Shown here: positions 1 to 64,000 of the stretch, one piece after another | How positions within the stretch are numbered: position 1 is the first letter of the stretch | How the letters are laid out: each line of letters begins with the position of its first letter | Assembly: GCF_012932565.1 (NCBI RefSeq) | Contig: NZ_JABBYJ010000003.1 | Location: 62,001-126,000 of the forward strand | Direction: 5' to 3' | DNA from: Sneathiella limimaris | GTDB taxonomy: Bacteria; Pseudomonadota; Alphaproteobacteria; Sneathiellales; Sneathiellaceae | Length of the DNA: 64,000 bases | Notes under the pieces: model-generated | What the model was told of the DNA's origin: nothing | What the model saw: the letters and a program-made list of their open reading frames with translations, nothing else | Databases searched by the model: none | Program-made: the position numbers and the translations under genes

Positions 1-534
1 GAAGCAGGTCAAACCGAGACGACTGAGACGCAAGAAGATCAAAAGCCCGAAAGTCGTGACAATCTAGCTTCTCCAGAAGCTGGGCTTAGTGATGCAGAAC
101 TAGAACAAGTTGAAGACCTTAAAGCCCGAGATCGTGAAGTCAGAGCTCATGAGCAGGCTCATGCAGCTGTTGGTGGTCAATATGCGGGTTCACCGACCTA
201 TGAATATCAAACTGGCCCTGATCGCGTCCGGTACGCTGTTGGAGGTGAAGTAAAAATCGACGTCGCCCCTGTTCCTGGGGACCCATCTGCAACAATAACC
301 AAAATGGACATCGTCATAAAAGCAGCTTTGGCACCTGCAGAACCGTCCAGTCAGGATCGTAAAGTTGCCGCCACCGCATCGAAGCAACGTGCTGAAGCTC
401 AGGCTGAATTAAACGCCCAAAGGCAGGCAGAACTCGCGGGCGACGACCCGACAGAAACTGAAATTCCAGATGCAGCCACTATTTCTGGTTCTGGGTCGGC
501 TCCGGCCAGCCCAATTATCAATCTATTCGCCTAA
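1..534 (+). CDS. SprA-related putative metalloprotease, 3' part only
   Basis: The frame is open from the first base and ends with TAA at 532-534, so the start lies outside the window and 177 residues are seen. About residues 40-130 of the fragment match what I know of the SprA-related family (catalytic-domain-like proteins of Proteobacteria): a KARDREVRAHEQAH segment with an HExxH-type zinc site (HEQAH, residues 50-54), then a Tyr/Gly-rich YEYQTGPD..YAVGGEV stretch and LAPAEPSSQDRKVA. The flanks are acidic and Gln/Glu/Ala rich, probably disordered. The family has no well-established function that I know of; the protease role is inferred from the HExxH motif. It converges on thiD with a gap of four bases. 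Confidence 0.75.
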   Translation, partial: EAGQTETTETQEDQKPESRDNLASPEAGLSDAELEQVEDLKARDREVRAHEQAHAAVGGQYAGSPTYEYQTGPDRVRYAVGGEVKIDVAPVPGDPSATITKMDIVIKAALAPAEPSSQDRKVAATASKQRAEAQAELNAQRQAELAGDDPTETEIPDAATISGSGSAPASPIINLFA

Positions 535-538
535 GCCG

Positions 539-1351
539 TTATTCGATAAATTCAAAGTGTGAGATAGTATGGCCGTGGTTCAACGGGCCATGTCCCTGCC
601 CAAGACCGGGAGCAGTTTGAATCGCTTTTTCAACATATTGTATGGCACGCGCCACGCTCACACTCAAACCAAGGTTCTGAGCAAGGCCAGTTGCGATGGC
701 AGATGAGAGTGTACAGCCTGTCCCATGTGTATGCTCAGTCCGAATGCGCGGATGCTCAAAATAATGAACATCTTCCTTGGTCATCAAGATATCAATCACG
801 AGTTCACTATCTAAGTGCCCGCCTTTTACCAAAACAGCTTCACACCCCATTTTCAAAAGATCCGATGCCGCTCTTTTCATATCGTCGACAGTCGTAATTT
901 CATAACCCACCAGCTTTTCAGCTTCTGGAATGTTTGGGGTCAACAATGTTGTATGACGCTTCAGCAACCGGTCTTTGATTGCAATCTCGGCATCTGAGGT
1001 GAGTAGCTCGGCTCCGCCTTTGGCGATCATAACCGGGTCCAAGACAACTGGCGGCAAGTCAGTGCAACCATCAAAATAGTCTGCAATCGCGTTAATCACT
1101 TCAACCCGATGAAGCATCCCTATTTTAATCGCATCGAGGCCGATATCCTCCTTGACCACACGAATTTGCTCAACGACGAAATCCGGTTCGACAGCCAAGA
1201 CAGCACTGACGCCCATTGTATTTTGCGCAGTCAGAGCAGTGATAGCTGTCGCGCCATAACCTTTAAGGGCGGTAATGGCCTTGAGATCAGCCTGAATACC
1301 GGCTCCACCACCACTGTCTGAGCCCGCAATTGACAAGACACGTCCCTGCAT
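539..1351 (-). CDS. thiD: Hydroxymethylpyrimidine / phosphomethylpyrimidine kinase
   Basis: 270 residues, the usual ThiD length. It phosphorylates HMP and then HMP-P to HMP-PP, the pyrimidine half of thiamine. Ribokinase-fold signs: GSDSGGGAGIQADLKA at residues 10-25, DPVMIAKGG at 105-113, TPNIPEAE at 138-145, and the anion-hole/catalytic segment HTHGTGCTLSSAIA at 207-220. It lies 30 nt downstream of glmM on the same strand, so it is probably the last gene of the ftsH-folP-glmM transcript. The other thiamine gene here, thiE, sits 25 kb away. No TPP riboswitch fold is recognisable in front of it. Confidence 0.95.
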   Translation of the reverse strand: MQGRVLSIAGSDSGGGAGIQADLKAITALKGYGATAITALTAQNTMGVSAVLAVEPDFVVEQIRVVKEDIGLDAIKIGMLHRVEVINAIADYFDGCTDLPPVVLDPVMIAKGGAELLTSDAEIAIKDRLLKRHTTLLTPNIPEAEKLVGYEITTVDDMKRAASDLLKMGCEAVLVKGGHLDSELVIDILMTKEDVHYFEHPRIRTEHTHGTGCTLSSAIATGLAQNLGLSVSVARAIQYVEKAIQTAPGLGQGHGPLNHGHTISHFEFIE

Positions 1352-1381
1352 CGGACTAGCTTCCTCTACTAAAAAATATGA

Positions 1382-2731
1382 TTACGAAGCGGCTTTCTGA
1401 ACTTCTTCCACAATATCATCAACAACCTGATTGACGAGATCCGTGTCCTCTCCTTCGCCCATCACTCGAATAAGAGGTTCCGTACCTGATTTCCGAATGA
1501 GCAAACGACCCGTAGATGCCAGCTTCTCTTCTCCATTTTTAATCGCACTTTGCACTGATGCAAGGCTTAAGGGATCAGTTGACCCATATCGAACATTCTT
1601 CAGAATTTGAGGGAAGGGTTCAAAACTGCGAGCAATTTCGCTTACCGGTTTTTGTTGCTCTACAATCACTGACAGGACCTGAAGCGCCGCAACCAATCCA
1701 TCACCAGTCGTTGCGAAGTCACTCATGACCATATGACCAGACTGCTCGCCCCCAAGGTTATAGCCATGATTACGCATATGCTCGACGACATAGCGATCAC
1801 CTACGGCAGTCCGAACCAAATCAAGCCCCTTACCTTTTAGGAATTTTTCCAATCCCATGTTTGACATGACAGTTGCAACCAAGCCGCCGCCTTTCAAGAG
1901 GTCACGTTCCGCCCAGCTTGCCGCAATCAGAGCCATTAATTGATCCCCATCAATCAAGTGCCCATTTTCGTCGCACATAATCAGACGATCAGCATCTCCA
2001 TCCAAGGCAATCCCTAAATGTGCGCCGGTTTCAACAACCTTCTGACACATGGCATCTGTTGAAGTCGATCCGCATCCATCGTTGATGTTAAAGCCGTTAG
2101 GAGAAACACCAAGTGATATGACATCTGCTTCCAATTCCCAAAGCACAGTCGGCGCAACCTTGTAAGCCGCGCCATTTGCACAATCTACGACAATCTTAAG
2201 TCCCTTTAGCAATTGGTTTTTAGGGAAACTGCCTTTGGCAAACTCAATATATCTGCCAGGCGCATCATCCAGTCGCGTTGCTCTACCCAACAATTTGGGC
2301 GTCGCCACCTCGACTAAATCTGGATTTTCAATCCCAGCTTCAATTTCAAGTTCCACATCATCGGAGAGCTTATAACCATCAGGGCCAAATAACTTTATAC
2401 CGTTATCTTCATAAGGGTTGTGCGAAGCAGAAATCATAACCCCAAGATCAGCCCGCAAGGATCGTGTCAACATCGCAATCGCCGGCGTAGGTAGCGGCCC
2501 GACCAAAATCACATCCATACCCACTGAAATAAATCCCGCAGTCAAGGCCGGCTCAATCATATAGCCAGATAGACGCGTATCCTTGCCAATAACAACCCGA
2601 TGTCGAAAATTCCCGCGACCTGCAAATTTCTTGCCTGCAGCCTTTCCAACCTGCAACGCAATCTCGGCTGTCATCGGCAGTTTGTTAGCCGTCCCTCGAA
2701 TACCGTCTGTTCCGAAATACTTCCGTGTCAT
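1382..2731 (-). CDS. glmM: Phosphoglucosamine mutase
   Basis: Interconverts glucosamine-6-phosphate and glucosamine-1-phosphate, feeding UDP-GlcNAc for peptidoglycan and lipopolysaccharide. I start at the ATG giving [13 protein letters not shown] (449 residues), the family-typical N-terminus; the longer frame begins only at a GTG six codons earlier. Visible are the active phosphoserine loop ISASHNP (Ser about 103), the metal loop DGDADR near residue 247 and the C-terminal phosphate-binding [12 protein letters not shown]. The folP-glmM order downstream of ftsH is common in Alphaproteobacteria and fits one operon. Confidence 0.96.
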
Positions 2732-2777
2732 AAGGCGTGTATCCCCCACAAAATGCCTTTGTATGCCATCTCAAATT

Positions 2778-3842
2778 TTAGGATAGAGGAGTATTGTCGA
2801 TTGCTTGCCAAATTGCAATTGCCTGACGCGTTTCGACAACATCATGAACTCTAAAAATCTGGATACCTGCTTCTAATCCCGCCAATACAGTCGTTAATGA
2901 TCCTGGCAGTCTTTCTTTAGGTCCTATGTCACCAGCGACTTTCGCAATGAATGACTTTCTAGAAGTCCCTAACAGAACTGGACATCCAAGAGCATGGAAA
3001 AAGCGCAAACCTTTCAGAAGAACAAGATTATGTTCAAGTGTTTTGCCAAACCCTATTCCCGGATCCAGCATGATCTTTTCACGATTAATTCCGTTTTCTA
3101 CACACAGCTCCACGCGGGACCTCAAATAATCAATCACATCAAAAAGCGCATGATCATATTGCGGATTATCCTGCATGACCTTGGGGTCTGCTGAACTATG
3201 CATAAGGCAAACAGGCTTGCCACTGTTCACGGCGGTAGGAAGACTTTTTCCATCATATTCCAAAGCAGTGATATCATTTATCATGTTTGCGCCAGCAGCC
3301 AAAGCAGCTTGCATCACCTCAGCTTTACGCGTATCTACCGAAACTACTACCTCAGAAGCACTCATTTCTTGGATGATAGGAACAACACGTCCAATTTCAT
3401 CTGCAACAGAAATTGTTTCAGCTCCTGGACGCGTACTCTCTCCGCCAATATCAAGAATATCGGCTCCTTGATTTAAAAGCTGTTTTGCTTGTGCCACTGC
3501 CGCCTTCGCACCAAAAAACTCCCCGCCGTCGGAGAAACTATCAGGTGTAACATTCACAATACCCATTACCAGGGGACCCATCTTTCCATAACAGGCCGGT
3601 AAATTTTCTAGCTTTTGCAAACAATCAATTTGAAAAAGAATACTCTCCTGATGGTGCGGGGAATTATCTGCGAGACGCCTAACATCTTCCATCGGATGAT
3701 CAGCGAAATACAAAACTTCTGCACCTTGACGAATTGCTACCGTGAGTACAGTCGCATCATCCCGTCTCGCTCGAGCTAAATAGATATCCTGAGTGTGAGA
3801 AAGGCTCCGCATAACTGCGGAGCCTTTGTTTCCAATCGACAT
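2778..3842 (-). CDS. folP: Dihydropteroate synthase
   Basis: Joins p-aminobenzoate to the pterin diphosphate in folate synthesis. 354 residues; the catalytic TIM barrel begins near residue 93 with MGIVNVTPDSFSDGG, followed by DIGGESTRPGA, DPGIGFGKT and GTSRKSF. The roughly 90-residue N-terminal extension (IYLARARR..., ending before the barrel) is of the kind found in alphaproteobacterial FolP. The start at 3842 is supported by AAGGA ending six bases before the ATG, overlapping the ftsH stop (gap 9 nt). A perfect hairpin lies within the first codons (see 3800-3827); a second in-frame ATG sits at 3812 in its loop. Confidence 0.94.
   Translation of the reverse strand: MSIGNKGSAVMRSLSHTQDIYLARARRDDATVLTVAIRQGAEVLYFADHPMEDVRRLADNSPHHQESILFQIDCLQKLENLPACYGKMGPLVMGIVNVTPDSFSDGGEFFGAKAAVAQAKQLLNQGADILDIGGESTRPGAETISVADEIGRVVPIIQEMSASEVVVSVDTRKAEVMQAALAAGANMINDITALEYDGKSLPTAVNSGKPVCLMHSSADPKVMQDNPQYDHALFDVIDYLRSRVELCVENGINREKIMLDPGIGFGKTLEHNLVLLKGLRFFHALGCPVLLGTSRKSFIAKVAGDIGPKERLPGSLTTVLAGLEAGIQIFRVHDVVETRQAIAIWQAIDNTPLS
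3800..3827 (-). promoter_or_regulatory. 11-bp perfect hairpin inside the start of folP (attenuator/terminator-like)
   Basis: AAAGGCTCCGC and GCGGAGCCTTT form a perfect 11-bp stem around a six-base loop (AGTTAT on the minus strand). An A-rich stretch precedes it and TTTCTC follows, so it resembles an intrinsic terminator with a weak U tract. It lies after the ftsH stop but inside folP codons 6-15, with an in-frame ATG beginning in the loop. It could end ftsH transcripts, reduce folP expression, or be opened by ribosomes translating folP. Function is inferred; the inverted repeat itself is plain. Confidence 0.6.
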
Positions 3843-3851
3843 GAAACGTCC

Positions 3852-5783
3852 TTACGAACCCGGTTGAGGTTCCGGCTCAAATCCGCCGCCATCTGGATCA
3901 GACTTTTTATGACCATCAGCCTGAGGAACAGATGAACTCGGTCCCTGATCAGTTGTCGGATCGTCGTCTTCTGGACGATGAATATCTCCACCTTCCATCA
4001 GGATCTTGATTTCATCACCAGTTAGAGTTTCATATTCAAGAAGCCCTTTGGCAATCCGATGTAGCTGATCATTATGTTCCGTCAGAATTTTTCTAGCGGT
4101 TGCTTCGCCCTCTTCAACAAATCGGCGAACTTCCTGATCGATCAACTGCGCAGTCGCATCAGAGACATTTTTCTGCTGAGCTACTGAATGACCAAGGAAG
4201 ACTTCTTCCTGATCAGCACTATACATGAGAGGTCCCAGCTTTTCAGATAGACCCCATTCAGTCACCATACGGCGCGCCATACCTGTCGCCATCTTAATGT
4301 CACCGGATGCACCGGTCGTGACCGCATCATGCCCAAAGATCATTTCTTCAGCAACTCGGCCGCCCATAGCAACCGCCAAATGTGCCAAACACTGATCACG
4401 ACGCATTGAATAGCTATCCTTCTCAGGAAGGCGCATAACCATACCAAGCGCCCGACCACGCGGAATAATTGTCGCTTTATGTACAGGGTCAGACGCTTCC
4501 ATGTGCATGCCAACCAACGCATGCCCACCTTCATGATAAGCGGTCAGCTTTTTCTCTTCTTCTGACATCACCATGGAACGACGTTCTGTTCCCATCATGA
4601 CTTTGTCTTTGGCTTCCTCAAATTCTTGCTGAGTCACCAAACGACGCGACTTGCGCGCGGCCAGCAAAGCTGCCTCATTTACCAGGTTTGCCAAGTCAGC
4701 ACCAGAGAACCCTGGGGTTCCACGAGCAATCGTCCGAGCATTCACATCGTTAGCCAACGGCACTTTACGCATGTGAACTTTGAGAATTTTCTCACGTCCC
4801 AAAATGTCTGGATTAGGGACAACAACCTGACGGTCAAAGCGTCCAGGGCGTAAAAGCGCTGGATCCAGAACATCAGGGCGGTTGGTCGCTGCGATCAGGA
4901 TAACGCCATCATTGGCCTCAAAACCATCCATCTCAACAAGCAATTGGTTAAGTGTCTGCTCTCTTTCGTCGTTACCACCGCCAAGTCCAGCACCACGATG
5001 CCGTCCGACAGCATCAATTTCGTCGATAAAGATGATACATGGAGCATTCTTTTTACCCTGCTCGAACATGTCACGAACACGGCTTGCACCGACACCAACA
5101 AACATTTCCACAAAGTCCGAACCAGAAATCGTGAAGAACGGTACGTTTGCCTCCCCAGCAACAGAGCGCGCTAGAAGCGTTTTACCTGTACCTGGAGGTC
5201 CGACGAGCAAACAGCCTTTTGGAATTTTACCACCAAGCCGCTGATACTTCTGTGGGTTCTTGAGGAAATCCACCACTTCTTCAAGTTCTTCTTTAGCTTC
5301 CTCAATACCCGCAACATCTTCAAACGTTACGCGTCCTTGTTTTTCAGTCAGCAGTTTCGCTTTGGACTTACCAAAGCCCATAGCTTTACCACCGCCGCCT
5401 TGCATCTGGCGCATAAAGAAAATCCACACACCGATCAGAAGCAGCATTGGGAACCAGGACAGCAACGTTGCCATCAACAGGCTCCCCTCCTCTTCAGGGG
5501 CGGCTGTAATCCGAACATTCCGATTATTCAAGCGATCGACAAGTGAGTTATCCTGAGGTGCATATGTAGAATACGCCTGCCCATTATCATCCTTACCGGT
5601 GATATTTTGCCCCTGGATAGTGACGGCTGTAATCTGACCGTTGTCAACCATATCCAAAAACTGAGAGTAAGGTAGTTGGGCACCTGAAGTGCGCTGTGAG
5701 GAATTATCAAATATGTTGAAAAGAGCCACGGCCAGCATGCCGATAATGACCCAAAGTACCAGATTTTTTCCAAAAAGATTCAC
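3852..5783 (-). CDS. ftsH: ATP-dependent zinc metalloprotease FtsH
   Basis: Membrane AAA+ protease that degrades membrane and some regulatory proteins. I choose the GTG at 5783 ([12 protein letters not shown], the family N-terminus) because GGAAG lies eight bases upstream; a longer frame would need a TTG at 5837. 643 residues then: transmembrane helices at about 7-25 and 103-124, Walker A GPPGTGKT at 195-202, Walker B IIFIDEID at 250-257, second region of homology with [20 protein letters not shown], and the zinc site HEGGH at 417-421. The C-terminal 40 residues are Asp/Pro/Gly rich and likely disordered. Placed between tilS and folP as in many Alphaproteobacteria. Confidence 0.96.
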
Positions 5784-5921
5784 GGACAATACTTCCCATA
5801 TTAATCCGCCGGAAACCCAACGGACCGAATTGAACAACCCCTATACTGAGGGAGATCTCTTAAATATAAGTCAATATACAAGACTTCCAAGGGTATGGAT
5901 CAGATAAGACTAGCTTTCTGA

Positions 5922-7253
5922 TCATCTAAGCGGAAGGAATAGCATTTCAAAATGTGTCATGGCAATGCCAGACTGCCCAGATCCCCCCAAAAACAGGGGT
6001 GCAGCAACAACTTTTGCACCTTTAAACACCGCTGGTAGGCTATTCCGTACAAAAACTGGCAGGTCGTGAATCTCAGAACGAATCTCATATTCTTGAATTT
6101 GTCGCCAACCTGCCGCCCCAATCTCCCGGATTTCGAGCTTCTCGTCTGCTTGCACTGGCAGGCTATTTTCTCCCAACTGAACATAAAAGCGGTGATCCCA
6201 GATCCAATCGGTTCCTTCGTCCAGCACCATTTTTTCCAGACCAGTGCGCCCCCTCTCTCGAAAAAATGTCAGCTCATCTTCCTGAAGCAGGACCCGACAG
6301 CCAGAGAGAGTAAAATCCAGTGCGCTAACTTCTTTATCGGAAAATTGAGTCAACAACTTTTCAAGGTCAGACAGTTTCACTCGAAATTGATGACCTCTCA
6401 GCCCTTGAATAAAACCCCCTAACACCCGCACGATGATTTCATCTGGCTCTTTCAACAGATTTGAAAGTGATACTGAAAAAAAACCAAACTCACTAACAAT
6501 GACGCATTCACCCCAGAACCGTCTCACATAGTGTTCAAGTGCGGCATTAGATCTACTTAACCGTTTAATTGAAAGCTGAAATGAATTCTGTGTCGCGCCA
6601 GATAATGACACCAATGATTTCTGAATATTCCCAACTGCTGTCCGCGTAAACACAGGGTTCTCATTACTCGGATCTTCAATCCAGTCTTGATTACTGTTTT
6701 GCAAGTAAGCGCGCAGCTCACTACGCTGAAACTCCAATAGAGGCCTCACAATTTGCAGACCATAATTCTCGCTGAGCGGTGACAAACTCGTCAGCCCGTT
6801 CAGACCGCTCCCTTTTGAGAGACGCATCAAGAAAGTTTCCTGTAAGTCTTCCATCTGATGGCCAACAAAGAGATGATCTATCTTTTGGCTGCGGCAAGTC
6901 TCAGAAATTAAGGTATATCTGAGGTCTCTTGCATATTCCTGGACACCCTTGGAAGGCGCCTCACCAGATCCTTTAAGCACGAAGTGCTCTATTTGATAAT
7001 CTTTCAACCATTGCCCTACGAGATCTGCTTCAGCAGCCGCTTCAGGCCGAAGCCGATGATCAACAGTCAAAGCTGCCAGATGTATAGAGTTTTGTGCGCA
7101 CCATTGCTTCAGCAGTAAAGCGAGCGCCATGCTGTCCGAGCCACCAGATACTGCCACAGCTACTTTTTGCGGCAGTTTTTCAGACTGAAATAGCTCAGCA
7201 AGTTTTCTATCAAATCGATTTTGAATGGCCTGATCCATAACAGGCATCAACAC
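5922..7253 (-). CDS. tilS: tRNA(Ile)-lysidine synthase
   Basis: Converts C34 of tRNA-Ile2(CAU) to lysidine so that it reads AUA and is charged with isoleucine. The PP-loop ATP-pyrophosphatase motif SGGSDSMAL sits at residues 36-44, followed by VDHRLRPEA and the FVGHQMEDLQETFLMRLSKGSG stretch (split here as HQMEDLQET and LMRLSKGSGL). The N-terminal catalytic domain is clear; the C-terminal 200 residues are divergent. 443 residues. The start is uncertain: the frame opens with GTG TTG ATG, and ATGs at 7247 and 7238 are alternatives; no strong ribosome site decides. The start almost abuts the cpoB stop. Its substrate tRNA is encoded at 61671-61747. Confidence 0.92.
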   Translation of the reverse strand: MLMPVMDQAIQNRFDRKLAELFQSEKLPQKVAVAVSGGSDSMALALLLKQWCAQNSIHLAALTVDHRLRPEAAAEADLVGQWLKDYQIEHFVLKGSGEAPSKGVQEYARDLRYTLISETCRSQKIDHLFVGHQMEDLQETFLMRLSKGSGLNGLTSLSPLSENYGLQIVRPLLEFQRSELRAYLQNSNQDWIEDPSNENPVFTRTAVGNIQKSLVSLSGATQNSFQLSIKRLSRSNAALEHYVRRFWGECVIVSEFGFFSVSLSNLLKEPDEIIVRVLGGFIQGLRGHQFRVKLSDLEKLLTQFSDKEVSALDFTLSGCRVLLQEDELTFFRERGRTGLEKMVLDEGTDWIWDHRFYVQLGENSLPVQADEKLEIREIGAAGWRQIQEYEIRSEIHDLPVFVRNSLPAVFKGAKVVAAPLFLGGSGQSGIAMTHFEMLFLPLR

Positions 7254-7256
7254 ATA

Positions 7257-8315
7257 CTAAGTACATTTAAACTTTGTTTTTTCACGTTCAGCTATTCGTT
7301 TTAAACGGCTCGGCAGAATTTTAAATTGCTTTTCCATCTGCGAAAATGTCGCACATGCTTCCTTGACCTGATCCATCCGTCCCAGAGTCATTCCAAGCTT
7401 CAAGAGGTTATCCGCAGCCTTGGAGCTATCTGGATAACTTTGATACCCATTGAGAAAGGCAGAAGCCGCATTGTTATAATCGCCGCGAACGTAATAGGTC
7501 TCCCCAAGCCAGTATTGAGCATTTCCGGCCAAAGAATGTGTTTTGTTATTTTCCAGGAAAACAAGAAACGCCTGTTCAGCACCAGCATAATCATCACTTC
7601 GGATTAATCCCATTGCATGATTATAGAGTTCCTCAGGTTGCGCATTTGCTAAATCTACTGACTGCTCAGTTGCCGGTGTCCCGGTAACTGGAGCTCCCTC
7701 ATTGTTGGCAGGTAATGTTCCAAGCAACTGTGTGCCTTTGGGAAGTTCCCCCCCCTCTGCAACTGAAGAGGGGGCCTGGTTGGTTGCTGGAGCTGGCAAA
7801 GTTGAGGAAACTGACGCTTGATTAGCATTCGGGTCTGTTACAGGAAGAGATTGCTGATTAGCAGGACGGCCTGCCAGTTGCTGTTCAATTTGCGTCAGCC
7901 GATAATCTACATCCAAAACCAGTTTATCCATCCGGCTTTTCATTTGATCCAGCTTGAAGTTCATTTCCTCAGTGGTGCCTGTAAGACGTCTTTGCTCCTG
8001 TTCCAGAGCATCAATTCTTGCAGACAAGATTGCAAAAGCTTCACCACCTCCAGAAACAGGCTGTGATGAGGAGCTGGACGCAGGCGGGGGAACATCGACC
8101 CCTTGAAACACCTTACGCTGAACCGAATTCAGGTCCGCTTCAAGTCGGTTGATACGGTCCAGAAGCGCCTGAACATCACTGCTTTGCGCTTTTACGGGAA
8201 AATTGGAAATAAAGAAAACAAAGCCTGAAGCAACCAGCAAAAGTCCCAACTTGGCAAGTAAGCTTTTACCAGAGTTGTCATTAAAGTCGCGCGCGACAGC
8301 TACAGCTTTAAACAT
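7257..8315 (-). CDS. cpoB: Cell division coordinator CpoB (YbgF), periplasmic TPR protein
   Basis: Periplasmic partner of the Tol-Pal system that, in E. coli, couples outer-membrane constriction to peptidoglycan synthesis. 352 residues: signal peptide to about residue 43 (hydrophobic LLAKLGLLLVASGFVFFIS then VKA/QSS), an N-terminal coiled coil (about 48-150), a Pro/Ala/Asn-rich linker and C-terminal TPR-like repeats from about 225 (YNHAMGLIRSDDYAGAEQAF, QYWLGETYYVRGDYNNAASA). AAGGAAAGG precedes the ATG well. It follows pal in the usual tol order and leads into tilS. Confidence 0.92.
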   Translation of the reverse strand: MFKAVAVARDFNDNSGKSLLAKLGLLLVASGFVFFISNFPVKAQSSDVQALLDRINRLEADLNSVQRKVFQGVDVPPPASSSSSQPVSGGGEAFAILSARIDALEQEQRRLTGTTEEMNFKLDQMKSRMDKLVLDVDYRLTQIEQQLAGRPANQQSLPVTDPNANQASVSSTLPAPATNQAPSSVAEGGELPKGTQLLGTLPANNEGAPVTGTPATEQSVDLANAQPEELYNHAMGLIRSDDYAGAEQAFLVFLENNKTHSLAGNAQYWLGETYYVRGDYNNAASAFLNGYQSYPDSSKAADNLLKLGMTLGRMDQVKEACATFSQMEKQFKILPSRLKRIAEREKTKFKCT

Positions 8316-8424
8316 TTACCTTTCCTTTTCCCACCAACTATATTGCATAAGCCTATTTTGTCTTAAGTAGTCCAATAATGTGTCTAAACAGAGGCTAAAA
8401 GACTATCAAGTTTAGGCATTAAAA

Positions 8425-8466
8425 AACCCGCTTCAAGTGCCAGCTGGACTGGACCGGAAGCGGGTT
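8425..8466 (-). terminator. Rho-independent terminator after pal
   Basis: AACCCGCTTC pairs perfectly with GAAGCGGGTT (10 bp) and the minus strand continues into TTTTTT. The 22-base interval contains its own small palindrome (CCAGCTGG). It lies 20 bp past the pal stop and about 110 bp before cpoB, so cpoB-tilS-ftsH either needs its own promoter or depends on readthrough. Confidence 0.85.
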
Positions 8467-8487
8467 GATTTTCGCTCTGGCGTCAAA

Positions 8488-9027
8488 TTAGTTGACGACC
8501 ATTACACCCCGGCGGTTTTGTGACCAGGCTTCTTCATTATGACCAAGAGCAACTGGACGCTCTTTACCGTATGAGATTGTATCAACCCGTGATGAAGAAA
8601 TTCCCAAGGTAACGAGGTAATTCTTCACAGCAGTTGCCCGGCGATCGCCGAGTGCCAAGTTGTATTCACGTGTACCGCGCTCGTCAGCATGACCTTCAAC
8701 AGAAACAGTCACAGAAGGATTAGCCTTCAACCACTGAGCTTGCCGCTCAATTGTTGAGCGTGCTTCTGCTGTCAGATTGTACATGTCGAAACCGAAAAAG
8801 ACACGATCACCGACATTAAGAACCAAATCTTCCTGACTACCAGGCTGGACGCTAGTTCCGCTATTTGATGAAGATACTGAGCCGCTAGAGCCAGAACCCG
8901 AACTCGCCTGGGACGAAGCTCCGCCACCAGAACTGTCACCGGAATCTGTAGGCGCAGTTTCACAGGCTGCGACCAATGCCAGCGCAGCAATCATACTCAA
9001 GAATTTTAGGCCAAGATTGAGCCGCAT
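8488..9027 (-). CDS. pal: Peptidoglycan-associated lipoprotein Pal
   Basis: Outer-membrane lipoprotein that ties the membrane to peptidoglycan and binds TolB. 179 residues; lipobox LVAAC with the lipidated Cys at residue 22, a Ser/Gly-rich low-complexity linker to about residue 65, then an OmpA-like domain with VEGHADERGTREYNLALGDRRA and the C-terminal NRRGVMVV. Separated from tolB by 132 bp and followed by a strong terminator, so Pal may be made in excess of the other Tol proteins, as expected for an abundant lipoprotein. Confidence 0.97.
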   Translation of the reverse strand: MRLNLGLKFLSMIAALALVAACETAPTDSGDSSGGGASSQASSGSGSSGSVSSSNSGTSVQPGSQEDLVLNVGDRVFFGFDMYNLTAEARSTIERQAQWLKANPSVTVSVEGHADERGTREYNLALGDRRATAVKNYLVTLGISSSRVDTISYGKERPVALGHNEEAWSQNRRGVMVVN

Positions 9028-9065
9028 TTATTTAACTCCCATGTTATGGAAATTCGAATTACTGG

Positions 9066-9094
9066 GTATCACATGTATTAATACATCAGCGCAA
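9066..9094 (-). promoter_or_regulatory. Possible pal promoter with a 14-bp palindrome
   Basis: On the minus strand TTGCGC and TGATAC are 17 bp apart, about 40 bp before the pal start. The spacer contains the perfect palindrome ATGTATTAATACAT (9073-9086). This fits an independent pal promoter in the tolB-pal gap, but the hexamers are imperfect and no experiment supports it. Confidence 0.35.
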
Positions 9095-9159
9095 GTATTA
9101 GATGAAGAATACAATAAGATAGACCCCCCGCAAGATATTTGTACCACTATACGTTTGCT

Positions 9160-10512
9160 CTAATCGAGAATCAAGGGCGACCACGCCGGATCTGACCCAT
9201 CTCTCGGTGTTAGAACCTCTTGTTCGTTATAGCCTGTTAAATCGATTGACCACAAGCGAACTTTGTCTTGAATGGCTTCAGTTTTTCCCGGTATCTGACG
9301 GAAAAAGACCAAAACACGCCCATTCGGAGCCCAGGAAGGACCCTCGTTATGAAAACCTTCTGTCAGAATCCGCTCCTGTGAGCCGTCAGTTCTCATCACT
9401 CCGATGGAAAATTTGCCTCCTGTTAATTTTGTAAAGGCAATCAGGTCTCCACGCGGAGACCAAACGGGTGTGCCATAATTGCCACGCCCGAAGCTGATCC
9501 GGCGGGGATTTGAACCGTCGGAATTCATTACATACAATTGTTGACGCCCTCCCCGATCAGACTCAAACGTGATTTGAGTACCATCAGGTGAAAAAGAAGG
9601 CGCCGTATCAATACCTGGATGCCTAGTCAGACGTTTAATTGCCCGTGTTCGCAAATCCATGATGTAAATATCAGAGTTTCCATTCTCAGCCATACTCATG
9701 ATGACCTGGTTTCCGGATGGCGAAAAACGAGGGGCAAATGTCATTCCAGGAAATTCGCCCAACACTTCTTGCTGGTTAGTATCAATATTCAACAAGTAAA
9801 CCCGGGGCTTCTTGTTAAAATATGACAAGTACGTAATTTCCTGCTGGCTTGGAGAAAACCGCGGGGTTAGCACAAGGTTTTCACCATTCGTCAAAAATTG
9901 ATGACGCGCACCATCCTGATCCATGATTGCAAGGCGTTTTACCCGTCGATTGGCAGGACCACTTTCAGAAACATATACAATACGGGTATCAAAATACCCT
10001 TCTTCACCTGTTAGGCGTTTGTAAATTGCATCAGCAACTTTATGAGCCACCCGGCGCCAATTAGTTGGTTGTGCTGTAAGTTCCTGTCCGATCAAGTACT
10101 GCTCTGCAAACACATCATACAGGCGAAACTGAACACGGATCTGACCATCTGGCAAAGCTTCGACATATCCAATAGACAATCCCTGTGCATCAATTTTTCG
10201 CCAGTTTGCAAAAACTGGAATGGCATTTATGTCATTGCTTTTTTCCAAGAATGCGCGGGGGTCGATCGGCTTAAACAAGCCAGAGCGCTCAAGATCAGCA
10301 CGGACCACATCTGCAATTTTCTGCCCGACGATCGAGGCTGCTTCTGTTTGACTATAAAAATCAGTAATTGCAACTGGCAAGGGTTGTACATTGCCTTGCG
10401 TAATATCAATAGTCAGTTCTGCCTTCGCAAAGTGTGAAAAGAACATCGTGATCAGGAATAATACTGACCACAACCGCAATTGTCCCCTTGCGTTGCCAAT
10501 CCCTCTCCTCAT
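9160..10512 (-). CDS. tolB: Tol-Pal system protein TolB
   Basis: Periplasmic beta-propeller protein that contacts Pal and TolA. 450 residues, signal peptide ending near residue 31 (FAKA/ELT), N-terminal TolB domain (about 32-170), then repeated propeller blades with [20 protein letters not shown] and [10 protein letters not shown] motifs. Its ATG overlaps the tolA stop as ATGA, suggesting translational coupling. Confidence 0.97.
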
Positions 10513-11483
10513 TGTCCAAACATCTCCCTCGGGTCAAAATTCAATATCGTAACACGCCATCTATCATACTTATCCTGCGGAAGTGTGTAAGGTTGACACA
10601 ACAGTATCGCCCGAACTGCGCTCTCCGCTGCGATCTTTTCAAACCGCGTCTTATATCCACCGCTTTTCTGAATTTGCGGACTTCCCTGAACAGAACCGTC
10701 CCTATTCAGGTTGATGCGAACCTGAACAATAAGATCCTCTGCTTTTACACTTCCAGTTGGCGGCGACCAGCATTTCTGCACCTGCTGCTTAAACGCATCT
10801 TTTTCACTCAAGCTCAATGGCAGAGATAAATCTGCCCCCTTACTGGATGAGTTGGGCACTCTCTCAGCAGATTGAGACTTTTTTGTGTCAGTTCGTTCTG
10901 TAGGATCAGCTGCCGCCTCACGCTTTTTCTTGTCTAACAAAGCTGAAATACGGCTGAGATCAAACGTCTTCTCTTCTTTCTTTGGCTTCTCTTCCGCAAC
11001 TTTCTTTTCAGGTGCCTTTGGAGTTGGTTTCGGCTTCGGTTTGATCTTTGGCTTTGGAATTGCTTTAGCAACCTCCTCAGCTGGCTTTTCTTCAACTTTA
11101 GGCACCGGTTCAGGCTCGGGTTCAGGTTCTGGCTCAGGCTCTGGTTCTGGAGTTGGCAAGGGTTCGGGCTCAGGCTCTGGTGCTGGCGCCGGCTTTGGAA
11201 CGGGAGCTGGTTCTGGCTCTGGTTTCGGAGCTGGTTTGGGTTTTGGAGCTGGTTCTGGTTTCGGTTCTGGCTTTGGCTCGGGTTCCGGCTCTTTCTCCTT
11301 TTCCGGTTCAGGAGTTGGCTTAGGAAGATTAGTCACTTCTGCTATATCAACGATCTCAACTTCAATAACCGGTGTTTCCTCCAAGATATCGGGATCCTGA
11401 AATAACGGAATGCCAGCATACATCAGTACCATGATAACCAAATGGATAGCCGCAGATATGAGTGCAGAAACCTTCATGCCCAA
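10509..11483 (-). CDS. tolA: Tol-Pal system protein TolA
   Basis: Inner-membrane protein spanning the periplasm to link TolQR to TolB/Pal. 324 residues: N-terminal membrane helix at about 4-27, a long Pro-Glu/Pro-Lys repeat region (about 55-160, built of [12 protein letters not shown] units), a basic/acidic helical segment and a C-terminal TonB_C-like domain ([24 protein letters not shown]-like). The Pro-Glu/Lys rod replaces the Ala/Lys/Glu helix of the E. coli protein. The repeats are also visible in the DNA (about 11090-11310). Confidence 0.93.
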
Positions 11484-11491
11484 ACAGGATC

Positions 11492-11947
11492 CTAGTTGTC
11501 CGATTTCTCTTTCGGCAAGCCGGCAGAGACCATTGCGACTCGCGTATATCCTGCATCATGGATCTCACCCATTACCTGCAGAACACGTCCATAATTGACG
11601 TCCTTGTCTCCCCGAACGAAAATCCGCTGATCTTTTTTGGCGCCTGTGACCGCAGCCAGTTTATCAACAAGCCCTTCAAGACCAATTTCCAAGTCTTCAA
11701 GAAAGACCCTACCCTGTTGATCTACACTAATAACCAGTGGCTCATCATTTCCCTGGATTGCCTTTGATTTCGTTTCTGGAAGCTCTAACGGAACTCCGAC
11801 GGTCAAGAGTGGTGCAGTCACCATGAACACAATCAAGAGCACCAGCATGACATCAACAAATGGCGTCACATTAATCTCTGACATGGCCTGATGACGACGC
11901 TTCCGACCCTTGCCTGTAAAAGCGTCATATTGGCTGTTCATTCCCAT
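11492..11947 (-). CDS. tolR: Tol-Pal system protein TolR
   Basis: Proton-channel partner of TolQ (ExbD/TolR family). 151 residues with one membrane helix at about 28-47; the conserved proton-path Asp is Asp32 in [15 protein letters not shown]. The remainder is the periplasmic domain ending [14 protein letters not shown]. Its ATG overlaps the tolQ stop as TGATG, and tolA follows after eight bases. Confidence 0.96.
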
Positions 11948-12663
11948 CAGCCCAGATCCAGTTGTCTGGAAAGGATTGCCGAGAATTCTCCTGCAAACCC
12001 TTCAAGCCGCGTAATGAAATGCTGTAGATCATTTGAAAATTTGTTGTAAGCAACCACAGCTGGGATCGCAGCGACCAACCCCAAGGCTGTAGCAAAAAGG
12101 GCTTCCGCGATGCCGGGAGCCACAACGGCAAGGCTTGTATCCTGGGTTGCTGCAATTGCCTGGAAACTATTCATAATCCCCCACACAGTTCCAAACAGGC
12201 CAATAAATGTTGCAGTCGACCCAACCGTAGCCAAGAAGCCGAGATATTTCTCGAGGCGCTCAACTTCTCGGTCAATCGCTACTCTCATGACCTGATGAAT
12301 TCGAGCCTGTAATCCGGTGTGAATATGAGCATCAAATCCTTTTTCCGTGGATCGAAGCCATTCCCGCATGGCAGTTGAAAATAACATCGCGAGGGGATTA
12401 TCAGGATTTTGGCCAACGCGCTTGTAAAGATCTTCTAGGTTTCCACCAGACCAGAAATCCTGTTCAAAATCATCGGCATCCGCTGTCACTTTTCTAAAGC
12501 GCAAAATTTTGTCGATGATAATTGCCCAACTCCAGAACGAGGCCAGTATCAACAAAATCATCACAAGCTGCACAACAATATCGGCTCTTAAAAACAAGTC
12601 GAACATCGACAAGTCATGGCTGATGGCCCCCAACTGTTCACCGACAGTTACATCATTTCCCAT
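11947..12663 (-). CDS. tolQ: Tol-Pal system protein TolQ
   Basis: Proton-channel subunit of the MotA/TolQ/ExbB family that energises TolA. 238 residues with three membrane helices (about 23-50, 140-167 and 175-200); the conserved signature GLFGTVWGIMNSF is in the second. It heads tolQRAB, 20 bp after ybgC. Confidence 0.96.
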   Translation of the reverse strand: MGNDVTVGEQLGAISHDLSMFDLFLRADIVVQLVMILLILASFWSWAIIIDKILRFRKVTADADDFEQDFWSGGNLEDLYKRVGQNPDNPLAMLFSTAMREWLRSTEKGFDAHIHTGLQARIHQVMRVAIDREVERLEKYLGFLATVGSTATFIGLFGTVWGIMNSFQAIAATQDTSLAVVAPGIAEALFATALGLVAAIPAVVAYNKFSNDLQHFITRLEGFAGEFSAILSRQLDLG

Positions 12664-12683
12664 TCTTTCGTAGCTCCTGAGCT

Positions 12684-13133
12684 TTACATTACCGAGGCGA
12701 ATTTATCTTTGATTTGAGGCGAAAACCGGGCAGGTCTTCCGCTTTTTTGCAAAAAAGCAATTCGAACCTTGCTTTTGATGAGGGTTTCGCCTTCTCGAAG
12801 GACATCCTGCGTCATCGTCAGAGAAGCCCCTTTCATCTCCGACAGCATGGTTTTCACAACCAATTGGTCTTCCAGAACAGCAGGCTTAAGGAATTCAAGA
12901 TGACAATCTCGAACCACAAATGTGTGACCTTCTTCGGCCATCAATTGTTGCTGATTAATCTGTAAGATCTTCAGCAGGTCTGAACGAGCTCTCTCTGTGA
13001 ATTTTAAATAATTGGCATGATACACAATTCCACCTGCATCAGTATCTTCCCAGTAAACGGTAACAGGAAACAGATGAAAAGTTACATCGTCATCTGTTCG
13101 AGACAACTGACCGTGTCCGATGAGCTCACTCAT
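12684..13133 (-). CDS. ybgC: Acyl-CoA thioesterase YbgC (tol-pal associated)
   Basis: Hot-dog fold thioesterase conserved at the head of tol-pal operons. 149 residues; the active-site region [19 protein letters not shown] holds the catalytic Asp. It overlaps the end of ruvB by 8 nt and precedes tolQ by 20 nt, so the ruv and tol genes may be co-transcribed. Known YbgC proteins act on short-chain or phospholipid-related acyl-CoAs; the substrate here is not evident. Confidence 0.93.
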
Positions 13134-14172
13134 CCTCAGCCGACCTCTGGATCAAATCAAACTGATCGGAAACTTCCTTGGGGAAAAAGAGGCCCAGATG
13201 ATCAAAAGCTGCTTTTGTCAAAAGCCGGCCGCGGGGTGTTCTTTGCAACAGGCCCTGCTGAATAAGATAAGGCTCGATGATATCCTCTATGGCATCGCGA
13301 GGTTCAGACAATGCAGCTGACAAGGTTTCAACTCCCACCGGACCACCACCAAAATCCTCTGCAATACGCAAAAGATATCGGCGGTCCATGGCATCAAGCC
13401 CTCGCTGATCCACTTCCAACCTCAAAAGTGCCCGATCAGCCTGCTCAGCAGTAACCATTGACTGTCCTTCAACAGCAGCAAAGTCACGAACGCGCCGAAG
13501 CAACCGACCCGCAACCCGCGGAGTACCCCGGCTACGCCGCGCAATCTCAGCAGCACCATCCTCGCTCAAACTAAAGCCCAAAACCTTTGCACCCCTAGAG
13601 ACAATCAACTGCAATTCATCAGGCTCATAGAAATTCATTCGAAGTGGGATACCAAACCGCTCGCGAAGCGGGGTTGTAATCAGGCCAGATCTTGTCGTCG
13701 CCCCAACCAATGTGAAGGGTGGCAAATCTATCCGGACAGATCTTGCTGCCGGCCCCTCACCAATAATTAAATCAAGATGGAAATCTTCCATTGCAGGGTA
13801 AAGAATTTCCTCTACGGCTGGAGATAGCCGATGAATTTCATCAATAAATAAGACGTCATTCTCTTCCAGATTTGTCAACAGAGCTGCAAGATCACCGGCT
13901 TTAGTGATTACAGGACCAGCTGTTGCCCGAAAATTAACACCAAGTTCCCTGGCTACAATTTGAGAAAGTGTCGTTTTACCAAGACCCGGCGGCCCAAAAA
14001 ACATCACATGATCCAGCGCATCCCCGCGCGCTTTTGCAGCCTGAATGAAAACACTCAAGTTTTCACGCACTTGGCGCTGACCAATAAAGTCATCGAGAGT
14101 TTGAGGTCTCAGATGTTTTTCGTTTTCATCTGTTTCATGAGGATTAGCACTGAGAAGTCGATCAGTTGTCAT
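13126..14172 (-). CDS. ruvB: Holliday junction branch migration ATPase RuvB
   Basis: Hexameric AAA+ motor of the RuvAB branch-migration complex. 348 residues: [11 protein letters not shown], Walker [10 protein letters not shown] (about 60-68), Walker [10 protein letters not shown], sensor [18 protein letters not shown], and the C-terminal winged-helix domain ending in [15 protein letters not shown]. The start overlaps ruvA by 4 nt. Confidence 0.98.
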
Positions 14173-14810
14173 GCTGCCAACTCCTTCAGACCTTCGGTAA
14201 TAAGCTGTTCAACTGTCGCATCTCCGCCAAGACGTCGACCCGCCGCAGCAACCGCCCCGAAAGCATCAGCACGACCATACCCCAGATTAACAAGAGCAGA
14301 AACAGCATCACCGGCAGCAGTCGCACTGGATACCTTGGGTATGTCTCCTGACCCAGCCGCTGCAGTAGAGGTTACTGTTTCAGTAAACGCGGCGGCACCC
14401 AGATCCATCTTAGCGACTTTATCCTTTAGTTCGGCGGTAATCCGACCCGCAACCTTAGGTCCAATTCCACTAACTCGAGTTAAAGCCGTTTTATCTTGTG
14501 AGGCCACGATTTGTGTCAATTCTTCCCCATTGTAGATAGACAATATTCCCAGTGCGACCTTGGCACCCACGCCTTGCACAGTCTGCAACAGGCTGAACCA
14601 TGCTTTTTCACTGACGCTTTGAAAACCATAAAGGTGAATATGATCCTCACGAACATGCGTTTCGATGTGGATTGAGACAATACTTCCGTCTTGCGGCAAG
14701 TTTCTTAAGGTGCGAGCTGAGGCATAGACAAGGTATCCAACGCCATTAACATCAATAATCACCCAATCCTCACAGGATCCATCAACCTTACCGGTCAGTT
14801 TTGCTATCAA
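14169..14810 (-). CDS. ruvA: Holliday junction branch migration protein RuvA
   Basis: Tetrameric DNA-binding partner of RuvB. 213 residues: N-terminal OB domain ([11 protein letters not shown]...GVGYLVYAS), helix-hairpin-helix pair with [14 protein letters not shown] and [19 protein letters not shown] (listed here as two separate segments), an acidic/Ala-rich linker and the C-terminal RuvB-contacting domain ([12 protein letters not shown]). Overlaps both ruvC and ruvB by 4 nt. Confidence 0.97.
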
Positions 14811-15322
14811 GGACGACCTCCCGCCATCTGAGTTGCAGCCTTCAGGCTTTTATTCGTACTCGCATAATGCGCATGGCAGATAGCGACGGCAAGCGCATCA
14901 GCAGCATGCTCGTTAGAAATTTTACATCCCGGTAACAACATACTGACCATAGCGTGGATTTGGTCTTTTCCTGCATGCCCCGCACCAACCACAGATTTCT
15001 TGATTTTATTTGGAGCATATTCAGTGACTGAAAGATTATGAAGCGCGGGCACAAGCAGTGACACGCCACGAGCCTGCCCAAGTTTTAAGGTTGAGACAGG
15101 ATTTTTATTCACAAAGGTTTCCTCAACTGCTGCCTCATCTGGTTGCCAGTCAGCAATTACCTTTTCAAGTCCTTCATACAGCTGCACTAGCCGGGCAGAA
15201 AGATCATCAGATGCGTCAGAGGCGATAGCCCCATTCCCCAGATGCCTGAGAGAATTCCCCTTTGCTTCAATTATGCCCCATCCGGTAAAGCGTAATCCCG
15301 GATCCAAGCCAAGCAGACGCAT
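14807..15322 (-). CDS. ruvC: Holliday junction endonuclease RuvC
   Basis: Resolvase that nicks Holliday junctions. 171 residues; catalytic acidic residues are visible in LGLDPGLRFTGWG (Asp7), AAVEETFVNKNP and the C-terminal HAADALAVAICHAH. First gene of the tightly overlapped ruvCAB set and 19 bp after yebC. Confidence 0.97.
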   Translation of the reverse strand: MRLLGLDPGLRFTGWGIIEAKGNSLRHLGNGAIASDASDDLSARLVQLYEGLEKVIADWQPDEAAVEETFVNKNPVSTLKLGQARGVSLLVPALHNLSVTEYAPNKIKKSVVGAGHAGKDQIHAMVSMLLPGCKISNEHAADALAVAICHAHYASTNKSLKAATQMAGGRP

Positions 15323-15341
15323 GCTGACAGACCCCTATCTG

Positions 15342-16097
15342 TTATGAGTCACCCAACTTTTCCATGACTTCATCAGGAATATCAAAGTTGGCAAATACCT
15401 TTTGCACATCATCATTATCTTCCAGCACGTCAACCAGCTTAAAGATAGAATTTGCCTTATCTTCTGTTTCAACATCTACAGTGACGTTTGGCTTCCAGAT
15501 AATGCCTGCTTCCTGTGGAGTCCCAAACTTATCTTCCAACGCACTTTGAACATCGTTGAAATCTTCACGAGAACAAGTGACCTCATGCATTTCATCTGAA
15601 CTTTCAACATTTTCAGCACCAGCTTCCAAAGCGGCTTCAAAAATGTCATCCGCATCAATCTCTTCAGCGGTGTAAATCACCTGACCGATCTGATCGAACA
15701 TGAAGCCAACTGCACCAGTCTCAGCAAGAGATCCACCGGATTTTGAAAATGCAGCCCGAACTTCTGCAGCTGTTCTGTTCTTGTTATCAGTCAACGCCTC
15801 CACAATCATGGCAACGCCGCCTGGACCATAGCCTTCATAACGGATCTCATCAAAGCTCCCGCCATCCGTATCGCCTGCAGCCCGCTTAATCGCCCGGTCG
15901 ATATTGTCTTTCGGCATATTATCTGAACGGGCTGCCGCAATCGCTGTCCGCAATCGTGGGTTCATGGCAGGATCCGGCAAGCCAGTTTTTGCGGCTACAG
16001 TCAGTTCGCGAATATGCTTGGCAAAAATTTTGGCACGTTTCTTATCCTGCGCGCCCTTGCGATGCATAATATTTTTAAATTGTGAATGTCCTGCCAT
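15342..16097 (-). CDS. yebC: YebC/PmpR family probable transcriptional regulator / translation factor
   Basis: Start placed at the ATG giving [18 protein letters not shown], the universal YebC N-terminus (251 residues); an in-frame extension to 16160 is not typical. Family features: [39 protein letters not shown] (split motifs) and the acidic C-terminal domain with [16 protein letters not shown]. Family members have been reported as DNA-binding regulators and, more recently, as helpers of translation through proline stretches; which applies here is unknown. Location before ruvC is conserved in many bacteria. Confidence 0.95.
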
Positions 16098-16292
16098 TAC
16101 TCTTCTCTGCAAATCCGGGAATAAGAAGCGATCCCGATTAGTCTTGATAGTACCAACCACTCACTTGAAAAGCTGAGCGATCTCGAAAAACGATAAACAC
16201 TATTTACCGCATGGACCTGCTTGACCCAAGCCCTGAATAAAAAATTCTCCAATTTATTTGAAATTTAACAACGAGAGGTAATGCAGAACTAC

Positions 16293-17975
16293 CTATCTAT
16301 CGATGCGGGTCCGCTCCAGCAGTGTCGTAAATTCTGCCAACACTGACGCATGTGCATCACCTGATTTGGCTTCGGCATGCAAAGCAATCATGAAATCTTT
16401 GGACATGATGACAGATTTTGCAAAACTTCGGATCCGTTGGGTCATCATGGGCTCACTAAAGGCACCTTCTGAGATGCCCCTCAAAAGCATTAAACCCAGT
16501 TGAACTTTCTGCGGGTAGGCATTTTCAAGGTTACCTTCCACATTGTTTGCCTCATAAAGCTCAATCGCTAAATCATCTAAATCCTTCGCCATCCGATCCG
16601 CAAAGAAATCCTGGAACCCGGCCCGGCGTACACCTGTTTGAATTCGACAAATCTTTTTCAGAGTCTCAATATGATCCCGACCGGATGTCACCACCTCATT
16701 CCGATTAAAGGGTGTCTCAAGAATGGGGATTATGTAATTGGCGATCGTGCGCATATTGGACGCACCGATAATTCCGCCGGCGATCTGCACCAGTCGATCA
16801 ATCCGGTCTAAAGAATGATCATACCCCTCCAGGAAAGCTGCAATGCTTGTGCTACCCGTCATTCGCTCGCACCGCTCTTTAAGAGCATCTACACATTCCT
16901 GTCCACCGATGTGGGATCCACCTTTAATCTCAAGTTCTTTGAGAATTCGCTTGTGATAAAGCACACTCTTAAATGGATCATCCTTGACGAAAGACGCATT
17001 ACCCTGGAGCGTTGTCATAACTTTATGAAGCAGCGCTTTCTGCGTTTCGGGTAAACGTTTTTGTTTAATGTGGGATACGATTGCTGGCAAAACGACGTGG
17101 CTATCGGCTTTTGGGCCTGCTTTGGCCTTGATAACTTCTAATAGGCGAAGAATACCATCACCCATATTTTCGCTACTTCCGACGAGGGCACGAACATTCT
17201 CACCTGAAATCAGAAAATCAGCGAGCCATTTATCCAAATATTTGAGAACACCACTGTCATCGTTGTCCGCGACGAGTTCTAGGATTTTTTCATATTTTTG
17301 ATCGAGGGTTTTAATCCCTTTCGTATATCGACAAAATGCCGACATGAACGCCTTTTCAGGATCATCCTTCTCAGCCGATTGTCTATAAAGTGTCTCAAGA
17401 TCAGTTTCATCAACTTCCAGAAAATCTTCTGTTTGACGTTGAACCTTAAGATCCTTCAAAACTTCATTGGTCAAATTGTATAATTCAAGAACTCGCTCAT
17501 TGACCTTTTGGCCTGTTTTTTGGACTTGGGAAATTGCAATCTTTTGAACAGCACCTTGCAGGATCTGTCCCGTGTCGTTCAATTTCTGCAAGTTTTCAGC
17601 GTGATACAAAAGCTCGATAGGAATTAAGTTCCAACCTTTCAATGGGCCGTTGAGCTGATTAAAAATCGCCCGGCGCGCATCCTGTCGGAACAAATCGCTC
17701 GCTTGCTTGCATATCGGAAGAATAAGCTCATAGTCTGAGCTTTTAGAACTTTTTGGATCGGCCTTTTCGCCGGCAAAATAAACTTCTTTATCCTTGAAGC
17801 CCTCATCCCCATCTCCGTAGGAAACTTGAAGGACTTTTACTGCTTTGAGAGGAATATCTTTTAAAAGCGCAGCTGCGCTGTCTACGGCAGTTTGCCGATC
17901 GTCACATACACGTTGGACAGTCCAGGAGTTAGACTGTCGGCCATGTATCTCAAAATGTGAGCTCGCTTGAGCCAT
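16293..17975 (-). CDS. Unrecognised 560-residue helical protein
   Basis: I do not recognise this family. The start is well supported (AGGAG seven bases before the ATG). The first 80 residues look like a small mixed alpha/beta domain (FEIHGRQSNSWTVQRVCDDR..AVKVLQVSYGDGDEGFKDKEVYF) of the sort seen at the N-terminus of other alphaproteobacterial proteins; the remaining 480 residues are hydrophilic and appear nearly all helical, with no signal peptide, membrane helix, nucleotide loop or obvious catalytic motif. A cytoplasmic scaffold or regulatory protein is possible but unproven. It stands alone between yebC and the ymdB-like gene with 190 and 110 bp gaps. Codon use resembles its neighbours. 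Confidence 0.85.
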   Translation of the reverse strand: MAQASSHFEIHGRQSNSWTVQRVCDDRQTAVDSAAALLKDIPLKAVKVLQVSYGDGDEGFKDKEVYFAGEKADPKSSKSSDYELILPICKQASDLFRQDARRAIFNQLNGPLKGWNLIPIELLYHAENLQKLNDTGQILQGAVQKIAISQVQKTGQKVNERVLELYNLTNEVLKDLKVQRQTEDFLEVDETDLETLYRQSAEKDDPEKAFMSAFCRYTKGIKTLDQKYEKILELVADNDDSGVLKYLDKWLADFLISGENVRALVGSSENMGDGILRLLEVIKAKAGPKADSHVVLPAIVSHIKQKRLPETQKALLHKVMTTLQGNASFVKDDPFKSVLYHKRILKELEIKGGSHIGGQECVDALKERCERMTGSTSIAAFLEGYDHSLDRIDRLVQIAGGIIGASNMRTIANYIIPILETPFNRNEVVTSGRDHIETLKKICRIQTGVRRAGFQDFFADRMAKDLDDLAIELYEANNVEGNLENAYPQKVQLGLMLLRGISEGAFSEPMMTQRIRSFAKSVIMSKDFMIALHAEAKSGDAHASVLAEFTTLLERTRIDR

Positions 17976-18088
17976 GACATCTCCTGAGGGGTACTTAATA
18001 CTATTTCGCGATCCTCCCTTTATATTTGTGCATCGTTAACAAAATACAAATAACGTAGCGGAAATAACCCGGCCTGGTATTTGAGATC

Positions 18089-18895
18089 TTAGAGTGTCGG
18101 TTTTAAGTGACCACCAATCCGAATTGGTTCAATCGAAGTGGCCAATCCGGTTTCATCATTTGTTTCAATCAGAATGCCACAAAGTGTCGCCGCTCCGAGA
18201 GCTGGCGTAAATCTTCCACCCGGAATTTTCCGAGTAAAACGCCTCAGTGGCTCGTCTTTTTGCATCCCAATGACAGAATGGTAGTCGCCACACATCCCTG
18301 CATCTGTTTGATAGGCTGTGCCACCTGGGAAAATCATCGCATCCGCTGTTGGAACATGTTGATGACTTCCGACAACAGCAGATGCCCTGCCATCACAGAA
18401 ATGACCCATTGCCATCTTCTCTGATGTCGCTTCAGCGTGCAGATCAACTAGAATAAAATCATGCTGACTGCCTAAACGATTCCCGTTTAATAATCTGTCG
18501 ACAGCCGCAAAAGGATCATCCAGCGGATCCATAAAAACTCTACCCATCGCCTGAATAATAAGTATGGATTTCCCACGTGCTGTCTTAAAAACGGCCGCAC
18601 CACGACCAGGTGTACCTTCAGGATAGTTTACAGGGCGGATCAGCTTTTTATCAGAAGACATGATATTCATAATCTCCTTCTGATCGAAGCTATGATTACC
18701 GAGGACAATGCAGTCAACACCGCTTTCATAGAAAGAATTGGTAATTTTCTCAGTGATCCCAAAACCCGAGGCGGCGTTTTCACCGTTGACAACCACGAAA
18801 TCAAGCTTGAGAGACTTCCGAAGCTCCGGCACTTTTTCAATAACGACCTCACGCCCCGAGCGCCCGACCACATCACCACAATATAAAACTCTCAC
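18089..18895 (-). CDS. YmdB-like metallophosphoesterase (TIGR00282 family)
   Basis: 268 residues. The dinuclear metal phosphoesterase motifs are visible: YCGDVVGRSGRE (residues 5-16), VNGENAASGFGIT, LGNHSFDQKE, DLHAEATSEKMA and GSHQHVPTADA. Bacillus YmdB is a 2',3'-cyclic nucleotide phosphodiesterase affecting motility and biofilm choice; activity here is inferred from family. The start is GTG, overlapping the upstream ygfA stop as GTGA, so the two are co-translated. Confidence 0.9.
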   Translation of the reverse strand: MRVLYCGDVVGRSGREVVIEKVPELRKSLKLDFVVVNGENAASGFGITEKITNSFYESGVDCIVLGNHSFDQKEIMNIMSSDKKLIRPVNYPEGTPGRGAAVFKTARGKSILIIQAMGRVFMDPLDDPFAAVDRLLNGNRLGSQHDFILVDLHAEATSEKMAMGHFCDGRASAVVGSHQHVPTADAMIFPGGTAYQTDAGMCGDYHSVIGMQKDEPLRRFTRKIPGGRFTPALGAATLCGILIETNDETGLATSIEPIRIGGHLKPTL

Positions 18896-19464
18896 CGAAA
18901 CTTCCTAACTTTCTTCTCTGTGACAACCCAGTCTAACGGTTGGTCATATTCATCAATAACCACTTCTTCGACACGTTGCCCCTCATAGGCATAACCAACA
19001 GCTTGAATAGATTTTTGCGCTCTCAAAACTGCAAGAGTTCGATCATAAAATCCACCGCCATAACCCATCCGATAGCCTCGTTCGTCAAATGCCAAAAGCG
19101 GAACCACTAAAATATCGGGAATAGCTTCTGGAGCATCTCTCGAAGGCTCGACGGTCTTAAAACCAGCCTTAACAAGTGGCTGGCCAGGTTTCCAAACCCG
19201 GAAGATTAAGGGTGTGTCGCGCTCCTCAATAACCGGTAAAAGGCAACGAACCCCTTCGATATCAGCCAACTTTGTAATTAGAGGCTGGGTATCCAGTTCA
19301 CTTCCAATAGGAATATATAGTGAAACCGCTGAACTCTCTCCAACCGGGATTCTGTCAAAAAACAAACCGGCAGCAAATTCAGCCGCCATTTCATCTTTCA
19401 ACTGCTTGCGCTTTTCCAGAGAGTAAGAGCGTTGATCCTGCTTCTTTCTGGAAATGTCCGTCAA
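18892..19464 (-). CDS. ygfA: 5-formyltetrahydrofolate cyclo-ligase
   Basis: Converts 5-formyl-THF to 5,10-methenyl-THF with ATP. 190 residues; family motifs KRKQLKDEMA near the start, VSLYIPIGSELDT, PLLAFDERGYRMGYGGGFYD and a C-terminal GYAYEGQRVEEV. The start is TTG at 19464: a perfect AAGGAGG lies seven bases upstream and no ATG gives a better N-terminus. That ribosome site falls inside the 3' end of the 6S RNA gene. The zapA-6S-ygfA arrangement is widespread in Proteobacteria. Confidence 0.94.
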   Translation of the reverse strand: MTDISRKKQDQRSYSLEKRKQLKDEMAAEFAAGLFFDRIPVGESSAVSLYIPIGSELDTQPLITKLADIEGVRCLLPVIEERDTPLIFRVWKPGQPLVKAGFKTVEPSRDAPEAIPDILVVPLLAFDERGYRMGYGGGFYDRTLAVLRAQKSIQAVGYAYEGQRVEEVVIDEYDQPLDWVVTEKKVRKFR

Positions 19465-19465
19465 T

Positions 19466-19618
19466 GGCAGGCCTCCTTACCTGGGAAATGTGCTGATCCA
19501 CTACAGGCCGTCGATGCTGCGAAATCACTGTGGCCTGACAAGTCAGGTGGGAGCCGATATGATAGAACCACGGTTCAGTCAGGGACTAGCCCCCCAGGAT
19601 TCGGTATTGGCCCCAGGA
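19466..19618 (-). ncRNA. ssrS: 6S RNA
   Basis: The 195-bp gap between zapA and ygfA is the classical ssrS site. The minus strand reads with CCTGGGGGGCTAGTCCCTGA, close to the GGGCCAGTCCCCTGA of E. coli 6S, and a 3' segment with TTTCCCAGG that can pair with the 5' CCTGGG to close a long rod; AAGG..GGCC near the 3' end completes the closing stem. 6S RNA mimics an open promoter and sequesters housekeeping RNA polymerase. Ends are approximate (roughly 150 nt). Confidence 0.8.
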
Positions 19619-19659
19619 TTAAAATGATCTAACAAACCAAGCAGACCAGCGAAGCTTAT

Positions 19660-19977
19660 TTAAGCCTTTTCCAGTCGATCTGCAATAGTTTCCAATTGTT
19701 CAGCAATAGTTTGAAGGTGAGCCTGCCCATTTTCAGCGTCCGGTTTCGAACCATCTCGCAGACCATCAATGGTTTCATAAGCTTGGGACAAGTCATCGGC
19801 GATCAACAATGAGGCCATCAACAACAACTGTCCTTCGTTAGCCGTCCCGGCGGCTTCACTCAAGTCTTTAACTTTTTTGTCTACATATTCGGCAAGATAC
19901 AAGAGATGATCTTCCTCGCCATCATCGCAAATGATTGGATAAGATCGCCCATTAACCTTGACTGTTACGCTTGCCAT
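19660..19977 (-). CDS. zapA: Cell division protein ZapA
   Basis: Small FtsZ-binding protein that bundles FtsZ filaments. 105 residues: N-terminal beta-rich head (VTVKVNGRSYPIICDDGEED, 20 residues) followed by YLAEYVDKKVKDLSE and LLMASLLIADDL, then a C-terminal coiled coil. It lies 4 bp after the DUF4164-like gene and upstream of 6S RNA, so 6S may be transcribed partly by readthrough. Confidence 0.92.
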   Translation of the reverse strand: MASVTVKVNGRSYPIICDDGEEDHLLYLAEYVDKKVKDLSEAAGTANEGQLLLMASLLIADDLSQAYETIDGLRDGSKPDAENGQAHLQTIAEQLETIADRLEKA

Positions 19978-19981
19978 TTAC

Positions 19982-20266
19982 TTACTGCTCCAACAGCTCA
20001 GCCACATTTTTAATTGCTTTGTCCAAACGACCAGAGGCAGCATCAGTGGCCTGCTTCAAGCCATTGTATGAGGCTGTCAACTCCAACAGCTCCTGCCGCA
20101 ACAGTTGATTCTCAACTTTTAGGTTATCCACCTCAGCTTTCAAGACAGACTCATCTCCCATCATCAAGCTACCTTGAGCCGGGCGCTCAGACAGTTTACT
20201 CGACAGATCATGCAGCCGTTTGAGGGCAGTTTCAATCCGTGATTCGGTGTTGTCGCCTCTATCCAT
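19982..20266 (-). CDS. DUF4164-like small coiled-coil protein
   Basis: 94 residues, almost entirely coiled coil (LKAEVDNLKVENQLLRQELL, 20 residues, near the centre). Alphaproteobacteria often carry such a DUF4164 protein immediately before zapA; a cell-division role (perhaps as a ZapB-like partner) is inference from position and shape only. Confidence 0.75.
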   Translation of the reverse strand: MDRGDNTESRIETALKRLHDLSSKLSERPAQGSLMMGDESVLKAEVDNLKVENQLLRQELLELTASYNGLKQATDAASGRLDKAIKNVAELLEQ

Positions 20267-20640
20267 GATAGTTATGCCCCATTTTTAGTTTCATGCGTCC
20301 AATGAACCTGAGTTGAGACAATAAGGCTTGCACACAATATGCGTCAACCGAAATACAGGTCACCAAATTGGCCATTTATTCAATAAATCGGTCACTAAGA
20401 TGTTGACGTACAGGTCATAGAGCGGCATCTTCCCACCCGATTTCGAAGCTTGCCGGAAAATTGTCCGCCTAATCGGTTACCCTGTATCTGTCATCTAGTA
20501 TGCACAGAGGCAGGTTATTTCCTGGCAGGTATTGTTGTGTTTTACCCAAATGGGCACTGATGGTCGATTACTTTTCCAGCCATTGAGCGGACTTGAAAAG
20601 TAGATATGTCTATCTCGCATCAGTGGATAGCGAAGAGTCT
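20267..20640. other. Divergent intergenic region before tkt, with repeats
   Basis: Control region between the leftward DUF4164/zapA genes and the rightward tkt operon. No gene is seen. A 9-bp direct repeat TACAGGTCA occurs at 20354-20362 and 20409-20417, and CGTCAAC (20342-20348) is inverted as GTTGACG (20402-20408), so the two copies share a short flanking inverted element. This could be a regulator site for the glycolytic operon. No convincing promoter pair could be chosen by eye. Confidence 0.4.
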
Positions 20641-22647
20641 ATGATGAACGAAAGCGGCGCCAACACCACGCCTTCCAATACCAAACACACGGAGATGGCA
20701 AACGCAATCCGTGCACTGTCCATGGATGCCGTCCAAAAAGCAAATTCTGGTCACCCTGGCATGCCCATGGGAATGGCCGATGTTGCAACTGTTCTTTATT
20801 CCAAATTTTTAAAATTTGACCCCGCTAAACCAAACTGGCCGGACAGAGATAGATTTGTGCTGTCCGCTGGTCATGGCTCCATGCTGCTTTACTCACTCTT
20901 GTATCTCACCGGGTACAAAGACATGACCATGGAGGAAATCAAGAATTTCCGCCAGCTAGGATCTAAAACGGCTGGTCATCCAGAATTTGGACATGCATCT
21001 GGCATTGAGACAACAACTGGGCCGCTAGGTCAGGGCCTCGCAACAGCTGTTGGAATGGCATTGGGTGAGCGAATGATGGCCGCCCGTTTCCCGAATGCAG
21101 TTGACCATTATACATATGTGATTGCTGGCGACGGTTGTTTGATGGAAGGTATCAGTCATGAAGCGGCGTCCTTTGCAGGTCACAACCGTCTCAACAAGCT
21201 GATTGTCCTATGGGACGACAATGAAATCAGCATTGATGGTAAAACAAGTCTTGCAGTCTCTGATGCTCCCCTGAAAAGATTTGAATCCTACGGCTGGGAT
21301 ACTTATAGCTGCGATGGTCATGATCCGGATTCAATTGAAACCGCTATTGCTGCTGCTCGTGAAAGTAACAAACCTTCTCTGATCGCTTGTAAGACAACAA
21401 TCGGGTTTGGCGCACCTAACAAAAAAGGCACTTCCGGAGTACATGGCGCACCACTTGGTGAAGAAGAGATCGCGCTCGCCCGTAAAGAACTGAACTGGCC
21501 TCATGCGCCGTTTGAAATCCCTGTTAAGATTCTGGACCGTTGGCGGGCTGTTGGCACCAAAGGTGCCCGTCTTTCTGCGGAGTGGGAAAAAACAGTCGCT
21601 GAGATGGATGCCGACACCAAGTCAACATTTGACTTTGCTCTTTCAGGGGAGGTTCCTGCTGAATTAGATGAAGCGCTTAATGAGTATAAAAAGAGCCTTT
21701 CAGAGAACGAACCTGCTTGGGCAAGCCGAAAAGCAAGCCAAGAAGTTCTAAAAGTCATTAATGAATATGTGAGCAACACTGTTGGTGGATCTGCAGACCT
21801 TACCGGTTCGAACCTAACTAAGACCGACCATACAAAGCCGGTAACACCTGACGATTTTTCAGGTCGTTATGTTTATTATGGCGTCCGTGAGTTTGGTATG
21901 GCCGCGATTATGAACGGCTTGGCCCTGCATAAAGGGTTTATCCCGTACGGCGGAACATTCATGGTATTTACCGACTATGCCCGTCCCGCAATTCGTCTAT
22001 CTGCCTTGATGGAACAGCGTGTTGTCTATGTGATGACTCATGACTCCATTGGCCTTGGTGAAGATGGTCCAACCCACCAACCTGTTGAACATTTGGCTTC
22101 ACTTCGGGCGATGCCGAACACATTTGTATTCCGTCCTGCTGATGCTGTTGAAACTGCTGAATGCTGGGATCTGGCCCTGAAAGCGAAGAAAACACCTTCA
22201 ATTCTCTCGCTAAGCCGACAGAACCTGCCCACAGTTCGGACGGACCACACAGCAGAAAATCTCAGTGCAAAAGGAGCGTACGAACTTTCTCCTGCTAGCA
22301 CAGAAGCAAAAGTCACATTATTCGCTACCGGTTCTGAAGTTGCGATTGCTCTGGATGCCCAGAAAGTTCTGCAAAGCGAAGGTATCGGTACACGAGTTGT
22401 ATCCGTCCCGTGTTGGGAGCTATTTGACAAACAACCATCTGCTTATCGAAAAGAAGTTCTTGGACCAAACACTGCGAAAGTTGCTATTGAAGCAGCCTGC
22501 AGCATGGGTTGGAAGAAGTTTATTGGAGATAAAGGCAAATTCATCGGCATTGATAGTTTTGGTGCGTCAGCGCCTGCTGATGAACTCTACAGCCACTTTG
22601 GTATTACAAGTGAAGCCATCGTTGAGGCGGCGAAAAAACAACTTTGA
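20641..22647 (+). CDS. tkt: Transketolase
   Basis: TPP-dependent ketol transfer in the pentose-phosphate/Calvin branch. I start at ATG 20641 (668 residues); a longer frame starts at TTG 20593 and a third possible start is the ATG of MANAIRALSMD. Visible: NSGHPGMPMGMADVA, TPP-binding GDGCLMEGISHEA, GHDPDSI, the pyrimidine domain with GVREFGMAAIMNG and DSIGLGEDGPTHQP, and a C-terminal transketolase_C domain. First gene of tkt-gap-pgk-fba-thiE. Confidence 0.96.
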   Translation: MMNESGANTTPSNTKHTEMANAIRALSMDAVQKANSGHPGMPMGMADVATVLYSKFLKFDPAKPNWPDRDRFVLSAGHGSMLLYSLLYLTGYKDMTMEEIKNFRQLGSKTAGHPEFGHASGIETTTGPLGQGLATAVGMALGERMMAARFPNAVDHYTYVIAGDGCLMEGISHEAASFAGHNRLNKLIVLWDDNEISIDGKTSLAVSDAPLKRFESYGWDTYSCDGHDPDSIETAIAAARESNKPSLIACKTTIGFGAPNKKGTSGVHGAPLGEEEIALARKELNWPHAPFEIPVKILDRWRAVGTKGARLSAEWEKTVAEMDADTKSTFDFALSGEVPAELDEALNEYKKSLSENEPAWASRKASQEVLKVINEYVSNTVGGSADLTGSNLTKTDHTKPVTPDDFSGRYVYYGVREFGMAAIMNGLALHKGFIPYGGTFMVFTDYARPAIRLSALMEQRVVYVMTHDSIGLGEDGPTHQPVEHLASLRAMPNTFVFRPADAVETAECWDLALKAKKTPSILSLSRQNLPTVRTDHTAENLSAKGAYELSPASTEAKVTLFATGSEVAIALDAQKVLQSEGIGTRVVSVPCWELFDKQPSAYRKEVLGPNTAKVAIEAACSMGWKKFIGDKGKFIGIDSFGASAPADELYSHFGITSEAIVEAAKKQL

Positions 22648-22698
22648 GGAAATTGAAAGGCCTTGTTGCCTTGCGAGCAAGTTATAGGAGCTTAAAAA

Positions 22699-23706
22699 AT
22701 GACAGTTCGTGTTGCTATTAATGGTTTTGGCCGTATTGGTCGGAATGTTTTGCGGTCCATTTATGAATCCGGTCGGACAGACGTAAAAGTTGTCGGCATT
22801 AACGACCTTGGTTCCGTAGCAGCTAACGCTCATCTTCTGAAATATGATAGCGTTCATGGCCCGTTTCCAGGAGACGTGAAAGTTACTGACAATGCCATTA
22901 TTGTAAATGGTGATGTCATTCGCGTAACTGCGGAACGCAACCCAGCTGACCTGCCTTGGGGTGAGTTGGAAGTTGATGTAGCTTATGAATGCACAGGTAT
23001 CTTCACACATGCTGACAAAGCAAAAGCTCACATCGAAGCAGGTGCAAAGAAAGTTCTGATTTCTGCACCTGGTACAGAAGTTGATCTGACCGTCGTTTAT
23101 GGTGTGAACCACGACAAGCTGGAAGCCGGGCACAAAATCGTTTCTAACGCGTCTTGCACAACAAACTGTCTAGCACCAGTCGCTCAGGTTCTGAACGATG
23201 CAATTGGTCTTGAACATGGCTTTATGACGACTGTTCATGCTTACACAGGGGACCAACCAGTTCTGGATACTCTACACAGCGACCTTCGTCGGGCTCGTGC
23301 AGCTGCTACATCAATTATTCCAACATCAACAGGCGCAGCGAAAGCCGTTGGTCTTGTTCTACCAGAATTGGCTGGAAAACTTGATGGAACATCTGTTCGC
23401 GTTCCAACGCCTAACGTTTCCATGATTGACCTGACTTTCGTTGCCAAGAAAGCCACAACAGCTGAAGAAGTTAATGCTGCAATCGTTGAAGCCGCCAATG
23501 GACGCCTGAAAGGTGTGCTTGGTGTGTGCGATGAGCCTCTTGTGTCCATCGACTTCAACCACAACCCAGCAAGTTCAACATTTGATGTGACTCAAACACA
23601 GGTCGTCGAAGGAACTTTTGTTCGCGTACTGAGCTGGTACGACAATGAATGGGGCTTCTCCAACCGGATGAGCGATACTGCTGTCATTATGGCGAACCTC
23701 GGCTAA
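22699..23706 (+). CDS. gap: Glyceraldehyde-3-phosphate dehydrogenase
   Basis: 335 residues, usual length. NAD(P)-binding start [15 protein letters not shown], catalytic [11 protein letters not shown] (Cys near residue 153) and C-terminal [18 protein letters not shown] lies just upstream of the ATG. Second gene of the central-carbon operon. Confidence 0.98.
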
Positions 23707-23730
23707 TACAAAAGACGGAGAAAAAAGCGA

Positions 23731-24924
23731 ATGGCCGGTTACCGGAACCTTGATGCGATCGATGCGCAAAATAAAACAGTACTGGTTAGGGTTGACCTGA
23801 ATGTCCCTATGAAAGACGGGGCAGTGTCAGATTTTACCAGAATTGAAAGGGTCGCACCGACCATTCGTGAACTTTCCCAAAAGGGTGCCAAGGTGGTTCT
23901 GCTAAGCCACTTTGGGCGTCCAAAAGGTCAAGTTGTCCCTGAAATGTCATTGGCACCTGTGGCAACTGCTCTTGGTGACCATTTGAACTTAAAGGTCAAA
24001 TTCATCGATCAGTGCATTGGCGAAACCGTTTCAACTGAGATTACTTCGTCAAATGCTGGTGATATCATAATGCTTGAGAATGTTCGTTTTCATGCAGGCG
24101 AAGAAAAGAATGACTCTACCTTTGCTCAAGAGATGGCCAAACTAGGCGATCTTTACGTGAATGACGCTTTTTCTTGCTCCCACCGCGCGCATGCTTCAAC
24201 TGAAGCGCTGGCTCATCTTCTGCCCGCATTTGCTGGCCGCAATATGGAAGCGGAGCTCACAGCACTCGAACAGGCGCTTGGATCTCCAGAACGCCCAGTG
24301 ATCGCGATTGTGGGCGGAGCCAAAATTTCCACAAAATTGGACCTACTTTTCAACCTGATTGAAAAAGTAGATAGCCTCGTTATTGGCGGCGGAATGGCCA
24401 ACACCTTCCTGAATGCGCAAGGGATCGATGTCGGGGCCTCACTATGCGAACACGACCTCGCAGAGACCGCTCGGGAAATTCTGGCGAAGGCGGAAAAAGT
24501 CAGCTGCGAAGTTATCTTGCAAAAAGATGCTGTCGTCGCCAAAGAATTCAAAGCAAATGCAGACAACCGGACTTGCCCAGTAACCGAAGTTTCTGCAGAT
24601 GAAATGATGCTGGACATCGGCGCGTCTTCCGCTGCTGAACTCTCAAGTAAATTGAGCTCCTGTAAAACACTGATTTGGAATGGCCCATTGGGCGCGTTCG
24701 AAATTGAACCTTTTGGTGCAGGGACATTCTCAATTGCTAAAGAAGCTGCTAAACTGACTAAAGAAGGTAAATTAATCACGGTAGCAGGCGGTGGAGATAC
24801 GGTCGCAGCCCTGGCCAATGCAGGGGTCAGTGAAGATTTTACTTATATCTCAACTGCAGGAGGCGCCTTCCTGGAATGGATGGAGGGCAAAGAACTTCCA
24901 GGAGTGAAAGCACTCGAAACCTAA
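23731..24924 (+). CDS. pgk: Phosphoglycerate kinase
   Basis: 397 residues, usual length. [12 protein letters not shown] near the N-terminus, [24 protein letters not shown], and the nucleotide-binding WNGPLGAFE and GGGDTVAAL segments. It follows gap after 24 bp and precedes fba after 19 bp. Confidence 0.98.
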
Positions 24925-24943
24925 TACGATAGGGACGGAGCAG

Positions 24944-25960
24944 ATGACGGAAATTTCCATGGAAAACATTGCCACGATGCTAGTCACCAGCAGCAAAGGG
25001 ATTCTCGCTGCCGATGAAAGCACAGGCACCATCAAGAAGCGCTTTGATACAATCAACGTGGAAAGCACTGAAGAAACCCGTCGCGACTATAGGGAACTTC
25101 TTTTCACCGCAGAGGACGTCTCTGATTATATCAGCGGTGTTATTCTTTATGATGAAACAATCCGACAGACTGGTTCTAACGGAATCACCCTCAGCCAAAC
25201 TTTAAGCAGTCAGGGGATTATTCCAGGTATCAAAGTCGACAAGGGTGCAAAACCACTAGCGTTCAGTGATGGTGAATTGGTCACGGAAGGCTTGGATGGC
25301 TTGAGAGAACGCCTTCAGGAATATTATGAACTTGGCGCACGATTTGCGAAATGGAGGGCTGTTATTTCCATCGGTGACGGCGCACCAAGTCAATATTGCA
25401 TTGATGTGAACGCGCAAGCCCTTGCTCGCTATGCCGCCCTATGTCAGGAAGCCAATATTGTCCCGATTGTAGAGCCTGAAGTTCTAATGGATGGCGATCA
25501 TTCAATTGATGAATGTTACGCGGTCACGGAAACCACGCTCAAAACTGTATTTGATGAACTTTATAAGCAGCGTGTTGTTCTAGAACAAATGTTGCTGAAG
25601 CCCAATATGGTTGTTTCAGGTAAAGACTGCCCTGATCAGGCCGGTGTTGAAGAAGTCGCGGCGAAAACAATTTACTGTTTTGAGCAAACGGTTCCTGCAG
25701 CAGTTCCCGGAATTGTCTTTCTCTCTGGAGGTCAATCAGAGGCACAAGCGACTGAACATCTAAACGCGATGAATGCATTGGGGCGTCACCCTTGGGAACT
25801 GAGTTTCTCCTTTGGGCGCGCATTGCAAGCCTCCGCTTTGCACGCTTGGCAGGGAAAATCGGAAAATGTTGGGGCCGCGAAAACAGCTTTTCTCAATCGG
25901 TGCCGCCTGACTAGCCTTGCGAGAGATGGAAATTATTCACCAGATATGGAAAACAACTAG
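24944..25960 (+). CDS. fba: Class I fructose-bisphosphate aldolase
   Basis: 338 residues of the Schiff-base (eukaryotic-like) aldolase family, not the zinc class II type. GILAADESTGTIKKRFD at the N-terminus, FAKWRAVISIGD, EPEVLMDGDH, the lysine-bearing LLKPNMVVSGKDC and FLSGGQSEAQAT. Class I aldolase in this operon is common in Alphaproteobacteria. Confidence 0.96.
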   Translation: MTEISMENIATMLVTSSKGILAADESTGTIKKRFDTINVESTEETRRDYRELLFTAEDVSDYISGVILYDETIRQTGSNGITLSQTLSSQGIIPGIKVDKGAKPLAFSDGELVTEGLDGLRERLQEYYELGARFAKWRAVISIGDGAPSQYCIDVNAQALARYAALCQEANIVPIVEPEVLMDGDHSIDECYAVTETTLKTVFDELYKQRVVLEQMLLKPNMVVSGKDCPDQAGVEEVAAKTIYCFEQTVPAAVPGIVFLSGGQSEAQATEHLNAMNALGRHPWELSFSFGRALQASALHAWQGKSENVGAAKTAFLNRCRLTSLARDGNYSPDMENN

Positions 25961-25995
25961 TCTTGATTTTCTGATCTTTCTGAGGAGTAATTTCG

Positions 25996-26637
25996 ATCGA
26001 CAGCTTCCGCACTCGGCTATATCTCATCTCTCCACCAAAGTTTGAGATACCCGTTTATAAAGAACAACTCAACGCCGCACTTAATGGCGGGGATGTGGCC
26101 TGTTTTCAGCTGCGCTTAAAGGATCAGCCAAAAGATTTTATCCGGCAGGCATGTGAAGAATTAATGCCTCTGGTCCAATCCAATGATGTCGCATTTCTTG
26201 TCAATGATGATCCGGAAATTGCAGCGGAGATGGGCGCAGACGGCGTCCATGTTGGTCAGGAAGATACGCCTTATAAACAGGCCCGAAATATTGTCGGAGA
26301 AGAGGCAATTGTTGGGGTGACGTGCCATAATTCACGTCATCTGGCGATGGTTGCGGCTGAAGCAGGTGCAGATTACGTCGCTTTTGGTGCCTTCTATCCC
26401 ACTCAAACCAAGACACCTAAAACAACTGCAGAACTTGACCTCCTCCAATGGTGGTCGGCCCTTGCCGAAACTCCTGTAGTCGCAATTGGTGGGATAACAG
26501 TTGACAATGCCGCTCCACTGGTTAAAAGCGGTGCAGATTTTTTAGCAGTATCAGGCGGTGTGTGGAATCATCCTGAAGGCCCCGAAAAGGCCGTGCAGGA
26601 ACTGAACAGCGTGATTGATCAGGTTCATAAGACCTGA
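25996..26637 (+). CDS. thiE: Thiamine-phosphate synthase, with non-canonical start
   Basis: Couples HMP-PP and the thiazole phosphate to thiamine phosphate. TIM-barrel motifs: VACFQLRLKD, FLVNDDPEIAAEMGADGVHV (20), GQEDTPY, GVTCHNSRH, YVAFGAFYPTQTK and AIGGITVDN. The first strand, RLYLISPP, is encoded upstream of the first usable GTG (26095), but no ATG, GTG, TTG or CTG exists between the stop at 25981-25983 and that strand. GAGGAG (25982-25987) is eight bases before ATC at 25996, giving 213 residues, the normal family length; ATT at 25990 is the alternative. Start is therefore tentative; the gene itself is clear. TPP serves transketolase in the same operon. Confidence 0.9.
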   Translation: MDSFRTRLYLISPPKFEIPVYKEQLNAALNGGDVACFQLRLKDQPKDFIRQACEELMPLVQSNDVAFLVNDDPEIAAEMGADGVHVGQEDTPYKQARNIVGEEAIVGVTCHNSRHLAMVAAEAGADYVAFGAFYPTQTKTPKTTAELDLLQWWSALAETPVVAIGGITVDNAAPLVKSGADFLAVSGGVWNHPEGPEKAVQELNSVIDQVHKT

Positions 26638-26685
26638 TAACTTCCGCGCCGCATATCTTATTTTTTGAATGGATGATGGTAAGCC

Positions 26686-27249
26686 ATGAAAATTAACGGC
26701 AATGCAATTCGCCCCGGCAATGTAATCGAACACAAAAACGGCCTTTGGATCGCAGTGAAAATTCAACATACTCAACCCGGTAAAGGCGGCGCCTATCTGC
26801 AGGTTGAACTGAAGAACCTTCGTGACGGAACCAAGCTGAACGAGCGCTTCCGCTCTTCTGAAACAGTCGAGCGTGTCCGCCTGGAACAAAAGCCGTACCA
26901 ATATCTTTACGAAGATGGCGAGCTGTTGACTTTCATGGATGCCAACACCTACGAACAGGTCAATATCTCTAAAGAACTAGCTGGTGATAAAACTCAGTAC
27001 CTCAAAGACGGTATGGATCTAGAGATCGAATTCTATGAAGATGAGGCATTAAATATCTTGCTGCCTGAACATCTGACCTTTGAAATCACTGAAACCGAAC
27101 CAACAGTTAAGGGACAGACTGCTGCGTCTTCCTACAAACCGGCTATGCTGGAAAATGGAGTACGGATTATGGTTCCTCCTTTCTGTGAGGCAGGTGAGAA
27201 GGTCGTCGTTAACACCGAAACATCCGAATATGTAAAGCGGGCAGACTAA
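26686..27249 (+). CDS. efp: Elongation factor P
   Basis: Relieves ribosome stalling at polyproline. 187 residues; KOW-like domain I with the modified-lysine loop HTQPGKGGA (Lys33), OB domains II and III ending [20 protein letters not shown] (20). TolA in this window, with its dense Pro-Glu/Pro-Lys tract, is a plausible client. The final codons and stop lie within an intrinsic terminator. Confidence 0.97.
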
Positions 27250-27259
27250 CCCGCTTTTT
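27234..27259 (+). terminator. Terminator overlapping the efp stop codon
   Basis: AAAGCGGG (27234-27241) pairs with CCCGCTTT (27250-27257), perfect 8-bp stem, loop CAGACTAA holding the TAA stop, then T-rich TTC. The terminator begins inside the last four codons of efp, so suhB, 39 bp further on, may need its own promoter or readthrough. Confidence 0.8.
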
Positions 27260-27288
27260 CTCAACCCCAGTAATCAGGTAAACACACA

Positions 27289-28092
27289 ATGGCTCGCAAA
27301 TCCGCTCTTATCAATGTCATGGAAGGTGCTGCCCGCAAGGCGGCCCGGAAACTTATCCGTGATTTCAACGAAGTTGAAAAACTCCAGGTTTCCAAAAAAG
27401 GACCAGCGGATTTCGTTAGCAATGCGGACACTTCTGCAGAAAAGACCATTCGCGAGGAATTAGCTCGAGCACGTCCGAACTATGGTTTTCGGCTGGAAGA
27501 AGGCGGTGAGATTGAAGCCAAAGATGGCAGTCACTACTGGGTAATTGACCCGCTTGACGGCACAACAAACTTTCTCCACGGCATCCCCCATTTCGCCATT
27601 TCCATCGGCTTGGTAGAAGGCAATAATATCATCGCTGGTGTGATTCTGGATCCTGTAAAAGATGAGCTGTTCTGGGCTGCAAAAGGTGAAGGCGCGTTTA
27701 TGAACGATTTCCGCCTACGGGTATCGGGTCGTTCAAGTATGGCTGAGTCTTTGTTTGCAACAGGTATCCCATTCCTCGGCAAGCCTGGCCATGAGCTGTT
27801 CTTGAAAGAAGCGAACGAGGTTATGGCTGTATCTGCAGGGATCAGACGTATGGGTGCAGCTTCACTTGATCTCGCATATGTGGCTGCTGGCCGCTATGAC
27901 GGCTACTGGGAACGTGGTCTCTCCTCTTGGGATCTCGCAGCCGGTGTTATTCTGGTTCGCGAAGCCGGTGGCCTGGTCAGTCAGATCAATGGTGGTGAAA
28001 AGATCCTGGAAGAAGGCGACGTTTTGGCTACCAACGCCAACGTGAATTCCCAACTTTCAGAAATTTTACGCAAAGCCCGCAGAAACAACTAA
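27289..28092 (+). CDS. suhB: Inositol monophosphatase family protein (SuhB-like)
   Basis: 267 residues. Metal-binding phosphatase motifs: EEGGEI, WVIDPLDGTTNFLHG (about 84-98) and C-terminal SSWDLAAGVILVREAGG. Family members hydrolyse inositol-1-phosphate; SuhB also acts in rRNA antitermination in E. coli. The efp-suhB neighbourhood is common in Alphaproteobacteria. Confidence 0.94.
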   Translation: MARKSALINVMEGAARKAARKLIRDFNEVEKLQVSKKGPADFVSNADTSAEKTIREELARARPNYGFRLEEGGEIEAKDGSHYWVIDPLDGTTNFLHGIPHFAISIGLVEGNNIIAGVILDPVKDELFWAAKGEGAFMNDFRLRVSGRSSMAESLFATGIPFLGKPGHELFLKEANEVMAVSAGIRRMGAASLDLAYVAAGRYDGYWERGLSSWDLAAGVILVREAGGLVSQINGGEKILEEGDVLATNANVNSQLSEILRKARRNN

Positions 28093-28291
28093 TCATACTG
28101 CCTCTTAAAGACTACCCACTTAAGAGTTGTGAGCGAACGCTTGCTAAGTTATTCTTTGCATGCAATATTTTCGGCTGTCATGATTGTGCCAACTTTTTAG
28201 TTCACTAATTCAATGACCCAGCAGCAATTGATGTTAAAGAATTGCTGAGCGTTTGCGCAAATCGATTAGTAAGTTTGGGGGTCTGCCAGAT

Positions 28292-29413
28292 ATGGCTCGT
28301 GTAGGCAAAAGACAAATCCAGAAGCGAGAGTTTCAGTTTGGTATAGGTACAGTATCCCTACTTGTTGCCAGTCTGTTGGCTGTGCCTGTAACGGCGCAAA
28401 CCGTTGTTATTGGCGGAAGTGGCTCTCGCCCAGTTACTGTCAACATGGGAGCAATTTCTGGCAACCAGGTAATTTCGGCAAATCCGCCCTCTGTTTCCAC
28501 TCCCTCAACCATGCTGTCTCAAGGACAAGCAGGGAGTGATTACAGCAAAGGCGCAACAATCACTTATGGAAATGAAGTTATAAAACTCGTTCCGCCCGGC
28601 AGTCGTCCAAAAGCAACACCCAAGCCGAAAACTATTCAAAAAACCAAACAGAAAACACAGACTGCTGAAAAGAAAAGTAACATAACGAAAGTTGCTGAAA
28701 AGGCACCTGAGACTGAAAAACCTGTTGAGAAAGCACCTGCCCCTAAAGCTGACGTTGCCCAAGCAAAGAAACCAATGACTTCTACCGAAGCTAAGGGTTC
28801 TGTAAAATCGTCTACTCAGCCTGACACAGTCGCATCTACTGAAACGGCGAGTAAGTCCAGCTCAGCAACGCCAGTGGCAAAGGAAATGCCAACTACTGAA
28901 CCTGCACAACTCAAGCCCAAGGAAACTGCTCAAAAGGCAGAGCCTGCGCAAAAAGAACCGGAAGTAAAACAAGCGGAACCAAGTGTGGCGCAAAAATCTC
29001 CGGAAGAGGATAAAGAGAAGGAAGTACAGGTCGCTGCAGTTGAGCCAAAACAGGTGACAGCACCAAGTAAGTCTCTTAAAAAAATCGAACCTATCAAACA
29101 AGACAGTTCAGCGGATCAGAATTCCATCATGTTTGAAGAAGGGGAAACCACGTTACCTTCCTCTGCAACTTCCACCCTCATGAACTTGGCCAAAGCTATT
29201 GAGGGAAATAATGATCGCATACAGCTTGTCGCATATGCAAATGCCAGCAGCAATGGAACCGCTCGACGTCTATCCCTTGGGCGAGCACTTGTCATACGAT
29301 CAAAGTTAATGGAACTGGGCGTTCCCAATAACAAGATTGAGGTCAGAGCCCTCGGTAAACCTGATGATGGGTCGCCGGCTGATCGGGTCGATTTGAAAAT
29401 GGTAACAAGGTAA
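28292..29413 (+). CDS. Exported OmpA-domain protein of a motor-like gene trio
   Basis: Start chosen at ATG 28292 (373 residues; the frame is open from TTG 28253). N-terminal basic region and hydrophobic segment (GIGTVSLLVASLLAVPVTA) look like a signal peptide ending near residue 36. Residues 95-270 are Lys/Pro/Glu/Thr-rich and low complexity (KPTPK-, EKAPETEKP-like). The last 100 residues resemble an OmpA/MotB peptidoglycan-binding domain: IMFEEGETTLPSSA, RIQLVAYANASSNG, RRLSLGRALVIRSKLMELGV (20) and DRVDLKMV. It is two bases from the MotA-like gene, so likely co-translated. Probably an envelope partner of the following two proteins; function unknown. Confidence 0.8.
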   Translation: MARVGKRQIQKREFQFGIGTVSLLVASLLAVPVTAQTVVIGGSGSRPVTVNMGAISGNQVISANPPSVSTPSTMLSQGQAGSDYSKGATITYGNEVIKLVPPGSRPKATPKPKTIQKTKQKTQTAEKKSNITKVAEKAPETEKPVEKAPAPKADVAQAKKPMTSTEAKGSVKSSTQPDTVASTETASKSSSATPVAKEMPTTEPAQLKPKETAQKAEPAQKEPEVKQAEPSVAQKSPEEDKEKEVQVAAVEPKQVTAPSKSLKKIEPIKQDSSADQNSIMFEEGETTLPSSATSTLMNLAKAIEGNNDRIQLVAYANASSNGTARRLSLGRALVIRSKLMELGVPNNKIEVRALGKPDDGSPADRVDLKMVTR

Positions 29414-29415
29414 TC

Positions 29416-30612
29416 ATGGCAACACTTCCAGGAATATCCACGACACAAGGTTTCAATTCACCCAAAATCAAAAAACCCCAACGACACTTGATTAGAATGG
29501 CCATATTCTTGGCCATTGTCATAGCAATCGGTGTATTCTTGTTTCAACCGGCTAAAACCGCATTTGAAGCAAACCCATATCTTAACGGGTTAATCCTGGC
29601 GACGCTGCTTTTTGGCATTCTGTTTATCTTCCGTCAGGTCCTTATTTTAAATAATGAAATCAGCTGGACGGAAAACCTCCGGAAAAATGAAGGCAGTATT
29701 GCACTCCAGAGTACACCAAACCTTCTCTCGCCTCTGGCCACAATCATAAGGGATAATAACGGACCGCTGCGCATGTCTGCGGTGACGATGAATACCATCC
29801 TCGATAGTGTCAGTGCCCGCCTAGATGAAGGCCGCGACATCTCTCGATACTTGATCAATGTTCTGGTTTTTCTGGGCCTGCTGGGAACTTTTTGGGGCTT
29901 ATTGGAAACTGTTGGTTCAGTTGGTGATGCCATCTCGGCTTTGAACGTGGGCAGCGGTGACTTCAACAAAGTTTTTAGCGATCTACAGGCCGGACTTGAA
30001 AAACCGTTGGATGGTATGGCTGTCGCCTTTTCTTCATCCCTTTTTGGTCTGTCTGGCTCTTTGATCCTTGGGTTTCTGGATATGCAAGCCGGTCAGGCGC
30101 AAAATCGGTTCTACACAGACCTGGAGGAGTGGCTGACGACAATCACCAAATTCACCTCATCTGGGCCTGCTGCACTCTCTGACGGTGATCAGAGTGTTCC
30201 AGCTTACGTCAGCGCGTTGCTAGAACAAACCGCTGAAAGCCTTGATACCCTGCAACGCACACTATCCCGCAATGAAGAACGGCGTCATAGTGGTGAAGCA
30301 ACTATGATTACTGTCAGTGAAAAACTCGCTGCCTTGACGGATCAAATGCGTGCAGAACAGGATTTGATGGTGAAACTCGTTGAAGGCCAACTGGAATTAA
30401 AGCCTGTGCTTCAACGTATGGCTCAAGCCCAAGAACAAGGTGGTCTTGATCAAGCGAGTAAAAACCATCTTCGCAACTTGGATGTATACATGGCCCGAAT
30501 GCTGGAAGATGTTGCAGATGGTCGAAATCAAATCGTTCAGGAAATCCGGAGTGACATCAAACTTCTGACGCGTACCATTGCGACGATTGCCGAAGAAGAT
30601 AAACGTAGCTGA
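29416..30612 (+). CDS. MotA/TolQ/ExbB-like proton-channel protein
   Basis: 398 residues with membrane helices at about 27-43, 55-77, 146-168 and 200-222. VFLGLLGTFWGLLETVG in the third resembles the TolQ/MotA signature; SLFGLSGSLILGFLDMQAG forms the fourth. The cytoplasmic C-terminus (about 240-398) is long and helical. Paired with a MotB-like protein 19 bp downstream, it would form a 5:2-type ion-driven motor. It is not flagellar MotA (no flagellar genes nearby) and not TolQ (present at 11947-12663). Confidence 0.85.
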   Translation: MATLPGISTTQGFNSPKIKKPQRHLIRMAIFLAIVIAIGVFLFQPAKTAFEANPYLNGLILATLLFGILFIFRQVLILNNEISWTENLRKNEGSIALQSTPNLLSPLATIIRDNNGPLRMSAVTMNTILDSVSARLDEGRDISRYLINVLVFLGLLGTFWGLLETVGSVGDAISALNVGSGDFNKVFSDLQAGLEKPLDGMAVAFSSSLFGLSGSLILGFLDMQAGQAQNRFYTDLEEWLTTITKFTSSGPAALSDGDQSVPAYVSALLEQTAESLDTLQRTLSRNEERRHSGEATMITVSEKLAALTDQMRAEQDLMVKLVEGQLELKPVLQRMAQAQEQGGLDQASKNHLRNLDVYMARMLEDVADGRNQIVQEIRSDIKLLTRTIATIAEEDKRS

Positions 30613-30631
30613 TTAAGTATAGAGGTATCTG

Positions 30632-32014
30632 ATGGCACGCAGACGAAACGGACAGCGCGCAAACTATGAAATCTGGCCGGGTTTCGTAGACGCCCTGACG
30701 ACCCTGCTATTGGTCATCATCTTTCTATTGGTGGTTTTCGCCCTCGCCCAGTTCTTCTTGTCAAAAGCCCTTTCTGGCCGCGATGCCGCGCTTGAGAAAC
30801 TCAATCAACAGGTTGCCGAACTCTCCGACCTTCTTGCCTTGGAGAAACAATCCAATGCTGAGCTCAAGCAGGACATACTGGCATTAACATCGTCTCTACA
30901 GGAATCAAATAAGGAACGCGACACCGCAATTATTCAACTGGAAACGCTAACCAGCCGTGCGCTTGAGGCAGAAAACGAACGTGATGAGCTTGTGCTTTTA
31001 CTTCGAAAACAGGAAGAACAAACTGAAGAAAAAGAACAGTCCCTCAAAGAGGCAGAAGAACGTATTCAAGCTGAGCAGGATAAAATAGCTGCCAATCTGA
31101 AAGAAATAGAGAGCCTTCAAAGAGACATTGAAGCCCTGAAAAAAGTTCGGGAAGACCTGGAAAAAGAAGTTGGGAACTTAAAAACTGCTTTAACGGAAAA
31201 AGACACAGAAATTGGAAGCCTCCGGGATCGCAGTAAAGAACTGGAAGCAAAATTAGCTGACGAAGCTGAGCGAACACAATTAGCACAAGAAGATATCAAA
31301 GAGCGCGAAATTCGCCTGTCTGAGTTGCAAGCCCTTTATCTTCAAACACAGGACCAGTTGACTGAGGAAGAACGCATTTCTGCTGAAGCAAAAGCTCAAG
31401 TCGAACTCTTAAATGCCCAACTTTCTGCTCTTCGGACTCAACTCGCAAATATCGAGAAAGCTCTGGAGATAGCGGAAGAAAAAGACAAGGAGCAAAAAAC
31501 CCAGATTGCCGATCTCGGGAAACGCCTCAACCAAGCGTTGGCTCAGAAAGTTCAAGAACTCCAACAGTACCGATCCGATTTCTTTGGAAAGCTCCGGGAA
31601 GTTCTCAAAAACAAACCCGGCATTAGCGTCGTCGGTGACCGTTTTGTCTTTCAGTCAGAAGTTCTGTTTGGTCTTGGAGAAGCAGAGCTTGGTCCCGAGG
31701 GTCGGGAGAACATGAGAACCTTTGCAAAAACCTTGCTGGAAATCGCCGACGATATTCCGGATGAAATCGACTGGGTTCTTCGGGTCGATGGCCACACAGA
31801 CAAACAACCAATTAGCACGGCCCGGTTCCCGTCCAATTGGGAGCTTTCTATGGCCCGGGCGCTATCTGTAACTAAATACCTCATTGCCCGTGGTATCCCG
31901 CCTCAGCGGCTTGCTCCGACGGGATTTGGACAGTATCAGCCATTAGATCCGAGAGATGACGAGATCGCTTATCTCCGCAACCGACGGATCGAACTAAAAC
32001 TAACTGAAAAATAG
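30632..32014 (+). CDS. MotB-like membrane protein with long coiled coil and OmpA domain
   Basis: 460 residues. After a basic N-terminus comes one membrane helix (about 17-46) beginning PGFVDALTTLLLVIIF, with Asp20 in the position of the proton-binding Asp of MotB/TolR. A very long Glu/Lys/Leu coiled coil fills about 50-320, then an OmpA-like domain (about 340-460) with VDGHTDKQPIS, NWELSMARALSVTKYLIARG (20) and RNRRIELKL. The rod would reach across the periplasm to peptidoglycan. With the two preceding genes this forms a probable stator/motor complex of unknown use. Confidence 0.87.
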   Translation: MARRRNGQRANYEIWPGFVDALTTLLLVIIFLLVVFALAQFFLSKALSGRDAALEKLNQQVAELSDLLALEKQSNAELKQDILALTSSLQESNKERDTAIIQLETLTSRALEAENERDELVLLLRKQEEQTEEKEQSLKEAEERIQAEQDKIAANLKEIESLQRDIEALKKVREDLEKEVGNLKTALTEKDTEIGSLRDRSKELEAKLADEAERTQLAQEDIKEREIRLSELQALYLQTQDQLTEEERISAEAKAQVELLNAQLSALRTQLANIEKALEIAEEKDKEQKTQIADLGKRLNQALAQKVQELQQYRSDFFGKLREVLKNKPGISVVGDRFVFQSEVLFGLGEAELGPEGRENMRTFAKTLLEIADDIPDEIDWVLRVDGHTDKQPISTARFPSNWELSMARALSVTKYLIARGIPPQRLAPTGFGQYQPLDPRDDEIAYLRNRRIELKLTEK

Positions 32015-32033
32015 CCAGATAGTCTCTAGCCTG

Positions 32034-33077
32034 TTAAAGACTACAATCTAGAAATTTATTCTCAAAAGCTGCGCCAACCAAAAAACGACGACCTATTGGC
32101 GCCGCCACGGTCGCACCTGAGATCAAGTCGCCTGCATCCAACATCAATTGAGAGGCAACGGTTTGGTTTGCAGCACCCTTCGTGAGTTGAAGTATGTGAC
32201 TGGGGGATAATTTTCCAATGTCACCCTGATGCCCATAGTAGCTAAGCAGCTGCGGATGGCCAGCAATCCAAATGCGGTCTTGATCATCTCTAGTCAAATT
32301 ATCTGGCGCAGTCGGAAGATCAACTTCTTCCTTTAAAGTCAGTTGTCCAGTTGCGGGGTTTCGATCGAATACAGATATTCGCCGCCCGAGGGTTTCCGCA
32401 ACAAATACCGTCTTCCCATTTTCAGAAGCAGCTATACCATTTGCGAACTCCAGCCCACTTGCAACTTCACGAAAGGTCGACCCATCGAAATAGCTAACAG
32501 TAGAAATCGGCAACGCCAGTACAGACTGAAGATCCGAAAACAAACTGTCGCCATATCGATAATCATTGGTTAGGTAATATTGATTTGTCCCAACGGCCAA
32601 TATGTTGTTTGGGCTTCCTTCAATTTCTTGAAAACTCTGCTCAACCAACAGTGAGTCGGTCCACAAAAATATGCGAACTTTGCTTCGCTTATCGTCAGCT
32701 GGAAATTTACTGGCACGATCGATAACAAAAAGCTTCTCGGTACCATCTGGATCCCGATAGAAAGATATTCCTAACGGAGAGAAAGCCCCCTCAAGAGAGT
32801 TTGTCAGATTTATGGGCTCCTGATTTGATTTCTCCAAATCATAAAGAAATATGTTACCCCTGTGCCCATTCTGGCGGTCCTGAGAGGACATAAAGGCGTA
32901 ATTACCAGAAGGATGAACGACAATATCTTCAACGCCAGGTACACCTTCAACTGCAACACAATGTCCCGTAAATGCTGGCTCTACAGTATCGAATTGTCCA
33001 GTTGAGACTAGCACATAGACGGCCACGCCAACGGCCAAGACTAACAGGCTCATAAATGCAATAAAGATGCGTTGCAA
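32034..33077 (-). CDS. Paraoxonase/SMP-30-like beta-propeller, membrane anchored
   Basis: 347 residues, an uncleaved-looking N-terminal helix (about 4-25) and then a six-bladed propeller. GVEDIVVHPSGNYAFMSSQD, YYLTNDYRYGD and GLEFANGIAASENGKTVFVA (20 each at most) resemble the calcium-binding and blade motifs of serum paraoxonases and strictosidine-synthase/SMP-30 relatives. Members are lactonases or arylesterases; substrate here is unknown and activity is inferred. It converges with the MotB-like gene and faces away from the ABC exporter. Confidence 0.75.
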   Translation of the reverse strand: MQRIFIAFMSLLVLAVGVAVYVLVSTGQFDTVEPAFTGHCVAVEGVPGVEDIVVHPSGNYAFMSSQDRQNGHRGNIFLYDLEKSNQEPINLTNSLEGAFSPLGISFYRDPDGTEKLFVIDRASKFPADDKRSKVRIFLWTDSLLVEQSFQEIEGSPNNILAVGTNQYYLTNDYRYGDSLFSDLQSVLALPISTVSYFDGSTFREVASGLEFANGIAASENGKTVFVAETLGRRISVFDRNPATGQLTLKEEVDLPTAPDNLTRDDQDRIWIAGHPQLLSYYGHQGDIGKLSPSHILQLTKGAANQTVASQLMLDAGDLISGATVAAPIGRRFLVGAAFENKFLDCSL

Positions 33078-33120
33078 AGAAGCTTTATCCTATCCAAGAA
33101 TTCGATATCAAGTGAACAAA

Positions 33121-34932
33121 CTAAGCTGTGATGGCTTCACGACCCAAATCAAATTGAAGCTTTGCGAGTTTGGCGTAAAGCCCCCCCTCTTGCATAAGTT
33201 GCTCGTGTGTGCCCTGGGTTACAATTTTCCCTTTGTCCACAACGACAATTCGATCTGCGCTGAGTACAGTTGCCAATCGGTGTGCAATCACAAGAGTAGT
33301 TCTACCACGCATTAAATTTTCCAAAGCGGATTGAACGAGGCTCTCACTTTCCGCATCCAATGCTGAGGTTGCCTCATCAAGCAACAATATCTGTGGATCT
33401 CTTAAGATTGCTCGCGCTATGGCTATTCGTTGCTTCTGTCCACCAGAAAGCGTGACCCCTCTTTCACCAAAATAGGTATCCAGTCCCTCTGGCAAATCTT
33501 CGATAAATTCGTAGGCCGCGGCAGCTTTTGCGGCAGCAATAATCTCTTCTTCTGAGGCTTCAGGGCGGCCATATAAGATATTGTTCCGAGCAGTATCCGC
33601 AAAAATGACAGGGTCCTGTGGCACGAGCCCCATAAAATTCCTAACCGTTTCCGGTGCCGCTGCACAGATATCGACACCGTTTAAATAAATTGTTCCCTGT
33701 TGGGGGTCATAGAAGCGAAGCAGTAACTGAAATATCGTTGTCTTTCCAGCCCCGCTTGGCCCAACGATTGCGACAGTCTCGCCAGGCTTTATTTCCAGTG
33801 AAAAATCATTCAGGGCTTTGTAATCGGGGCGCGTCGGATAACGGAAACTTACCTCACGAAACGCAATACCATTTACCAATTCGCGTCCAATCGGAACCGG
33901 GTTTATCGGTGCCTGAATTTGTGGTTCCTGATTGAGGAGTTCAAGAAGTCTCTCCGAAGCGCCTGCTGCTCTTTGAAGTTCTCCCCAAATTTCACTCAAA
34001 GACCCCATCGAACCCGCAACAACAATTGCATAAAATACGAATGAGGCCAGAGTGCCTGGGGACATATTTCCCTTCACCACGTCCGTTGCACCACTCCAGA
34101 GCACGAAATCAATAGCTCCAAATACCAGCAGAATCACGATTGCTGTCAGCCAGGCCCGAGCTTTAATTCGAGTTATGGCTATCTTGAAACTTTCTTCCAC
34201 ATCAGCAGCAAAAGATTTCCGGTCAATATCTTCGTGAGTATAGGCTTGAGAGGTCTGAATAGATCGAAGGGTTTCATCTGCTCTAGCACTGACACGAGCA
34301 ATTGCATCCTGATTTCGCGCACTAAGTTTCCGAACTTTTCGACCGAAGAAAATAATTGGAACCACAATCAATGGAACAACCAACAATACCATCCCGGCCA
34401 ATTTGGGACTTGTGTACACCAGGAGAGTTAGCCCGCCAACAAAAGACAGCATGTTCCTAAGCGCAACAGACACTGAAGAGCCAATCACAGTTTGAATGAG
34501 AGTCGTATCTGTCGTGAGGCGAGACAACACCTCACCTGTTCTCGTAATCTCAAAAAAAGCTGGATTTAACTTGAGTATGTGACTGAAAACAGCAGCCCGA
34601 ATATCTGAAATCACCCGCTCCCCGATCCAGGAAACAAGGTAATATCTCGCAAATGAAGCAACTGCGAGGCCAACAACAACAGCCATTAGTCCTATAAAGT
34701 ATTGATCCAGATTCTCCGATCCTTCTGAAAATCCATGATCAAGCAAAAGACGTATGGCCTGACCGATCAGAAGCAAGCTGGCAGAAGCAAAAATCAGAGC
34801 GATCATTGCGCCCACAAACCGGGCTTTATAGGGTGCTACGAATCGATAAAGGTCTAAAAGACGTGTAACAGGCGGTTTTTTGCCTTTTTTAGCAGATTCA
34901 GGCTGATTTTGATCTGTCTGAGTTTCAGTCAC
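33121..34932 (-). CDS. ABC exporter, fused permease-ATPase (MsbA/LmrA-like)
   Basis: 603 residues: six-helix exporter domain (about 30-320) then an ATPase with Walker A GPSGAGKTT, signature LSGGQKQRIAIARAIL and Walker B ILLLDEATSALD. The family exports lipids, peptides or drugs as dimers; the substrate cannot be read from sequence. No lipid-A genes are adjacent, so an MsbA assignment is not justified. It lies 43 bp downstream of the paraoxonase-like gene's start and is transcribed the same way. Confidence 0.92.
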   Translation of the reverse strand: MTETQTDQNQPESAKKGKKPPVTRLLDLYRFVAPYKARFVGAMIALIFASASLLLIGQAIRLLLDHGFSEGSENLDQYFIGLMAVVVGLAVASFARYYLVSWIGERVISDIRAAVFSHILKLNPAFFEITRTGEVLSRLTTDTTLIQTVIGSSVSVALRNMLSFVGGLTLLVYTSPKLAGMVLLVVPLIVVPIIFFGRKVRKLSARNQDAIARVSARADETLRSIQTSQAYTHEDIDRKSFAADVEESFKIAITRIKARAWLTAIVILLVFGAIDFVLWSGATDVVKGNMSPGTLASFVFYAIVVAGSMGSLSEIWGELQRAAGASERLLELLNQEPQIQAPINPVPIGRELVNGIAFREVSFRYPTRPDYKALNDFSLEIKPGETVAIVGPSGAGKTTIFQLLLRFYDPQQGTIYLNGVDICAAAPETVRNFMGLVPQDPVIFADTARNNILYGRPEASEEEIIAAAKAAAAYEFIEDLPEGLDTYFGERGVTLSGGQKQRIAIARAILRDPQILLLDEATSALDAESESLVQSALENLMRGRTTLVIAHRLATVLSADRIVVVDKGKIVTQGTHEQLMQEGGLYAKLAKLQFDLGREAITA

Positions 34933-35019
34933 GCGTTCACTTTCAATTCTTCCTAGTCTGACCCTCGTTTTTAAGGAATTTGACTGTTTCTACAAGAAAA
35001 TTCAGAAAAAAATATATCT

Positions 35020-35053
35020 TTGCTTGCCAACCGGCCAAAGCTTTAATATAAGG
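35020..35053 (+). promoter_or_regulatory. Likely rpmE promoter
   Basis: TTGCTT (35020-35025) or TTGCCA (35024-35029) with TAATAT (35044-35049) or TATAAG (35048-35053), each about 18 bp apart, 45-50 bp before the rpmE ATG. The two overlapping pairs make the exact one uncertain. Confidence 0.45.
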
Positions 35054-35096
35054 CCCGCTTAGTGAATTACAGCATCCCCGAGAGGGTAGAGGCGAT

Positions 35097-35318
35097 ATGA
35101 AAAAAGATACACATCCAGACTACCACACCATCACTGTTGAAATGACAGATGGTTCTACATTTGAAACACGTTCAACATATGGCAACGAAGGCGATGTGCT
35201 GAAGCTCGATATTGATGTGAAAAGCCATCCAGCATGGACTGGCGGAACTCAGCGCGTTCGTGAAGATGGTCGTGTTGCTAAGTTCAACAAGCGTTTTTCC
35301 AGCTTTGGCCTCAAATAA
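35097..35318 (+). CDS. rpmE: 50S ribosomal protein L31
   Basis: 73 residues: [20 protein letters not shown], then SHPAWTGG and [12 protein letters not shown]. It lacks the CxxC zinc ligands, as in the cysteine-free alphaproteobacterial form. GAGAGG precedes the ATG and a strong terminator follows. Confidence 0.96.
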
Positions 35319-35343
35319 GCCAAAAGCTAGAGACGCAAATAAC

Positions 35344-35369
35344 AAGGCGCCTGATATGGCGCCTTTTTT
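35344..35369 (+). terminator. Terminator between convergent rpmE and rcdA
   Basis: AAGGCGCC and GGCGCCTT form a perfect 8-bp stem with loop TGATAT, followed by a T run on the plus strand. On the minus strand the U tract is poor, so it serves rpmE best. Confidence 0.88.
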
Positions 35370-35374
35370 AATGC

Positions 35375-35821
35375 TTACAGCTTTGCCTGCCTAAAGCTTT
35401 CTATTGCCTGATTATCTAGACGGAGTATCCTCTTGTATAGAAGTTCACTGCGCTCAAGTAGTGATATCAAACCAGGCGGCAATATTTCAATATCACCATT
35501 AATATCGTCCGGCAGACATGTTTTCTGATACTGAAGATGACATTCATCGGCCTGAGCTTCCTCGGCCGTAATCTCCCCCTCGATCACTGCACGCTGAAAC
35601 ATTAACCAAGACATACACTCTGTAAGACGTGTTGTTAAACGTAGTGATTCTGTTGCGTAGAGAAAACTCGCTTCATGGGACAGCTTTTTGACTGCCATGC
35701 TTCCTGGGCCCAGAAGATACTCCCGAGCCTCAACAACGAGCCTGAGAGCCTCATCATAAGTTCTGGAGAAGAAAATCGCGCTACCACCGGTATTTGGCTG
35801 CTCATCCATCCCTGAAGTCAT
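35375..35821 (-). CDS. rcdA: DUF1465 protein, RcdA-like adaptor for CtrA degradation
   Basis: 148 residues. The segment FFSRTYDEALRLVVEAREYL (20) and LRLTTRLTECMSWLMFQRAV (20), then EGEITAEEA and PPGLISLLERSELLYKRILR (20), match the DUF1465 family, whose Caulobacter member RcdA helps deliver the cell-cycle regulator CtrA to ClpXP. Function in this organism is inferred from family. AAAGGA precedes the ATG. Convergent with rpmE. Confidence 0.82.
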   Translation of the reverse strand: MTSGMDEQPNTGGSAIFFSRTYDEALRLVVEAREYLLGPGSMAVKKLSHEASFLYATESLRLTTRLTECMSWLMFQRAVIEGEITAEEAQADECHLQYQKTCLPDDINGDIEILPPGLISLLERSELLYKRILRLDNQAIESFRQAKL

Positions 35822-35885
35822 ATTCTTCCTTTAATTGTTTCAATTCTGTAATAGGAGAAAATTGTTAATTTTCCCTTCTGAAAAT

Positions 35886-35913
35886 CTTGAATCTCCAAGA
35901 AACCATCATACAT
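35886..35913 (+). promoter_or_regulatory. Possible heat-shock (sigma-32) promoter for hsp20
   Basis: CTTGAA at 35886-35891 and CATACAT beginning at 35907 are spaced like alphaproteobacterial RpoH promoters (CTTG then about 17 bp then CYTATNT). The match is partial and about 100 bp before the start codon, leaving room for the leader RNA described next. Confidence 0.4.
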
Positions 35914-35914
35914 T

Positions 35915-36013
35915 TGGTGGGTCAGAGGCCAAGATTGGATCTGATTTTTCTAGGTTCAGCCCAAAATTTGGGGGAACCACATCGATATTGCTCTTTAGGA
36001 GGATATAACTATG
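35915..36013 (+). promoter_or_regulatory. ROSE-type RNA thermometer before hsp20
   Basis: The leader contains several hairpins, including GGTTC..GAACC closing CCCAA..TTGGG (35953-35978), and ends in ATATTGCTC-TTTA-GGAGGATAT (35985-36006). There the Shine-Dalgarno AGGAGG is paired imperfectly with the TTGCTC strand, with a G opposite G in the stem, the hallmark of ROSE thermometers that open on heating. Such elements are found before small heat-shock genes of Alphaproteobacteria. Upstream boundary approximate. Confidence 0.75.
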
Positions 36014-36460
36014 CGCAGTTTTGATTTTGCACCCTTATTCCGCCCATCTGCAGGCTACGGTTCTTTCAGCCGGTTATTCAATGAACTAGAGCGGGCAGCG
36101 GCACCGTCATCTTATCCCAGCTACGATGTAGCAAAATTTGAAGATGACAAATATGAGATCGTTATTGCAGCTCCCGGGTATGCAGAAGAAGACATCGAAA
36201 TTACTGTTACCCAGAATTCACTGACAATTTCGGGAAAGGACGACCAGCAATCTGTCGAAGGAGTTGAATACCTTCACAAAGGCTTGCAATCATCTTCCTT
36301 GGATTACCGCTTTGAGCTTTCCGAAACGATCAAGGTAACAGGTGCAACCATGGACAAGGGTCTTTTGAAAATTTCCTTAGAAAAAGAAATCCCAGAAGCC
36401 ATGAAGCCTCGGAGCATTCAAATTAACAAGCCGAACCTCATCGAAGGTAAAGCGGCTTAA
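36011..36460 (+). CDS. Small heat-shock protein (Hsp20/IbpA family)
   Basis: 149 residues, alpha-crystallin domain from about 38 to 125 (YDVAKFEDDKYEIVIAAPGY, 20 residues; LTISGKDD; GLLKISLEKEIPE) with short N- and C-terminal tails. Cytoplasmic holdase that binds unfolding proteins. Preceded by a ROSE-type leader, so translation is probably heat-controlled. Confidence 0.95.
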   Translation: MRSFDFAPLFRPSAGYGSFSRLFNELERAAAPSSYPSYDVAKFEDDKYEIVIAAPGYAEEDIEITVTQNSLTISGKDDQQSVEGVEYLHKGLQSSSLDYRFELSETIKVTGATMDKGLLKISLEKEIPEAMKPRSIQINKPNLIEGKAA

Positions 36461-36475
36461 TAGAGAATAAAAAAT

Positions 36476-36504
36476 GGCCCGGTAATTTTTTATCGGGCCT
36501 TAAT
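36476..36504 (+). terminator. Terminator between convergent hsp20 and thioesterase
   Basis: GGCCCGGTA pairs with TATCGGGCC (9 bp, one G-T) around ATTTTT; TTAATTTT follows on plus and a T-rich ATTTTTTA follows on minus. It can end transcription from both sides. Confidence 0.8.
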
Positions 36505-36505
36505 T

Positions 36506-36931
36506 TTAGTGCTGATATAGATCAATCATCTCTCTAATATTGTCAGGCACACGTTCCGTTTTATGACTTTGCTGATCTGTATTAACCCAGATAATCTCTC
36601 CCGTCGCATAGCGCTCATCAGATTTCTTATCATAGACACCCAACTCAAAAGTAAGTGAGCTATTGCCAACTTTTGCAATACGACACCCAACCTGAAATTC
36701 CGTATCAAACAGCAAGGGTTTCTCATAATTCACCAAAGACTTCACCAGGTGGAAATCACATCCTGTCTCTTTGGGGTAAGCCACATAGTCAAACCCCATA
36801 TCTCGGAAATACTCTGTGATAGCGACATCAAAATAAGTCAGATAATGAGCATTAAAAACAACGCCCTGCCCATCAATCTCCGAGTAGCGAACCCGAAACT
36901 CAAATAAGAAGCCAAAATCCTCTTTATTCAT
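36506..36931 (-). CDS. Hot-dog acyl-CoA thioesterase
   Basis: 141 residues of the 4HBT family: FEFRVRYSEIDGQGVVFNAH (20) carries the catalytic Asp in YSEIDGQG, then YLTYFDVAITEYFRDMG. Distinct from ybgC at 12684. Eleven bases after rfbD, so apparently in the same transcript, though no shared pathway with rhamnose synthesis is known. Substrate unknown. Confidence 0.88.
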   Translation of the reverse strand: MNKEDFGFLFEFRVRYSEIDGQGVVFNAHYLTYFDVAITEYFRDMGFDYVAYPKETGCDFHLVKSLVNYEKPLLFDTEFQVGCRIAKVGNSSLTFELGVYDKKSDERYATGEIIWVNTDQQSHKTERVPDNIREMIDLYQH

Positions 36932-36942
36932 TTCTCCCCCGA

Positions 36943-37773
36943 TTAAAGTTTTTCGCGCCAGTTTGGCTGTATTATGTGAAAGACTTGTTCAATCTTGGAA
37001 CAATCCAAAACAGAGTTTGCTGGGCGCTTTGCCGGAGTTGGGTAGTCGCTAGTCGGTATTGGTTTCACTGTCACAGCCGGATTATCTTTCAGGATTTCAA
37101 CGGCAAATTCGTACCAACTGACTGCAGGCGATCCGCAATAATGATAGACACCCCAGTCTTGAAAAGATGGCTCCTTAATAGCCTCTGCAATCTTTAGTAA
37201 GGTTCCTGCGATATCTGAAGCAGCTGTTGGTCCGCCGAATTGATCATTCACAACAGATATTTCCTCACGCTCACGCCCCAAACGACGCATCGTATTCACA
37301 AAATTAGCCTCCCCCCCAAAGACCCAGGCTGTCCGAAGGATAATATGCTCTTTAAGAGTATTCTGGATGAGCTGTTCACCCTCAAACTTTGAACGTCCAT
37401 AAACACTCAAAGGATCGCAGGGATCTGTCTCCAAATAAGCCCCTGACTTATGCCCATCAAAAACAAAATCAGTCGAAATATGAACTAAGGGGATACCGAC
37501 CAGATGACATGCCTCTGCCAGAAATTGGGGTGCGTCTCGGTTCACTTTCATCGCCTGTTGGACATTACTCTCAGCTTTATCAACAACAGTATAAGCTGCG
37601 GCGTTTATCACAACATCAGGGCCCGTTGAGCGAACAAGATTTATAACCTGATATTTATCAGTTATATCCAAAGAGGAGTGATCTAGAGCAACAACTTCGT
37701 GCCCTAAAGCCTGTCCTTGCAAGTTCAACTCACTACCGACCTGTCCCCGAGTACCTGTTATGAAGACCTTCAA
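36943..37773 (-). CDS. rfbD: dTDP-4-dehydrorhamnose reductase
   Basis: Last step of dTDP-L-rhamnose synthesis. 276 residues, NAD(P)-binding [39 protein letters not shown] and [10 protein letters not shown] (Tyr-Lys catalytic pair). Overlaps rfbB by 4 nt. Confidence 0.94.
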
Positions 37774-38828
37774 GACTTGCTCTCCCCAAGCCCGCGGCGA
37801 TCCAGCGCAACATCCTTTCCGACCGCTTCAACCCAATCTAGATTATTCAGATACCAGTCCACTGTTCTTTCCAGACCTTCTTCAAGGGTAACAGACTGCG
37901 TCCAACCTAATTTACGTTCAATCTTGGAGCAATCAACAGCATATCGAGCATCATGACCAGGCCGATCAGTAACATATTTTATGAGCTGCTCATGAGGTGC
38001 CTTTTCAGGAAACTTCTTATCCAGAATTTTACAGATAGCTTTCACCATATCTATGTTCGTCTGCTCCGCCCGGCCACCAATCATATAGGTCTCACCGATA
38101 TTTCCTTTTTCAACAACAAGGCGCAAAGCAGCCGCATGGTCATGCACATAAAGCCAGTCGCGAATGTTCAAACCATTTCCGTAAACGGGTAAGTCTCTTC
38201 CCTGTAACGCGTTAAGAATAATAACCGGCAGGAGCTTTTCCGGGAATTGATAAGGGCCATAGTTATTCGAGCAATTTGTAATCAGGACAGGCAATCCAAA
38301 TGTCCTTTGCCAAGCCCTCGCCAGATGATCCGAGCCAGCTTTACTTGCCGAATAGGGAGAATTAGGCTCGTATGGACTTGTTTCCGAGAACAATCCTTCC
38401 GCTCCCAACTCACCATAAACTTCATCAGTTGAAATATGCAGAAACCTGAAATCAGCTTTTTTACTTTCTTCCAATTCTCTCCAGTACTCTAGTGCTGCCT
38501 GAAGCATGGTGAATGTTCCCACCAGATTAGTCTGGATAAAATCAGCTGGTCCATCAATTGATCGGTCCACATGACTTTCTGCGGCCAAATGATAAACAGT
38601 AGACGGCCGATACTTCTTGAACAGTGCTCCTATGGCTGATGCATCACAAATATCCACTTGCTCAAAGCTATGTGTATTCTCCCCGGAGATTTCTTTTAAA
38701 TTTTCAAGGGATCCGGCATAGGTCAGCTTATCAATAGTTACGACGTGATCTTTCCCGCTTTTCACAAGGTCTCTCACCAGGGCTGATCCGATAAAGCCTG
38801 CACCGCCTGTCACAAAAATTGTCATCAA
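37770..38828 (-). CDS. rfbB: dTDP-glucose 4,6-dehydratase
   Basis: 352 residues. NAD-binding [13 protein letters not shown] (about 6-18), [34 protein letters not shown] (catalytic Tyr and Lys), [12 protein letters not shown]. Overlaps both rfbC and rfbD by 4 nt. Two adjacent start codons (38828 or 38825). Confidence 0.96.
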
Positions 38829-39394
38829 TAATCTCCATATTCAAACAGCTGGTCCTGCTTTTCCAGTAAGGGAAGTATAGTGTCCTTGTCTGAAAGCCTT
38901 GCCTCAGAACCATCTAGCTTCCAGTCAATCCCAAGAGCCGGATCATTCCAGATAATTCCCGCTTCGTGCTCAGGACTGTAATCGTTATCAACCTTGTAGA
39001 GAAATTCTACATTTTCGGTGAGGGTACAGTATCCATGCGCAAATCCTGGCGGCACCCAAAGCTGCTTCCAATTGTCTGAAGACAGTTCAACAGCGACATG
39101 TTTCCCGAAAGTGGGGGATCCCCGCCGAATATCAACAGCAACATCCAAAACGGCTCCACGGGTTACCCTTACCAACTTTCCTTGTGCTTTAGGGGGTAGC
39201 TGGTAATGCAACCCACGAATGGTGCCTTTTTCAGCGCTAAACGCATGGTTATCCTGGATAAATTCAGTATCAATGCCCGCCGCAGTCAGTGCACCACGGT
39301 TCCATGTTTCTGAAAAGAACCCTCTGTGATCTCCAAATTTTTTCGGGATCACAATTTTAACTTCAGCGATCTCTGTCGCTAATACTTCCGTCAT
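38825..39394 (-). CDS. rfbC: dTDP-4-dehydrorhamnose 3,5-epimerase
   Basis: 189 residues, cupin fold: [35 protein letters not shown] (20) with the catalytic His in [25 protein letters not shown] (20) and [11 protein letters not shown]. First of rfbCBD; the thymidylyltransferase gene rfbA is not adjacent. Confidence 0.96.
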
Positions 39395-39414
39395 TTGGAA
39401 GTACCCCCTCTTTC

Positions 39415-40917
39415 TTAAGCTTCCGTCTTAAAACAAATCCCTGGTTTTCTACTCGCCCAAGGGTTTGCTCGTTCTAATTCTGATGCAATCCTGTATAACG
39501 ACCATTCGTTACCAAATTCTGTAGCAAATTGCACGCCAACCGGAATGTCTTCCTCCGATTGGTAAAAAGGTATCGATATGGCAGGTTGCCCAGTCTGATT
39601 GAAGAGTTGCGTATTTGGGGTCGCTGCCAGGGCATCTTCCGCGAGGCTATCAAGCGCTTTATTCAATAAAAATTTGGATGGCAAAAGTTTTAAAATCTTT
39701 AAAGCAACTTCATCCCCCCCAGATGGGTAGAGTTCCCCAATTTTCGCTGCAGGTTTAGCAGTTGTGGCAGTTAAAAACAGATCGTATTTTTGATGAAAGG
39801 CTCCCATTTCTCGGGCGGCCATATGCTGTGCATGTATAGCATCGGCAAGATCCAGCATGCTGTTCTTTTCGCCTATTAGCGACATTATCCAACTGGTAAG
39901 CTCATAATCATCTGAAATGAGTTGTCGCCCCGCAAGACGTGCAGAAGTCCTGATCTCCCAGGCGACCCAAGCACAGACAACGCGTAGATAGGATTTTGCC
40001 AGCAGATGGCGATCAAACTGGGGCTTGGCCTCAACAACTTCATGCCCCAGTTCCCGCAAGCGAGCGACAGTTGCCTCAACAGCTGCAACACAATCAGGAT
40101 GATTTTCTGCCCCGAACAACGCATCTGTAGTATAAGCTATTTTAAACCGGTTGTTGCTTTCTTCACAGGCAGACACAAAACTACCACAGCCCTTATCTAT
40201 CGCGGCATATGGCGCGCCTGCATCCGGACCCGATAAACTATCCAGCAATCCTGCGCTGTCTCTTACAGATCTTGTGATAACATGCTCACGTGCCAAGCCG
40301 CCCCAGGCCTCTCCCATATCAGATCCTAACGGATTTCGACCTCTAGAGGGCAATAAGCCAACTGTACCGCAGTAAGCGGACGGTATTCGGATTGATCCAC
40401 CCCCATCACCTCCATGCGCAGCTGGAACTATCCTCGCTGAGACGGCAGCCGCTGAACCTCCGCTTGATCCGCCTGTCGACCGACTGACATCCCATGGATT
40501 ACAAGTAGCGCCCCTCAGTTTGGGCTCAGTAATCCCCATTATTCCAAATTCCGGAGTATTCGTTTTTCCAAAGATCACAAGACCAGCGGCTTTCATCCGT
40601 CTGACAAGCTCAGAGTCCGTTTTGGCTTTTACAGATGTCAATATTTCGCAACTGCCTGTGGTTGGGGTTCCTGCATATGTTGCAATCAAGTCTTTCAATA
40701 AGAAAGGCACTCCAGCAAAAGGGGCTCGAATATCAAGGTCAGTCTTGATGAAACGCTCTGCCTCTTCGTACATCTTGAAAACAACAGCATTGAGGTCAGG
40801 GTTTAATTCCTCCGTAGCCTGAATGGCCGTTTGAAGGAGCTCTTTTGGTGATACCTCTCGCTGATGCACAAGTTCAGCGAGAGCTGTTGCATCAAAATTT
40901 TCATACCCTGAAATCAT
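39415..40917 (-). CDS. Amidase (amidase signature family)
   Basis: 500 residues. Catalytic Lys in [12 protein letters not shown] and the Gly/Ser-rich signature [20 protein letters not shown] (20) followed by [16 protein letters not shown], supplying the Ser-cisSer-Lys triad. GTGIP-type substrates (6-aminohexanoate, aryl amides, or GatA-like reactions) are possible, but GatA is unlikely as gatB/C are absent. The gene begins 20 bp before rfbC in transcription order, so it may drive the rhamnose genes. An inverted repeat lies just upstream. Confidence 0.9.
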
Positions 40918-40931
40918 CGCGCCTCCCCCTC

Positions 40932-40952
40932 ACACTTATTTCAAGTAAGTGT
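40932..40952. promoter_or_regulatory. Operator-like inverted repeat upstream of the amidase gene
   Basis: ACACTTA and TAAGTGT flank a seven-base centre, 15 bp before the amidase start. The symmetry and position suit a repressor site; the protein is unknown and no regulator gene is adjacent. Confidence 0.4.
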
Positions 40953-41137
40953 ATCTACTTGCTGACAGCTTCACAACGCAGTTCCTCAAACTCTTTTCCA
41001 CTTAAGAGTAAGAACGAGAACTATTATTAAATCATTGATTTTGTTGATAAATTTATTCTACACTGTTGATTTTTGAGCCCAATACCTGTATCTAAACCGA
41101 ACACATAACGACTAGCTTTGCAAAAGGAGTGGTCCTG

Positions 41138-41617
41138 ATGAAAGGGAACAGCAAAGTCATCGACAGATTGAACACCATTTTGGGGTTCGAACTTATTTCC
41201 ATCAACCAAACTTTTCTCCATTCTCGTATGTTGAACGATTGGGGCCTCAATGAGTTTGGAAAGAAGGAATACAAAAAATCCATCAAAGACATGAAACAGG
41301 CTGACAAGTTAATTGAACGGATCCTGTTTCTGGAAGGTCTCCCTAATTTGCAAAGCCTGGGTCGCCTCCGCGTTGGAGAGACTGCAGAAGAAATACTTGG
41401 TTGCGAAATGGACCTAGGTCTTGAGGAAATTAAAGACCTCCGAGGCGCAATCGAGCTTTGTGAAAAAGAAGCAGACTTTGTTTCAAGAGATATTCTTGAA
41501 GACATTTTAGAAGACGAAGAAGAATTTATTGATTGGCTGGAAACCCAGCAGGGCTTGATCGAAAAAACAGGGCTGAAAAATTTCATGCAGTCCATGGCTA
41601 AAGGAGAGCACTCATGA
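41138..41617 (+). CDS. Bacterioferritin subunit with heme Met but degenerate ferroxidase site
   Basis: 159 residues from the ATG at 41138 (AAGGAG eight bases upstream; a GTG three codons earlier is less likely). Clear Bfr fold (HSRMLNDWG, LIERILFLEG, EFIDWLETQQGLI). Numbering against E. coli Bfr: Glu18 and Glu127 are kept and Met52, the heme ligand, is present, but Glu51 is Asp, His54 is Gln, Glu94 is Gly and His130 is Phe. The di-iron centre should therefore not work normally. Overlaps the next gene by 4 nt (ATGA). Likely forms mixed shells with the following subunit. Confidence 0.9.
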   Translation: MKGNSKVIDRLNTILGFELISINQTFLHSRMLNDWGLNEFGKKEYKKSIKDMKQADKLIERILFLEGLPNLQSLGRLRVGETAEEILGCEMDLGLEEIKDLRGAIELCEKEADFVSRDILEDILEDEEEFIDWLETQQGLIEKTGLKNFMQSMAKGEHS

Positions 41618-42084
41618 AAGGTAGTAAGAAAGTAATCGACACGTTGAACGCTCTTCTCACTCACGAAATGAGCGCTGCAGATCAATATTTCATCCACTCC
41701 AGAATGTATGAAGATTGGGGACTGGAAGAACTCTATGAGCGCTTGAAACATGAACAGGAAGAAGAGCTTGATCATGCAGCTCAGCTAGTGCAGCGGATCC
41801 TGTTCCTTGAGGGGACACCTGACGTAGCCTCCCGCGCAAAACTTAACATTGGAAAAGATGTTCCATCTATGATGAAAAGTGACCTCGCTTACGAGCTGAG
41901 CGTTGTCACTGAATTGAAAAAGGCAATTGCTGTTTGCGAAAAAGAACAGGATTACGTCTCCAGAAATATCCTTCTTGGGCTTCTGAAAGATACCGAGGAA
42001 GATCATACCTACTGGCTTGAAAAACAACTCGGACTTATCGACAAAATGGGACTTGAGAACTACATACAGTCCAAAAGCTCATAA
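41614..42084 (+). CDS. bfr: Bacterioferritin subunit with complete ferroxidase site but no heme Met
   Basis: 156 residues. Ferroxidase ligands Glu18, Glu51, His54, Glu94, Glu128 and His131 are all present (E. coli Glu127/His130 shifted by one), as is Tyr25, but residue 52 is Leu in place of the heme-binding Met. It is thus the reciprocal of the preceding subunit. Stores iron and oxidises Fe(II). Followed by a terminator and, on the other strand, by bfd. Confidence 0.95.
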   Translation: MKGSKKVIDTLNALLTHEMSAADQYFIHSRMYEDWGLEELYERLKHEQEEELDHAAQLVQRILFLEGTPDVASRAKLNIGKDVPSMMKSDLAYELSVVTELKKAIAVCEKEQDYVSRNILLGLLKDTEEDHTYWLEKQLGLIDKMGLENYIQSKSS

Positions 42085-42091
42085 CAAAAAG

Positions 42092-42121
42092 AAAACCCCG
42101 GAAATTCACCGGGGTTTTTCT
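42092..42121 (+). terminator. Terminator after the bacterioferritin pair
   Basis: AAAACCCCGG and CCGGGGTTTT make a 10-bp stem around AAATTCA, then TCTTT. The symmetric A/T flanks mean it can also serve bfd from the other side. Confidence 0.9.
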
Positions 42122-42138
42122 TTGATCTTGTTTCAACT

Positions 42139-42330
42139 TTATTCAGCAGCAATCAGAGTATTCTCTGGCAAAAGTTCCTCCTCGAGAAGATTACGGATCG
42201 TTTGCACACAGGTCGCACAGTTTGGCTTGCAGTCAAGGCTTCTGAATACCTGTCCAACTGTACCGGCACCCCTTTGGGCTGCATCACGCACCTGACTGTC
42301 TTTTATTCCATTACATATGCAAGCGTACAT
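42139..42330 (-). CDS. bfd: Bacterioferritin-associated ferredoxin
   Basis: 63 residues; the four cysteines of the [2Fe-2S] BFD fold are in MYACICNGI (Cys4, Cys6) and KPNCATC (about 38 and 41). Bfd reduces the heme in bacterioferritin to release iron, which makes the Met52 in the first bfr product relevant. Convergent with bfr. Confidence 0.92.
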   Translation of the reverse strand: MYACICNGIKDSQVRDAAQRGAGTVGQVFRSLDCKPNCATCVQTIRNLLEEELLPENTLIAAE

Positions 42331-42395
42331 TCTTTCTCACTCCCAAGAACATACCTGCATATTTGTGCAACTAAGAATGATTGTCAATAGTAGAA

Positions 42396-42423
42396 ATAAA
42401 AAGAAGGGGCTAATCGCCCCTTC
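42396..42423 (-). terminator. Terminator after ettA
   Basis: GAAGGGGC (42403-42410) pairs with GCCCCTTC (42416-42423), loop of five, followed by TTTTTATTT on the minus strand. Confidence 0.85.
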
Positions 42424-42435
42424 CCTGCTCAACTT

Positions 42436-44118
42436 TTATGAACGGCTGATCGGCTTATACTTAATTCGATGGGGTTCCACGGCTTGTGCCCCCAACCGGC
42501 GCTTCTTGTCTTCCTCATAAGCTTCAAAGTTACCTTCGAACCATTCAACATGACTATCGCCTTCATAGGCGAGGATATGAGTGGCAATACGATCAAGGAA
42601 CCAGCGATCATGGCTGATGACCACAGCACAGCCTGCGAACTCCAAAAGCGCTTCTTCAAGTGCCCTAAGGGTATCCACATCCAAATCGTTGGTAGGTTCG
42701 TCAAGCAACAGGAAGTTGGCTCCGGATTTCAGCATCTTTGCCAGATTAACTCGGTTCCGCTCACCGCCTGAGAGCTGCCCCACTTTCTTTTGCTGATCGG
42801 AGCCCTTGAAATTAAAGCCAGAGACATAGGCCCGGCTGTTAATTTCCTTCTTTCCGAGATAAATAATCTCGTTTCCTTCAGAGATTTCTTCCCAAACCGT
42901 TTTATTCGGATCAAGCGTGTCCCGGTCCTGATCCACATAACCTAACTGAACTGTTGGCCCCACATTGAAGGAACCCTCATCTGGTTTCTCCGCCCCCGTC
43001 AGGAGCTTGAACAAGGTTGTTTTACCTGCACCGTTCGGACCAATGACACCAACAATGGCACCAGGCGGTAACTTGAACGACAAATCCTCAATCAATAGTC
43101 GATCACCAAAGCCCTTTGAAATGTGATCGGCTTCAACAACCAAGCTACCGAGACGTGGCCCAGGCGGGATCGTAATCTGCATCTCGTCAATCTTGGCACC
43201 CGTATCCTGATTGAGCATTTCCTCGTAGGCAGCCAGACGGGCCTTGGATTTACTTTGCCGGCCTTTAGCGCCTTGTCGGACCCATTCAAGTTCATTCTTA
43301 AGCGTTTTCCTGCGAGAGTCTTCTGCCTTACCTTCCATTTCAAGACGCTTTTCCTTCTGTTCCAGCCAGCTGGAATAGTTGCCTTCCCATGGAATTCCGG
43401 ATCCGCGATCAAGCTCAAGAATCCAGCCTGCAACATTATCAAGGAAATAGCGATCATGGGTAACCGCAACGACAGTACCAGTATAGTCGTGAAGGAACCG
43501 CTCCAACCAAGCAACGCTTTCCGCGTCCAGATGGTTAGTCGGCTCGTCAAGAAGAAGCATATCCGGTTTTGAAAGAAGTAAACGGCAAAGGGCTACACGG
43601 CGTCTCTCACCACCAGACAGCTTGCTGACATCAGCATCACCAGCCGGACACCGCAAGGCATCCATGGCGATCTCAACCTCCCGATCCAAATCCCACAAAT
43701 TTTGGGAATCAATCTGCTCCTGCAGTTCACCCTGTTCTGCGATCAAATCATTCATTTCATCGTCAGTCAGTTCTTCTGCAAAGCGGGCAGACACCTCATT
43801 GAATTTATCCAACAGGGCCTTCTTCTCTCTAACGCCATCCATGACATTGTCTAGAACGTCTTTGGAGGCATCCAGTTCAGGCTCCTGCGGCAGGTAACCA
43901 ACTTTGACACCATCTGCCGCCCAAGCCTCACCTGTAAATTCTGTTTCAATACCCGCCATGATTTTCAACAGAGTCGATTTACCGGCACCGTTTAGGCCAA
44001 GAACACCAATCTTGGCACCGGGGAAGAAACTCAACCGAATATCTTTGAGGACCTGCTTGCCACCTGGATAGGTCTTGCTAAGCCCATTCATGACATAGAT
44101 ATATTGATATGAAGCCAT
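42436..44118 (-). CDS. ettA: Energy-dependent translational throttle protein EttA
   Basis: ABC-F protein that binds the ribosomal E site and gates elongation when energy is low. 560 residues, two ATPase domains: Walker [10 protein letters not shown] (about 40-48) with [20 protein letters not shown] (20), a helical P-site tRNA-interaction linker and EttA-type YLPQEPELD, then GPNGAGKTT (about 358) with [13 protein letters not shown]. No membrane region. The length and linker fit EttA better than Uup, which carries a C-terminal coiled coil. Confidence 0.94.
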
Positions 44119-44211
44119 GGTTATAAATTCACTCCAATTGTGAAAAATTTGATGGCCAACTTGTACATGTTCGTTGCCTTTAGCGCAATGAACATCCGCT
44201 TCGATATTCCC

Positions 44212-45180
44212 TTAACTTCCAGGAAACAAGTCAGCCGGAAGACGGCCCGATGTGATGAGATATAATAAGCCACTAACTGTCACAATTGACGAAACAGTTG
44301 TCACCAAAATCGCGGCAGAAGCTCTCTCAATCCAAACACCATATTGCTGAGCCAGAACGAATACATTTGTTGCTGTTGGAAGAGCCGCCAGCAACACAGC
44401 CGTATAAACCCATATTGGGTCAAAATCACCGGCCCAACTGAGGCCAATATACATCAACAAAGGATGTAGAAGTAAATTTGCTGGCACAACGTACCCCAGC
44501 TCAATAGGCACTTTTTTAAGTGGCCTCAGCGCAAGGCTTACTCCCATCGCAAACAAAGCACAAGGGGCTGCGGCCTGCGCCAGATAATTGATTAACCCCT
44601 CAACAGGTTTTGGCGGCTCAAACTGAATAATAGCGGCGCCAACCCCGATGATTGTTGCAATAATAAACGGATGAAAGAAAACCCGTTTCAGAATTTCTTG
44701 AATTAAAGAGAAAGCGCCACGTTTCTCTCGACCAGAAAATGCCATCATCGTCGGCGCTACTGTAAAATGCATTACGTTTTCAAAGCAGAATATCAACGCA
44801 ACCGGAACTGCAGCGATCTCTCCAAAAGTCAGAATTGCCAGCGCGGGCCCCATATATCCGATATTTCCATAAGCTGCGGCCAACCCTAGTATCGTTCCCT
44901 CAGCAATCCCAGCCCGGACAATCAGTAACGCTATGAGCAAAACAACGACAAAAATGCTGAAAGTCACTAGAAGATTAGCGGCAATAAAATCCCAGCTTGC
45001 AAGCTTTTCAACCGGAGTTTTGGATAGAAGTTTAAAAAATAGAGACGGAAGCGCTGCATAGATAATAAATGTATTCAGCCAACCCATAGCCGTTTCAGGC
45101 TGCTTGGTGATCTTGGCAATCAGATATCCGAGAAATATGAGCCCAAAAAGTGGGAGTACGAGTGCGGCGATATCAGACAT
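44212..45180 (-). CDS. AEC-family transporter (auxin efflux carrier-like)
   Basis: 322 residues with about ten membrane helices; N-terminal DIAALVLPLFGLIFLGYLIA, GNIGYMGPALAILTFGE and the C-terminal VFVLAQQYGV then SAAILVTTVSSIVTV typical of the AEC (TC 2.A.69) family. Members carry malonate, malate or other organic acids; the substrate here is unknown. Confidence 0.9.
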   Translation of the reverse strand: MSDIAALVLPLFGLIFLGYLIAKITKQPETAMGWLNTFIIYAALPSLFFKLLSKTPVEKLASWDFIAANLLVTFSIFVVVLLIALLIVRAGIAEGTILGLAAAYGNIGYMGPALAILTFGEIAAVPVALIFCFENVMHFTVAPTMMAFSGREKRGAFSLIQEILKRVFFHPFIIATIIGVGAAIIQFEPPKPVEGLINYLAQAAAPCALFAMGVSLALRPLKKVPIELGYVVPANLLLHPLLMYIGLSWAGDFDPIWVYTAVLLAALPTATNVFVLAQQYGVWIERASAAILVTTVSSIVTVSGLLYLITSGRLPADLFPGS

Positions 45181-45253
45181 TTACAAGATCCTGTTCAATT
45201 CCGTTTCAAGTGGTAACTCCTATCACCACAGCGGTCAATAGATCTCAAACCAA

Positions 45254-45285
45254 TAAAAAAAGCCCCGGACTTTTTGCCGGGGCTT
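45254..45285 (-). terminator. Terminator after the VPLPA-CTERM gene
   Basis: AAGCCCCGG (45260-45268) pairs with CCGGGGCTT (45277-45285), then TTTTTTT on the minus strand. Separates this gene from the AEC transporter. Confidence 0.9.
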
Positions 45286-45307
45286 GAAATTTCTGCTCTG
45301 CTTTAGA

Positions 45308-45916
45308 TCATGCAGATTTACGACGCCGGTATCCGAAGAAACCGAGAATAGCTATACCGGCTGCATAAAGCGGTAGTGCTGCTGGAAGCGGAACTGTCGT
45401 TAAAGAACTCGCTGAGTAATACAGAGACATGTGAGATAGACCTTTACCGCCACCACCACTTGGGAAAACACTGAACGTAGTCCAGTCACCACCCAAGATC
45501 GACGTATCAATTAAGTAGGCTACAAATGCATTTTCTGATTTAAGAGTTAGAAAAACATCTGTGTAACCGTTGAAGCTATCAACAGACCAAGAACCAGAAT
45601 TACCACCGTTCACAACATCCTTCAAAACAATCTTGTGATCGCCGTCAAGGCCATCTGACTTATCCGCAAGTACCCAGTCAGTGATACCAAATGGATCTTC
45701 AGCAGCAACGTGCGCTTGCGTATCGTTAATGCCATCATAGACTTCACATGCGATGGAAGTCGTCAAATCAGCTGTTCCTGCAGATGTGATAAGCACAGGA
45801 CCAAATCCGCAAACCGGAGGAGCCGGTCTTGCCGCCTGAGCTGAAATAGCCACAAAAGAAGTAGCTGCTAAAACAAAAGCGCCGTACATCAAACTCTTAA
45901 AAGAATATTTGGCCAT
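45308..45916 (-). CDS. Secreted VPLPA-CTERM sorting-domain protein
   Basis: 202 residues: signal peptide to about residue 28 (ISAQA/ARP), an extracellular Asp/Gly/Ser-rich middle with two cysteines (PPVCGFGP, SIACEVYDG), then the sorting tail VPLPAALPLYAAGIAILG followed by GYRRRKSA: motif, hydrophobic helix and basic end. This is the PEP-CTERM variant processed by exosortase and linked to extracellular polysaccharide. No exosortase gene is in the window. The middle domain is not recognised. Adjacent rhamnose genes may share the polysaccharide theme, but they lie 6 kb away. Confidence 0.87.
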   Translation of the reverse strand: MAKYSFKSLMYGAFVLAATSFVAISAQAARPAPPVCGFGPVLITSAGTADLTTSIACEVYDGINDTQAHVAAEDPFGITDWVLADKSDGLDGDHKIVLKDVVNGGNSGSWSVDSFNGYTDVFLTLKSENAFVAYLIDTSILGGDWTTFSVFPSGGGGKGLSHMSLYYSASSLTTVPLPAALPLYAAGIAILGFFGYRRRKSA

Positions 45917-46191
45917 AGTTTTATCCTAAATCTTTAATCGGGACGCACCCGACCCCCAAAATCATATGTTAGATATATATCAAGTTAAGAATTGACACCA
46001 AACAATTACTTAAATTTTTATGCAATTCTATCTGCAATTCACGCAAGAGAAGTAAACCCATAACAAGGTTTCTCCCATAAATAGAAATTAACTAATAAAA
46101 TTAACCATTAAGCCAAATTTATTCGATTCTTTAGTTGCAAATAATTCCTAGTTTTACATAAAAACAGAAGTGATCTGAGGGCTACTCAATG
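45917..46191. other. AT-rich intergenic region upstream of the VPLPA-CTERM gene
   Basis: About 280 bp of very AT-rich DNA, with TATATAT-type runs near 45970 and long A/T stretches at 46080-46140. No ORF of note and no clear promoter pair, but an AT-rich upstream of this kind suits regulated expression of a surface protein. Confidence 0.3.
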
Positions 46192-46223
46192 CAAAAAAAA
46201 GAGGCGCCAGAACGGCGCCTCTT
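46192..46223 (-). terminator. Terminator after the enoyl-CoA hydratase gene
   Basis: AAGAGGCGCC (46199-46208) pairs with GGCGCCTCTT (46214-46223), loop of five, then TTTTTTT on the minus strand. Confidence 0.92.
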
Positions 46224-46243
46224 ACTAGAAGTTCTTGCTCAGA

Positions 46244-47047
46244 TCAACGTCCGCTAAATACGGGTTTTTCTTTCTTTACGAACGCCTTAGCCGCCCCTTT
46301 GTGATCTTCTGTTTCAAAGTTCGTAATCATATGCACAGCTTCCCAATCCAATACATCTTTCAAGCCTTCATAAAGCGCTTTATTCAGGTTCTTCTTCATG
46401 AAGCCAATAGCAATCGTTGGACGGGCAGCAACAGTAGAAACCATTTTCTGCACCTCTGCCTCATAGTCTTCTTCGGAGACCGCCTTATTGATAATCCCTT
46501 CCGCTGCAGCCTCTTTTGCCGTCAACACCGAGGACATAAAATAAAGCTCCCGAGCCTTAGCCGTTCCCACCAGTTTGGTAAGGAAATAGGACCCGCCAAA
46601 ATCCCCTGACAAAGCAATATTTCCAAATGCTGTGGTTATTTTTGCGGTTTCAACGGCAATCCGCATATCACAGGCAAGCGCAATGGAAAGTCCTGCTCCA
46701 GCAGCAGGTCCAGGGATCGCGGCAATGGTTGGTTTTGGAATTTCATGAATAAATTCTGCGACGCGCATACGATTTCTAAGATCATCAACCCGCTGATTAA
46801 ACTCATAAGACGCAGGACCGCTCCCTTCCGCCCTTGCCGCAAATGATTTCACATCACCTCCGGCACAGAATGCGCCACCCGCACCAGTTATGACGACAAC
46901 GCGTACATCCGGGTTCGCCCCAAGCCGCGGCAATGCTTCGAGCAAGTAATCAAACATATAGGCTGTCATGGCGTTTCGAGCCTCTGGCCGATTAAATGTC
47001 AGTGTCGCCACACCATTTTCCAAGGTTTCAATAATATCTTCTGACAT
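46244..47047 (-). CDS. Enoyl-CoA hydratase/isomerase family protein
   Basis: 267 residues from ATG 47047, where AAGGA lies six bases upstream; an in-frame ATG nine codons earlier is less well placed. Crotonase motifs: TFNRPEARNAMT, GAGGAFCAGGDV, IPGPAAGAGLSIALACDMRI (20) with the oxyanion hole. Exact substrate unknown. It is 70 bp downstream of the ferredoxin oxidoreductase gene and probably co-transcribed with it. Confidence 0.9.
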   Translation of the reverse strand: MSEDIIETLENGVATLTFNRPEARNAMTAYMFDYLLEALPRLGANPDVRVVVITGAGGAFCAGGDVKSFAARAEGSGPASYEFNQRVDDLRNRMRVAEFIHEIPKPTIAAIPGPAAGAGLSIALACDMRIAVETAKITTAFGNIALSGDFGGSYFLTKLVGTAKARELYFMSSVLTAKEAAAEGIINKAVSEEDYEAEVQKMVSTVAARPTIAIGFMKKNLNKALYEGLKDVLDWEAVHMITNFETEDHKGAAKAFVKKEKPVFSGR

Positions 47048-47114
47048 GCTTATTCCTTTTTCTTTTTTCAGCATTCATTCTACCCGGCAGCGGTACATGT
47101 ACCACAAATCGGTT

Positions 47115-50100
47115 TTACTGTGCCGCCAGGGTTTCCTCATCACCATTTCTAAAGCGGTTGAGTAAATGGTCCCATTCTGCTTCAGCTGATTGCAGATGAC
47201 GTTCTTTAACGTGGCCAAAGCCACGAATATGTTCCGGTATCTCAGCCAATTCAATTGCAAGCCCAATATTTTCCGCAGATAGGGATTTCAGAATCTCCTC
47301 CACAGTATTTTCGTATCTCTTGATGAGAGCTACTTCTTTTTGCCGCTCTTCGGTTTTTCCGAAGGGATCCAATTTGCTCCCTCTCAAGAAGCGGAAACGA
47401 CTAAGAACAGCAAAAGCTTTCATCATCCAGGGACCAAATTCCTTTTTGATCAGTTGCCCGTTATCAGGGTTTCTTTTCGCAAAAATTGGCGGAGCTAAAT
47501 GGAAGTGAAGTTTATACTCACCTTCAAACTGATTACCCAAGCGTTTCAAGAAGTCCCCATTGCTATACAACCTTGCAACTTCATATTCATCTTTGTAAGC
47601 CATTAGCTTGTAGAGATATTTTGCAACCGCCTTCGTCAATTTGCCATCAGAGCCAGTAATCGAATTTTCTGCCTCATGAACTCTGCGAACAAGTGCCTCA
47701 TATCTTCTTGCATATCTCTTGTTCTGATAAGCCCTAAGAGCGTCGAACCGACGAGAAATCATATCCTCTAGCGATACCTCAGCAGGTAATTCCGGCTCTA
47801 CCGAAGCAGGTTCAGCAACTGTCAGAACTTGTTGCAAATCGGCGGCGGCCCGCCGTCCCCAGGCAAACGCTTTTTTATTCGCTTCTATAGCAACACCGTT
47901 GAGTTCAATCGCCTGCTCAATAGAACCACGAGAGACGGGAATTGTTCCTTTTTGATAAGCATAGCCCAGTAGAAACAAGTTAGAGGCAATAGAGTCACCC
48001 ATCAGTGCTGTCGCAATCTTAGTACTATCGACAAACTCGGCAGCTTCCCGACCGATGCTATCCGCAACTAAGGCTGTCAGCTTTTCCCGGTCCATTTGTA
48101 AATCAGGTGCCAACGTAAACGCAGCAACAGGTGCCAGGTAATCGTTCACAATTGCCTTGGTTCGTCCAAGCCCATAACTTTTGAGTGCTTCACCGCCAGC
48201 AGCTACGACAAGATCACAGCCCAGAACCAGATCAGTCTGCCGGTTGGGAATACGCGTTCCTCCGAGCTCAGCTGAAGATGGGGTAATCCGTACATGGCTC
48301 ATCACCGCCCCGTTTTTCTGCGCCAGACCAGTCTGATCGAGGATGGTTGCTCCCTTGCCTTCCAAATGGGCAGCCATTCCAAGTAATGCACCAATAGTCA
48401 CAACACCTGTACCACCGATACCGGTCACCAGAATATTGTAGGAGCCTGCCAATTTCGGCAATTGAGGATCCGATAAGGTTCCGGCTGGATCTGTTACATC
48501 AATAGCATCGGAGGTGACTTCGGTTGCTTTTGATTTTTTAAGCTGCCCGCCATGGACGGTTACAAAACTTGGGCAAAAACCTTTTACGCAGGAAAAATCT
48601 TTATTACAGGATGATTGATCGATTTCCCGTTTACGGCCAAATTCAGTCTCCAGCGGCTTTACAGACACACAGTTGGAAACTACGCCGCAATCACCACATC
48701 CTTCACAAACATCAGAGTTGATGAAGACCCGTTTTTCCGGATCTGGAAAAGTACCCCGTTTACGGCGCCTACGCTTTTCAGCAGCACAGGTCTGATCATA
48801 AATGATGGCCGTTACACCTTGGACTTCCCTTAATTCTCTTTGAACATGATCCAGCTCATCCCGATGGTGAATGGTTACGCCTGGCGCCCAAACAATATCG
48901 CTGGTGTATTTTTCTGGCTCATCGGTAACAACACAAATTTTCTTGACCCCTTCAGCATGTATCTGCTGACTGATTTGCCAAGGGCTTAAGGGGCCATCAA
49001 AAGGCTGACCACCCGTCATCGCAACGGCATCATTAAACAAGATCTTATACGTGATGTTAACGTCTGCAGCAGCGGCAGCACGAATTGCCATCAGGCCTGA
49101 ATGAAAATAGGTTCCATCCCCAAGGTTTTGGAAAATATGCTTTTCATTCGTGAAAGGTGCCTGTCCAATCCAGTTGGTTCCTTCTGCGCCCATATGGGTG
49201 TAGGTTTGAGTTCGCCGGTTTGGCATATAGACCGCCATCGTATGACAGCCAATCCCTGCCATTGCCCGGCTCCCTTCAGGAACATTTGTCGAAGTGTTAT
49301 GGGGACAACCTGAACAAAACCATGGAGAGCGTGTAATACTTGCAGGCGGCATTGTATTGCCACTTTCATTTGCCTCAGCCAGAGCAAACCCATCAAGAAC
49401 CTCTTTGGGTAACTCCCTTATCCCAAGTCGCGCGCTAATCGCCTGGGCAACGAGGCGAGGAGTCAATTCCCCATCAGACGGTAACAAGAACTCGCCTTTT
49501 TCATTTTCTTTACCAACAATCAAAGGACGAGATGGCAAGTCATATAGGATCCGTGCGGCCTGCTCTTCTATAAGGCTCCTTTTTTCCTCAATAACCAGAA
49601 TTTCATCAAGACCTTCCGCAAATTGCTTCAGCCCTTCCGGCTCTAATGGCCAAGTGCAAGCCACCTTATAAACCGATAAGCCTATTTGTTCAGCGAGATC
49701 TTCCGTAATACCAAGGTCAGCGAGAGCTTGGACGGTGTCTAACCAAGATTTGCCAGTTGTTACAATCCCAAAGCGCCGCTTCTGACTGTCTTGCGTTATC
49801 CGATCCAGTTTATTAGCCCTTACATAGGCCTTTACCATCGGAATTTTATGTCGAACTAAGCGTGTTTCCTGTGCGTTGGCATTGTCTGGCCAGCGCAAAT
49901 AAACACCATCAGCTGGGGGTTCAACATCTTCAGGGATCTGGACCTTCACCCGGTCAGGTCCCACATCAACGGTTGCCGAACTTTCAACGGTATCGGTCAG
50001 GCATTTCATACCGACCCAGCATCCGCTGAACCGGCTAAGAGCAATGGCATGAAGACCATAATCCAAATATTCCTGAACCGTAGCTGGGTTAAGGACAGGT

Positions 50101-50609
50101 ATCATCGCAGCTGCCAGTGCCTGCTCACTTTGGTGCGCAACTGTAGATGACTTTGCCGTGTGGTCATCCCCCATCAGAACTACAACGCCACCATGTTCTG
50201 TCGTGCCAGCCATGTTGCCATGTTTGAACACATCACCAGATCTGTCGACACCTGGCCCTTTGCCATACCAAATTCCGAACACGCCATCATAATCAGACTG
50301 ACCGGATAAATGGATTTGCTGGGTTCCCCAAATGCTGGTTGCAGCCAAATCCTCATTAACGCCTGGCTGAAAATGAATATCGTTATTCTTTAAGAAAGGC
50401 TTTGCCTTCCAGAGACTTTGATCATAAAGGCCTAAAGGGGAGCCGCGGTACCCAGAGATAAAGGCTCCGGTCTTCAACCCTTTAGCTGCATCCCTCTGTC
50501 GTTGCATAATTGGCAAGCGAACGAGAGCCTGCGTACCAGTCAGAAAAACTTGTCCGCTCTCTAACTCGTACTTATCGTCCAGCGTCACTTTTGTTTGATG
50601 ATTATTCAT
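47115..50609 (-). CDS. Indolepyruvate ferredoxin oxidoreductase, fused alpha-beta form
   Basis: Oxidatively decarboxylates arylpyruvates from Trp, Phe and Tyr to aryl-acetyl-CoA. 1164 residues from ATG 50609 (the longer frame starts with a GTG). N-terminal pyruvate-oxidoreductase domain (GTQALVRLPIMQRQRDA, SGYRGSPLGLYDQ), TPP domain with CSGCPHNTSTNVP and GGQPFDGPLSPWQ, a ferredoxin-like CEGCGDCGVVSNC cluster, then the gamma-type domain (GIGGTGVVTIGALLGMAA) and a C-terminal tail. Such fused enzymes are common in aerobic Proteobacteria; a liv-type importer follows upstream in the transcript, consistent with aromatic amino acid use. Confidence 0.93.
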   Translation of the reverse strand: MNNHQTKVTLDDKYELESGQVFLTGTQALVRLPIMQRQRDAAKGLKTGAFISGYRGSPLGLYDQSLWKAKPFLKNNDIHFQPGVNEDLAATSIWGTQQIHLSGQSDYDGVFGIWYGKGPGVDRSGDVFKHGNMAGTTEHGGVVVLMGDDHTAKSSTVAHQSEQALAAAMIPVLNPATVQEYLDYGLHAIALSRFSGCWVGMKCLTDTVESSATVDVGPDRVKVQIPEDVEPPADGVYLRWPDNANAQETRLVRHKIPMVKAYVRANKLDRITQDSQKRRFGIVTTGKSWLDTVQALADLGITEDLAEQIGLSVYKVACTWPLEPEGLKQFAEGLDEILVIEEKRSLIEEQAARILYDLPSRPLIVGKENEKGEFLLPSDGELTPRLVAQAISARLGIRELPKEVLDGFALAEANESGNTMPPASITRSPWFCSGCPHNTSTNVPEGSRAMAGIGCHTMAVYMPNRRTQTYTHMGAEGTNWIGQAPFTNEKHIFQNLGDGTYFHSGLMAIRAAAAADVNITYKILFNDAVAMTGGQPFDGPLSPWQISQQIHAEGVKKICVVTDEPEKYTSDIVWAPGVTIHHRDELDHVQRELREVQGVTAIIYDQTCAAEKRRRRKRGTFPDPEKRVFINSDVCEGCGDCGVVSNCVSVKPLETEFGRKREIDQSSCNKDFSCVKGFCPSFVTVHGGQLKKSKATEVTSDAIDVTDPAGTLSDPQLPKLAGSYNILVTGIGGTGVVTIGALLGMAAHLEGKGATILDQTGLAQKNGAVMSHVRITPSSAELGGTRIPNRQTDLVLGCDLVVAAGGEALKSYGLGRTKAIVNDYLAPVAAFTLAPDLQMDREKLTALVADSIGREAAEFVDSTKIATALMGDSIASNLFLLGYAYQKGTIPVSRGSIEQAIELNGVAIEANKKAFAWGRRAAADLQQVLTVAEPASVEPELPAEVSLEDMISRRFDALRAYQNKRYARRYEALVRRVHEAENSITGSDGKLTKAVAKYLYKLMAYKDEYEVARLYSNGDFLKRLGNQFEGEYKLHFHLAPPIFAKRNPDNGQLIKKEFGPWMMKAFAVLSRFRFLRGSKLDPFGKTEERQKEVALIKRYENTVEEILKSLSAENIGLAIELAEIPEHIRGFGHVKERHLQSAEAEWDHLLNRFRNGDEETLAAQ

Positions 50610-50752
50610 GATTGTTCCCCAGACCTTTTCCCTGCGTTGCACCAGGGTTCTTTACAGAATACTAGATCAGCCGCAACTGACATACAAATAAATGGGGCGG
50701 TGGTGACCATGTGGTCAACCGCACCGCCCCAAATTTTCAAGAACCTGAAAGA

Positions 50753-51448
50753 TCAGACTTCAAGCCATTCCTTCCGGACCTGCTCATTGTTTCGCAGCTC
50801 TTCAGGTGTTCCTTCATAGACCATATGCCCATGCCCCATCACATAGAGACGATGGGAAATCTTCAAGGCGATCGCCAGCTTTTGCTCCACCAACAGAATG
50901 GATACACCGCGTCTTGCAATCTCGGAGAGTAGCTCACCAACCTGCTCCACAATCTTCGGTGCTAGCCCTTCTGTCGGCTCGTCAATCATGATCAAGTCAG
51001 GATCCCCCATTAGGGTCCGACACATGGTCAGCATCTGCTGCTCGCCACCAGAGAGCACACCAGCATCAACATCTGCCCGCCGTTTCAGGTTTGGAAACAT
51101 GTCAAACATGTCATCCATTTTCCAACGGCCCTGCTTTTTCATATCCTTGATCCCAAGGATCAGGTTCTGACGAACGGTTAGCCCTGAAAAGACGTCACGG
51201 TTTTCAGGGACATACCCCAATCCGCGGTTCGCAATTTCGTGCTCTCGCTTTCCGGCGATTTCCTCACCACGGAATTGAACGGACCCAACAGGCGGAACTT
51301 CACCCATAATCGACTTAATTGTGGTCGACCGGCCGACACCATTCCGTCCCAGTAGGGAGACAATTTCGCCTTCTTCAACATGGAAATCCACGCCCTGAAG
51401 AATATGGCTCTTACCGTAATAGGCATGCAAATCAGTTACTTTAAGCAT
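50753..51448 (-). CDS. livF: Branched-chain amino acid type ABC transporter ATPase LivF
   Basis: 231 residues: Walker A GRNGVGRSTT (the usual Lys of the P loop appears as Arg, see findings), signature LSGGEQQMLTMCRTLMG and Walker B LIMIDEPTEGLAP. Overlaps livG by 8 nt. About 140 bp upstream of the ferredoxin oxidoreductase in transcription order. Confidence 0.92.
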   Translation of the reverse strand: MLKVTDLHAYYGKSHILQGVDFHVEEGEIVSLLGRNGVGRSTTIKSIMGEVPPVGSVQFRGEEIAGKREHEIANRGLGYVPENRDVFSGLTVRQNLILGIKDMKKQGRWKMDDMFDMFPNLKRRADVDAGVLSGGEQQMLTMCRTLMGDPDLIMIDEPTEGLAPKIVEQVGELLSEIARRGVSILLVEQKLAIALKISHRLYVMGHGHMVYEGTPEELRNNEQVRKEWLEV

Positions 51449-52196
51449 CCTCAGTCTCCGCTCCCAGATAGGCCTCTTGAACGGCTTTATTATTTCTGAT
51501 GTTTTCTGGAGTATCTGTGGCGATTATCTCACCATAAACCAGCACGGAGATCCGGTCAGCCACATCAAAAACAACGCCCATATCATGCTCAACCATGACA
51601 AGGGTCTTGCCTTCTGTGATTTTGCGGATCAATTCTATCGCCTGATCCGTTTCTGAATGGCTCATCCCTGCTGTTGGTTCGTCAAGCATAATCACGTCTG
51701 CGCCACCCGCTGATGCGATCCCGATTTCCAAAGCCCTTTGTTCAGCGTATGTGAGAACACCAGCCGGCACATGCTGACGAGAAGTCAAACCAATCTCTTC
51801 CAGAACTTCTGCTGTCCGATTGTTTAACCGTTTCTCTCGATCGACTAAATGCCAGAAGGAGTATTTGTAATCCTGTGACCACATCAGACCACAACGAACA
51901 TTCTCAAACACACTCATGCGAGGAAAAATGTTAGTGACCTGGAAGCTTCTAGAGAGGCCTTTTCGGTAGATTTCATAGGGAGGCAAGTTACTAATGTCCT
52001 CCCCATTCAATTCAACTTTACCTCCAGAGAGGTTATAGCGACCACTTACCAAGTGGAACAGAGTAGACTTCCCGGCTCCATTGGGTCCAATAATCGCATG
52101 GCGTTCCCCTTTTTGAATATCCAGATCAACTCCCCGAATAATCTCAGTCGGACCAAAGCTCTTGCGCACATCTGTCAGTTTTATGGCTGAACTCAT
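51441..52196 (-). CDS. livG: Branched-chain amino acid type ABC transporter ATPase LivG
   Basis: 251 residues: intact Walker [26 protein letters not shown] in place of the classical LSGGQ (typical of LivG), Walker B VIMLDEPTAGMSHSE. Overlaps livM by 4 nt and livF by 8 nt. Confidence 0.94.
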   Translation of the reverse strand: MSSAIKLTDVRKSFGPTEIIRGVDLDIQKGERHAIIGPNGAGKSTLFHLVSGRYNLSGGKVELNGEDISNLPPYEIYRKGLSRSFQVTNIFPRMSVFENVRCGLMWSQDYKYSFWHLVDREKRLNNRTAEVLEEIGLTSRQHVPAGVLTYAEQRALEIGIASAGGADVIMLDEPTAGMSHSETDQAIELIRKITEGKTLVMVEHDMGVVFDVADRISVLVYGEIIATDTPENIRNNKAVQEAYLGAETEDA

Positions 52197-53491
52197 GATG
52201 CACCTCCTTTATCACCCGACATGGGTGCGTGAGCTTGATCCCAAGCTTCGCGCAACTGAGGGAGTTGTGTTTTTGAGAGAAAACCACCGACCACAATAAG
52301 GACTGCAACAACAACCCATGGCATGACTGAGTGTGTATCAAAGGTCATTCCAATCAGTGTCATTTCAGTATCATCAGGTGATGAAGCCCTAACATGATGG
52401 ACTATCTCTAAGAACCCGATAATGCCAAAAAGACCAACAATTACAGGAACACCCATCCGGATATAGGGAACGATAAGTAATCCCATCCTCTTCATCCGGT
52501 AAATCGGAACATGCATTGCCAGAATGCCCGTCAATCCCTGAGGAACGTACATCACTGTCAAAACAAAGATAATTCCAACATATAGCTGCCAGATTTCCGT
52601 GTAGTTACTGACGAGTGTTTGCAGCAGCGTAAAGACAATTGCACCAACGATTGGACCGATGAAGAAGCCCACACCACCAATGTAAGCCATCAGCACAACA
52701 ACACCCGAAGTTAAGGCATTGAGGTTTTCTTCCGTCACAATTTCAAAGTTGATGGCAAAAAGGCCGCCAGCCACACCAGCAAAAAAACCAGACGCGACAA
52801 AGGAAATAAACCGAACTTTTCGTTGACTATATCCAACAAACTCAGCTCGCTCATCATTATCCCGAACCGCATTTGCCATCCGTCCCATTGGTGTTCTGGA
52901 GAACAAATACATTAACAGGGTTGTGATAAAGACCCAGAAAGCAATCAGAACATAGACTTCGATATCCTGGGCGAAATCCATTCCAAGGACTTCTGGACCC
53001 ATTGTCCGGTCACCGCTCACCCCTTCTTCACCGCCAAAGAATGCGACAAAGATCAATGAACTGGCGGCAACCAACTCGCCAATTCCTAGGGAGATCATGG
53101 CAAAGACAGTTCCAGCCCGCCGGGTCGAGAAGCTACCGATAATGATCGCGAAGATCAGTCCAATAAGACCGCCAAAAACTGGCACAAGGATCATGGGCAA
53201 AACAAAGACTTCGTCCTCAATGTAATTCATAAAATGAACTGACATGAAGCCGCCCAGGCCAAAGTAAACGGCATGACCAAAGGACAGCATCCCTCCTTGC
53301 CCCAACAACATGTTGTAGCTCAGCGCAAAGATAATGAAGATGCCCATGAGGTTCATGGTGTAAACAGACAAGTTGCTGCTGAAAATCTGTGGCAGCACCG
53401 CAAGTCCGACCAGCACAGCTACCCACGGCATAACTCTCCGCAAGATGGCTGATGAAGAACTGGAATTTTGGGAATTAACAACTTCACTCAT
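52193..53491 (-). CDS. livM: Branched-chain amino acid type ABC transporter permease LivM
   Basis: 432 residues, longer than the usual 330-380 because of extra helices at the C-terminus (about 350-420). Core has the LivM pattern: LLGQGGMLSFGHAVYFGLGG (20), GMGRMANAVRDNDERAEFVG-like loop and GSNLTSGVVVLMAYIGGVG-like stretches. Overlaps livH and livG by 4 nt. Confidence 0.92.
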   Translation of the reverse strand: MSEVVNSQNSSSSSAILRRVMPWVAVLVGLAVLPQIFSSNLSVYTMNLMGIFIIFALSYNMLLGQGGMLSFGHAVYFGLGGFMSVHFMNYIEDEVFVLPMILVPVFGGLIGLIFAIIIGSFSTRRAGTVFAMISLGIGELVAASSLIFVAFFGGEEGVSGDRTMGPEVLGMDFAQDIEVYVLIAFWVFITTLLMYLFSRTPMGRMANAVRDNDERAEFVGYSQRKVRFISFVASGFFAGVAGGLFAINFEIVTEENLNALTSGVVVLMAYIGGVGFFIGPIVGAIVFTLLQTLVSNYTEIWQLYVGIIFVLTVMYVPQGLTGILAMHVPIYRMKRMGLLIVPYIRMGVPVIVGLFGIIGFLEIVHHVRASSPDDTEMTLIGMTFDTHSVMPWVVVAVLIVVGGFLSKTQLPQLREAWDQAHAPMSGDKGGAS

Positions 53492-54438
53492 GTTTCACGC
53501 TTCCCAAGTAAACCGGTTGGACGGAAGATGAGGATCAGGACCAATAGCAGATAGGGCAGAATTGGCGCCACCTGCGGCAACGACAATGTCCAAAGATCCC
53601 TCAAAGCACTATCAACATCGGTTTCAATATTGAAGACCATCAGCAGATCATTCACCGAGTAATCAAGCGCAATCGCAAAGGTCTGTAACAGCCCGATCAG
53701 CAGCGAAGCGATAAACGCACCGCCAAGCGAACCAAGGCCACCAACAACCACAATCACAAAGACAATACTGCCGAGGACAACTGCCATCCCCGGAAATGTT
53801 CCGAGTGCTGGTCCCGCAATAACACCCGCAAGGCCTGCCAGCGCACAACCTGCACCAAACACGCCCATGAAAACCAGCGGCACGTTATGACCCAGCATAG
53901 CTGTCATATTGGGTTTTGTAATAGCAGCTTGAATGATCAGGCCGACTCTTGATTTGGTCAGAACCAGCAGCAGAGCAACAAAAATTCCGATGGAGACTAC
54001 CAGCATGAAGGCTTTGTAAGCTGGGAAATCCTGACCAAAGAAGGTGAAGAGTGGAAACTGTAGAATTTCTGGTTCATGGTAAGCTTTTGTGTCTTTACCC
54101 CAGATGAACTGCACAATTTCTTCAATAAGAAAAGCCAGACCAAAGGTGAAGATAAGCTCGGCGACATGTCCCCATCTATGGACATAACGAAGTCCGTATC
54201 TCTCAACGAGAGCTCCCAGGATACCGACAAGGATCGGGGCAACGAACAAGCCAACCCAAAATCCTAAATATAGACTAACCGTATAGGCAAAATAAGCACC
54301 CAGCATATAAAAGCTGGCATGCGCGAAATTGAGTACTCCCATCATCGAGAAAATCAGCGTCAAACCACTTGCAAGCATAAACAGCAAGAGTCCCGTGACA
54401 ATCCCATTCAGAAGGGAAAAGAATACCAATTCAAACAT
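53488..54438 (-). CDS. livH: Branched-chain amino acid type ABC transporter permease LivH
   Basis: 316 residues, about eight membrane helices; FSMMGVLNFAHASFYMLGAY (20) near the N-terminus is the LivH/UrtB signature. Overlaps livM by 4 nt. Separated from livK by a strong hairpin. Confidence 0.93.
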   Translation of the reverse strand: MFELVFFSLLNGIVTGLLLFMLASGLTLIFSMMGVLNFAHASFYMLGAYFAYTVSLYLGFWVGLFVAPILVGILGALVERYGLRYVHRWGHVAELIFTFGLAFLIEEIVQFIWGKDTKAYHEPEILQFPLFTFFGQDFPAYKAFMLVVSIGIFVALLLVLTKSRVGLIIQAAITKPNMTAMLGHNVPLVFMGVFGAGCALAGLAGVIAGPALGTFPGMAVVLGSIVFVIVVVGGLGSLGGAFIASLLIGLLQTFAIALDYSVNDLLMVFNIETDVDSALRDLWTLSLPQVAPILPYLLLVLILIFRPTGLLGKRET

Positions 54439-54501
54439 GATTTGAATCTCTTGTAATCACACGTGGAGGCAGCTGCAGATCTATCGTCTGCTTAGAAAAG
54501 T

Positions 54502-54529
54502 CCGGAACCATTCAATCGAATGGTTCCGG
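54502..54529 (-). terminator. Hairpin between livK and livH (attenuator or mRNA-stabilising)
   Basis: CCGGAACCATTC and GAATGGTTCCGG form a perfect 12-bp stem, loop of four, followed by ACTTTTCT on the minus strand. Placed 13 bp after livK and 64 bp before livH. It would make more binding protein than permease, the usual ratio for such systems, by partial termination or by protecting the upstream mRNA. Confidence 0.75.
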
Positions 54530-54541
54530 TAGTCAGCACAC

Positions 54542-55786
54542 TTATTCTGGGCGCTTCATCTTACATGTAGATGGAAGTGCTGTATCTGGACCAGAAACTG
54601 TACTTTCGGTAACCAGACCGAAGCCAGAGTTATCGTTGTCGAAAGTAATGTTTTCATCTGTGTGAACAGAGATATGTACCGGCTGGATCAACTGGTGATC
54701 TTCAGCGCGCATGACCAGCTTCTCACCGTGCAATGAAGTGAATTCCATACCTTCAAGAACTCTTGCAACATCGATCGGCTTATCAGAACCTGCTTTTTCC
54801 ATGGCAGCGGCCAGCATCTGAATTACGTTAGCAATCCGGAACTGTGAAATATCTTTTTCAGGGAATTTCGCCTTAAATCCACGGTGATACGCAGCATATT
54901 CTTCAGTGCTTGGTGGGTTCGCAGGTCCTTCGTGAACCAGGCGAATTTTGTTTTTACCAGCGGCACCGATTGTTTTGGTAATACCATCGTTTGCAGCATA
55001 GTAAGTGTAAACTGGTACATCGATACCCGCATCACCAATCGCTTTTGCAAGACCAACCATGTCTGCGCCCCAGTTACCGGTAATAACTGCGTCTGCACCA
55101 GATGCCCGAATCTTTGTTGCATATGGTGTGAAGTCTTTCACTTTTCCAATTGGGTGAAGTTCATTGCCCACAATTTCGATATCTGGACGTTTCTCACCCA
55201 GGAATTTCACAGCTGCAGCAGCAACGGCTTTACCGAAGGAGTAGTCCTGACCGATAATGTAAACTTTCTTGATACCGGATTCTGCTTTAATCGCGTCCGT
55301 CAGAGCGTTCATTTTGATGTCTGCGTTCGCATCAAAGCGGAAATGCCAGAAGTTACACTTCTCGTTTGTCAGAGCAGGATCGACAGCGGAGTAGTTCAGG
55401 AATAGAACACGGTTGTCAGGGTTCCTGCGATTATGCTTGTTAATCGCATCTGTCAGGGCATTAGCAACACCAGAGCTGTTCCCCTGAACAATGTAATGAA
55501 CACCCTCACCGATAGCGCGCTTCAACTGCACCAGGCTTTCTTTTGGACTGATTTTATTGTCGTATCCAATAATTTCAAACTTCCGGCCACCAAGAACGCC
55601 ACCTTTTTCATTCACGAGTGTATCCGCAGCATATTGATACTGGGAAAAACCGTTTGTTCCGGTAGCAGCAAATGGACCTGAGAGCGGATCAATAAAACCG
55701 ATCTTAATAGCATCAGCTGCATTTGCAGAAAATGCGGAAACGACAGCAAGCGCTGCACCTGCAATAATTGCGGATTTGATTTTCAA
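54542..55786 (-). CDS. livK: Branched-chain amino acid type ABC transporter substrate-binding protein
   Basis: 414 residues: signal peptide to about residue 23 (SANA/ADA), then a periplasmic binding-protein type I fold (IGFIDPLSGPFAATGTNGFS, 20; IVQGNSSGVANALTDAI). Start is TTG at 55786, with GGAGG five bases upstream. Specificity cannot be told from sequence; the liv family also takes up aromatic amino acids, urea and other amides. The proximity of an arylpyruvate oxidoreductase favours amino acids. Confidence 0.92.
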   Translation of the reverse strand: MKIKSAIIAGAALAVVSAFSANAADAIKIGFIDPLSGPFAATGTNGFSQYQYAADTLVNEKGGVLGGRKFEIIGYDNKISPKESLVQLKRAIGEGVHYIVQGNSSGVANALTDAINKHNRRNPDNRVLFLNYSAVDPALTNEKCNFWHFRFDANADIKMNALTDAIKAESGIKKVYIIGQDYSFGKAVAAAAVKFLGEKRPDIEIVGNELHPIGKVKDFTPYATKIRASGADAVITGNWGADMVGLAKAIGDAGIDVPVYTYYAANDGITKTIGAAGKNKIRLVHEGPANPPSTEEYAAYHRGFKAKFPEKDISQFRIANVIQMLAAAMEKAGSDKPIDVARVLEGMEFTSLHGEKLVMRAEDHQLIQPVHISVHTDENITFDNDNSGFGLVTESTVSGPDTALPSTCKMKRPE

Positions 55787-56296
55787 TTTTTCCTCCCACT
55801 ATGGGTTATTCAACCATTCTTGAGCCGGTCATATTATTTTGAAGAGTTCAACGGACTTATCATTTGGTTACAGATCTTCCCAAAATCTGTTCAGATATGT
55901 AGTGCTAAGTCTGTTTTCTTCCCTGTTAGCGACCTAAGCTAAAAAGGAGTATAATTTTCAACAAACAAAAAATTCAACCAAAAAACCAAAGGGATACGTA
56001 TTTTCCAAAAAGGCCAAATTTGTTTTAAATAAAACATATTTCTATAATAAGCCTCTGTTCTATAAAGAGTTACTGGATAATTAGGAAGCTCACTATCCTC
56101 TCTCTGCTTATAATTTAAGCAAAGAAAACTAATAAATTTTATAATGACGTTACGTAAATATTCTCGCTAAAATTGATTAATAATACTTTTTAGCTCCTTT
56201 AAATTACATTTTCCCAAAACTGCTTTTGAGTAGATTAACAAAGGATTAGATTTTGAGAGGGCATACTGCTATTGGAAGGCGTGGAAAAAGGACAGC
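55787..56296. other. AT-rich intergenic region with a good promoter
   Basis: 510 bp between divergent livK and the DUF454 gene. It contains TTGTTT (56020-56025) and TATAAT (56043-56048) separated by exactly 17 bp on the plus strand, the best sigma-70-like pair in the window, about 250 bp before the DUF454 ATG. The downstream stretch is AT-rich with no clear hairpin; a long leader or a small RNA is possible but nothing specific is seen. Confidence 0.5.
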
Positions 56297-56707
56297 ATGC
56301 GTAAACACAGCCGTAAAATACTTCTGCTTACTATTGGGTGGCTTTTTGTCGCCATTGGCGCGGTTGGAGTTGTGCTTCCCGTTTTACCGACAACACCATT
56401 TCTACTAATTTCCCTGTGGGCTTTCTCTCAGTCTTCCGACAGGTTCCATAGCTGGCTATTTCACCATAAGATTTTTGGCCCGCCCTTGCAGGAATGGGAA
56501 AACTATGGGGTCATTCCCATGCGAGCGAAAATTGTTGCTTTGATCACCATGGCTGCAAGCGCGTCTCTAGTCATTACCCTGACAGAAACCCCTTGGTATG
56601 GCTTAACTGGCATGTTGGCACTCATGGCCATAGGAGCCGGTTTTATCATAAGCCGTCCAAGCCAACGCCCTATTCAAAAATTACAACCGGCCAAGACGAG
56701 TGAATAA
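56297..56707 (+). CDS. DUF454 (YbaN-like) membrane protein
   Basis: 136 residues, three to four membrane helices; IGWLFVAIGAVGVVLPVLPT (20) and TPFLLISLWAFSQSSDRFHS (20) match the DUF454 family of small inner-membrane proteins of unknown function. Its 3' end overlaps the nucleoside hydrolase stop by 27 bp on the opposite strand. Confidence 0.88.
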   Translation: MRKHSRKILLLTIGWLFVAIGAVGVVLPVLPTTPFLLISLWAFSQSSDRFHSWLFHHKIFGPPLQEWENYGVIPMRAKIVALITMAASASLVITLTETPWYGLTGMLALMAIGAGFIISRPSQRPIQKLQPAKTSE

Positions 56708-57643
56708 AAGATCGAAAAACCGATCATCATCCAAACTATCACATACAAATGCGTTCTTTGGCTTTTCCTGAATATCCCACCAATCGACGACAGTCTGACC
56801 AATTGTGAGCTCCGAAGACACCTCAATGGCCAGATTTACGGATCGCCCTGAGAAAATATGTGGATCAATAAGGTAGGCGACAACGCAAGGGTCATGTAGT
56901 GGGCCACCGGCAAATCCGTAACGGCTCATATCAAACCGATTAAAGAAATCCAACATACCACCACAAACGTTTCCAACAGGCGTTTGCATGTCTTTGAATT
57001 TTTGCAAACGCTCCGGCGTTACCAGAGCTTTATGGGTTACATCCAAAGGCATCATGACAATCGGGATACCGGATTCAACAACCACATTGGCAGCATGCGG
57101 ATCAACATAGATATTAAATTCAGCAGCAGGGGTCGTATTTCCAAACTCCTGCACAGCTCCACCCATACAGACAATTTCTTTAATTTTTGGAATAATCTGT
57201 GGCGCCTGCATAATCGCGAGTGCGACGTTAGTCATCGGCCCTATCGGGCAAAGGGTAATAGAATTATCCTCCGCGGCAAGACACGTATCAACAAGAAAAG
57301 AAACGGCGTGCTTTTCCTGCAAAGGCATTTGGGGATCCGGCAGGTTAGCGCCATCAAGACCAGTTTTACCGTGGATCCACTCGGCAGTGACCAATTTGCG
57401 GAATAAAGGCTGACTTGCACCTGCGAACACAGGAATATCTGCACGACCTGCAAGTTCGCATATGCGACGTGCATTACTTTCAGTAAGAGCTAACGGCACA
57501 TTTCCGGCGACTGTCGTAATACCAAGAAGATCAATATCTTCTGTAGCGGCTAAAGCCAGTAGGATAGCAACAGCATCATCCTGCCCTGGATCACAATCAA
57601 TAATAATTTTGCGCTTTTTCATGGGGTCAGAAAATCTACCCAT
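56681..57643 (-). CDS. Inosine-uridine preferring nucleoside hydrolase family protein
   Basis: 320 residues. The calcium-binding DCDPGQDDAVAILLALAA begins at about residue 16, with GGAVQEFGNTTPAAEFNIYV (20) and a C-terminal HDPCVVAYLIDP, giving the four-Asp/His active site. Salvages bases from ribonucleosides. An ATG at 57622 is an alternative start. Confidence 0.9.
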   Translation of the reverse strand: MGRFSDPMKKRKIIIDCDPGQDDAVAILLALAATEDIDLLGITTVAGNVPLALTESNARRICELAGRADIPVFAGASQPLFRKLVTAEWIHGKTGLDGANLPDPQMPLQEKHAVSFLVDTCLAAEDNSITLCPIGPMTNVALAIMQAPQIIPKIKEIVCMGGAVQEFGNTTPAAEFNIYVDPHAANVVVESGIPIVMMPLDVTHKALVTPERLQKFKDMQTPVGNVCGGMLDFFNRFDMSRYGFAGGPLHDPCVVAYLIDPHIFSGRSVNLAIEVSSELTIGQTVVDWWDIQEKPKNAFVCDSLDDDRFFDLLFTRLGRL

Positions 57644-57671
57644 CTATTCTCTCTGTCAAGCGCAGATACTA

Positions 57672-59048
57672 TCAAGGAATGAGAGGTTGAGCATCCGCCG
57701 TTTCGAAGATTGATTTCAATTGGACAAGCGCCCTTTCTAGTTCGTTACGGGATTGAGTTGCCATCAGACAAACCCGAACATAATGATCATCCAGAAGACG
57801 ACTCATAGCAAACCGGTCACCGCCAATTACTATAATGCCCTGCTGCCGGGCTCTTTCCGTAAATTCACTTGGCGTTAATGTGTCGGGAAGGCGGAGCCAA
57901 AGTTGAGGGAGAAAACCAGAATGCGCTGTTAGCGATGGAGACATCCAGTTTTCCAGATAAGAGGTTGCCGCCTGGAACCGTTTCCTCCCCTCCCGGATCA
58001 ATTCCTGTCGATGTTTTTCCACGACACCCGACTGCACCAATTCAGCAACAACATCGAGAGAGATAGTAGATGTTGTCCAGTTGATCGCCTTCGATGCCGA
58101 GATCAGCTTGGGAATAAATCGATGTGGTGAAACGATATAACCTACTCGAAGCGCCGGACTAAACACCTTAGAAAAACTTGTCAGGAAAATCGAAATCTCA
58201 GGCGCAAGCTCATAAAAACTCGGAATAGATTGATGTTGAAAAGGGGCATAGACTCCATCTTCGACAATAGGGATATTATTCTCTTTAGCGATCTTCACAA
58301 TTTCATGTCGCCTTTCAAGAGATAAGGTGGTCCCCGTTGGATTCTGGTTCGTTGGGTTTGTCACCAACATTCTGATTTTGTGACGCTGCACTAGTTCTGC
58401 GAACGATGATGGCACAATACCCCCATCATCCATATCCACAGGTGCTGTTTTCAGTCTATTCTCCATGGCCGCTGCCTTAATGCCAGGATACCCAAAAGCC
58501 TCTACAGCAATTGTATCGCCGGGCTTGGTCATGGATTTCATTGTGAGATAAAGGCCGGACTGCGTCCCTTGGCAAACAACAATATGACTTTTGTCCACTG
58601 TTCCTATTAACTGCGACACCCAATCCTCAGCAATTTGCAAATCTGTGTCCCGACCCCTCGTCTCTATGTAGTCTGAGTAGCTTGGGGGCGGCTTGCGTTC
58701 TGACAATGACGCAAAAGCATTAGCAAAAGCGGACCCCGTCTCTGGATGGAAAAACCGGTTGAGCGATAAGTCTGCGGCCGCTCCTGCGGCAAATCTGTTC
58801 GGATCAAAAGAGCTGAGAGCATTCTCATAGACATCATCGTTTCTCGTTGGGGCTACGAAAGTGCCACGCCCAACCTGTCCAAAGGTGAGACCACGACGTT
58901 CCAACTCTCCATAAGCTCGAGTTACAGTCCCAACACTGCAATTAAGCTCCCAAGCCATTTCCCGATGCGTAGGCAAGCGATCACCTGACTTCAATTGACC
59001 TGCTTGAATTTGCTTTTGAACATAACTCACAACTTCATCGGATTTCAT
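57672..59048 (-). CDS. MocR/GabR-type transcription regulator (GntR + aminotransferase)
   Basis: 458 residues from ATG 59048 (a longer frame only starts with TTG). N-terminal winged helix DRLPTHREMAWELNCSVGTV (20)..RAYGELERRG, then a fold-type I PLP domain with NPTNQNPTGTTLS and SFSKVFSPALRVGYIV (Lys for PLP). MocR proteins usually control a nearby gene in response to PLP or an amino compound; the divergent lysE-like exporter is the obvious target. Confidence 0.93.
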   Translation of the reverse strand: MKSDEVVSYVQKQIQAGQLKSGDRLPTHREMAWELNCSVGTVTRAYGELERRGLTFGQVGRGTFVAPTRNDDVYENALSSFDPNRFAAGAAADLSLNRFFHPETGSAFANAFASLSERKPPPSYSDYIETRGRDTDLQIAEDWVSQLIGTVDKSHIVVCQGTQSGLYLTMKSMTKPGDTIAVEAFGYPGIKAAAMENRLKTAPVDMDDGGIVPSSFAELVQRHKIRMLVTNPTNQNPTGTTLSLERRHEIVKIAKENNIPIVEDGVYAPFQHQSIPSFYELAPEISIFLTSFSKVFSPALRVGYIVSPHRFIPKLISASKAINWTTSTISLDVVAELVQSGVVEKHRQELIREGRKRFQAATSYLENWMSPSLTAHSGFLPQLWLRLPDTLTPSEFTERARQQGIIVIGGDRFAMSRLLDDHYVRVCLMATQSRNELERALVQLKSIFETADAQPLIP

Positions 59049-59057
59049 TGCAACTTT

Positions 59058-59130
59058 ATTGTATCGAGTACAATACTCCATTTGACGGGTACATTTTAGA
59101 TACAATATACGATTACCACTTAATTGTATC
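59058..59130. promoter_or_regulatory. ATTGTATC repeats between mocR and lysE
   Basis: The 93-bp divergent gap holds ATTGTATC at 59058-59065 and again at 59123-59130, and its inverse GATACAAT at 59099-59106. The first copy also forms the palindrome ATTGTA-tcgag-TACAAT (59058-59074). Repeated sites of this type fit MocR-class binding and control of both genes. Confidence 0.65.
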
Positions 59131-59141
59131 AAGGAATTACC

Positions 59142-59807
59142 ATGACAATCGACACAATTTTCCTAATTGTCGTATTTGCAATATCCATGATTGGATCACC
59201 CGGGCCAGCAAACATGGCGCTAATGGCTGTGGGCGCCCGCTATGGCTATATGAAATCCATCCCCTTTCTGTTAGGGACGGCTTCAGGATTTTTACTTGTC
59301 GGAATGGGGGTTGCAGCAGGTATAGGCGCTCTTTTTGAGATTTTCCCCGCCTTAAGGATAACCTTCCTGATCCTGTCTGCAACCTACCTTATCTATCTTG
59401 CCTACAAGATCGCTTTTCAATCAGTAAAAAATGGCGCAAGAGAAGTGCGCTCTGGATATTTGTCTGGTCTATTCATTCACCCGCTCAACCCTAAAGCCTG
59501 GGCGATGATGATCACAGCTTATTCTCAGTTTTCTCCGGAAAGCCTATCCCCTCTGATGACATTCCTGATAATTCAGTCGATCTTCCAAGTAACAGGGCTT
59601 ACTTTGAACTCTGTGTGGTGCGCCGGGGGAGAGATGCTGGCACGACTTGTAGAATCACCAGAAAAATTAAAACGAATAAACCAGTCCATGGCTATGGCTA
59701 TGTTGATAATAGTTGGGCTTTCAGTGTGGCAAAGCGGAATGTTTTGGACTAACCCGCATGGCGAAGCTGCACGACCCTATTCTTGGGGAAAACAACTGTA
59801 CAAGTAG
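59142..59807 (+). CDS. LysE/RhtB-family amino acid exporter
   Basis: 221 residues from ATG 59142, with AAGGA seven bases upstream. Six membrane helices; the [17 protein letters not shown] motif is the LysE signature. Exports amino acids or related metabolites. The last 59 bp overlap the histidine kinase gene on the other strand. Confidence 0.92.
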
Positions 59808-61533
59808 TTCCAACCCCTTCAACACTCTGCAAATCGAAGGTACCCCCATGAATATCCACAATCAGCTGAACAAGCGTCAAACCAAGTCCTGTTCCCTCAT
59901 TATTACGTGCATAGCTTGCCTGAGCCTGACCAAATCGGGACAGCACATGCTTTAAATCCTTCTCGGCGATACCAATTCCTGTATCAATAACCTGCAGAAC
60001 CAGTTCTTCATTCGAATTAACAAAGGCCTTTACGGTTACAACCCCACCGGAACTTGTGAATTTCACTGAATTGGAAACCAGGTTCACAAGAACTTGCTTT
60101 ACCCGGGTTTCATCCCCATACAAATTTGGCAGCCCCTCTTCCACGACGTCTTTCAGTTTCACCTCACCACTCATGGCGCGCACTGATAGCATCCGCATGC
60201 TGGAAGCAATGACATTGCGAAGATCAAACTCTCGTTCATAGAGTTGAATCTGACCTGCCTCGATTTTAGCTACATCAAGAATATCGTTGATAACCTGTAA
60301 GAGATGCGCACCTGCCGAATGTATATCTGAAGCATAATCTCTGTAATTGTCATGACCGAGTTTGCCGAACGCTTCAGTGCGCAAAATTTCAGAAAACCCA
60401 ATAATAGCATTTAGAGGCGTTCTGAGTTCATGGCTCATATTCGCCAAAAATTCAGTTTTTGCCCGATTGGCAATCTCCGCTGTTTCCTTGGCTTTTCGAA
60501 GATTCAATTCAGCCTCTATTCGATCATTCATATCGACAAGAATTCCCTCGATATAAAGGGGATGACCATCATCATCGAAAACGGGATAAGCACTGATAGA
60601 TCCCCAAATCAGATGACCTTCCCTATGACGCCATTGACACATTTCATTCAAAATGAAATTGCCGCTAACCAAGCGTTCAAGATGTTCTTTAGAAAGAGAC
60701 TGACTGGTATAAAATTCACTCGCAACATCGACAACATTCCCTTTTAGGTCGCTAACGCTTGCGTATCCCAGTAGAGATGCCAACGCTGGATTGCATTCCA
60801 GCAGATTACCGTCAAAATCAATTCGATAAATTCCCTCAGATACATTATTGAACAAACGCTTCAATTTTATGTCGCTGATCCTTTTGCCATGACTGATCTG
60901 CGTATTCCGATACAAAATAACGGACAGAGCGACAACCAGAGCAACAATTGTAACCGAAGTGATAATTAGCAACCATCTGAAGGTATAGAGGTTGGACTTT
61001 TGCACCAAGATCTGTGAGTCATTGTAGGAACTGTATTGATCCCTAATTTCCCGCAAGGTGCCTCTCAAATCATATAAATAGATCAGTATCTGGCCCCGTA
61101 GATCTTGAGTTGGCAACTCTGCACGGTCAGATAACAACGCTTGACTCAAGCCCTTGGATTTTTCATTTAACTCAAAAAGAAGCTGACTTATTCCTAAGTC
61201 CACATAACTCTTCTCATTTTGGCTCAAAAACCCCTCAATGACATTTGAAGTCAAATTGAGAAGCTCAGAAACCGACTTCTTTTTTGCTACCGTAATTGAT
61301 GTAGATGAATTGCTAAGTGATACAATTTCATCCCCGAATTTTATAATAAGCCCATCTACTGATCCGGCTTGAGAAACAAGCAAATCTGGGGATGATTTTT
61401 CCACGTGCAGAAGGATGTTCTGCGCTTGTAGTGACAACCAACCGGATATGAAGACAAGCAGGCATACGGCCGCAACGAACCCCAACTTCCAACGATCTTT
61501 TTCCTGAATTTTCTTAATCCAGCCCCTCACCAA
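59749..61533 (-). CDS. Orphan PAS histidine kinase
   Basis: 594 residues: helix 17-36, periplasmic sensor loop to about 185, helix 186-208, PAS domain 225-340, phosphoacceptor [19 protein letters not shown] with His368, and a HATPase domain to the end ([29 protein letters not shown]). No receiver or response regulator adjoins it, so the partner is unknown. Start is TTG or the next codon GTG (61530); GAGGGGA lies upstream of both. Confidence 0.92.
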
Positions 61534-61635
61534 AAAGCGTCCCCTCTGCTTTCACTACATTTTTGTTTTCACAGTGTTGTTCAGTAGGAGAAAGATAGAA
61601 GTAAATGCTTAATACATTATTATTGTTTTATGTAA

Positions 61636-61664
61636 GACCCCCTTAATGTTCTATAAGGGAAGGG
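61636..61664 (-). terminator. Possible terminator after tRNA-Ile2
   Basis: CCCCCTT and AAGGGGG can pair across a long loop with an internal CCTTA/TAAGG. The following U tract is weak (TCTTAC), so this is tentative. Confidence 0.35.
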
Positions 61665-61670
61665 GGAGAA

Positions 61671-61747
61671 TGGTGGGCCCGGCAGGACTCGAACCTGCGA
61701 CCAGACCGTTATGAGCGGTCGGCTCTAACCAACTGAGCTACAGGCCC
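61671..61747 (-). tRNA. tRNA-Ile2 with CAU anticodon
   Basis: 77 nt with the CCA encoded. Acceptor stem GGGCCTG/CGGGCCC, T loop GTTCGAGTC, D arm AGCTCAGTTGGTTAGAGC. Anticodon CAT at complement 61711-61713 in a CTCATAA loop. The C4-G69 and C5-G68 pairs that TilS recognises are present, and the D arm lacks initiator-type features, so this is the lysidine-modified isoleucine tRNA that reads AUA, not tRNA-Met. Confidence 0.85.
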
Positions 61748-61858
61748 ACAAGATGCATCTCAACTTATCCGAATGACGCAGCTTTATACAAGTCGTGACT
61801 ATTTATACTGTTAAAGACCAGGAGGCAATTGGAGAAAACAGGAAATTTGATTTATCCA

Positions 61859-61888
61859 TAAAAAAAGGGAGAGGAATATCCTCTCCCT
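61859..61888 (-). terminator. Terminator after rpoD
   Basis: AGGGAGAGGA and TCCTCTCCCT form a perfect 10-bp stem with loop of three, then TTTTTTT on the minus strand. Confidence 0.93.
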
Positions 61889-61900
61889 CGCAACAGACCA

Positions 61901-63940
61901 TCAAGTATCCAAGAAGCTGCGAAGCTTTCTGGATCTGCTTGGATGTTTGAGTTTACGTAAAGCTTTGGCCTCAATCTGACGAATCCGCTCACGGGTAACT
62001 GAGAACTGCTGCCCGACCTCTTCCAGAGTGTGATCCGTATTCATACCAATGCCAAATCGCATCCGCAGAACGCGTTCCTCACGTGGGGTCAAGGACGCCA
62101 AAACCCGCGTGGTAGTTTCGCGAAGGTTGGATTGAATTGCCGCATCCAATGGCTGGACCGCATTTTCGTCCTGAATGAAATCGCCGAGATGACTGTCTTC
62201 TTCGTCACCAATTGGCGTTTCCAAACTAATAGGCTCTTTGGCAATCTTCATCACTTTCCGCACTTTTTCGAGCGGCATGCCAAGTTTGATCGCCAACTCC
62301 TCAGGTGTTGGCTCACGACCAATCTCATGCAGCATCTGACGGGATGTACGTACAAGTTTATTGATAGTCTCAATCATATGAACTGGAATACGGATTGTCC
62401 GCGCCTGATCCGCGATTGAACGCGTAATCGCTTGACGGATCCACCAGGTTGCATAGGTTGAGAACTTGTAACCACGGCGATATTCAAATTTATCAACCGC
62501 TTTCATCAAGCCAATGTTACCTTCCTGAATCAGATCCAGGAACTGCAAGCCACGATTGGTATATTTTTTCGCAATGGAAATCACCAATCTCAGGTTCGCT
62601 TCCACCATTTCCTTCTTCGCACGGCTTGCCTCACGCTCACCTGTCTGAACAGCTGAAACAATCCTACGGAACTCGGTCATCGGCATACCAAACTCTGAGG
62701 AAATCTTGATAATTTCACTCCGAGTGTCATTGATAGAGTCGATTTCCCGCTCAATAAACTCTTTCCAGCCCTTGGCCTTCAACTTACCAACTTTTTCGAT
62801 CCAACCTGGATCCAATTCGGAGCCAAAATAGTTTTCAAGGAAACTGGCACGGGAAACTTTATTCCTCTCTGCCAGACGAAGCAGTTTACCTTCCAGGCTC
62901 ATCAGACGACGGTTAATACCGTAAAGTTGATCGACCAGCGCCTCAATACGGTTATTCGTCAAATGGACATCATCCATCAACTTAACCAGTTCGGCTTTCA
63001 GTTTCTCGTATTTCTTTTCCTGAGCCTTCGGAATAGTATCATTTTCCAGCGCAGCATTCAGGCGAGCTTCCTGAAGTTTGTGCAACTTTTTATATGTCTT
63101 TGCGATTTCATCAAACCGCTCAAAGACTTGAGGCTTGAGTGTCTCTTCCAGGGCCGCCAAAGACATGGTGTTTTCTTCGGCATCATCATCATCGTCGTCG
63201 TCATCGCGCTCGATTGGATTGCCGTCTTCATCCACTTCCTGCTCGCTGGAATCGTCGTCATCGTCATCATCATCGTCATCATCGGCACTGAGATCATTAG
63301 CCGGAAGATCATCTTCGCTATCGGCGTCATAACCCTCCTGAATGGCCTTCTCGGCCGCAGCTCCTGCGCCATAAGTTGCATCCAGATCGATCACGTCACG
63401 TAGTAAGAGCTGCTCTTGCAACATCAGCTCACGCCAATTGAGAATGGCACGGATCGTCAATGGGCTTTCGCAGATCGCACCAATCATTTTGCCGCGGCCA
63501 GCCTCAATCCGTTTTGCAATCGCAATCTCACCTTCGCGGGACAACAGTTCGACTGTACCCATTTCCCGCAAATACATGCGAACTGGATCATCGGTCCGAT
63601 CACCAGATGTGGATGCTTTTTCTGTTGTTTTCTCAACGCCTTTTTCTTCGGCGCCATCATCATCGTCGTCATCAGAAGCAGCATCTTCACCTGCTTCATC
63701 ATTCTCGACAACATTGATACCCATTTCAGACAGAAGAGACATTGTATCTTCAATCTGTTCGGAAGACATCTGATCTTGAGGCAGAACGTCATTCAGCTCA
63801 TCAAAAGTGACAAAGCCTTTTTCCTTTGCCTTGGCGAGCATTTTTTTAACTGCAGCTTGAGAAGCATCAATCAAAGGGCTGTCAGGCGCATCTTCTCTTT
63901 GATCTTGTACCTCTGCAGCTTCTGCATTCTTCGTTGCCAT
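61901..63940 (-). CDS. rpoD: RNA polymerase sigma factor RpoD
   Basis: 679 residues. Region 1.1 at the N-terminus, an alphaproteobacterial-size spacer carrying three acidic Asp runs (about residues 90-101, 217-230 and 246-253), then region 2 ([20 protein letters not shown], 20; [20 protein letters not shown], 20), region 3 and region 4.2 ([20 protein letters not shown], 20). Primary sigma factor, target of the 6S RNA here. dnaG would lie beyond the right edge. Confidence 0.97.
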
Positions 63941-64000
63941 ATAGCTTCAACTCCTGAATACCGGCAGCGCTTATCAGTAAGAAATCTGCCAGAATAACAA
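63941..64000. other. Upstream of rpoD, right edge
   Basis: Sixty bases with no recognisable gene; the rpoD control region or a dnaG end may begin here. Nothing specific is supported. Confidence 0.3.

Follow-up and report, generated by a model that had tools for sequence, protein, structure and literature searches.

The thiE gene of Sneathiella limimaris reaches its natural N-terminus without an ATG, GTG, TTG or CTG start codon, and in ten species of the genus, S. limimaris included, the codon at this position is ATC or ATA. We consider it probable that translation begins at this codon with fMet, aided by a strong Shine-Dalgarno sequence and restrained by IF3, giving a low output of ThiE that is uncoupled from the fba gene upstream. 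The gene was studied within a window, by which we mean the whole stretch of DNA analysed (64,000 nt of Sneathiella limimaris, assembly GCF_012932565.1, contig NZ_JABBYJ010000003.1, positions 62,001-126,000, forward strand). Its neighbours tkt, gap, pgk, fba and efp carry presumptive names, assigned from their translations; fba, thiE and efp stand together in 23 of 23 Sneathiella thiE loci. The features to which we refer are as follows, in window coordinates.

24944..25960, + strand: fba (fructose-bisphosphate aldolase), an ORF call; precedes thiE in the run tkt-gap-pgk-fba-thiE-efp
25981..25983, + strand: in-frame TGA, read from the sequence, which closes the thiE frame upstream and overlaps the Shine-Dalgarno sequence
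25982..25987, + strand: Shine-Dalgarno sequence GAGGAG, its GGAG separated from ATC by 8 nt; -8.1 kcal/mol
25996..25998, + strand: ATC, proposed thiE start codon, from its conservation and the lack of a standard start in frame
25996..26637, + strand: thiE coding sequence, 213 residues and stop, from family match, motifs and AlphaFold model
26014..26028, + strand: codons for residues 7-11, which form barrel strand 1 in the AlphaFold secondary structure; lost with a start at GTG 26095
26095..26097, + strand: GTG, the first standard start in frame, equal to residue 34; rejected as start
26491..26531, + strand: synonymous-site conserved block inside thiE, from a permutation test in the AUC/AUA clade
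26686..27249, + strand: efp (elongation factor P), the next gene, an ORF call

The proposed start codon and its surroundings in Sneathiella

After the TGA at 25981-25983 the frame continues GGA GTA ATT TCG ATC(25996) GAC AGC TTC CGC ACT CGG CTA TAT CTC ATC TCT CCA CCA, lacking any ATG, GTG, TTG or CTG from the stop as far as the first barrel strand. Of ATG, GTG and TTG, the earliest in frame is GTG 26095, as the original prediction had it, and the first CTG lies five codons beyond. Among the 59 conserved genes of the window, thiE is unique in being complete and having an N-terminal extension of more than 30 residues before its first standard start, and in each of the five relatives compared this extension contains no stop and is 42-51% identical. 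A longer extension occurs in one other gene, o0, which the window edge truncates. Nine further genes were flagged with extensions of at most 25 residues, most of them containing stops in some relatives, and the longest of these nine, o67, overlaps the preceding gene in our reading.

The position is conserved well beyond the window. Our sample comprised 24 genomes of the genus, 23 of them with a thiE match (G002 has none), and at this exact codon ATC occurs in six (L001, L004, L007, L008, L009 and L011), ATA in four (L003, L005, L010 and L012), and ATG and ATT in none of the 23. In these ten species the codon stands exactly seven codons before the LYL motif (IYL in L005); AT is invariant, the third base is C or A, the following GA is invariant and the four preceding bases vary, and the first two pairs with a CAU anticodon are kept in all ten. 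The other 13 genes, those of the sister species L006 and 12 further members of the genus, have an ATG 12-13 codons before the LYL motif, that is, 5-6 codons farther upstream, and a different N-terminus. At codon positions 1/2/3 the genes differ pairwise by 0.33/0.22/0.64 over codons 1-32 after the start, by 0.30/0.21/0.62 over codons 34-66, and by 0.60/0.56/0.65 in the ten codons before the start. Judged by these values, a coding signature switches on at the ATC/ATA codon, with none in the ten codons that precede it.

On a tree of Fba+ThiE+EfP (24 rows, with an outgroup from the other genus of the family), two changes between ATG and ATC/ATA suffice: in the simplest case the trait arose once, in a group of 11 species, and L006, the sister of the window genome (support 97/97), went back to ATG. 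Support for the 11-species AUC/AUA clade itself is weak (82/34), and that for the ATG clade is firm (98/97). Since the sister species L006 has ATG, the AUC/AUA trait is not indispensable. The start context of one ATG species, L016, reads GAGAGCAGACCAATG and resembles GGAGCAGACCCATA of L003, which in our reading suggests that the AUC/AUA codon descends from an ATG such as that of L016.

The two groups of species also differ in what lies ahead of the gene. GAGGAG had been described as ideally placed for ATC 25996, and this description holds: GGAG stands 7 or 8 nt ahead of ATC/ATA in all ten species, and the window's Shine-Dalgarno sequence is the strongest among the 23 thiE genes of the genus. 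With the 16S tail CACCTCCTTT, confirmed to be present in the window genome, the best duplex ranges from -5.6 to -8.1 kcal/mol among the ten AUC/AUA species versus -2.9 to -4.4 kcal/mol in the 13 ATG species, without overlap (Mann-Whitney p 5e-5, with species treated as independent). Between the fba stop and the thiE start lie 28-93 nt in the ten AUC/AUA species, 20 nt in L006 and, as computed, 0-10 nt in 11 of the 12 other ATG species; L021, read by eye, has 6 nt. In sequence terms, thiE looks coupled to fba and weakly served by its Shine-Dalgarno sequence in the ATG species, and free-standing with a strong Shine-Dalgarno sequence in the AUC/AUA species. Seven of the ten AUC/AUA species (L004, L007, L008, L009, L010, L011 and L012) have a terminator-like hairpin, CAGGCCTGT-loop-ACAGGCCTG with a U-rich tail, between fba and thiE, and it is missing in L003, L005 and the window genome. 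Covariation in the hairpin is not significant, as 63 of 63 pair cells are standard (100%) but this is equalled by 75 of 500 shuffles. We considered whether the hairpin is a dispersed repeat and rejected this; its exact pattern occurs at the fba-thiE site only, in 2 of 24 genomes. A search of ten among the 23 thiE loci gave no Rfam match at the gathering score, to a TPP riboswitch or to another known RNA.

Proposed initiation at AUC and the probable part of IF3

The infC gene is the textbook example of a gene restrained by IF3. In Sneathiella it starts with ATA in all 23 genomes in which it was found (24 searched; loci L119-L141), following AAGGAG, or GAGGAG in L135, and in 21 of these genomes an in-frame stop immediately precedes it. 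The AUU start of infC, to which the thiE start had been likened, is thus an AUA start in this genus. Read by eye, infC in the Alphaproteobacteria more widely has, at the expected place, 22 ATA, 5 ATC and 2 TTG starts in 29 readable loci (L164-L193; 30 loci taken from 41 genomes, 40 of which matched), some of them with a standard codon nearby. The window genome encodes 41 tRNAs, among them three identical initiator genes, all with the anticodon CAU. A special initiator tRNA was considered and rejected, there being no initiator with another anticodon among the 41.

IF3 is described as requiring Watson-Crick pairing of the first and second bases and excluding weak third pairs (PMC10158994), and AUA and AUC, which make a weak third pair with CAU, would fall under this exclusion. 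Taken together, the CAU-only initiators, this rule and the AUA start of infC make an ordinary fMet-tRNA with a third-base mispair the simplest mechanism. From these observations we infer not only initiation at AUC and fMet as the first residue but also the restraint by IF3, the expression levels and the purpose, in the following way. In the AUC/AUA clade, thiE would have lost the AUG start beside the fba stop codon, and the strong Shine-Dalgarno sequence would make initiation at AUC or AUA possible. Synthesis of ThiE would begin at AUC 25996, decoded by the ordinary initiator fMet-tRNA (CAU) through a third-base mispair, and IF3, whose own gene is AUA-started here, would keep this initiation weak. 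The net effect would be a low, fba-independent output of ThiE from a highly expressed glycolytic operon. That the AUC/AUA start limits ThiE is plausible, and because the rare start has been kept in ten species it is probably a built-in brake on the amount of the enzyme.

The strongest competing explanation accepts the same start codon and disputes its purpose alone. The AUC start may be real but merely tolerated, with AUG lost by drift, the Shine-Dalgarno sequence compensating, and the low output having no role or benefit; we regard this as possible, if somewhat doubtful. The Shine-Dalgarno sequence is stronger in every AUC/AUA species, a difference that could be simple compensation instead of regulation, and a change in the same direction is reported for GUG/UUG switches (PMC5622118). 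ATC and ATA also interchange, and one lineage has gone back to ATG. Nonetheless, the change persists in an 11-species clade with only one return, though A or C to G is a single base. Moreover, ATT is the commonest Ile codon within the ten thiE genes (72 of 124, with 31 ATC and 21 ATA) but never occurs at the start position, and the terminator-like hairpin in 7 of the 10 species suggests a second brake.

Other possible start sites and the integrity of the protein

The remaining alternatives place the start elsewhere. Initiation farther upstream in frame, or entry from fba by frameshift or readthrough, would be compatible with four of the ten species (L003, L004, L008 and L009), in which some standard or CTG codon does lie upstream in frame, albeit at differing places. 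However, the other six (L001, L005, L007, L010, L011 and L012, which include the window genome) have no ATG, GTG, TTG or CTG from the in-frame stop to the start codon, the upstream stops lie at differing distances (5-32 codons), and the codons just ahead of ATC/ATA do not evolve as coding; we therefore judge an upstream start improbable. Even less credit attaches to ATT 25990 or GTA 25987 as the start in place of ATC 25996. Both are in frame in the window, but GTA 25987 overlaps the Shine-Dalgarno sequence, ATT 25990 is just 2 nt from it, and the positions of neither are conserved, whereas that of ATC 25996 is. The original prediction had allowed an ATC or an ATT start, and of these the ATC stands and the ATT falls away.

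A start at GTG 26095, the first ATG, GTG or TTG in frame, would yield a shortened ThiE, and what such a protein would lack makes this very unlikely. The identity of the full-length product is clear: with the frame read from 25984, the match to PF02581 begins at residue 12 and that to TIGR00693 one residue earlier, at 11, the TIGR00693 score of 183 bits exceeds the curated cut-off of 145.1 for ThiE (thiamine phosphate synthase), and the gene is the sole full-length match in the genome, the second match being a 28% partial one. The ThiE motifs QLR-K, ND, TK and IGG are retained (Q38, R40, K42, N70, D71, T138, K139, G165 and G166), and these residues, which we take to be catalytic, are invariant in the ten AUC/AUA species as well as in an alignment of 18 rows that includes other genera. 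In the AlphaFold model numbered from ATC 25996 (mean pLDDT 94.2), strand 1 spans residues 7-11, helix 1 residues 18-29 and strand 2 residues 34-39. GTG 26095 corresponds to residue 34, so in this model a start there removes both strand 1 and helix 1, in keeping with the earlier expectation that the first strand would be deleted. The first downstream standard starts also lie at differing distances after ATC/ATA among the ten species, namely 9, 17, 28, 33 (three species), 38 (two), and 55 or 56 codons, so that most are not homologous, and the codons ahead of GTG 26095 evolve as coding.

Finally, a base-call error or recent mutation of ATG in the window genome alone, the other half of the original prediction, would need only one changed base, but it is refuted by ATC or ATA at the same codon in nine other species and sits poorly with a 3.66-Mb genome in 3 contigs whose completeness is listed as 100%; the rare start is the half that survives.

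Functional context, candidate rare starts elsewhere and the closest known systems

Why a cell might make little ThiE can be considered in light of the pathway. No thiC match was found in 20 of the 24 genomes of the genus, including the window genome, several of the 24 being incomplete, and thiE is kept in 23 of the 24 despite the rarity of thiC. Members without thiC likely depend on an outside pyrimidine precursor. With no thiC match, ThiE probably acts in salvage of the pyrimidine part of thiamine, for which little of the enzyme may be needed. A low need fits a low output but is no proof of it, and the missing thiC match leaves the demand for ThiE uncertain.

The same clade carries a second peculiarity inside thiE. 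The block at 26491-26531 is conserved at synonymous sites with a permutation p of 0.0105 in the AUC/AUA clade, a test that rests on the ten AUC/AUA rows (the L006 row is out of register), versus 0.84 in the ATG clade. In the AUC/AUA clade it reads GGG ATA ACN GTT GAC AAT ... ATT AAA AGC, and it contains a promoter-like arrangement of TTGACA (26501-26506), 16 nt and TAAAAG (26523-26528). The whole arrangement recurs in 10 of the 11 species of the clade, L010 having TCGACA instead, and TTGACA is present in 0 of 12 ATG species. This element may be an internal promoter for efp; a general promoter scan, whose -10 rule requires a final T, did not list it.

We took 80 related thiE loci, of which 75 could be anchored. 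Six of these 75 (L056, L070, L075, L081, L099 and L102) lack ATG, GTG and TTG over 40 codons; CTG is present in three of the six. A further 60 extra-genus loci were taken in rank order after the first 30, minus two from the genus itself, six from genomes already seen and one second copy; within 25 codons, the closest start in these is ATG in 36, GTG in 13, TTG in 2, CTG only in 6, and none in 3. Candidate rare starts outside the genus are ATT in L102, ATC in L075, ATC after GGAG in L275 and L331, and ATT in L320 and L327, but no relative supports any of them: TTG or CTG stands in three congeners of L327, and ATG in two relatives of L102. L070 and L323 have no evident thiE start, and L040 has ATA, but with a TTG six codons upstream. 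In other Alphaproteobacteria, CTG is the sole start-like codon within 40 codons in L230, L238, L248, L249, L251, L056, L081 and L099, and in the last three the thiE CTG overlaps the stop of the preceding gene (CTGA). We think it unlikely, though worth stating, that Alphaproteobacteria repeatedly place thiE under IF3 control (in Sneathiella, in L102, L075, L331 and L327, and possibly in L040). If they did, thiamine synthesis would be tuned by the initiation-fidelity signal that also sets IF3, and thiE would be one of a small number of metabolic genes across the class that respond to IF3.

To our knowledge, few bacterial genes have conserved starts outside AUG, GUG, UUG and CUG, and among the papers listed from the open-licence literature there was no report of an AUC or AUA start of thiE, or of a rare start in Sneathiella. 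Gene finders limited to standard starts miss genes such as thiE here, and Sneathiella is a lineage in which other IF3-limited genes might be sought.

The closest known system is infC, whose start, ATT in E. coli and ATC in Streptomyces, is subject to feedback by IF3 (PMC5472188). Like infC, which uses AUU, AUC or AUA and in this genus AUA, thiE has its proposed AUA or AUC start after a good Shine-Dalgarno sequence. Unlike infC, thiE encodes an enzyme of metabolism that has no role in translation and hence no self-feedback, and within the genus only one clade has the AUC/AUA trait fixed. The sigR gene of Streptomyces, whose GTC start was shown by experiment to be repressed by IF3 (PMC5472188), resembles thiE in that its non-standard start is conserved, follows a strong ribosome-binding site and belongs to a gene distinct from infC; it differs in using GTC rather than AUC or AUA, in encoding a stress sigma factor, and in resting on experimental proof where the case for thiE rests on sequence comparison. 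In Staphylococcus, ccpN (AUA) and cvfC1 (AUU) have conserved starts directed by a strong extended Shine-Dalgarno sequence, and in poor medium their reporters reached about 10% of the output from AUG, with ccpN rising to as much as 30% in rich medium (PMC13009471). These are Firmicute regulators, and thiE is an alphaproteobacterial thiamine enzyme. Sneathiella thiE would thus join infC, sigR and ccpN among the known genes with non-standard starts, and, unlike ccpN and cvfC1, it comes with closely related ATG species for comparison: ten AUC/AUA species set against AUG relatives of opposite Shine-Dalgarno strength and spacing constitute a natural experiment on the retention of a weak start.
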